From positions 1-32,004 of the forward strand of contig JAJYIU010000033.1 in assembly GCA_021789895.1 (NCBI GenBank): DNA of 32,004 nucleotides, read 5' to 3'. Every line of letters begins with the position of its first letter. Within the stretch, counting starts at the first letter, position 1. Source of the DNA: Acidobacteriota bacterium. GTDB lineage: Bacteria > Acidobacteriota > Terriglobia > Terriglobales > SCQP01. The notes below the pieces were generated by a model. The model saw only the letters and a list, made by a program, of their open reading frames with translations, was not told the origin of the DNA and searched no databases. The position numbers were made by a program, and so were the translations under genes. Of the stretch, positions 1 to 32,004 are shown piece after piece.

Positions 1-115
1 CCTTCGCCTTGGCGTTACTGAATCGCGGAGGGTCGGGACCTGACAGGAAACCCCGACCTTCCCACTCGACCTCGGCATATCTAACTCCCATCGGTGGACT
101 CGTGGGCCGCCGCTA
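1..115 (+). repeat. Dispersed repeat, copy A (right half, cut by window edge)
   Basis: Positions 1-115 align without gaps to 19136-19250, with about seven mismatches. This is the right half of a roughly 232-bp repeat that is complete at 19019-19250. It contains a hairpin with arms GGTCGGG (31-37) and CCCGACC (52-58). Similarity stops after CGCTA at 115. The left half lies beyond the window edge. No coding sequence is supported in 1-239. Confidence 0.9.
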
Positions 116-227
116 TCTGTCCGCGCGCCCGGCTGGCGCCCGCTCGGAAAATAATTGCATCCTGCTTCAAGGTAGTTGAAAGGCGCGCCGCGCCCGGCGC
201 GGCTGGAGAGGCCGGCGGGCGGGCTGT

Positions 228-233
228 TATAAT
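228..233 (+). promoter_or_regulatory. -10 box of the psd operon, leaderless-type placement
   Basis: A perfect TATAAT lies six bases before the GTG start of psd at 240. Transcription would begin at or next to the start codon. No Shine-Dalgarno sequence precedes the GTG. I see no convincing -35 hexamer in the expected interval near 205-210. Confidence 0.55.
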
Positions 234-239
234 GCGCCA

Positions 240-881
240 GTGATTGCCGATGGATTTTACTACGCCCTGGCGGCGATCCTGGCCGGCGCCGGCCTGGTCT
301 GGCTCTGGGGCTGGCCGGGCTGGATTCCGGCGGCGCTGCTGGCCGGCTTTTTCCTTTACTTCTTTCGCGATCCGGAGCGGCGCATCCCCGAGGATCCGGA
401 GGCGGTGGTCAGCCCCGCCGATGGCCGGGTCAGCCTGGTGGAAACCACCCCGGCGGGCACGCGCATCAGCATATTTCTTTCCATCTTCGACGTCCATGTC
501 AACCGCGCGCCCATTGCCGGGCGGGTCAGCGGCGTGGACTACCGGCGGGGAAAGTTTCTCAACGCGCTGAATCCGCGCTGCTCCGCCGAAAACGAACAGA
601 ACCGAGTGCGCCTGGAAGGCGAGCAGGGCATGGTGGATTTCGCCCAGATTGCCGGAGTGCTGGCCCGGCGCATCGTTTTCTGGCCGCACCCCGGCGACCG
701 GCTGCAGCGGGGAGAGCGCGTGGGGTTGATTAAATTCGGCTCGCGGGTGGATTTGTGGCTGCCGGCGCGAGCGGAACCGCTGGTCACGCGGGGAAAGCGG
801 GTGCGCGGCGGCAGCACGATTTTGGCGCGGCTGCCGCCGGCGCCCGCTGAACCGGCGCACAATCATTCGCAGGAGGCCTGA
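240..881 (+). CDS. psd: Phosphatidylserine decarboxylase, short archaeal type
   Basis: Decarboxylates phosphatidylserine to phosphatidylethanolamine at the inner membrane. The 213-residue protein fits the short Psd class. It starts with a hydrophobic segment (about residues 7-41), followed by FRDPER, SPADG (58-62), FDVHVNR (83-89) and KFGS (165-168). The C-terminal GGST (190-193) is the self-cleavage site where Ser192 becomes the pyruvoyl group, so the product should split into a large beta and a small alpha chain. The start is GTG at 240, directly behind a TATAAT. The stop lies 4 nt before pssA, whose product makes its substrate, so the two genes act in consecutive steps of one pathway. Identification is firm; the leaderless start is inferred. 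Confidence 0.95.
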   Translation: MIADGFYYALAAILAGAGLVWLWGWPGWIPAALLAGFFLYFFRDPERRIPEDPEAVVSPADGRVSLVETTPAGTRISIFLSIFDVHVNRAPIAGRVSGVDYRRGKFLNALNPRCSAENEQNRVRLEGEQGMVDFAQIAGVLARRIVFWPHPGDRLQRGERVGLIKFGSRVDLWLPARAEPLVTRGKRVRGGSTILARLPPAPAEPAHNHSQEA

Positions 882-885
882 TCGC

Positions 886-1770
886 ATGCTGGGAATGCCC
901 GCCGGGCTGCAGACGCCGCGCCGCCGGCGCCCGTTTCGACGTGGCGCGGCGCTGCTGCCTTCGCTGTTCACCGTTGCCAACCTGGGCATGGGCTGGTACT
1001 CGATCCAGCAGGCCTGCCTGGCGTTGCAGTTGCGCGATCCCACTCTCGGCCGCCAGGCCGGCCACCTCGACGCCGCGGCCAAGGCCATCGGCTGGGCGAT
1101 GCTGCTCGATTTCGTAGACGGGTTCATGGCGCGCTGGACGCATACCTCCAGCGCCTTCGGACGGGAGTTCGATTCGCTCGCCGACGTCATCAGCTTCGGC
1201 GTCGCCCCGGCGTTGCTGGCGTATATCTGGGGCCTGCGCTTTTTAAGCTTGCCGCCGGCGCAGATGCAGCCGCTCGACCATGCCGGCCAGATCGTTTGTT
1301 TCCTCTTCGTCATCGCCTGCGCCGCCCGGCTGGCGCGCTTCAATATCGCCGGCCTCGAAGCCAAGCCCTCCAATCCCGGCCGCGCCGACCGCAAATATTT
1401 CGTCGGCATGCCCACCCCGGCGGCGGCGGGCCTGGCCGCCGCGGTGGTGCATTTCTTCGCTTCGCGCAACTTCCGCTACGGCGAGCCCAACACCAGCGGC
1501 GTGGCGGCGATCGCCTGGCTGGCGCTGCTGCTGCTGCTCTCGTTTTTCATGGTCAGCACCTGGCGGTTTCTCAGCTTTAAAGAGCTGGCGCTGCGCCGGC
1601 GGCGAACCTGGGCCACCGTCGTGCAGTATGCTCTGCTGGTCGGCGTAATCTTCTTTTTCTCCGAGGTGGTGTTGCTCGCGGTCGCGATTACCTACACCGG
1701 CGCGGCGGTCTTCTGGCGGCTGTCGCATTACTGGCATCGCGGACGCCGCCCGGTTATGAGGGCGTCCTGA
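886..1770 (+). CDS. pssA: CDP-diacylglycerol-serine O-phosphatidyltransferase
   Basis: Transfers serine onto CDP-diacylglycerol to make phosphatidylserine, the substrate of the adjacent Psd. The 294-residue protein carries the complete CDP-alcohol phosphatidyltransferase motif D75xxDG79xxAR83(x8)G92xxxD96xxxD100, whose aspartates bind metal and catalyse the transfer. Several hydrophobic segments follow, around residues 101-122, 132-150, 170-190, 205-225 and 240-275, as expected for this integral membrane family. The N-terminus is Arg-rich (residues 12-19), consistent with the cytoplasmic face. Start ATG at 886 is preceded by AGGAGG inside the end of psd. Its TGA overlaps the ATG of the next gene by one base (TGATG), implying translational coupling. 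Confidence 0.96.
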   Translation: MLGMPAGLQTPRRRRPFRRGAALLPSLFTVANLGMGWYSIQQACLALQLRDPTLGRQAGHLDAAAKAIGWAMLLDFVDGFMARWTHTSSAFGREFDSLADVISFGVAPALLAYIWGLRFLSLPPAQMQPLDHAGQIVCFLFVIACAARLARFNIAGLEAKPSNPGRADRKYFVGMPTPAAAGLAAAVVHFFASRNFRYGEPNTSGVAAIAWLALLLLLSFFMVSTWRFLSFKELALRRRRTWATVVQYALLVGVIFFFSEVVLLAVAITYTGAAVFWRLSHYWHRGRRPVMRAS

Positions 1771-2762
1771 TGGCGGCCGAGCGGCGGGAACTGGCGATTG
1801 TCGGCGCCGGCGGGTTGCTGGGGCGCGAACTGGAGCAGGTGCTGCGGCGGCAGCGCATCGCGGCGGGCGTGCGCCTGCTCGACGAGGCTTCGCCGGAGCC
1901 GGAATCGCCGCTGGCGGATACCGCCCCGGTCACGGAGCCGGTCAGCGAGGCCGCGTTGGCGGCCGCGGCGGGCGTGTTCTTTGCCGGCTCGGCGGCGCAG
2001 ACTCGCCGCTGGAGCGCGGCGGCCCGCCGCGCCGGCCAGGTCTTCGACCTCAGCGGCGAGTTGCTGGATGAGCCCGGCGCGCAATGCCTCACCCCGGAAC
2101 AATGGCAGAGCCGTCCGCTGGCGGCTGCGGGCGGGCGGCTGTGGGTGGTGCCGCATCCGGTGGCCGCGCTGCTGGCATTCCTGCTGGAACGCATCGCCGC
2201 ACTGGCGCCGGTGGATGCCGGCGCCGCGATGGTCTTGCAGCCGGCCAGCGAGTTCGGACAGGCGGGCATGGAAGAGCTGCAAACTCAGACGCGCAATCTG
2301 TTGAATTTTCAGCCGCTGCCGACCGAAGTCTTCGGCGCCCAGAGCGCCTTCAACCTGCATGCCGGGCTGCCGCCGTCCCTGCGCCCCGGGCTGGCGGAAA
2401 CGGCGGCGCTGATCGGGCGCCACCTGCAGCGGCTTTGCGCCCACGAGCCGGAAAATGCTTTCCGTTTGCCGGGCATCCAGGTGCTGCAGGCGCCGTGGTT
2501 CTACGGGCACGGCTTGAGCCTGTACGTTGAAACCCGCAGCCCGCTCGATAGCGCCGCGCTGAGCCGGGCCTTGCAGTCGCAAGCTTCGCCGCCCGACATG
2601 CTGGCGGCGGGCAACGCCGAGCAGGCGCTGATCGGCCCGGTGCGGAGGGATGCGCTGCAGCCCCGCGGCTGTTGGGTCTTTTGCGCCCTCGACCGCCTGC
2701 GGCTCGCCGCGCTGGCGGCGGCGCGCCTGGCGGAACTGGCCTTGGCCGAGCGGGTGCAATGA
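1770..2762 (+). CDS. Asd-family paralogue lacking the catalytic cysteine
   Basis: This 330-residue protein has the layout of aspartate-semialdehyde dehydrogenase. There is an N-terminal NADP-type loop GAGGLLG (12-18), a VFDLSGELL block (91-99), a block like the Asd EEL..QTRNLLN segment (about 168-179), AFNLHAGL (193-200) and FYGHG with the conserved active-site His247. The region that should read PNC with the nucleophilic cysteine instead reads PHPVA (128-132), and the active-site arginine seven residues before the histidine is Gln240. Normal dehydrogenase chemistry is therefore unlikely. It resembles the USG-1 type of non-catalytic Asd homologues. It overlaps pssA by 1 nt and lptE by 4 nt, so it is co-translated with envelope genes. 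Its function is unknown. Confidence 0.75.
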   Translation: MAAERRELAIVGAGGLLGRELEQVLRRQRIAAGVRLLDEASPEPESPLADTAPVTEPVSEAALAAAAGVFFAGSAAQTRRWSAAARRAGQVFDLSGELLDEPGAQCLTPEQWQSRPLAAAGGRLWVVPHPVAALLAFLLERIAALAPVDAGAAMVLQPASEFGQAGMEELQTQTRNLLNFQPLPTEVFGAQSAFNLHAGLPPSLRPGLAETAALIGRHLQRLCAHEPENAFRLPGIQVLQAPWFYGHGLSLYVETRSPLDSAALSRALQSQASPPDMLAAGNAEQALIGPVRRDALQPRGCWVFCALDRLRLAALAAARLAELALAERVQ

Positions 2763-3364
2763 ACGCGAAACCCATGGCTGGATGGCGATGCGGGCGGGCG
2801 GCGGGCGATAGGCCGCGGGCGGATCTTCAACCCCGCGTCTGGCGCGCGGCGGGCCGGCTCGGGCTGGCGTTGCTGTGCTTCCCCGCCCTGGCGGGCTGCG
2901 GCTATCGCCTGACGACCGCAGCGCCGGCGCTGCCGCGGCACATCCGTGTCATCGCCGTGCCGCCCTTCGTCAATAACACCCGCATTCCGCGGCTGTCGCA
3001 AATGATGACCGCCGCGGTGGTGCGCGAGCTGATTGCGCGCACCCATGCCGCCGTCAGCGCGCAAATTTCCGGCAGTGACGCTGTGCTGCGCGCGTCATTG
3101 CTTCGCACCCAAACCACGCCGGTCACCTTTGATCCCACGACCGGGCGGGCGACGACCATCCAGGTGCAGTTGGAACTGTCGGCATCCTTCACCGACGAGC
3201 GCACCGGCAAGCCGCTGTTCAACGACCGCAATATCGTTTTCCACGACCAGTATCAGGTCGGCGAACCGACGGCTTCCTTCATCGAAGAAGATCAATTGGC
3301 CTTCCGCCGCATGAGCACGCAGGTGGCGCGCGACCTGGTAGCCCGGATTTTAAACCGGTTCTGA
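2759..3364 (+). CDS. lptE: LPS-assembly lipoprotein LptE family
   Basis: Predicted outer-membrane lipoprotein that plugs the LptD barrel during lipopolysaccharide export. The 201-residue product has a long basic N-terminus, a hydrophobic segment and a lipobox LAGC with Cys47, followed by GYR, the typical LptE start of the mature protein. The body (IAVPPFVNNT, later ...TDERTGKPLFN..., then LARRI-like end LVARILNRF) fits the LptE/DUF799-like fold. The start is ATG at 2759, overlapping the previous stop as ATGA; an in-frame extension to 2672 exists but is less likely. It is the last gene of the psd cluster. The gene on the other side is convergent, with 55 bp between. Confidence 0.85.
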   Translation: MNAKPMAGWRCGRAAGDRPRADLQPRVWRAAGRLGLALLCFPALAGCGYRLTTAAPALPRHIRVIAVPPFVNNTRIPRLSQMMTAAVVRELIARTHAAVSAQISGSDAVLRASLLRTQTTPVTFDPTTGRATTIQVQLELSASFTDERTGKPLFNDRNIVFHDQYQVGEPTASFIEEDQLAFRRMSTQVARDLVARILNRF

Positions 3365-3419
3365 GCGCGCCGCGCGGCGGCCACCCCCGCCGTGTCGCCG
3401 GGCCGGCGGGCATGCCGCC

Positions 3420-4778
3420 TCAAGCGGGCATTTTCTTTAACTGGATGGTGCCGTCGGTGGTGGAGAGCGAAATCGCGGGCCCGCCCTTGCCGGCGCGGCC
3501 CTGCACCTGGCCCGAGCTCTTGCCGGCGCGGATCAGCCCGGCGCCGCCGGGCGCCATCAGCGGAAAATCGCTATGTACCCTGCCGTTGCCGGCGCTGGCG
3601 GTGAGATCGAACCCGGCGCCGGGCGGCAGCGCCAGCGTAATGTCGCCCTCGCGGGTGGATGCCTGTATCGCGCCATCCAGCCGCGCGGCCGTGAGCTGCA
3701 GCGAACCATCGCGGTCTTCCACCCGCAATCCCTGGCGAAAGTCGTTCAAAGTGACATCCTGATCGCGGGTCACGATGTGTATGCCCGCGCCCTGTTCAAT
3801 GGTGAGGTGGCCGATGCTCCAGGTTAGCTTGCCGGGAAGCTGGGCCAGGCCGATATGGGCCCGCCCGGAAATGAAATCGGCGGCTTGGCGGAGATGGCTC
3901 AACTCGACGAAGCCGGTATAATCACCGGAAATGTGCACCGGGCCGGCGATGGCGTTCAACCGCACGTCGCCGCCGTCGCCCTGAACCTGCACTCCGCCCT
4001 GGACATTGCTCAGGCTGATATCGCCGCCGCTGTGCTGAATGTTGATGCTATGGCTGAGCCCGCTGCCTTGGACGCTGCCCTCGCCGGTGTGAAAAGCCAG
4101 CCGCGCCTTCCAGCCTTGAAAATTCAAATTGCCCGAGCGCAGCTCGATCTCCACCGGGGTCGCCGGCGGCAGCGTCAGGCGTAGATTCGACACCGTGCGG
4201 CCGCCGGAATTTTGCCCCGTCGGCCAGACGATCAATTCGCCGCCGCGCCGCTCGACGCTAAGCGGATGGTTGCGGAAGCGGGATCGAGCGCGCGCCTCGT
4301 CCGAAGCGTAAACCGTAGCCGAGTTCTCCGCCTGCAGGCGCAGGGCCGGGCCGGCCACGAGGGTAATGTTGGCGCGCTCGCCGCGCACGCTGACCCGCAT
4401 CCCGGGCGAAAGCTCCGCATCCGCCGTGGACTTGAAGGCATAGTGATTGCCCCAGTACCAGGCACGGTGGAAGCCAATCCAGTTGGCGAAGGAGGAGTTG
4501 CGATACTGGTAGGCGACGCTGAACATGCCGCCGGCGAAGACCAGGAAAATGATCAGCACGATCTCGCCGCCGCTGAGCCCGGAACGGGAAGCCGAGGCGG
4601 GAAGAAAAAACTCGATCAGCCGGATGGCGCCCCACAGGATCAGCAACACCGGCCAGTAATGGGCGACAAAATACCAAAAACCCTTCGGATGCGGAACCAG
4701 CAGCAGCACGCCGATCAGGATCAGCAGCAGCGCGCCAAACAGGGAGGGACGGGATTGGGCCATAGCTGTCGTGTCCAT
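3420..4778 (-). CDS. Membrane-anchored DUF4097 beta-repeat protein
   Basis: A 452-residue protein in two parts. The N-terminus has three hydrophobic segments (about 14-30, 37-60 and 72-90) resembling the LiaI/LiaF-type membrane domain (DUF5668-like). The rest, from about residue 120, consists of short repeated beta-strand units rich in G, D, N and I/L (for example HISGDYTGFVELSHL, TREGDITLALPPG). This is typical of DUF4097 parallel beta-helix-like domains, probably outside the cytoplasm. Such proteins often accompany envelope-stress systems, but no specific role can be given. An alternative start is Met6 at 4763. It is convergent with lptE. Confidence 0.8.
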   Translation of the reverse strand: MDTTAMAQSRPSLFGALLLILIGVLLLVPHPKGFWYFVAHYWPVLLILWGAIRLIEFFLPASASRSGLSGGEIVLIIFLVFAGGMFSVAYQYRNSSFANWIGFHRAWYWGNHYAFKSTADAELSPGMRVSVRGERANITLVAGPALRLQAENSATVYASDEARARSRFRNHPLSVERRGGELIVWPTGQNSGGRTVSNLRLTLPPATPVEIELRSGNLNFQGWKARLAFHTGEGSVQGSGLSHSINIQHSGGDISLSNVQGGVQVQGDGGDVRLNAIAGPVHISGDYTGFVELSHLRQAADFISGRAHIGLAQLPGKLTWSIGHLTIEQGAGIHIVTRDQDVTLNDFRQGLRVEDRDGSLQLTAARLDGAIQASTREGDITLALPPGAGFDLTASAGNGRVHSDFPLMAPGGAGLIRAGKSSGQVQGRAGKGGPAISLSTTDGTIQLKKMPA

Positions 4779-5116
4779 AAAGGATACGCAGGCGGGCCTG
4801 CCGCGGTTCCGTTCAGCGCGTGAATCCGCGGCTTGGGGAGCGGAGCGCGGCCGCCGCGGTTCCGTGGTCTAATACTGATTTTGGGAAGGCCGGCGGCAGG
4901 CGCTGGGCTGACCCGGCCGGAGCCTTGCCTGGCGGATGCTGGGCGAAGCGATAAGCGTCGCTGGGCTTCGTTGTTTTGTCATGCTTTAAGCAAAACCTGC
5001 GGTTTTGCTATTGGCTCGGCAATCCTCATGTACGTCCGCCTTGCCTGGCGCTGGTTTGAAGGCATGAAGAGCCCGCGGCTGCGCCATGCCGCGCCCGGGC
5101 GGATCAGGAAACAACC
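4779..5116. other. Intergenic region, 338 bp, with a repeat remnant
   Basis: This divergent spacer between the DUF4097 gene and the YceI gene holds no supported gene. It contains CCGCGGTTCCGT twice (near 4801 and 4856), a TAATACT stretch near 4869 that could be a -10 element, and repeat copy D (4938-5037). The YceI start codon is preceded by CAGGA. Confidence 0.6.
4938..5037 (+). repeat. Dispersed repeat, copy D (variant left half)
   Basis: The segment begins GCTGGGCGAAGCGATAAGCG like copies B and C and ends CTCGGCAATCCTCATGTACGTCC. Its centre differs: the GGTTCGTCG stretch is replaced by a segment carrying a perfect hairpin, GCAAAACC (4990-4997) and GGTTTTGC (5001-5008). The right half of the repeat (hairpin GGTCGGG/CCCGACC) is absent. 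A 13-bp direct repeat, GCCTTGCCTGGCG, flanks it at 4922-4934 and 5038-5050. Confidence 0.8.
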
Positions 5117-5647
5117 ATGGCGATTTGGGACTTTGAGCCGGGGCACAGCAGCGCCGAGTTTGCGGTGCGGCACATGATGGTGACCTGGGTGCGGGGATGG
5201 TACAAGAACCTGCGCGGCCAGCTCTATTGGGACCCGAAACAGCCGGGAGACGGCGCGATCGAAGTGGAAATTCCGGCCGGCGGGTTTACCACCGAGGAGC
5301 CGGAGCGCGACGCCCACCTGCGCAGCGTGGATTTTCTCGATGTCGAGCATTTTCCCGTTATCCGCTATCGCAGCCGGCAAATCGAATTAACCGGCAACCG
5401 CAAGTTGCACGTGCATGGCGAGTTGATGTTGCGCGGAATCACCCGGCCGGTCACGCTCGAGGTGGATGAGTGCCTGGGCCCGGTGGACACTCCGTTCAAC
5501 AACACCCGGCTTGGGTTTTTAGCCCACACCCGCATCAACCGCGAGGATTTCGGCGCAAGTTGGGATTCGCCTATGCCGGGCGGCGGCCGGGTGGTGGGCA
5601 AATACGTCTATATCACGCTCGATATCGAAGCCATCCGGCGCGACTGA
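5117..5647 (+). CDS. YceI-family lipid-binding protein
   Basis: A 176-residue YceI-type beta-barrel protein; characterised family members bind polyisoprenoid lipids in an elongated cavity. Family features are the opening WDFEPGHSSAEFAVRHM, the block LRSVDFLDVEHFPVIRYRS (about 76-94), LMLRGITRPVTLEV (103-116) and the C-terminal VGKYVYITLDIEAIR. There is no signal peptide, unlike many proteobacterial YceI proteins, so the protein is probably cytoplasmic. Length matches the family. Start ATG at 5117 follows CAGGA at suitable spacing. It is a single gene, convergent with the small membrane gene downstream. The ligand is unknown. Confidence 0.92.
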   Translation: MAIWDFEPGHSSAEFAVRHMMVTWVRGWYKNLRGQLYWDPKQPGDGAIEVEIPAGGFTTEEPERDAHLRSVDFLDVEHFPVIRYRSRQIELTGNRKLHVHGELMLRGITRPVTLEVDECLGPVDTPFNNTRLGFLAHTRINREDFGASWDSPMPGGGRVVGKYVYITLDIEAIRRD

Positions 5648-5693
5648 TTCCGCCCGCGCAGGCCCGAACGAACCCGATATTTTGGGCATGCCT

Positions 5694-5948
5694 TTACCGA
5701 TGGCGGAGGGGGTCGGCCGGGGTGAGGTGTTGTATGAGTTTCACCAGGCCGATAACGATCAGCAGCACCGGCCAGGTATGCTCGAATCTCCAGCGATGCC
5801 AGACCGTCTGCAGCGCCAGCAGCACGCCCAGGGCGATCAGCACAACCGGGCCCATGAGATGGCGGGAGCGGCAATGCGCGCAGTTGCAGGCGGCGGACTT
5901 CTCCGGCGGGGTTGGGGGCGGCGGAACGATGGGGGGTGGGTAGCTCAT
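5694..5948 (-). CDS. Small two-helix membrane protein
   Basis: An 84-residue protein. Its proline-rich N-terminus (residues 4-15) leads to a cysteine cluster CNCAHC (21-26), then two hydrophobic helices (about 33-47 and 57-72) with the pattern of the LiaI/LiaF-like transmembrane module, also seen at the N-terminus of the DUF4097 protein and the C-terminus of the zinc-finger protein just upstream. It is the last gene of the sigma-factor operon, 77 bp after the preceding gene. The cysteines might bind metal. Function is unknown. Confidence 0.65.
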   Translation of the reverse strand: MSYPPPIVPPPPTPPEKSAACNCAHCRSRHLMGPVVLIALGVLLALQTVWHRWRFEHTWPVLLIVIGLVKLIQHLTPADPLRHR

Positions 5949-6025
5949 GCGGCCTCCGCGCTATGCCGCCGCTAACGGCGATGGGAAACAATATGCATCA
6001 CGCATGTTTTCTTCCTCTACGCGGG

Positions 6026-6646
6026 TTAATGCGCGCGGCGGCGCAGCAGCATGACGCCAAAAAAGATCAACAGCGCCGGGCCGATGAAGCGCCAGATGTC
6101 GCCGAAAATTACGCCCAGGTTTTCGAGCAGCAGCAGGGTGCCGAGCACGATGAGAATGACCGCGCCCACCGGCAGCCGCCATTGGACGTGGCCCAGCCCG
6201 GGAAAATCCTCCACCGGCTGGCCGAGGCTGAGCATGCGCGCGGTGCGGTAAGAATCAATCACCATGTAGAAATAAAACGCGGCGGAGGCGATGCCGAAGA
6301 TCGGCCCGCCGGGCCCATGACTGAGCACGATCAGGGTGCCGAAAATCACCACCTGCAGCACCGCCTTGAAATACTGGCCGTTGTAGATGGCTCCCACGCC
6401 GGGGATAAAGCCCAGCGCCAGCGCCAGGCCGGGATTGGGAAAGCCCAGCGGCGGGACCGCGGCGTCCGGCGCGGCGCCGGTTCCCGGCGGCGGCATATAG
6501 GGCGGCGCCGGGCCGGCGGCGGCCGTGGCGCAGTCGGCACAATAGCTGAGCCCGTAAATCTCGCGGCGGTCTTCTTCGCAGAGTGCCCGGCCGCAGGTCC
6601 GGCAATAAACGATGGCGGCGCGGTCGGGATGGCGATAACAATTCAT
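6026..6646 (-). CDS. B-box-type zinc-finger membrane protein
   Basis: A 206-residue protein. Residues 1-40 hold a B-box-like zinc finger with Cys3, His6, Cys15, Cys18, Cys23, Cys36 and Cys39 in the order C-x2-H-x8-C-x2-C-x4-C-x12-C-x2-C. A Pro/Ala-rich linker follows, then hydrophobic helices: about 70-85, 93-125 and a C-terminal LiaI/LiaF-like pair (about 155-195) ending RRR. The start is ATG at 6646, overlapping the anti-sigma stop as ATGA; this junction decides the start over longer in-frame versions. Position suggests it works with the sigma/anti-sigma pair, perhaps as an additional membrane sensor. That role is inference. Confidence 0.75.
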   Translation of the reverse strand: MNCYRHPDRAAIVYCRTCGRALCEEDRREIYGLSYCADCATAAAGPAPPYMPPPGTGAAPDAAVPPLGFPNPGLALALGFIPGVGAIYNGQYFKAVLQVVIFGTLIVLSHGPGGPIFGIASAAFYFYMVIDSYRTARMLSLGQPVEDFPGLGHVQWRLPVGAVILIVLGTLLLLENLGVIFGDIWRFIGPALLIFFGVMLLRRRAH

Positions 6647-7341
6647 ACCCACCTGCCCAACGAACAAGTCTTCGGCCGTGACATCCAGGCCCAGCGCAGG
6701 TGCAGGCCGGCGCCGGGTCCCGGATGGCGCTGATGCGCCAGGGTGCGGGAACTGGGGTTCCAATTGTAGGGCGGCCGCGCGCTCTGGCCCGGCGTGTGGG
6801 CCGGCGCCGCCTGCGTCTGGCGGTGGATGGCATGCAACGCCGCCTGAATCTCATACACCACGCGGAGATCGTAATAAAAGCGCACGCCGCGGGCGTAGGT
6901 GCGGTGCAGCGTGCGGCTGACTATCTGCGGCCAGTGGGCCGGCGCCAGGTCGCCGGGGTGAAGCCGGCGCAGTCGTATGCCGGTGACGTTCAGCAGCAAG
7001 GTGAAGCCGAACCAGGCCACGGCGATGCCCATCGCCAGGCGCGGCTGCCAGAGGATGCGGCCCAGGCCCTGCAGCGTCGGTCCCCAGCCGGCGGCGTTGC
7101 GGCGCTCGCCGCTGGTGTGGGCCAGCACCTCGGTTTCGAATCCGCTGGGCAGCGCGGGCGCAGGCAGCGCCGCCAGCGCTTCCATCGTGCCGTGCAGCGC
7201 CTCCAGCAGCGGGCCGCAGGCGGCGCATTGGCGGGCGTGCAGGCGCATGGCTGCGGCGGTGGTTTCGTCCAGCCGGCCATCGAGAAATTCGCTGGCCAGA
7301 TCTTCAAACCGGGGGCAATCCATGGGGTCGAGCCAGGTCAT
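6643..7341 (-). CDS. Anti-sigma factor with zinc-binding HC2 domain
   Basis: A 232-residue predicted membrane anti-sigma factor. The N-terminal domain has the zinc anti-sigma motif H35-x3-C39-x2-C42 in a helical context, with Cys9 near the start. One transmembrane helix lies at about 102-121. The C-terminal 110 residues, basic and rich in Pro and His, lie on the other side of the membrane. Its ATG overlaps the stop of the sigma gene (ATGA at 7338-7341), the usual arrangement for ECF sigma/anti-sigma pairs. Met7 at 7323 is an alternative start. It should sequester the upstream sigma factor until an envelope signal releases it. Confidence 0.85.
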   Translation of the reverse strand: MTWLDPMDCPRFEDLASEFLDGRLDETTAAAMRLHARQCAACGPLLEALHGTMEALAALPAPALPSGFETEVLAHTSGERRNAAGWGPTLQGLGRILWQPRLAMGIAVAWFGFTLLLNVTGIRLRRLHPGDLAPAHWPQIVSRTLHRTYARGVRFYYDLRVVYEIQAALHAIHRQTQAAPAHTPGQSARPPYNWNPSSRTLAHQRHPGPGAGLHLRWAWMSRPKTCSLGRWV

Positions 7342-8060
7342 GGGGTGCCTCCCATGCTGTGCCGCAGCCGCGGCGCCAGCCAGCGCGCCAGCTCGATGCG
7401 GCCGCGATTGATGCGCGATTTCACCGTCCCTTCTGGAATATGCAATACCGCGGCAATTTCTTTGTAATCGAAATCCTCGAGATCGCGCAAGATCACCGCC
7501 TCGCGCAGTTCGGGCGAAAGGCGGACGAGCGCGGCTTGCACCGCTTCGTGCAGCTCGCGCCGCCAGACGCCGGCATCCGGCTGGCGCCGTTGCGGCTCCG
7601 CCGGAATGGGCAGGGCGGCGCCGGGATCGTCGAGCGAATCGGTGCGGCGCTGGTTGCGGCTGCGGCGATAGTGGTCAATCAGCAGGTTGCGGGTGAGCGC
7701 GGTCATCCAGGTCACCAGCGCGCCCTGGCCGGGATCGTAGGAAGCCAGAGCGCGATAGATGCGCAACATCGCGTCCTGGGCCAGGTCTTCGGCTTCAGCG
7801 GCGTTGCCGGTGAATCGCAGGCAGAGGTGGTAGAGCCGCGGCGAATGCCGGCGCACGATCTCTTCCCAGGCGCGGGCATCGCCCCCCAGGCAGCGCTGCA
7901 CCAGTTGGCGTTCTTCCACTTTCTCTGCCACCTTCCCGGCCGTAGCCAGGGAACCGCCGAGCCGGGCGGCTTTTCCATCCCAGACCGGCAGCGGCCGGCG
8001 AGCGGCAATGGTTGCGGCGTTCACATCTACAGGAACGCAAAAACCATTCCCGCAGTTCAC
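7338..8060 (-). CDS. ECF-family RNA polymerase sigma factor
   Basis: A sigma-70 family ECF factor. Region 2 covers the stretch from RHSPRLYHLCLRF through AEDLAQDAMLRIYRAL to the -10-binding helix TRNLLIDHYRR. Region 4 is ELREAVILRDLEDFDYKEIA followed by the helix-turn-helix ending EGTVKSRINRGR. A Pro/Arg-rich linker joins them and no region 3 is seen. As drawn, the GTG start at 8060 gives 240 residues with about 47 poorly conserved N-terminal residues. GTG at 8024 or another at the VEERQ position would give a more usual length, so the start is uncertain. It heads a four-gene minus-strand operon with its anti-sigma factor and two membrane proteins. It is divergent from the flippase gene. Confidence 0.9.
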   Translation of the reverse strand: MNCGNGFCVPVDVNAATIAARRPLPVWDGKAARLGGSLATAGKVAEKVEERQLVQRCLGGDARAWEEIVRRHSPRLYHLCLRFTGNAAEAEDLAQDAMLRIYRALASYDPGQGALVTWMTALTRNLLIDHYRRSRNQRRTDSLDDPGAALPIPAEPQRRQPDAGVWRRELHEAVQAALVRLSPELREAVILRDLEDFDYKEIAAVLHIPEGTVKSRINRGRIELARWLAPRLRHSMGGTP

Positions 8061-8152
8061 TATAAAGAAGATTTTCGTTTTCAGGGATCAGTTTCGGCAG
8101 GCGATTTCCAGCCTGGGCCGCTGGTTCCGACTTTGGCTCGCGGCGGGCAACG

Positions 8153-8158
8153 TATACT
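8153..8158 (+). promoter_or_regulatory. Possible -10 box for the flippase-like gene
   Basis: TATACT about 66 bases before the ATG at 8225, in the divergent spacer. A weak TTGGCT at 8133-8138 has poor spacing for a -35 element. Supported only by hexamer similarity and position. Confidence 0.3.
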
Positions 8159-8224
8159 GGCTCATGACTGGCCAGGTGCGGCCGCTTGAGCCTGCTGCCG
8201 TCCGCCGCCATCTACCATTCGCCC

Positions 8225-9277
8225 ATGAAATCCAAGCGCACCCTGGTGACCGTCGTGGCGATGCTCGCCCTGCTCTGGCTGGTGTACCGCCTGCTTGGGC
8301 ATGGCTCGGAGTGGCGCGGCATCAGTTGGCGCGGGTTATGGCACACCGCGCTTGCCATGCGCGGCTGGATGTTATTGCTGGCGCTGGGCTTAAGCTATCT
8401 TTCCTACGTGCTGCGCGGGCTGCGCTGGCAGTGGTTGATGCCGCCTGGCGGCCGGTATGGGGTGATTTTGAAAGGCACGCTGATCGGCTTTACCGGGGTC
8501 GCTTTTCTCGGCCGCCCGGGCGAGCCCATCCGCCCCTACTACATCGCCCGCGGCCAGCGCAGCCCGTTTGCCGCGCAGATGACGATCTGGGTGATGGAGC
8601 GGATGCTGGATATGGGCACGGTGGGCCTGCTGGCCGGCCTGGCGCTGTGGCTCAGCCCCTCGGTCTCGGCGCTGATGCGCCGGCAGGGAGAAATGCAGGC
8701 GCTGCATCATGCCGGCCAACTCCTGCTTGGCTTCCTCGCCGTCGTCCTCGCGCTGCTGGCGCTGCTCTACCGCATGGGAACGCGGTGGAGACATCGCCTC
8801 GAGCGCCCTGCCGGGCGCGGCGGGTTCCAGCGGCGTCTGGCGCTCTGGGTGGGCCAGTTGAGCGAGGGCGTGCAGGGCGGCTTGGCCTACCCCGCCCGGA
8901 TGGCGGCCGCGCTGGCATGCAGCCTGGCGGTCTGGCTGAGCATCGTCTGGTCCACCCAGGCCCTGGTGCTAGCCTATCCCGGCATGCTGCCGCATTTTAG
9001 CCTGGCGCAAACGATCCTGCTGGTCGGCTTTGTCTCGGCGGGCTCGTTGTTGCAGTTGCCGGCGGTGGGCGGCGGAATGCAGATCGCCACCCTGTTGGCA
9101 TTGACCAAGGTGTTTGGCGCGCCGGCGGCGCCGGCGGCTTCGATCGCGCTACTGCTCTGGCTGCTTTCCTTCTACGCCATCGCTCCCTGGGGACTCTATT
9201 TCGCCAGCCGCGAGGGCCTGTCCTGGCGCCGCACCGAGCGCGCCGCACTGGAAGCCGAAACCGCCCCGACCCGATAA
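8225..9277 (+). CDS. Flippase-like membrane protein (LPG synthase TM-region family)
   Basis: A 350-residue polytopic membrane protein of the lysylphosphatidylglycerol-synthase transmembrane/UPF0104 (YbhN/AglD) family. Family marks include LRGLRWQWLM near residue 65, FLGRPGEPIRPYYIA (about 93-107) and a VMERMLDMGTVGLL helix; about eight hydrophobic segments span the chain, ending with LLWLLSFYAIAPWGLYFA. Members are thought to translocate or modify lipid-linked substrates, and the substrate here is unknown. I chose ATG 8225 (MKSKRT, basic then hydrophobic) over an in-frame TTG at 8186. It is a single gene, divergent from the ECF operon. Confidence 0.85.
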   Translation: MKSKRTLVTVVAMLALLWLVYRLLGHGSEWRGISWRGLWHTALAMRGWMLLLALGLSYLSYVLRGLRWQWLMPPGGRYGVILKGTLIGFTGVAFLGRPGEPIRPYYIARGQRSPFAAQMTIWVMERMLDMGTVGLLAGLALWLSPSVSALMRRQGEMQALHHAGQLLLGFLAVVLALLALLYRMGTRWRHRLERPAGRGGFQRRLALWVGQLSEGVQGGLAYPARMAAALACSLAVWLSIVWSTQALVLAYPGMLPHFSLAQTILLVGFVSAGSLLQLPAVGGGMQIATLLALTKVFGAPAAPAASIALLLWLLSFYAIAPWGLYFASREGLSWRRTERAALEAETAPTR

Positions 9278-9303
9278 AGGGCCTGCAAGAAATTAAAATG
9301 AGC

Positions 9304-9342
9304 GGGCGGGATATCCGGCCCCGGTTGATTTTCAGCCCGCCC
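9304..9342 (+). terminator. Possible terminator hairpin after the flippase-like gene
   Basis: The arms GGGCGGG and CCCGCCC enclose a 25-base loop, 27 bases after the stop codon. No T-run follows, so Rho-independent termination is doubtful. Confidence 0.25.
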
Positions 9343-9497
9343 CAGGCCGTGACGCGAACCACGGTTTGAAACCGCAAGCCAGACTAATTTGTCCATCAGG
9401 CAGCAATGAGTTGGGGTTGCCGGGATGGCGGCTCAACCCTCAGGTGTGCGAGCTTACACCCGCAGGCGTCCGTCAGGGCCCGGCATTTTCAATCGCT

Positions 9498-9512
9498 TGT
9501 GATCACGTCACA
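9498..9512. promoter_or_regulatory. Candidate CRP/FNR-type operator upstream of the porin-cytochrome gene
   Basis: TGTGATCACGTCACA: half-sites TGTGA and TCACA with a 5-base spacer, extendable to TTGTGA/TCACAA. It lies about 170 bases before the proposed GTG start. The canonical CRP spacing is 6, so this is one base short. A similar element with exact spacing stands upstream of the other multihaem gene. Confidence 0.4.
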
Positions 9513-9671
9513 AACTCAATCGCAGCCTGCAACCGGTTGTCATCACTAGCCGGCGATTCCAGCGCCACGCAGAAACTAGACGGTGGTTATATCGCTTCGT
9601 AAACGCTGCGGCTAGATTGAAACGTTTGAACGTGTCCCGCCCCGCAGGCCGCCGGAGGGCATGCGCCGCCA

Positions 9672-9677
9672 AGGAGG
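9672..9677 (+). promoter_or_regulatory. Ribosome binding site deciding a GTG start
   Basis: AGGAGG within AAGGAGGGG (9671-9679) stands 5 nt before an in-frame GTG at 9683. The in-frame ATG at 9698 is 20 nt away and the upstream TTG at 9617 has no such signal. This favours GTG 9683. Confidence 0.6.
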
Positions 9678-9682
9678 GGATT

Positions 9683-12600
9683 GTGCTGGTCAGGGTCATG
9701 CAACCGTGGCTGCGCCGTAATGGCGAGACGAAAGACGGCCCCGGCCACCGCCGCGAACGGCGGACGGGCCGGATCATCCTCATCGGCCTGGCCGCCGCGA
9801 TGGCGGCCTGCCTACTGCCGCTGCGCGCGGCCGCGCGGCAAAGTTACCGCTGGCCGGCGGCCCGCGGCCTGGCGCTGGCGGCGCAGGTGCCCGGGGCGAA
9901 GCGCATCGGCTCGGCCGTCTGCCAAACCTGTCACGCCTCCCTGGCCGGCCGGTTTCAGCACGCCTGGCACGCGCAGCAGGGCGTCCGCTGTGAAGACTGC
10001 CACGGCGGCGGCAGCCTGCATGTGCAGGGTCGCGGCGATGTATCCAAGATCGTCAGCTTTCGCCGCCTGCCGCCGAAATCGGCCAATGCCGTATGCTTGC
10101 GCTGCCATGCCCAGGGCAGCCAAACCCGGCATTGGATCACCGGCGCGCACGCCGCCAACGGGGTGCGCTGCATTGACTGCCACTCGATCCATACGGCCGC
10201 GCCGGCTCGCCCGGGAATGATCGGCGAGACCCTGGAGGCCGGCTATACCGCCTCGGCCGCGTCCATCTCTCCCGATGCCCGCGCCGCGTTTGCCTCCCGC
10301 AGCCGCATGAACGATACCTGCCTGCGCTGCCATCCGCAGCAGCGCGCGCAGCTCAACCTGCCCTATCATCACCCCTTGCGCGAAGCCAAAATAACCTGTG
10401 TGGATTGTCATGATCCGCACGGCGGCGCGGCGGGCAACAACCTGCGCCGGGCCAATGTGAACCAGCTCTGCCTGAGCTGTCATGCGCAATATCGCGGGCC
10501 GTTCGCTTACCAGCATCCGCCGGTCAACGAGAATTGCCTGATTTGCCATCAGCCGCACGGCTCGCAAAACACCAATCTCTTGCGCCTGAGCGAGCCGGCG
10601 CTCTGCCTGCAATGCCATACGGGGCATCACAACGGCGCCAATCTGCCACTCGTGGACCGTTGTACCGACTGTCACGGCTCGATTCATGGCAGCGACGTGC
10701 CGACCGCCTCGGGCGGCAGCCGGTTCGTAGATAAAGGCGCGAATGGCGTTCCCCAGGTGCCACCGCAGCATGCGCTGGCTATCCCGATCGCGGCGCGGGG
10801 AGCCCTGCGCGCCGCCTACGCCTATGCCAGCGCCGGCCTGCCATCCGCCTCAGCGCCGGCCGCCGGGCCAGCGTACTCCGCCGCCCTGCCTGCCCTGGCC
10901 GGCGGCAACGCGACGGAAATGCTGATGATGCGCTTCCTTGCCGGGCAAACGTCCGCTCCGCCGCAGGCGGCCGCGGCCGATCCCGCCGCCAGCGCCTTTG
11001 CGCTTTCCTTCAGCCCGGCGCAATACCGCTTCGTGGATCTTTCCGGATTTGGCGGCCGGGTGGGCGAATACGACAGCCTGCAGGAATCGGCCGGCGGCAC
11101 CCTGGCTTCCAGCTTCGTCTCGCCCGCGCACAAACTGACGCTGCTCTCGCGCGTTGACCTGCTCACCGGCAACGATTATCGCGTCAGCTCGCAATTGAAC
11201 CTGGGCCGCCGCCTCGATGCCGCCTTCGACCTGCGCAGCCTGGTGCAGCATCAGGATAACTACCCGTTCTATTCCAACGTCATCTCGCCCGACATCATTA
11301 CCGATCAAAGCATTCCCGCCGGCGCGCTGTTTGCCGTGACCCGCCGCCTGGGCAACGCGCACGCCCGGCTGAAACTGCCCGGCGTGCCGGTATATGTCTT
11401 CGCGCGCGGCAACTGGCAGGCGCGCGAAGGCACCTCCCAAGCGGCCTGGCTGGACGAAAGCGACCCCAGCGCCGATCCCACCGCCTGCACCAATTGCCAT
11501 TACCACTCGCGTTTCCAGCCGGTGAATCAGACCACGCGCACCGTCACCGCCGGCGCCGAAATCCGCCTGCCTCAAGTGAACCTGACCTGGGAACATGCCT
11601 ATAGCAGCTTCAACGATCGCCTGGCCTATCCCAACGCCTTTTTTGGCGGCTTCTTTACTCCCAATGAGCCGGTTCCGGTTCCCGTGCCCTCGACCCCGCC
11701 CGGCGTCTATTCTTTCGATATTCCCGCCGATAATCGCTCGAACACCGACACCGCACGCCTGAACTGGACGCCTTCCAGCCAGGTGACGTTCGACGGCAAT
11801 GCGCTCGATACCCGCGGCCGCGACATCTTCACCGGCAACCGCCAGAATATCTTCGATGCGTCGAACACCCTGGACTGGCAACCCGATCGCCGCCTGAAAC
11901 TGCTCTTCGACTACCGCCAGCAGAATCTGGTCAACGATTTCGTCCCTTATTTCAATCTCTACGGCAATGTCTCCTACCACGAGCATTGGGCCGGCGCGCG
12001 ACTGCATTATGCCCTGACGCACAGCCTGGAGCTGGTCACGCAATACGAGCGCAACGGCATCACCCGCTCCAACGCCTTCCTCTGGCCGCAGATCTACGAC
12101 ATTGACAATACCGATCCGCTGCATGTCGTGCCCAAGTCCTGGTCGAATACCGTCAGCCTCGGCCTGCGCTTTCATCCCCGGCATTTATGGAGCGCGCGCG
12201 CCGGCTACGCCTTTACCGGCACGCACGATCCCGGCTACCTGGTGGTGCCCGGCAGCAATAACCGCGTTTATGCCGACCTCTCGCTCTTCCCCGCCAGTTG
12301 GATCGTCTTCAGCAACGACGCCAGCTTCATCTTTCAAAATGCCTTCGCCGCCGTGCCGTTGCCCAATACCCCCGGCGATTTCCAGCGCCGCAATCGCTTC
12401 TATAACGAGACGGCCGCGCTTTCCCTGCTCTTCCAGCCCAATTGGAACTTCGATCTCGGCTACTCCTATCAGCAGAACCTGCTGAATACCTATATGGGGT
12501 TGCAGAACGATGCCGGCGTCAACTACGTCCTGGATGAGCCTTTCGTGCCGTATAACCAGCTCAATCAATCGTATTGGGCGCGGTTCGGAACCCATCTGCT

Positions 12601-12955
12601 CGACCGCCGGCTGCTTTGGAACGCGCAGGTTACCTACAATTCCGCCCGCAGCGGGATGACTCCCGACCTCAATCCCGCCCATGCCGCGCAACTCGGCAAT
12701 GCCGCCCTCATCCAGCAGGGGGTATTCGATCCAGTGGCGTTCGGCCAGGCGCTGGACGCGCTGCAACTGGGCTCGACCGCCGTTTCCCAGGTGCTCGTGC
12801 CCGAATGGATCGGGTCGTCCAAGCTCACTTACCGCTTGCCGGAAGGATTTTTTAGCGGCTTATTGTTCTACTACGGCAGCTATAAGGATTATCTGAATCC
12901 CGGGCTCAACGGCGATTTGAGGACTTTTACCCTTTATCTCGGCAAGACCTGGTAA
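9683..12955 (+). CDS. Fused decahaem cytochrome-outer membrane porin (DmsE/MtrA + MtrB-like)
   Basis: Proposed single-polypeptide electron conduit across the outer membrane, 1090 residues from GTG 9683. A basic N-terminus and hydrophobic helix (about 31-50) form a Sec signal. Ten CxxCH haem motifs begin at Cys80, 103, 138, 163, 213, 239, 263, 285, 308 and 327, with the spacing and linker motifs of DmsE/MtrA decahaem cytochromes (LNLPYHHPLRE, CVDCHDPHGG, CLICHQPHGS). An Ala/Pro-rich linker (about 340-435) leads to about 650 residues of alternating beta-strands with aromatic girdles resembling MtrB/PioB porins (FGGRVGEYDS near 456-465). It ends in Trp, as outer-membrane barrels do. An eleventh motif, CTNCH, begins at residue 602 inside the barrel part. 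MtrA and MtrB are normally separate proteins. No partner surface cytochrome gene is adjacent. Electron direction is unknown. Confidence 0.88.
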   Translation: MLVRVMQPWLRRNGETKDGPGHRRERRTGRIILIGLAAAMAACLLPLRAAARQSYRWPAARGLALAAQVPGAKRIGSAVCQTCHASLAGRFQHAWHAQQGVRCEDCHGGGSLHVQGRGDVSKIVSFRRLPPKSANAVCLRCHAQGSQTRHWITGAHAANGVRCIDCHSIHTAAPARPGMIGETLEAGYTASAASISPDARAAFASRSRMNDTCLRCHPQQRAQLNLPYHHPLREAKITCVDCHDPHGGAAGNNLRRANVNQLCLSCHAQYRGPFAYQHPPVNENCLICHQPHGSQNTNLLRLSEPALCLQCHTGHHNGANLPLVDRCTDCHGSIHGSDVPTASGGSRFVDKGANGVPQVPPQHALAIPIAARGALRAAYAYASAGLPSASAPAAGPAYSAALPALAGGNATEMLMMRFLAGQTSAPPQAAAADPAASAFALSFSPAQYRFVDLSGFGGRVGEYDSLQESAGGTLASSFVSPAHKLTLLSRVDLLTGNDYRVSSQLNLGRRLDAAFDLRSLVQHQDNYPFYSNVISPDIITDQSIPAGALFAVTRRLGNAHARLKLPGVPVYVFARGNWQAREGTSQAAWLDESDPSADPTACTNCHYHSRFQPVNQTTRTVTAGAEIRLPQVNLTWEHAYSSFNDRLAYPNAFFGGFFTPNEPVPVPVPSTPPGVYSFDIPADNRSNTDTARLNWTPSSQVTFDGNALDTRGRDIFTGNRQNIFDASNTLDWQPDRRLKLLFDYRQQNLVNDFVPYFNLYGNVSYHEHWAGARLHYALTHSLELVTQYERNGITRSNAFLWPQIYDIDNTDPLHVVPKSWSNTVSLGLRFHPRHLWSARAGYAFTGTHDPGYLVVPGSNNRVYADLSLFPASWIVFSNDASFIFQNAFAAVPLPNTPGDFQRRNRFYNETAALSLLFQPNWNFDLGYSYQQNLLNTYMGLQNDAGVNYVLDEPFVPYNQLNQSYWARFGTHLLDRRLLWNAQVTYNSARSGMTPDLNPAHAAQLGNAALIQQGVFDPVAFGQALDALQLGSTAVSQVLVPEWIGSSKLTYRLPEGFFSGLLFYYGSYKDYLNPGLNGDLRTFTLYLGKTW

Positions 12956-12971
12956 GTCCAGTCCGGCCGCC

Positions 12972-13000
12972 GCCGGGGTGCGGCCGCGCCGCACCCCGGC
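12972..13000. terminator. Hairpin between convergent genes, likely bidirectional terminator
   Basis: A perfect 10-bp stem, GCCGGGGTGC (12972-12981) and GCACCCCGGC (12991-13000), with a 9-base loop lies 17 bases after the porin-cytochrome stop and 18 bases after the end of the convergent lipoprotein gene. There is no T-run. Confidence 0.5.
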
Positions 13001-13017
13001 TCGACCCAAACCCGCGG

Positions 13018-14442
13018 TTAATCGCCGCTTTCCGGCGTTTCCGGCGCTTCCGGCTGCGAGATGACGGCGGCGTAGAAGGTGAAGTTGCCGCTCGTATCCT
13101 TCAGCAGGAATCCGTTGACGTTGAGCGCCGTGCCGGCCGCGGTGGAAGCAAACCCGGAGGCGCTGAGCGTATCGCCATAAATCGTATTGGCGTTGGCGGC
13201 CACGTTCAGCGTCATTAGCTGCAGATAGGTGGTCAGGTAGGAGCTGCTCGCCAGTTGCAGCGTGAAGCTATAGTTCGGCGCCGAGCCCAGCGGCGCGGCG
13301 GCGAGCTGTCCGGAAGCGGTTTCGGGCGCCAAGTCCACTTCCTGCGCCCCGATTGCCGCCGTGCCGGTGGTCGTGCCCAGCACGATCACTGACTGGCCGG
13401 GAAAGATTTCGGCGTTGGTGAATTGCGCCGCAGTCAGGCCGTCCATCGCGGCAAAGGTAGAAACGTTATAGATGGTGCTGGAATCGAGGCTGACGGTCAG
13501 CGGCTGCCCGTCGCCGGACCCGCCGAATTCCTCGCGCGGCGCCAGGGTAAAGCTGGTCACCGCGCCGGAGTTGTCGGTGGTGACCGCGGTCACGGTGCCC
13601 GCCGCGCCCTGCTGCGAGGCATTCTCGCCCGCGCCCGCCATTTCAGCGCCGATCTCGGTGGCCAGCAGGCTACCGTCGCTTTCGATCACGCCATGCACTT
13701 CGACGATGGCGTTGGTCTGGATCGCGGCCAGGGTGAGCGCATCTTCAAACTGAGTGGAGCTGTTGATGGCGAAGGTGAAGCTGTCGCCGGAATCGGCGGA
13801 TTGGACTACGATCGCGGTCGGGCTGACGGAAACCACCGAGCCGGTGACCTCGACTTCCTTGTCGCCGCTGTCTTCCGCATCCACCTTCGCGGCGGCGGTG
13901 CTGAGCGCGGGTGTAAAGCTCAAACTGTTGTTGGTCAGATCGAACGATTGCGCCAGGTTGAAATCCAGTTGCAGCTCCAGGCCATCCTCGGTCGTCACCG
14001 ACAAGGCGGGATTCAGGGCAACCGTCACCGTCGGCTGGATCAGGGTGGCCGTCGCGGTCACGGTTTGTCCGCTGCCGTTGACGTAGGTGGCCGAGGCGGC
14101 GCTGACTGTCAGCGTCAGCGAGCTGTAATCGCCCATGGGAATATCGTCCAGCTCCAGCGGCTCGCGCGTGGCGCCCAGGCCGGATAACTCGACCGTGCGC
14201 GCATGCGAGAGCAGCGCCACCGTGCCGCTGCCATTGCTCAGGCTGAGGGCGGAGATTGTGACCTTGGCGGCGAGAATATTGCTGAGCGGCGCGTCGCCGA
14301 CCGTGACCAGCATCGGCGCCTTTGCCCCGGCGCCGGAGTTCAAATTAGAGCCCGAGGCCGCCGACCCGCCGCATCCGGCCAACCCGAAAACGGTAAGCCC
14401 CAATACGCTCAGTGCGAGCCCGGTAACGATTTGACGTCGCAT
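13018..14442 (-). CDS. DUF4382-type lipoprotein with DUF5666-like repeats
   Basis: A 474-residue predicted lipoprotein. The signal peptide ends in lipobox LAGC with Cys24, then a Gly/Ser-rich linker. The first domain (about 45-190) resembles DUF4382: VTVGDAPLSNILAAKVTIS, later ELDDIPMGDYSSLTLTV. The remainder contains repeated beta modules like DUF5666 (VTGSVVSVSPTAIVVQSADSG; GAAGTVTAVTTDNSGAVTSFTL), each ending in a statement such as VEVHGVI or VIVLGTT. It is acidic and probably sits in the periplasm or on the surface. Start ATG 14442 has AGGAGG seven bases upstream, preferred over in-frame extensions. It is convergent with the porin-cytochrome gene. Function is unknown. Confidence 0.82.
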   Translation of the reverse strand: MRRQIVTGLALSVLGLTVFGLAGCGGSAASGSNLNSGAGAKAPMLVTVGDAPLSNILAAKVTISALSLSNGSGTVALLSHARTVELSGLGATREPLELDDIPMGDYSSLTLTVSAASATYVNGSGQTVTATATLIQPTVTVALNPALSVTTEDGLELQLDFNLAQSFDLTNNSLSFTPALSTAAAKVDAEDSGDKEVEVTGSVVSVSPTAIVVQSADSGDSFTFAINSSTQFEDALTLAAIQTNAIVEVHGVIESDGSLLATEIGAEMAGAGENASQQGAAGTVTAVTTDNSGAVTSFTLAPREEFGGSGDGQPLTVSLDSSTIYNVSTFAAMDGLTAAQFTNAEIFPGQSVIVLGTTTGTAAIGAQEVDLAPETASGQLAAAPLGSAPNYSFTLQLASSSYLTTYLQLMTLNVAANANTIYGDTLSASGFASTAAGTALNVNGFLLKDTSGNFTFYAAVISQPEAPETPESGD

Positions 14443-14692
14443 CTTCTGTCCTCCTCTGGCGCCGCGGGGGCGAGACACACCGCCGCCTTCCCGCGGGCCG
14501 GCCAATTTTGCAGCAACTCTGGGGCCAAGCCGCCGGCAAAGATTAAGTCATTGATTTACCGGGCTGTGAGAAATCCGGCCAATCTTGATTGCCGGCGATT
14601 GACTCGCCGCCAGATCGTTTCGTTCACCTTTAAGGAAGAAAGTACCCACCCCGGCGTTCGCCGCCGGCCGCGGTCCCGCCCGGCAACAAATC

Positions 14693-14698
14693 TATAAT
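14693..14698 (+). promoter_or_regulatory. -10 box of era, leaderless-type placement
   Basis: TATAAT seven bases before the GTG start of era at 14706. No Shine-Dalgarno lies between. The same placement is seen at psd. Confidence 0.5.
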
Positions 14699-14705
14699 CG
14701 AAGCT

Positions 14706-15677
14706 GTGGCTGAACCCAGCAATGCGCCCGCGGCGCCGGGCGGCTTTCGCTCCGGTTTCGTGGCGATCATCGGGCGCCCCAATGTCGGCAAAAGCACGCT
14801 GCTGAACCGGATTCTGGGCAGCAAAGTGGCGATTGTCAGCCCGCATCCGCAGACCACACGGACGCACCTTTCGGGAATCGCCCACCTGGCGCCCGGCCCG
14901 GACTCGCCCGGCGGTCAGATCGTCTTTGTGGATACCCCCGGCGTGCACGCCGGCCGCGGGCTGCTGAGCCGGGAACTGCTGCGGCATGTGCGCGCCGGGC
15001 TGGAAGGCCGCGATCTGGCGCTCTTGGTGGCCGACGTCAGCCGCGGATTCGGGCGCGAGGATCAGATGGCGCTCGACTTGCTCCGCCCCTCCGGGCCCGA
15101 GCCCGTCCCGCCCGCCTTCCTGGCGCTCAATAAGATTGATCTGCTGCCCGACAAGCGCCGCTTGCTGGAGCTGATCGAGGCCTGGCGGCAGCGCTTCGAG
15201 TTCGACGAAATTTTCCCCCTCTCGGCCCGCCGCGGCGAAGGCGTGGCGGCGCTGGTGCAGGCCCTGCTGGCCCGCCTTCCCCCCGGCCCGGAATACTTCC
15301 CCGCCGGCCAGTTGACCGACCAAAGCCGGCGCTTTCTGGCTTCCGAAATCATCCGTGAGGCGGCGCTGCGGCGGGTGCGCGCCGAGGTGCCGCACGCGCT
15401 CGCGGTGCAGGTGGAAGAATTCGAAGCGCAGCCCCGCCTTTTCCGCGTCGCGGCGGTGATTTTCTGCGAGCGCGAAAGCCAGCGCCCCATCCTGCTGGGA
15501 CGGCACGGCGAGGGAATTCGCGCCATCGGCGTCGAGGCCCGCCGCGAGCTGGAAACGCTGCTCGGCCGCAAGGTTTTCCTCGGCCTGCACGTGCTGGTGC
15601 GCGAGGCCTGGCGCGAAGACCGCCGCTTCCTGGCCGAGCTGGACTGGCGGCGGGAGGGCGGGCCCGGCGGCGGCTAG
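14706..15677 (+). CDS. era: Ribosome-assembly GTPase Era
   Basis: Essential GTPase that binds the 3' end of 16S rRNA and helps mature the 30S subunit. The 323-residue protein has G1 GRPNVGKST (23-31), G2 TTRTH (50-54), G3 DTPG (76-79), G4 NKID (142-145) and G5 SAR, then a C-terminal KH domain. The KH loop reads GRHGEGIRAIG where most Era proteins have a GKGG-type loop, so the first Lys/Gly positions are altered. The N-terminus is about 12 residues longer than usual and Pro/Ala-rich; the GTG start sits just behind a TATAAT. It ends 25 bp before nrdR, which has its own -10-like element. Confidence 0.96.
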   Translation: MAEPSNAPAAPGGFRSGFVAIIGRPNVGKSTLLNRILGSKVAIVSPHPQTTRTHLSGIAHLAPGPDSPGGQIVFVDTPGVHAGRGLLSRELLRHVRAGLEGRDLALLVADVSRGFGREDQMALDLLRPSGPEPVPPAFLALNKIDLLPDKRRLLELIEAWRQRFEFDEIFPLSARRGEGVAALVQALLARLPPGPEYFPAGQLTDQSRRFLASEIIREAALRRVRAEVPHALAVQVEEFEAQPRLFRVAAVIFCERESQRPILLGRHGEGIRAIGVEARRELETLLGRKVFLGLHVLVREAWREDRRFLAELDWRREGGPGGG

Positions 15678-15688
15678 CCGATTTCCTG

Positions 15689-15694
15689 TAAAAT
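15689..15694 (+). promoter_or_regulatory. -10-like box of nrdR
   Basis: TAAAAT preceded by TG, eight bases before the ATG of nrdR at 15703. An AGG is only two bases from the ATG, too close to act as a ribosome binding site. It lies in the 25-bp gap after era. Confidence 0.4.
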
Positions 15695-15702
15695 GACAGG
15701 CC

Positions 15703-16200
15703 ATGAAGTGTCCATTCTGCGGGCACCCGGAAGATAAGGTGGTGGATTCGCGCGAGAGCAAGGAGCGCGAGGCCATCCGCCGGCGGCGGGAATGCCTGCA
15801 ATGCCAGCGCCGCTTCACCACTTACGAGCGGATTGACGAGATTCCCTACATGGTGGTGAAAAAAGACGGGCGGCGGGAAAAATTCGACCGCCAGAAAGTG
15901 CTCAACGGGCTGCTGCACGCCGGCGAAAAGCGTCCCATCCCCATCAGTCAGCTCGAAAGCATCGTCAATGAGGTGGAAAGCCTGGTGGTGGATTCGGCCG
16001 AGCGCGAAGTTTCCACCCGCGAAATCGGCCAATTGATCATGCAGCGGCTGCGCACCGCCGATAAGGTCGCCTACGTGCGCTTCGCCTCGGTGTATCTCGA
16101 TTTCAAAGACGTCACCGAATTCATGAACGAGTTGGAAAGCCTGCTGCGGCATCACGATGCGGGTTCCGCGGCCGAGCCGCGCAACGGGCGGCGTTCCTAG
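15703..16200 (+). CDS. nrdR: Transcriptional repressor NrdR
   Basis: Represses ribonucleotide reductase genes according to the dATP/ATP balance. The 165-residue protein has the N-terminal zinc ribbon with Cys3, Cys6, Cys31 and Cys34, the DNA-contacting stretch RRRRECLQCQRRFTTYER (26-43), and an ATP-cone domain (about 49-139) starting MVVKKDGRREKFDR. The C-terminal tail after FKDVTEFMNEL is slightly longer than average. No reductase gene or NrdR box was recognised here, so its targets are elsewhere. It lies between era and glnD on the same strand. Confidence 0.97.
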   Translation: MKCPFCGHPEDKVVDSRESKEREAIRRRRECLQCQRRFTTYERIDEIPYMVVKKDGRREKFDRQKVLNGLLHAGEKRPIPISQLESIVNEVESLVVDSAEREVSTREIGQLIMQRLRTADKVAYVRFASVYLDFKDVTEFMNELESLLRHHDAGSAAEPRNGRRS

Positions 16201-16273
16201 CCCCCATGCCCATGCCTTCACGGCCAGTCCCGCGGCCCGCCGCCGCCCGGCTATCCTCCGCCGGAGGCGGCGC

Positions 16274-18802
16274 ATGAACGAGGCCATCGAGCGGCTGGGG
16301 CTGGAATGGATCGGCGCCCTGCGGCGGCAGGAAGCCGAGTTCTTCGCCGACCCGCACGGCCAGGCCGACGGCCGGCGGCGGGCGGAACTGGTGGACCGCA
16401 TCGTGCGTGAGCTGTTCACCGCCTGCTATGGCGAAACCGATCAGTTGGCGCTGGCGGCGATCGGCGGCTATGGCCGCGGCGAGCTGTTTCCCTGCTCCGA
16501 TATTGACCTGCTGGTGCTCACCGCCGCCCCGCCCGGAACGGCCGAGCGCGAGCGCCTGCGGACGTTTTTGCAGGCGCTCTGGGACGCCAACCTGCGCGTC
16601 AGCCACGGGCTGCGGCTGCCGGCTGAATGCGGCGTCATCCAGCCCGGCAACCTGGAATTCACCATCTCGCTGCTCGATCTGCGCCCGCTCGCCGGCAATG
16701 CCGGCCTCACCGCCGCAGTGCTCAATCTCTATCTGCCGCGCCTCATCCGCCGCCGCCGCCGCCAGTTGCAGAACCATCTGCGCCAATTGATCGCCGACCG
16801 CCACGCGCGCTACGCCGACACCGTCTATCACCTCGAGCCCAATGTGAAGGAATCCCCCGGCGGGCTGCGCGATCTGCAGGCCGCGGGCTGGTGGCGGGCG
16901 CTGGCGGATACCGAGGACAAGCTGCTGCCCCCCGCCGAGCGCTGGCGCGAAGACCGCGAGGAAGCGCACCAGGCGCAGGAGTTCCTGGCGCAGTTGCGCA
17001 CCTTCCTGCATTACGTCCAGGGGCGCGACATCAACCTGCTGCATTACGACTTGCAGGACCGGCTGGCGCGCGAGCTGCGGCCGCAGCACCAGGAGCATAC
17101 CCCGGAGGCGTGGATGCGGGCCTACTTCCGCCACGCGCGCGCGATCTCGCGCCGCCTGCGCCGCACCCTTTACCAGCGCCGCGGCGCCTGGCTGGGACGG
17201 CGGCGTTGGAAGCTGGCCGGCGGCTGGCAGGTGCGCGACGGCGAGCTGCAGTGGCATAACGGCTCTTCGCTGGCGATCGAAGACCTGACCGCCGCGCTGC
17301 TGGCGGCGAGCGAAACCCGCCTGCAGTTGGACCCGGCGGCGGAGCTCGCCATCCGCGGCATGCTGCCCGAGCTGCGCCGCCAGGCCCAGGACGGCGGCCG
17401 CGCCTGGCAGGCATTGCGCCCACTGCTGCTCTCTCCCCACGTCTATCCCGCCCTCTCCGAGCTGCACGAGCTGGGCGTGTTGGGGGCGCTGCTGCCCGAG
17501 TTCAACGCGGTCGAGGGCTGGGTGCAGCGCGACTTCCATCACCGCTACACCGTGGATGAGCATACCCTGCTCACCCTGCGCGCCTTGCGCGAGCTGGATA
17601 GCTCGCGTTCCGAGACCCGCCGCCGGCTTTATGAGCTCTACGCCGAACTCGAGCATCCCGAGCGGCTGATGCTGGCGCTGCTGCTGCACGACCTGGCCAA
17701 GCCGGTTTCCAGCGACCATATCGAGGCCGGCGCGCGCCAGGCCGAGCTGGTCGCCGCCCGCTGGGCGCTGGGCGACGATGCCGCCGCCGATATCGTCTTC
17801 CTCGTCCGCCAGCATCTGCGCATGTCGCAGGCGCTGCGCCGCGATATTTTCGATCCGGAAAACATCCGCAGCCTGGCCGAAGCGGTGGGCAACGACGAGC
17901 GGCTGAAGATGCTGACGCTGATGACCTGGGCGGATATACACTCCGTCCATCCCGAGGCAATGACCGCCTGGAAGGAAGAAAACCTCTGGCAGCTTTACGT
18001 CGAGACCTACAATCGCCTTGCCCATGCCGCCGACCAGGACCGCATCGGCGGGGCGGCCGAAGCCGGGGTGGCGGCGGCGGTGCGGGAACGGCTGCCGGCG
18101 GAGCGCCGCCCGCCGCTCGCCCAGGTGGCGGAATTTTTCGACGGCCTCCCGCGGCGCTACCTGGCGGCGCATCCGCCGGCGGAAATGGCCGCCCATTTCG
18201 AGCTCGCCCGCGGCGCCGGCCCGGCTCCCGGAGTCGCGCTGCGCGAGCTCAATGCCGGCTACGAGCTGACCGTCATCATGCCCGACCGCCCCGGCATCTT
18301 CGCCACCATCGCCGGCGAGCTGGCCGTGCACGGCGCCAATATCGTCAAGGCCGAAGCCTTCGCCAACCGCGCCGGGCGGGTGGTGGATCGCTTCCGCTTC
18401 AGCGATCCGGGCCGCTCGCTGGCGCTAAACCCGGGCGAGCTCGAGCGGCTGCGCGCCGCGCTCGTCGCCAAGCTGCGCCAGCCGGACGATTGGGAACGGC
18501 TGCAGGCGCCATCGCTGAAATGGTTCACCCGCCGCGCCGGCCCCACCGTCGCGCCGCGAGTCCGCCTGGAGCCGACCGCCGATGGCCGCCGCACCCTGCT
18601 CGAAATCGTCGCCCGCGACCGCCCCGGCCTGCTCTTCGATATCAGCCGCGTGCTCGCCCGCCTCGGCTGCGACATCGGCCTGGCGCTGATTGATACCGAA
18701 TCCACCCGCGCGATTGACGTCTTTTATCTCACCCACGCCGGCGGCCCGCTCGCGCCCGAGCTGCAGCAGAAGCTCAAAGCGGCGCTGAAGCCGGTGCTCT
18801 AG
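16274..18802 (+). CDS. glnD: Bifunctional PII uridylyltransferase/uridylyl-removing enzyme
   Basis: Senses glutamine and attaches UMP to, or removes it from, PII signalling protein, controlling nitrogen assimilation. The 842-residue protein has the nucleotidyltransferase motif GGYGRGELFPCSDIDLL (64-80), the central helical domain with NVKESPGGLRDLQ (about 191-203), an HD hydrolase domain (HHRYTVDEH near 422-430, HDLAKP near 473-478) and two C-terminal ACT domains that bind glutamine (ELTVIMPDRPGIF near 662, LLEIVARDRPGLLF near 775). All expected domains are present, so both activities are likely. Start ATG 16274 has GGAGG six bases upstream, preferred over an extension into nrdR. No glnB or glnA lies nearby. 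Confidence 0.95.
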   Translation: MNEAIERLGLEWIGALRRQEAEFFADPHGQADGRRRAELVDRIVRELFTACYGETDQLALAAIGGYGRGELFPCSDIDLLVLTAAPPGTAERERLRTFLQALWDANLRVSHGLRLPAECGVIQPGNLEFTISLLDLRPLAGNAGLTAAVLNLYLPRLIRRRRRQLQNHLRQLIADRHARYADTVYHLEPNVKESPGGLRDLQAAGWWRALADTEDKLLPPAERWREDREEAHQAQEFLAQLRTFLHYVQGRDINLLHYDLQDRLARELRPQHQEHTPEAWMRAYFRHARAISRRLRRTLYQRRGAWLGRRRWKLAGGWQVRDGELQWHNGSSLAIEDLTAALLAASETRLQLDPAAELAIRGMLPELRRQAQDGGRAWQALRPLLLSPHVYPALSELHELGVLGALLPEFNAVEGWVQRDFHHRYTVDEHTLLTLRALRELDSSRSETRRRLYELYAELEHPERLMLALLLHDLAKPVSSDHIEAGARQAELVAARWALGDDAAADIVFLVRQHLRMSQALRRDIFDPENIRSLAEAVGNDERLKMLTLMTWADIHSVHPEAMTAWKEENLWQLYVETYNRLAHAADQDRIGGAAEAGVAAAVRERLPAERRPPLAQVAEFFDGLPRRYLAAHPPAEMAAHFELARGAGPAPGVALRELNAGYELTVIMPDRPGIFATIAGELAVHGANIVKAEAFANRAGRVVDRFRFSDPGRSLALNPGELERLRAALVAKLRQPDDWERLQAPSLKWFTRRAGPTVAPRVRLEPTADGRRTLLEIVARDRPGLLFDISRVLARLGCDIGLALIDTESTRAIDVFYLTHAGGPLAPELQQKLKAALKPVL

Positions 18803-18851
18803 TTCGTCTCTGAGCAATATGATCGGTAAGGTATAACGTCCAATGCTGTAA

Positions 18852-19275
18852 TCGTTTCGAGCCGCGCTACCACGCACTGGGGCAAAACGGCGGCGGTTCC
18901 CGAATCTGAAGCCAACCACCCGGGCAATTTCGCTGCGCCTACCCTTGCCGCTCCTGGAGCGGATCAAGATCGAAGCCAACAAGCGCGACGTACCCTATCA
19001 ATCCCTGATCAAAACCAGGCTGGGCGAAGAGATAAGCGTCGCATAGCTTCGTTGGTTCGTCGCTCGGCAATCCTCATGTACGTCCATGTACACTGCGGTT
19101 GCCTCGCGCCTCCCGCCTCGCTCTGCTCGCTTCTCCCTTCGCCTTGATGTTACTGAATCGCGGAGGGTCGGGACCTGACAGGAAACCCCGACCTTCCCAC
19201 TCGACCTCAGCGTTCTTAACTCCCATCGGTGGACTCGTGGGCCGCCGCTACTGGCTGGCGGAGAAAGTGAAATAA
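18852..19275 (+). pseudogene. CopG/BrnA-type antitoxin remnant split by the repeat
   Basis: From about 18883 the frame reads RRRFPNLKP, then SLRLPLPLLERIKIEANKRD and VPYQSLIKT (to 19016), the ribbon-helix-helix signature of a CopG-family antitoxin. The expected ending WLAEKVK plus stop is found only at 19252-19275, after the 232-bp repeat. Read straight through, the frame hits TAG at 19062. At the N-terminal side the frame has a stop at 18849 and no start codon; a HWGK-like piece in another frame near 18877 suggests an additional frameshift. No toxin gene was recognised in the 80 bp to glnD. The gene is therefore dead, and the insertion is best explained by movement of the repeat. Confidence 0.75.
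19019..19250 (+). repeat. Dispersed repeat, copy B (complete, 232 bp)
   Basis: The only complete copy. Its left 123 bases match 31882-32004 with one mismatch, and its right 115 bases match 1-115 at about 94 percent. Hairpins are CGAAG(A)/GCTTCG-type in the left part (a perfect CGAAGC/GCTTCG in copy C at 31888-31893 and 31909-31914) and GGTCGGG/CCCGACC (19166-19172, 19187-19193). It holds a doubled CATGTAC. There are no terminal inverted repeats and no transposase. It interrupts the antitoxin reading frame, placing its boundaries close to 19017 and 19251. Confidence 0.9.
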
Positions 19276-19310
19276 GGCATTGCGCCTGAGCCTGAGCGGC
19301 GGCTGTGCGC

Positions 19311-19898
19311 CTATGGCCGCTGGTAACGGCCGGTCAGTTGCGCCCGCGCCATCACGTGCCCCTGCCAGCGGGCGCGCACGGCTTCAAAATCCAGCCCGGG
19401 GCGGAGCGCCGGCGCCGCGTCGAGCGCCAGCAGCGTGAGTACGTAGCGATGCGCCTCACCGCGCGGCGGACACGGCCCGCCGTAGCCCAGGCCGCCAAAA
19501 TCGTTCCTTCCCTGATTGCCAAAACCGGGCGCGCGCGGCCCGGGCGGCAGGCCGGCCGGCAGCCGGCGCGTCGCCGCCGGTATCGAGTACAGCAGCCAGT
19601 GGGTGAATACTCCACCGGGCGCGTCGGGATCGCGCAAGCTCACCACCCAGCTCTTCACCCCGGGCGGCGCGCCGCCCCATGCGATTGCCGGCGAGCGGTT
19701 GGCCCCGTCGCAGGTGAGCGCGGCGGGCAGCCGGGCGGCGGCGAAAGCGGATGCGCTCAGGCGCAGAACCGCTTCGGCCCCCGCCCGGCCGTGATGATGT
19801 TCGGCTCGGCAATTTGGCAAACCCGCCAGCGCCAACAATAAAATCAATGCCGGCAGCCGGGTCCTTTTATGATCCACACAAGCCGCCTCTGCCAGCAT
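19311..19898 (-). CDS. Exported PEBP-family protein (YbhB/YbcL type)
   Basis: A 195-residue phosphatidylethanolamine-binding-protein homologue. A signal-like segment (LPALILLLALAGLPNC) precedes the domain. Ligand-site motifs are DPDAP, then THWLLY, then GRNDFGGLGYGGPCPP with HRY, the usual bacterial PEBP order. This family binds anionic ligands such as phosphorylated groups; the bacterial role is mostly unknown. The Cys in LPNC is not a good lipobox. A start at GTG 19877 with AGGCGG upstream is a serious alternative to ATG 19898. It is transcribed toward the disrupted antitoxin. Confidence 0.88.
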   Translation of the reverse strand: MLAEAACVDHKRTRLPALILLLALAGLPNCRAEHHHGRAGAEAVLRLSASAFAAARLPAALTCDGANRSPAIAWGGAPPGVKSWVVSLRDPDAPGGVFTHWLLYSIPAATRRLPAGLPPGPRAPGFGNQGRNDFGGLGYGGPCPPRGEAHRYVLTLLALDAAPALRPGLDFEAVRARWQGHVMARAQLTGRYQRP

Positions 19899-20051
19899 GA
19901 TACTGCTACTACACCCTGTTATGCACACTCGGCCGGCGGCTACCCGAAAGTTGGATTTATGGCGGCATTCCATGGGTTGTCAGCAGTGGAATCGGCGCCA
20001 CCGATGCCTTTTCAATTGCCCGCATCAACAGCAGAGGTGTAAAGTGCCACC

Positions 20052-20476
20052 ATGAAATCCATCCCAAAATGGAAATTCCTGATTACTTGGATTGGGTTCA
20101 TTTTAGCCGCTGCCGGCATGGCCCAAAAATCAGCCAAGCCAGGCAGTTTTAAAACACGCGACGCCAAGGCCAAAACGCAAACCGATTTAAATATTTGCGC
20201 TGATCAAAGCGCAAAATATTGAAGCATTTGTTGGCTATCGCCAGACGGCATCCTCAAGCCGCGGCCAAAATCAAGTTGGAAGAAAAAGCATGGCGGGCCG
20301 ATCGCAAAGCTTACCTGAATGCTTTCTATCCGGCAAAAGATCAACAGGCAATTTATGGAACGATGTATCCTATGCAGGCCGATTGGCTTTATGCCAATTT
20401 AACCCGAATGCATGTTCAAGATTTGCAGACTATGTTGAGCCAATATGAATTTATGCGGGGAGTTAACTGGAAATGA
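20052..20476 (+). pseudogene. Frameshifted LprI/DUF1311-type secreted protein gene
   Basis: Two pieces together form one LprI-like protein. The first (20052-20222, 56 residues) has a signal peptide (KFLITWIGFILAAAGMA) and the domain opening TDLNICADQSAKY. The second, in another frame (20219-20476, 85 residues from TTG), continues KHLLAIARR, EEKAWRADRKAYLNAFY and ADWLYANLTRMHVQDLQTML, matching the rest of the DUF1311 pattern in which a Trp and a Tyr helix are conserved. The break is at an AAAATATT run near 20213-20220. This may be a real mutation, a sequencing error, or programmed -1 slippage; the TTGA overlap would also allow re-initiation. It overlaps the next gene by 4 nt. LprI proteins are linked to lysozyme inhibition in some species. 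Confidence 0.65.
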
Positions 20477-21267
20477 ACAAATCATATTGCCGCACAGGCA
20501 GCATCCTGAAATTCCTCATGGGCTGGATTCCAATCGCAATATCACTTCTTCCGGCAGTTGGAGGCGCAGCGAATACACCGCGAAAGCCAATCGCCGCCGG
20601 GCACAATCGCGCTAAGCCCTCGACCCAACAAGATTTCGGTCCCGCGGGCCCATTTCTATTTGGCCGCAATGCCGTACATCCGATTTACATGGATTGGATC
20701 AAGATACGGCCGCGAATAAAGTCGCCGGACGGAAAGTTTGAAATTACCGTGACCGGCCCGAAAGAATCGTTAAGGGCCTGGGTCACGGTTAAGTCTTTGA
20801 CACCCCCCTATCTGTCCCTCCGTGTATTGTCCATTCAACGGGACGTAACCGTGCTTTGGCGGCCCGACTCTAAAGCCTTTGCCCTTACGGACGACCGCTA
20901 TGCCAACCTTTCCTACGCACGGGTTTATGGGGTTTATTTCGCAAAATGCACCAACATCGGCACGTGCTTGGCTCTTCGCGTTACCGACCTGACCCCGGTT
21001 GTCCGGAAGGTCTTTGAAGCCAGCCTGCAAAAATATTACTTTCCAAACCCGTATGAAATTCTCTTATTCTATGCAAAAATTCTTCGCTGGATTCGGAAGG
21101 ACCGGCTTTTGGTCGGCGTCAGCGCCATGGTAACCAATCCGCGCCACATCAGCGGTGAAAATGAATGGAACATGGCCTATATCGTTGATGTCGCGCATAA
21201 GTCAGTTCTACGCGAAATCAAAGAATCCCAATTGCTGTCAAAGTATGGAATCAAGATCGCCCGATAA
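20473..21267 (+). CDS. Unknown exported protein
   Basis: A 264-residue protein with a signal peptide (hydrophobic from about 11 to 31, cleavage near GGAAN). The body includes SPDGKFEITVTGPKESLRAWV (about 84-104) and VLWRPDSKAFALTDDRYANL, reminiscent of propeller-like 'SPDG.. W.PDS..' strands, and a late segment NEWNMAYIVDVAHKSVL. There are two cysteines in KCTNIGTC. I do not recognise the family. The ATG overlaps the stop of the LprI-type gene (ATGA), so the two are probably co-translated and may function together outside the cytoplasm. Base composition is clearly richer in A and T than glnD or hisS, consistent with acquisition. Confidence 0.7.
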   Translation: MNKSYCRTGSILKFLMGWIPIAISLLPAVGGAANTPRKPIAAGHNRAKPSTQQDFGPAGPFLFGRNAVHPIYMDWIKIRPRIKSPDGKFEITVTGPKESLRAWVTVKSLTPPYLSLRVLSIQRDVTVLWRPDSKAFALTDDRYANLSYARVYGVYFAKCTNIGTCLALRVTDLTPVVRKVFEASLQKYYFPNPYEILLFYAKILRWIRKDRLLVGVSAMVTNPRHISGENEWNMAYIVDVAHKSVLREIKESQLLSKYGIKIAR

Positions 21268-21311
21268 TAATCTGGAGTGACGATCATAACGGCGACCCAT
21301 AGTGCAACAGA

Positions 21312-22469
21312 TCATCTAACTTTCCCCTGTCCTTTTTCCGCCTCGCCGCCGGCGGCCAGCCGGGCGAGCGACCATTCCGCCTGCTCGCGCACGACTGCGT
21401 CGGCATGCCCCGCCAGCCGCTCCAGCGCCGGGCGGAAGCGCTCGAGCCGGCTGTTGCCCATCGCCAGCGCCAGGTTGCGCAGCCAGCCGGTGTATTTTGC
21501 GCGCTTCATCGCCGAGCCGCGGAACCGCCGCCGGTAATCTTCCTCGCTCATGCCGGCCAGCCCTTCCAGTTCGGGATCCACCAGCCCCGGGCGGGGCTGG
21601 AACTCCGGCCGCAGCGTGACCGGCGCCTTGCGGTTCCAGGGACAGACGTCCTGGCAGATGTCGCAGCCGAAGATCTGCTTGCCCATCGCCGCGCGCAGCG
21701 GCTCGGGAATGGGGCCGCGGTGCTCGATGTTGAGGTAGGCCAGGCAGCGGCCGGCGTCCATCTGGTAAGGCGGATCGAGCGCCTGGGTGGGGCAGGCCTC
21801 GATGCAGCGCCGGCAGGAGCCGCAGCGGTCGGGCAGCGGCGAATCGGCGGCGATTTCAAACGAGCAGATGAGCGCGCCGAGAAAAAAATACGAGCCCAGG
21901 CGGGGGTGAATCAGGCAGGTATTCTTCGCCTGCCAGCCCAGGCCGGCGCGGCGGGCGTACACCCGCTCGACCAGCGGGCCGGTATCCACATAGACCCGGA
22001 ACTGGTCTTCCTCGCAGCCGTCTTTGCTCCCGCCGCCGGCGGCGCGCATCGCCTCCGCCAGCCGCTCCAGCCGCGACTGCAGCGCCTGGTGATAATCGTC
22101 GCCCCAGGCATAGCGCGAAATCCATCCCCGGCCGGGATCGGTGCGCTCGATCGAGCGCGGCTGCGCAGTGTGGTAGAGCTGGCCGCAGCAAACAATGGAG
22201 CGCGCCCAGGGAAAGACGCGGCGTATATCCTCGCGGGCGTAGCCGGCAGGCTCGCCTGCGGCCGCGGGGGCGGGGCGGGCGAGATAGCTCATGCCGGCGG
22301 AGCGTCCGGCGGCCAGCCATTCGGCAAAGCGGCCCAGCTCGGGCCAGGCCTCGGCCGCCGCCACCCCGGCCAGCTCGAAGCCCAGCGCCGCCGACCTCGC
22401 CAGCGCGAACTCGCGCCAGGCCGCCGGCGTCCGCGGCGCGGCGCTGTCTTCGCTGGCGCTCATTGCCAT
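21312..22469 (-). CDS. queG: Epoxyqueuosine reductase QueG
   Basis: Cobalamin-dependent iron-sulphur enzyme that reduces epoxyqueuosine to queuosine in tRNA, the last step of the pathway. From ATG 22469 it is 385 residues. Features are the conserved VDTGPLVER with the proposed catalytic Asp (about 162), GWQAKNTCLIHPRLGS, then two 4Fe-4S cluster motifs: CGSCRRCIEACP (216-227) and CDICQDVCPWN (269-279). The tail has the HEAT-like helices typical of QueG (SRLERFRPALERL). Start alternatives are 22463 and 22484. Other queuosine genes are not in the window. It is convergent with the unknown exported gene. Confidence 0.94.
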   Translation of the reverse strand: MAMSASEDSAAPRTPAAWREFALARSAALGFELAGVAAAEAWPELGRFAEWLAAGRSAGMSYLARPAPAAAGEPAGYAREDIRRVFPWARSIVCCGQLYHTAQPRSIERTDPGRGWISRYAWGDDYHQALQSRLERLAEAMRAAGGGSKDGCEEDQFRVYVDTGPLVERVYARRAGLGWQAKNTCLIHPRLGSYFFLGALICSFEIAADSPLPDRCGSCRRCIEACPTQALDPPYQMDAGRCLAYLNIEHRGPIPEPLRAAMGKQIFGCDICQDVCPWNRKAPVTLRPEFQPRPGLVDPELEGLAGMSEEDYRRRFRGSAMKRAKYTGWLRNLALAMGNSRLERFRPALERLAGHADAVVREQAEWSLARLAAGGEAEKGQGKVR

Positions 22470-22679
22470 CGCGTTCGTCCCCATCCAAATCAAAGCGGGG
22501 TGCAGATATGCGCGACATCCCACTCAATTTTATTCTTGTGCCTGGGAGGAATGCAGCGCATCATAGCCGTATTTTCCAGCGCCGGCACGCTCGTTCGCGT
22601 GGACGCGCAACCGCCCGATTCACACGCACCGCAGCCGACCCAATGCATGATTTGAGTATGCTACCTATGATAATATGCT

Positions 22680-23552
22680 TTGGTGCAAAATCGAATTATT
22701 ATATTTTGGCGAAGGATTGTTTGGTGGCTAATAAATATTAGCCCTTGCCACAATGTTACGATAGATACCGCCAATGGCGTTTTGACAGTGAGCAATAAGG
22801 ACTGGCTTATCGGCAAGTACCTCTATATAAAACGTGCACATGAAATGGAAGCTATTCAGAATGTGCCCAACCTCTTAAAAGAACGCGGCAAATTGGCGGA
22901 TCCCGGCAGGCAGACCGTTCTCAACGTTGGTGCAAACATTGGCATGACTTGCATTGCGTTGCTTAAAAACGGCGCATTTGAACGCGCCATAGCATTGGAA
23001 CCTTTTCCGCCGTCTTTCCGGCTGCTCGAACAAAACATCCGCCAAAATGGAATGAGCGGCAGAATCCAGGCATTTCCGCTGGCGCTCTCCTCGTCGCGCA
23101 TGGAATTGGAGTTCGAAATTAACCCCTACAATTCAGGCGATAATCGGGTTCGTACAACAACCTCAACTGGATTTTATCGTGAAGAGAGGCGCGAAATCAT
23201 CAAAGTTCCTGCGGATACGCTAGATCATTTAGCTTATGAGTCACAACCCTCGCTTTTCGGCAGGGTGGCCCTTATCTGGGTTGATATTCAAGGCCATGAA
23301 GGCCACTTTTTTGATGGCGGGCGAAATTTTATAAGGAGTGGAATACCAGTAGTAAGTGAGTTCTGGCCTTATGGCATAAGTCGATCCGGAATTGACCCAC
23401 ACACCTATTGCCGCATCGTCTGTAATATCTTTAGTTATTTCCAGGTGCTGGGCGAAGGACGCAGGAATATTCGGCCGATTCAAGAAATCGAAGGGTTGTT
23501 TGAAAGATTCGCCGGGCCAAGGCAAGCATGTCTGCTGTTATTCGACCACTGA
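22680..23552 (+). CDS. FkbM-family SAM-dependent methyltransferase
   Basis: A 290-residue methyltransferase of the FkbM type, which usually methylates sugar or polyketide hydroxyls. The SAM-binding motif is NVGANIG (82-88), followed by ALEPFPPSF (105-113) and the family acidic motif VDIQGHEG near residue 200. An N-terminal Trp/Ile-rich segment (7-20) may associate with membrane. The start is a TTG at 22680 or GTG at 22683; neither has a good ribosome binding site, so the N-terminus is uncertain. The gene stands alone, richer in A and T than both neighbours, suggesting transfer. The substrate cannot be inferred since no glycan cluster surrounds it. Confidence 0.85.
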   Translation: MVQNRIIIFWRRIVWWLINISPCHNVTIDTANGVLTVSNKDWLIGKYLYIKRAHEMEAIQNVPNLLKERGKLADPGRQTVLNVGANIGMTCIALLKNGAFERAIALEPFPPSFRLLEQNIRQNGMSGRIQAFPLALSSSRMELEFEINPYNSGDNRVRTTTSTGFYREERREIIKVPADTLDHLAYESQPSLFGRVALIWVDIQGHEGHFFDGGRNFIRSGIPVVSEFWPYGISRSGIDPHTYCRIVCNIFSYFQVLGEGRRNIRPIQEIEGLFERFAGPRQACLLLFDH

Positions 23553-23759
23553 ACCAAGCATTCTATACGGTTTTCGTTGGCCGACGTTAACCGAAAGCAG
23601 CTCCATCGCCGCGATACGAGTGTCCGGCATTTTCAGCCAAATGTTGCGGTGGTTTTCTCGTACCAGTTGAAGTTAAAATTCGGGCCGTGCCGCCCTTCCC
23701 CGCCTCCGGTTTTGATAGTCTGAAGAATTAGAAATTCCGCGCCCCGCGCGCCGGCCGCC

Positions 23760-24272
23760 ATGCTGAAGAGCTATCGCCATCACCATCCCCGCATCGCCGC
23801 CTCCGCCTTTATCGAGGAGAGCGCGCAGGTGATCGGCGACGTGGTCGTGGGCGAAGACGCCAGCATCTGGTTCCTGGCGGTAGTGCGCGGCGACGTGCAC
23901 TCCATCCGCATTGGGCGGGCGACCAACATCCAGGATGGCTGCGTGCTGCACGTCCAGAATGGAGAATTCCCGCTCGAACTGGGCGAGCGCATCACCGTCG
24001 GCCACGGCGTCATCCTGCACGGCTGCCGCATCGAAGACGATTGCCTGATCGGCATGGGCGCGCGCGTGCTCAACGGCGCCAGCATCGGGCGCGGCTCGAT
24101 CGTGGCCGCCGGCGCGCTGGTGCCGGAAGGGCTGGCGGTGCCGCCCGGCTCGATGTGCATGGGCCTGCCGGCGCGGGTGGCGCGCCCGCTGCGGCCCGAG
24201 GAAACCGAGCTCATCCGCCGCTCGGCCGCGCATTACGTGGGCTACAAGAACGAATACCGCAATCAACGCTGA
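23760..24272 (+). CDS. Gamma-carbonic-anhydrase-like hexapeptide-repeat protein
   Basis: A 170-residue left-handed beta-helix protein of the YrdA/PaaY/gamma-carbonic anhydrase group. The hexapeptide repeats run from about residue 18 to 135. The three zinc ligands are present: His64 in CVLHV, and His82 and His87 in VGHGVILHGC; the RGD (43-45) that helps trimer contacts is also present. The proton-shuttle loop of the archaeal Cam enzyme is absent, as in most of this short subgroup, so CO2 hydration is possible but not assured. It ends five bases before hisS and probably shares its transcript. Confidence 0.93.
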   Translation: MLKSYRHHHPRIAASAFIEESAQVIGDVVVGEDASIWFLAVVRGDVHSIRIGRATNIQDGCVLHVQNGEFPLELGERITVGHGVILHGCRIEDDCLIGMGARVLNGASIGRGSIVAAGALVPEGLAVPPGSMCMGLPARVARPLRPEETELIRRSAAHYVGYKNEYRNQR

Positions 24273-24277
24273 CGCCG

Positions 24278-25564
24278 ATGCCCCCCGCCCCCACCCTCGT
24301 CAAAGGAATGCGCGACCTGCTGCCGCCGGAAACCCATTGGTTCCAGGCGGTGGAAGCTGCCGCGCGCGAGCTCTTCGCCCGCTACGGCTACCGGGAAATC
24401 CGCACCCCGATCCTCGAGCGCACCGAGCTGTTCGCCCGCACCGTCGGCGAGGAAACCGATATCGTCGGCAAGGAAATGTACAGCTTCCTCGACCGCGACC
24501 AGACCTCGCTCACCCTGCGTCCGGAGGCGACCGCGGCGGTGGCGCGGGCCTACGTCGAGCACCGCTTGTGGGAGCAGCCCGGCTGGACGCGGCTCTACTA
24601 CCTCGGCCCGATGTTCCGCCGCGAACGCCCGCAGCAGGGCCGCTACCGCCAGTTCTCCCAGATCGGCGCCGAGCTGCTGGGCGGCGACGCGCCGCAGATG
24701 GATGCCGAGATGCTCGTCATGCTGGCGCGCCTGCTCGACCGGTTGGGCCTGAGCGGCTGGACGCTGTCGCTGAACTCGCTCGGCTGCGCCGAAGACCGGC
24801 CGCGCTTCGAGCGGGCGCTGCGCGAGGCGCTGCTGCCGATCGCGCCCCGGCTCTGCGGCGATTGCCGGCGGCGGGCGGAGACCAATCCGCTGCGCGTGCT
24901 CGATTGCAAGCGCCCGGAAGACCAGCCGCTGATCGCGCAATTGCCCACCACGCTCGATCTTCTCGACCCGCCCTGCCGCGAGCACTTCGAGCAGGTGAAG
25001 CAGTTGCTCGAGCGCGCCGGCGTACCCTATCAACTGCAGCCCCGGCTGGTCCGCGGCCTGGATTACTACACCCGCACCGCCTTTGAATTCGTGCACGGCG
25101 CGCTGGGCGCGCAAAACGCGCTGCTCGGCGGCGGGCGCTATGATCTGCTGGCCGAGCGCCTGGGCGCGCCGAAGGGCGCGGGCGCGGGCATCGGCTTTGC
25201 CCTGGGCGAAGACCGCCTGGTCAGCGCCTGGCGCGCCGGGCTTGCCCCGTCCGACCCGCCCCCGGCGGCCGAAATTTATCTCGCGCCGCTGGGCGAGGCG
25301 GCGCTGGCGCCGGCGCTCGAGCTGGCGGAACAATTACGCCAGGCCGGCCTCAGCGTCGCCGCCGGCGACGCCCGCTGGAGCGCCAAAAAACACCTCTCCA
25401 CCGCCTCCCGCCAGGCGGCGCGCTGGGCGGTGCTGATCGGCGAGCAGGAAATCCAGGCCCGCCAGGCGACCGTCAAAACCCTGGCCAACGGCGAGCAGTC
25501 CGCCGTTGCCTGGCCGCAGTTGGCGGAATTTTTCGCCACCGCCTCCGGCGCGGCGCGCGCGTAG
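24278..25564 (+). CDS. hisS: Histidyl-tRNA synthetase
   Basis: Class II synthetase charging tRNA-His. From ATG 24278 it is 428 residues, normal for bacteria. It opens with LVKGMRDLLPPE and shows TLRPEATAAVARAY, motif 2 (YYLGPMFRRERPQQGRYRQF), the histidine-specific LVRGLDYYTRTAFEF and GGGRYD, then motif 3 near GIGFALGEDRL and the C-terminal anticodon-binding domain. The open frame extends upstream through the previous gene, but that segment is an out-of-frame reading of the carbonic-anhydrase-like gene. It is convergent with the heptahaem cytochrome gene; only 29 bp separate the stops. Confidence 0.97.
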   Translation: MPPAPTLVKGMRDLLPPETHWFQAVEAAARELFARYGYREIRTPILERTELFARTVGEETDIVGKEMYSFLDRDQTSLTLRPEATAAVARAYVEHRLWEQPGWTRLYYLGPMFRRERPQQGRYRQFSQIGAELLGGDAPQMDAEMLVMLARLLDRLGLSGWTLSLNSLGCAEDRPRFERALREALLPIAPRLCGDCRRRAETNPLRVLDCKRPEDQPLIAQLPTTLDLLDPPCREHFEQVKQLLERAGVPYQLQPRLVRGLDYYTRTAFEFVHGALGAQNALLGGGRYDLLAERLGAPKGAGAGIGFALGEDRLVSAWRAGLAPSDPPPAAEIYLAPLGEAALAPALELAEQLRQAGLSVAAGDARWSAKKHLSTASRQAARWAVLIGEQEIQARQATVKTLANGEQSAVAWPQLAEFFATASGAARA

Positions 25565-25593
25565 CGCGTCCCTTCATTCCTTTCAGTCCTTAA

Positions 25594-26772
25594 CTATCCC
25601 GGATACCCCTGCCCGGGACGCACGATCCGGATCAGGTGGTCGGCGAAACGCGCATGCGCGCCGGGCAGCGCCAGCTTGGGCATGTGGCAGGTCACGCAAT
25701 TTTTTTGCGCCACCGGGCACGCCCGCCCGGGCTTGCCGGCGCTGGCGCGTTCACCCGGATGGCGATGGCAGGCCAGGCACTTGGGGTCATACCAGGCGGC
25801 GCGCTTCACCAGCGGTTGATGTGGATCGTGGCAGGCCAGGCAACTGATGCGGCTGTCAATCGGATTCCAGCACAGGCTGAGCGCCAGGCGGTAGGGCTGG
25901 AAGCGTATATCCACGATCCCGGTAACGCCCATGTTGAACACCATCTCCGGCGTGCGATGGCAGGAACCACAAAAATCCAGCACCCCGCCGGCATTCAACT
26001 TGCCGGGATTGTAAATGTGCGCCCGCGCGTATTCATGCGCGCGCATCGCCGCCACATGCGCCGAGCCGGGGCCATGGCATCCCTCGCAGGTGACGCCGGC
26101 GGCGGCCTGGCTTGCATGGAACACCCCGCCGCGATAGCTGCCGGTGGTATGGCAGACAAAGCACTTGCGGGTCTCGTCCGGTCCCAGTTGGCGGCCCAAG
26201 GCCTCCGGCAGACTGGCCGGCAGCGGGGCATCGCCCATGGTATAGGCGAGCCGCCGGACCTGGGTGTAGTAGCTGATGCGGCCTTCGTAAAAATTTTTCC
26301 CGCTGCGGTAAACAAACGTCTGCGCCAGCACGCCCTGCCCGAACCCCCACAGCAGCGGCGCCGATACCGTGCGCCCGCCGCGGGTCACGCTGTAGATGAC
26401 CTGCTTGCCCGCGCGCGCGAATTGAAAACGGTCGCCGCCGAAACTGGCCGCGAGCGGACGGCGCAGATGCGGTGATGCGGCCGCCGGCTGCGACGCCAGC
26501 GCCATCGGGGTCTGGAGTTCCCGGGCCTCATAGCGATGGCAGGTGACGCATACCTGCGCGCCCACGTAGTGCAGCCCCGCCGGCCCGCCCTGCTTGGGCC
26601 GCCAGCGCGGGCTGAAATCCCGCGCCCCGGCCGGCGGCTTGCTAGCCGCGCCTGCCGCTTGCCCGCGCAGGTGCGCGCCGCTCGCCAACAGCATGCCACC
26701 CAGCCAGGCCGCCGCCAGCCCGGCGGCGGCGTGGCGCCGGCATCTCTGAAAGTTCCCCGCCCTCCGTTTCAT
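25594..26772 (-). CDS. Exported seven-haem c-type cytochrome
   Basis: A periplasmic or outer-surface multihaem protein, 392 residues from ATG 26772. A basic N-terminus and a hydrophobic stretch (about 16-35) form a signal peptide. Seven CxxCH motifs start at Cys75, 204, 229, 268, 311, 332 and 359. Between the first and second haem is a non-haem beta-rich domain (about 95-190; GQGVLAQTFVYRSGKNFYEG, then SYYTQ). The end, CVTCHMPKLALPGAHARFADHLIRI, matches the c-552/c-554-like family that binds haem in this way. It could carry electrons to or from the fused porin-cytochrome, which is encoded 13 kb away. In-frame starts at 26793 and 26829 are possible. A CRP-like site lies about 105 bp upstream. 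Confidence 0.9.
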   Translation of the reverse strand: MKRRAGNFQRCRRHAAAGLAAAWLGGMLLASGAHLRGQAAGAASKPPAGARDFSPRWRPKQGGPAGLHYVGAQVCVTCHRYEARELQTPMALASQPAAASPHLRRPLAASFGGDRFQFARAGKQVIYSVTRGGRTVSAPLLWGFGQGVLAQTFVYRSGKNFYEGRISYYTQVRRLAYTMGDAPLPASLPEALGRQLGPDETRKCFVCHTTGSYRGGVFHASQAAAGVTCEGCHGPGSAHVAAMRAHEYARAHIYNPGKLNAGGVLDFCGSCHRTPEMVFNMGVTGIVDIRFQPYRLALSLCWNPIDSRISCLACHDPHQPLVKRAAWYDPKCLACHRHPGERASAGKPGRACPVAQKNCVTCHMPKLALPGAHARFADHLIRIVRPGQGYPG

Positions 26773-26876
26773 CCCTGTGCCGGCAAAATGCATCGCGGAT
26801 TCATTACGAATTGCCGGCCGCAAGGTCACTGCCGGCGCGGCGGCCGGCCGCAGTTTTTACATAATTAACATCGCGT

Positions 26877-26892
26877 TGTGACCGATATCACA
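26877..26892. promoter_or_regulatory. Candidate CRP/FNR-type operator upstream of the heptahaem gene
   Basis: TGTGACCGATATCACA: exact TGTGA-N6-TCACA, the CRP half-site arrangement. On the minus strand an AT-rich stretch just downstream (26870-26852, reading TGTTAATTATGTAAAAAC) could supply a -10 element, putting the operator roughly 35-41 bases before transcription start. Confidence 0.5.
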
Positions 26893-26989
26893 CTGCCGCC
26901 TCCCGCCGGGAGGGCATCGGCGGAAGCACGGAAGCACGGAGGAATATCCATCGCTCGTGCGCGGCCGCGAACGGCGCCGCCGGGAATGC

Positions 26990-26995
26990 GATAAT
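26990..26995 (+). promoter_or_regulatory. -10-like box before the aspS-linked membrane gene
   Basis: GATAAT five bases before the TTG start at 27001, in an otherwise GC-rich stretch. TAAAAT (26995-27000) abuts the start too. No Shine-Dalgarno is present. Confidence 0.4.
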
Positions 26996-27000
26996 AAAAT

Positions 27001-27500
27001 TTGACCCCGCAGCCGAAACTCGTCGAATACCTGCGCGTCGAGCGCCGCAGCTATCTTTGGGGCAGCATCCTGGTGCTGCTGATCGTGTCCGCGGCGCAGG
27101 CCGCCTTGCTGCTGATGCATCTGCCGCACGGCAGCCTGCTCTCGATGTTCGGCGGGAATCAGTCGTTTGTGCAGCAGGAAAAGAACTTCCTCGCTTTGCG
27201 CGATCGAGTGATCGAGCAGCACCAGATCGCCTTCCTGCTGCTCTCGCTCTCCGGCGCGCTGGCCACGCTCATCCTGAACCTGCGCATTTCCATGCTGATC
27301 AACCGCCCGCGCGGCGCCTTCGGCCCCGATTCGCGCACCGGCATGCGCTGGAGCTGGCTGCTGTTTCTCGCCGCCGCGCCGGTGCTGGTGCCGTACGTGG
27401 AAATCGCCATCATCGTCGTGCTGACCCGCTGGGCCAGCCAGGAAATCCGCGCCCGCTCCGCCGCCGGGCCGGCGGGGCCCGGCCCCGCCCAGGCCGCCTC

Positions 27501-27504
<4 letters not shown>
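27001..27504 (+). CDS. Unknown three-helix membrane protein
   Basis: A 167-residue protein with hydrophobic helices at about 19-41, 76-95 and 117-142, and a soluble loop (about 45-72) between the first two. It has a basic cytoplasmic-type N-terminus ([11 protein letters not shown]) and an Ala/Gly/Pro-rich tail. I do not recognise the family. The start is TTG at 27001, directly behind a GATAAT. Its stop overlaps the aspS ATG (ATGA at 27501-27504), which strongly supports it as a real, co-translated gene. It is divergent from the heptahaem cytochrome gene. Confidence 0.75.
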
Positions 27505-29330
<1,826 letters not shown>

Positions 29331-29605
29331 GCGCTGCTCCCGGGGCCGCGGTTAAGCCGTCACCCCAGCCGCCTCGGTGTTACTGGCCGGTCGCAAGCTG
29401 CGGTCGTCTTCCGCGCAGGAAGCCTGGGCTGGAAGCGCCCGGAAGAGCCGGTATACTTCTGCTTCCACGGCGCCTTCCAGCGGCGCAACGCGCCTGAGCC
29501 AGTGGCTGGCGGAAAATCGTGCGCGCCGGGGCCGGCATGCCTCCGAACTGGCCCGTCACAACGCTGAATCGCCCGCGAGCGAGGTCAGCTCGCCGCCGGC
29601 GATTG
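29331..29605. other. Spacer between aspS and mutL, nothing recognised
   Basis: About 275 bases without a supported gene, RNA or repeat copy. A TATACT near 29452 could act as a promoter element but is far from mutL. Confidence 0.5.
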
Positions 29606-29611
29606 TAAACT
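29606..29611 (+). promoter_or_regulatory. -10-like box of mutL
   Basis: TAAACT within TTGTAAACT, eight bases before the ATG at 29620. There is no Shine-Dalgarno in between (GAAATTCC). Confidence 0.35.
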
Positions 29612-29619
29612 GAAATTCC

Positions 29620-31569
29620 ATGGGCGTCATCCGCGTGCTTCCCGACCGTTTGATCAGCCAGATTGCCGCCGGCGAGGTGATCGAGCGCCCGGCCTCGGTG
29701 GTCAAGGAGCTGGTGGAAAACAGCCTCGACGCCGGCGCCCGGCGGGTGCGGGTCGAGGTCGAGGCCGGCGGGCGCAAGCGCATCACCGTCACCGACGACG
29801 GCTGCGGCATGGTGCGCGACGATGCCTTGCTCGCCTTCGAGCGCCACGCCACCAGCAAGCTGCGGCAGTTCGACGACCTGCTGGCTATCTCCACCCTCGG
29901 CTTCCGCGGCGAGGCTCTGCCGGCCATCGCTTCGGTCGCCCGCCTGCGCCTGGAGACCGCGCCCGCCGCCGGCGCCGGCACCCGCCTGGAAATCGCCGCC
30001 GGCAAGCTGCAGCGGGTCGAGGAAGCCGGGCTCCCGGCCGGCACCTGCATCGTCGTCGAAGACCTGTTTTACAACCTGCCCGTCCGCCGCAAGTTCCTCA
30101 AGACCGAAGGCACCGAGCTCAGCCACGTCGCCGCCGTGGTCACCAACTACGCCCTGGCGCATCCGGAAATCCAGTTCATTTTGCGCCACGGCGGCCGCGG
30201 ACTGCTCGACTGCCCGGCGGCCGCCGATCACGCCGAGCGCCTGCAACAAGTGCTGGGCGCGGAGCTGGCGCCGCAACTGCTGCCGGTGAACGAGATCCTT
30301 CCACTGCCCGAATTTCATGACGCCCTGGCCTCGCCGGCGCCCGCCTCGGAGGCGGAAAGTCCGGCGCCGCCCGCGCTGGCGCTCTTCGGCTTTCTCTCCC
30401 GCCCGGAGTTGCAAAAGCTGAATCGCAATTCGATCTACATCTTCGTCAACCGCCGCCTGGTGCGCGACCGCCTGCTGCAGCACGCCCTGCTCGAGGCCTA
30501 CCGCAACCTGCTGCCCAACGATACCTACCCGGTGGCGCTGCTGTTTGCCGAAATGCCGTTTTCCGAAGTGGACGTCAACGTGCACCCGCAAAAGACCGAG
30601 GTGCGGTTCCGGCACTCGAGCTGGGTGCACGATGCCGTGCGCGATACGCTACGCCGCGCCCTCGGCCTGGCGCGCCCCGTCGCCCGCTTCGAACGCGAGC
30701 TGCGCGCCCGCCCCGATGCCGGCCGCTTTCTCGGCCGGCCGCGCTCCGCGCCGCCGCTCGCCGCGGAACCGATGGGCGTCAGCGAGGCCGGCCTGGCGCC
30801 GGCCGCCGCCGACGCCGCCGCCGAGAGCTCTTTTTTGTCGCCGCCGGCGGCCGCCGGGGCTGCGCCCCGCCACTCGCTTTCCCTTCCCCTGGGCTTTGCC
30901 GCCGCGCCGCGCCCGCCGTCGCTTGCGCCCGAGCCGGCTTCGGGCTGCAGCCCGCTCGCCCCGCCCCCGGCCGCCGCCGCGCTCGCCGCGCTCGCCGAAT
31001 TGAAACCGCTGGGCCAGATCCACTCCAGCTTCATCCTCGCCGCCGAGCCGGGCGGCTTCTGCGTGATTGACCAGCATGCCGCCCATGAGCGCGTGCTGTT
31101 TGAGCAGATCCGCGATCGCCGGGCGCGCGGCCAATCCGAGTCGCAGCGCCTGCTGATTCCCACCCTCATCGAGCTCAATCCGGCACAGTGGGCGCGCTTT
31201 GCCGAAATCGCCGGCGAGCTGGCCGCCAACGGCTTCGAGGCCGAGCCCTTCGGCGGGCGCTCGCTGGCGGTCAAAACCACCCCTGCCGGCATCTCCGCCG
31301 GGCAGGCTGAACGGTTGCTGGCCGAAATCCTCGAAATCAGCGATCCGCGCGAGCGCGGCTTCAACCGCGAAACCGCCGGCCTGCGCATCGCCGCCACCAT
31401 CGCCTGCCACGCCGCCATCAAGGTCAATATGCCGCTGGACGACGGCAAGATGCGCTGGCTGCTCGACGCCCTTGCCGCCACCCGCCACCCCATGACCTGC
31501 CCCCACGGCCGCCCGGTCATGCTCCGCTACTCCCTGGCCGAAATCCAGCGCGCCTTCAAACGCCTCTGA
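29620..31569 (+). CDS. mutL: DNA mismatch repair protein MutL, endonuclease type
   Basis: Couples mismatch recognition by MutS to strand removal. The 649-residue protein has the GHKL ATPase motifs: Asn34 in ELVENSLDAGA (30-40), TDDGCGM (58-64) and GFRGEAL (94-100). A Pro/Ala-rich linker (about 345-460) leads to the C-terminal dimerisation and nuclease domain with DQHAAHE plus a following Glu (motif DQHA(X)2E(X)4E, from residue 484) and CPHGRP (from 627). The metal-binding motif predicts latent nicking activity, as in bacteria without MutH. mutS is not in the window. The start is ATG 29620 near a -10-like box. Confidence 0.96.
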   Translation: MGVIRVLPDRLISQIAAGEVIERPASVVKELVENSLDAGARRVRVEVEAGGRKRITVTDDGCGMVRDDALLAFERHATSKLRQFDDLLAISTLGFRGEALPAIASVARLRLETAPAAGAGTRLEIAAGKLQRVEEAGLPAGTCIVVEDLFYNLPVRRKFLKTEGTELSHVAAVVTNYALAHPEIQFILRHGGRGLLDCPAAADHAERLQQVLGAELAPQLLPVNEILPLPEFHDALASPAPASEAESPAPPALALFGFLSRPELQKLNRNSIYIFVNRRLVRDRLLQHALLEAYRNLLPNDTYPVALLFAEMPFSEVDVNVHPQKTEVRFRHSSWVHDAVRDTLRRALGLARPVARFERELRARPDAGRFLGRPRSAPPLAAEPMGVSEAGLAPAAADAAAESSFLSPPAAAGAAPRHSLSLPLGFAAAPRPPSLAPEPASGCSPLAPPPAAAALAALAELKPLGQIHSSFILAAEPGGFCVIDQHAAHERVLFEQIRDRRARGQSESQRLLIPTLIELNPAQWARFAEIAGELAANGFEAEPFGGRSLAVKTTPAGISAGQAERLLAEILEISDPRERGFNRETAGLRIAATIACHAAIKVNMPLDDGKMRWLLDALAATRHPMTCPHGRPVMLRYSLAEIQRAFKRL

Positions 31570-31668
31570 GCCGCATCTGCTTGGGTTACTCTGGCGCATG
31601 CGCCTTGGCTGCCATGGCATCTTGGGATTGATTGGCGCCTCCGCGAAATTGATAGCGGCGAGTTGCAG

Positions 31669-32004
31669 ATGAATCAGCCCAAGATATCCAAACTTCTCAT
31701 CGGCCTGGGTTGCATTGTGCTGCTCGCAACTTCCGGCCTGCACTTGTACGCTTACATGAAGCAGACTGCCGCTGCGGTGGCCGCATCCGATTTGCCGCAG
31801 CCCTTGCAATCCGTTTTTCAAGTGGCGTTCCTATCCATGGCCTGGAACTGGCTGGTACTGGCCCTCATTGCCTGGCTGGATGCTGGGCGAAGCGATAAGC
31901 GTCGCATAGCTTCGTTGGTTCGTCGCTCGGCAATCCTCATGTACGTCCATGTACACTGCGGTTGCCTCGCGCCTCCCGCCTCGCTCTGCTCGCTTCTCCC
32001 TTCG
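31669..32004 (+). CDS. Small membrane protein, reading frame running into the repeat and window edge
   Basis: An ORF open from ATG 31669 to the window end (112 codons, no stop). Residues 1-71 look like a real protein: a helix at about 9-25 (LLIGLGCIVLLATSGLHL), a loop with DLPQPLQ, and a second helix around 58-71 (MAWNWLVLALIAWL). From residue 72 the frame is read from repeat copy C, so the native C-terminus has probably been lost or replaced. There is only weak purine content before the ATG. The family is not recognised. Confidence 0.5.
   Translation, partial: MNQPKISKLLIGLGCIVLLATSGLHLYAYMKQTAAAVAASDLPQPLQSVFQVAFLSMAWNWLVLALIAWLDAGRSDKRRIASLVRRSAILMYVHVHCGCLAPPASLCSLLPS
31882..32004 (+). 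repeat. Dispersed repeat, copy C (left half, cut by window edge)
   Basis: Matches 19019-19141 with one mismatch in 123 bases. It begins GCTGGGCGAAGCG and carries the CGAAGC/GCTTCG stem (31888-31893, 31909-31914). The last six bases, CCTTCG, repeat the first six of the window, so the end and the beginning of the window together would form one complete copy. Confidence 0.92.

Follow-up and report, generated by a model that had tools for sequence, protein, structure and literature searches.

The 32,004-nucleotide stretch of DNA analysed here (the window) comes from a soil-type acidobacterium and contains a gene in which a decahaem cytochrome and a porin are fused (Table 1). Judging from its sequence and from structure models, the gene probably encodes an outer-membrane electron conduit of the MtrAB type made of one polypeptide. 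In the accessible literature, multihaem outer-membrane conduits are complexes of separate proteins, and a single-chain version is new there. The openly searchable literature, with subscription papers outside it, describes no decahaem–barrel fusion, only one-haem fusions of the Cyc2 type, and a survey of Mtr systems contains no word beginning with 'fus' (PMC8805035).

Table 1. Features of the fused gene and its surroundings, in window positions
Feature	Positions	Strand	Basis
Fused gene, 1090 aa: signal peptide, decahaem domain, linker, predicted 26-strand barrel	9683..12955	+	One open frame; 22 other intact fused relatives
Ribosome-binding site AAGGAGG	9671..9677	+	Read from sequence; makes GTG 9683 the probable start
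N-terminal signal sequence, residues 1-51, cleavage near AAA|RQ	9683..9835	+	By inspection
MtrA/DmsE/GSU2203-type decahaem domain, ten CxxCH	9836..10732	+	TIGR03508, NF041028, 6r2q_A matches; His conservation
Linker, 96 aa, 54% Ala/Pro/Gly, from cytochrome C-terminus to barrel strand 1	10733..11020	+	67-118 aa in 23 fused proteins
Predicted 26-strand MtrB-like beta-barrel ending in Trp	11021..12952	+	AF2 model; MtrB top fold match; NF041027 E 4e-18
Eleventh haem motif CTNCH, barrel loop 7->8, predicted extracellular	11486..11500	+	Conservation in 34/34 barrels; loop parity in model
Segment with fused gene; ~80 bp instead in congener G001, flanks collinear	9278..13017	.	Comparison with G001

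The cytochrome and the porin share one reading frame

The frame (9617-12955) contains no internal stop codon between TTG 9617 and the stop codon at 12955, and its third-position GC content is high throughout. The candidate start codons are TTG 9617, GTG 9683 and ATG 9698, of which GTG 9683 is preferred because a ribosome-binding site precedes it. The other fused proteins have signal peptides of about 25–30 residues at the same place. A first-pass annotation of the window had described an uninterrupted frame with ten CxxCH motifs and a barrel part ending in Trp, as found here, and had proposed a survey of homologues for the same fusion. The survey, which combined a barrel scan with whole-genome searches, gathered 23 intact fused sequences including that of the window, all from Acidobacteriota and with two near-identical pairs among them. 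The frame is unbroken in the 22 additional sequences, which share about 44–70% identity and rule out a frameshift, an assembly fault or chance as its origin. The cytochrome–porin fusion in one frame is real.

The N-terminal part is an MtrA-like decahaem cytochrome

The ten CxxCH motifs are located at residues 80–331 of the GTG form (9920-10675), and the profile TIGR03508, suggested as a check at first pass, matches the N-terminal part with 203 bits, above its cut-off of 192.2; the domain thus has both hallmarks of DmsE/MtrA decahaem cytochromes. The match to the GSU2203 family (NF041028) has an E-value of 4e-70 and, at 236 bits, lies below the cut-off of 325. The closest relative in the PDB is chain A of 6R2Q (E 1e-37), which is MtrA of the Mtr complex; the copy of the structure used here names the molecule wrongly. 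Ten proximal histidines and at least ten further ones are kept across fused, split and far-split proteins.

The C-terminal part is predicted to be a 26-strand barrel of the MtrB fold

The AF2 model of the barrel domain, calculated with 27 relatives, has a mean pLDDT of 70 and contains 26 strands. The turns from even- to odd-numbered strands are 2–5 residues long and the odd-to-even loops are mostly long; therefore, both ends of the barrel would be periplasmic. MtrB has the same number of strands and likewise carries its short turns on one face and mostly long loops on the opposite one (PMC7198977). A Foldseek search with the barrel model alone ranked MtrB (6r2q_B) first (E 1.7e-14, TM 0.63), and VIA-align superimposed the two with Z 20.1 over 527 residues at 4.0 Å, the runner-up having Z 15.9. 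The barrel-like character claimed for this part at first pass is borne out by the 26-strand model, for which MtrB is the best match among solved barrels.

The relative was found by fold comparison alone; searching the PDB with the barrel sequence returned nothing. Pfam gave no significant match for the C-terminal part. The GSU2204 profile NF041027 is the best match for all 27 barrels of this clade; on the window barrel the match is partial, and its 65 bits are far below the cut-off of 350. The MtrB/PioB profile TIGR03509, also proposed at first pass, left the window barrel unmatched, as did PF11854; the two gave weak matches in 2 and 8 of the 27 relatives, respectively. A TIGR03509 search of the whole genome gave no match, and the controls were without a match as well. 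Structure prediction of the full chain, another proposed check, was run without haem and with 21 sequences (mean pLDDT 48, pTM 0.39). MtrB was again the best fold match, but the cytochrome was left unfolded and was not placed in the barrel.

The barrel carries an eleventh haem motif

The Cys, Cys and His of the eleventh motif occur without exception in the 34 barrels compared, fused and split, including those from other families of the phylum; a CXXCH inside the barrel protein is a mark of GSU2203/GSU2204 systems. The motif reads CXXCH or CXXXCH, and CX3CH occurs in many fused proteins. The strand parity of the model predicts that loop 7->8, itself modelled with low confidence, lies on the outer side of the barrel. 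The motif is also present in split barrels of the GSU2203/GSU2204 type and is therefore older than the fusion; on this conservation, the putative barrel haem is long-standing in barrels of the GSU2204 kind and did not arise with the fusion. The fused gene draws attention to this little-noticed barrel-bound haem. The conserved extra histidine H315 was considered as a ligand of haem 11 and dropped; DmsE proteins carry a displaced histidine there.

Relationship to known cytochrome–porin systems

The comparison with Mtr, Pio and Mto made at first pass identified the right kind of system, a decahaem cytochrome with a porin, but the nearest named families are GSU2203/GSU2204 and not Mtr/Pio proper. 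In GSU2203 (OmcK) and GSU2204 of Geobacter and in the split Acidobacteriota homologues, a decahaem cytochrome is followed by a barrel with one CXXCH, as in the fused protein. However, these are two genes, whereas here there is one chain with a linker, and the scores stay below both curated cut-offs (NF041028, NF041027). MtrAB, PioAB and MtoAB share the ten-haem MtrA-like domain and the 26-strand MtrB-like barrel with the fused protein, but they are separate proteins, and the fused gene has the additional haem motif in its barrel and no adjacent gene for a surface cytochrome. The separate adjacent genes typical of MtrAB occur only in sister groups of the window gene. We do not assign the gene to MtrAB or GSU2203/GSU2204 as defined, because its two parts lie in one frame and its scores stay below the curated cut-offs for the barrel. 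Cyc2 and Cyc572 also combine an N-terminal cytochrome and a porin in one chain, but with a single haem and about 17 barrel strands (PMC10654088), against ten plus one haem motifs and 26 strands here; the single haem in an N-terminal plug and the small porin of Cyc2 are not those of the fused gene. Its domains and modelled fold indicate that the fused protein most likely works in the way of MtrAB; its nearest named kin are the GSU2203/GSU2204 pairs, whose transcripts in Geobacter are up with haematite and magnetite (PMC4070692).

Distribution and origin of the fusion

A scan for the barrel in about 85,000 species genomes identified 29 loci, all in Acidobacteriota. Within the order, the barrel is present in 28 of 397 genomes, where it is part of a fusion, a separate gene or truncated at the end of a contig. 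The two parts are neighbouring separate genes at six loci; in the five split pairs measured, the gap is 32–40 nt and the barrel protein starts with a signal peptide of its own. The remoter pairs (L105, L107-L110) are also split. One of them, L105:2900-5382, from another family of the phylum, has a 4-nt overlap between the cytochrome and barrel frames, and a gene pair arranged in this way could easily become fused. Two loci of one MAG were rejected as separate-gene cases, since a frameshift interrupts L073 at haem 10 and L095 contains a run of N.

The barrel tree groups all fused forms (81/98) and places the split ones outside. In the tree of the cytochrome domain, split forms fall among the fused ones, a placement with little support; on a tree with DmsE outgroups, one clade of all fused forms was not rejected (p 0.067). 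By the sequences compared, the fusion belongs to an Acidobacteriota clade that has split sister pairs. The simplest interpretation is a single fusion event in an ancestor with separate genes, and a later fission in one clade is possible. According to a published proposal, MtoAB and PioAB arose later, from fused cytochrome-porins of which Cyc2 is one (PMC10654088); here, a two-gene conduit would have become a fused one, which is the opposite direction.

The fused gene stands alone in its locus

No MtrC-like or OmcA/MtrC-family gene adjoins the fused gene, in agreement with the first-pass annotation, and the locus is in this respect not an MtrCAB cluster. Across the loci, no conserved neighbour or operon partner was found, and the locus offers no partner that would point to a substrate. 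In the congener G001, the flippase-like, DUF5666 and Era-like GTPase genes are collinear with those of the window, and about 80 bp replace the 3.7 kb present here. The fused gene is absent from all 13 other genomes of the family examined. This distribution suggests that it was gained as a single gene, and loss elsewhere is possible. The window also encodes a DUF4382/DUF5666 protein, likely exported (13018-14505, minus strand), which is conserved in family members without the fused gene and is therefore not a dedicated partner.

Proposed mechanism of electron transfer

Based on the predicted structure and on the solved Mtr complex, a mode of action can be proposed. Sec would export the chain, and in the periplasm the N-terminal domain would receive ten haems and the barrel loop a single one. 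The 26-strand barrel at the C-terminus would be inserted by Bam so that it encloses the tethered cytochrome. Haems 1 to 10 would form a wire across the membrane that starts in the periplasm with haem 1 and ends close to the outer mouth with haem 10, and haem 11 on the extracellular barrel loop would probably extend this wire to the surface. Haem 11 may serve as the exit or entry haem and replace an MtrC-like protein. The flexible linker would run from the outward-facing C-terminus of the cytochrome to the periplasmic start of the barrel. The full form of this proposal is plausible, if somewhat less likely than not: a complete eleven-haem single-chain conduit, mobile between genomes as one gene, with an extracellular exit haem on the barrel that makes a surface cytochrome unnecessary and a linker that threads back beside the cytochrome through the lumen. 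A natural single-chain conduit makes it possible to test on a single gene how Bam brings a barrel together with a haem-loaded domain, and it would provide a fixed 1:1 module transferable to laboratory hosts.

We have a mild preference for electron flow outward, to Fe(III) or humics. Flow in the opposite sense, with Fe(II) or some other external donor feeding the same conduit as in Pio and Mto, is a realistic though less likely alternative; it concerns direction only and is compatible with the favoured explanation. PioAB and MtoAB of iron oxidisers work without an adjacent MtrC-like gene (PMC5566968), as would the fused protein, and the isolate names of several host MAGs hint at acidic peat, permafrost or mine sites. 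However, the genome also has a gene for a candidate quinol dehydrogenase of the NapC/NirT type, which contains five haem motifs, and GSU2203/GSU2204, the closest relatives that have been characterised, come from an iron reducer; neither point settles the direction.

The linkers of the 23 fused proteins are 67–118 residues long, none shorter, consist of 34–54% Ala/Pro/Gly and begin at the exact end point of the split cytochromes, which in the five pairs measured end in GGSKFIDK where the fused proteins continue with GGSRFVDKGP. The cytochrome of MtrAB has its N-terminus in the periplasm and its C-terminus pointing to the outside (PMC7198977). An MtrAB-like placement would give the C-terminus of the decahaem domain the same orientation, and the barrel starts in the periplasm; therefore, the linker must recross the membrane or be cut. 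The long dimension of the MtrB barrel is about 70 Å, and 67–118 residues are long enough for a return path inside the barrel. By analogy, the small solvent channel beside the first MtrB strands is a conceivable path. Cleavage within the linker by signal peptidase or another protease would spare it this run through the lumen and give an ordinary two-subunit MtrAB, in which the fusion merely fixes 1:1 synthesis and delivery. The linkers are variable, rich in Ala/Pro/Gly and prone to proteolysis. Nearly all of them contain one mildly hydrophobic stretch of small residues (15-residue hydropathy 1.0–1.9), perhaps a relic of the signal peptide that split barrels have. However, this stretch is weak for a signal sequence, the linker alignment shows no conserved cleavage motif, and the frame through the linker is maintained in 23 of 23 intact fused proteins, so that we consider cleavage unlikely. 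It is very improbable that the decahaem domain is tethered in the periplasm outside the barrel, which would then be a pore or a haem-bearing surface receptor: the full-chain model leaves the domain unplaced and plugging needs the doubled-back linker, but both halves match the partners of a solved plugged complex and even the shortest linker is ample for the return.

Other multihaem cytochrome genes

The same genome contains a separate DmsE decahaem cytochrome gene followed by a frame of about 830 residues (L031:8194-11731, G000:C17); the latter has no NCBIfam match and is presumably the barrel of that cytochrome. The window further encodes a heptahaem cytochrome with seven CxxCH motifs, located between HisRS-like and AspRS-like genes (25597-26829, minus strand). 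It has relatives in 14 of 60 genomes searched and a second copy on G000:C15, and no link to the fused gene was seen. In two relatives from the order (L035:2608-13327 and L036:9287-18003), a decahaem cytochrome gene is followed by genes for 19-haem and 11-haem cytochromes, forming a rich multihaem cluster.
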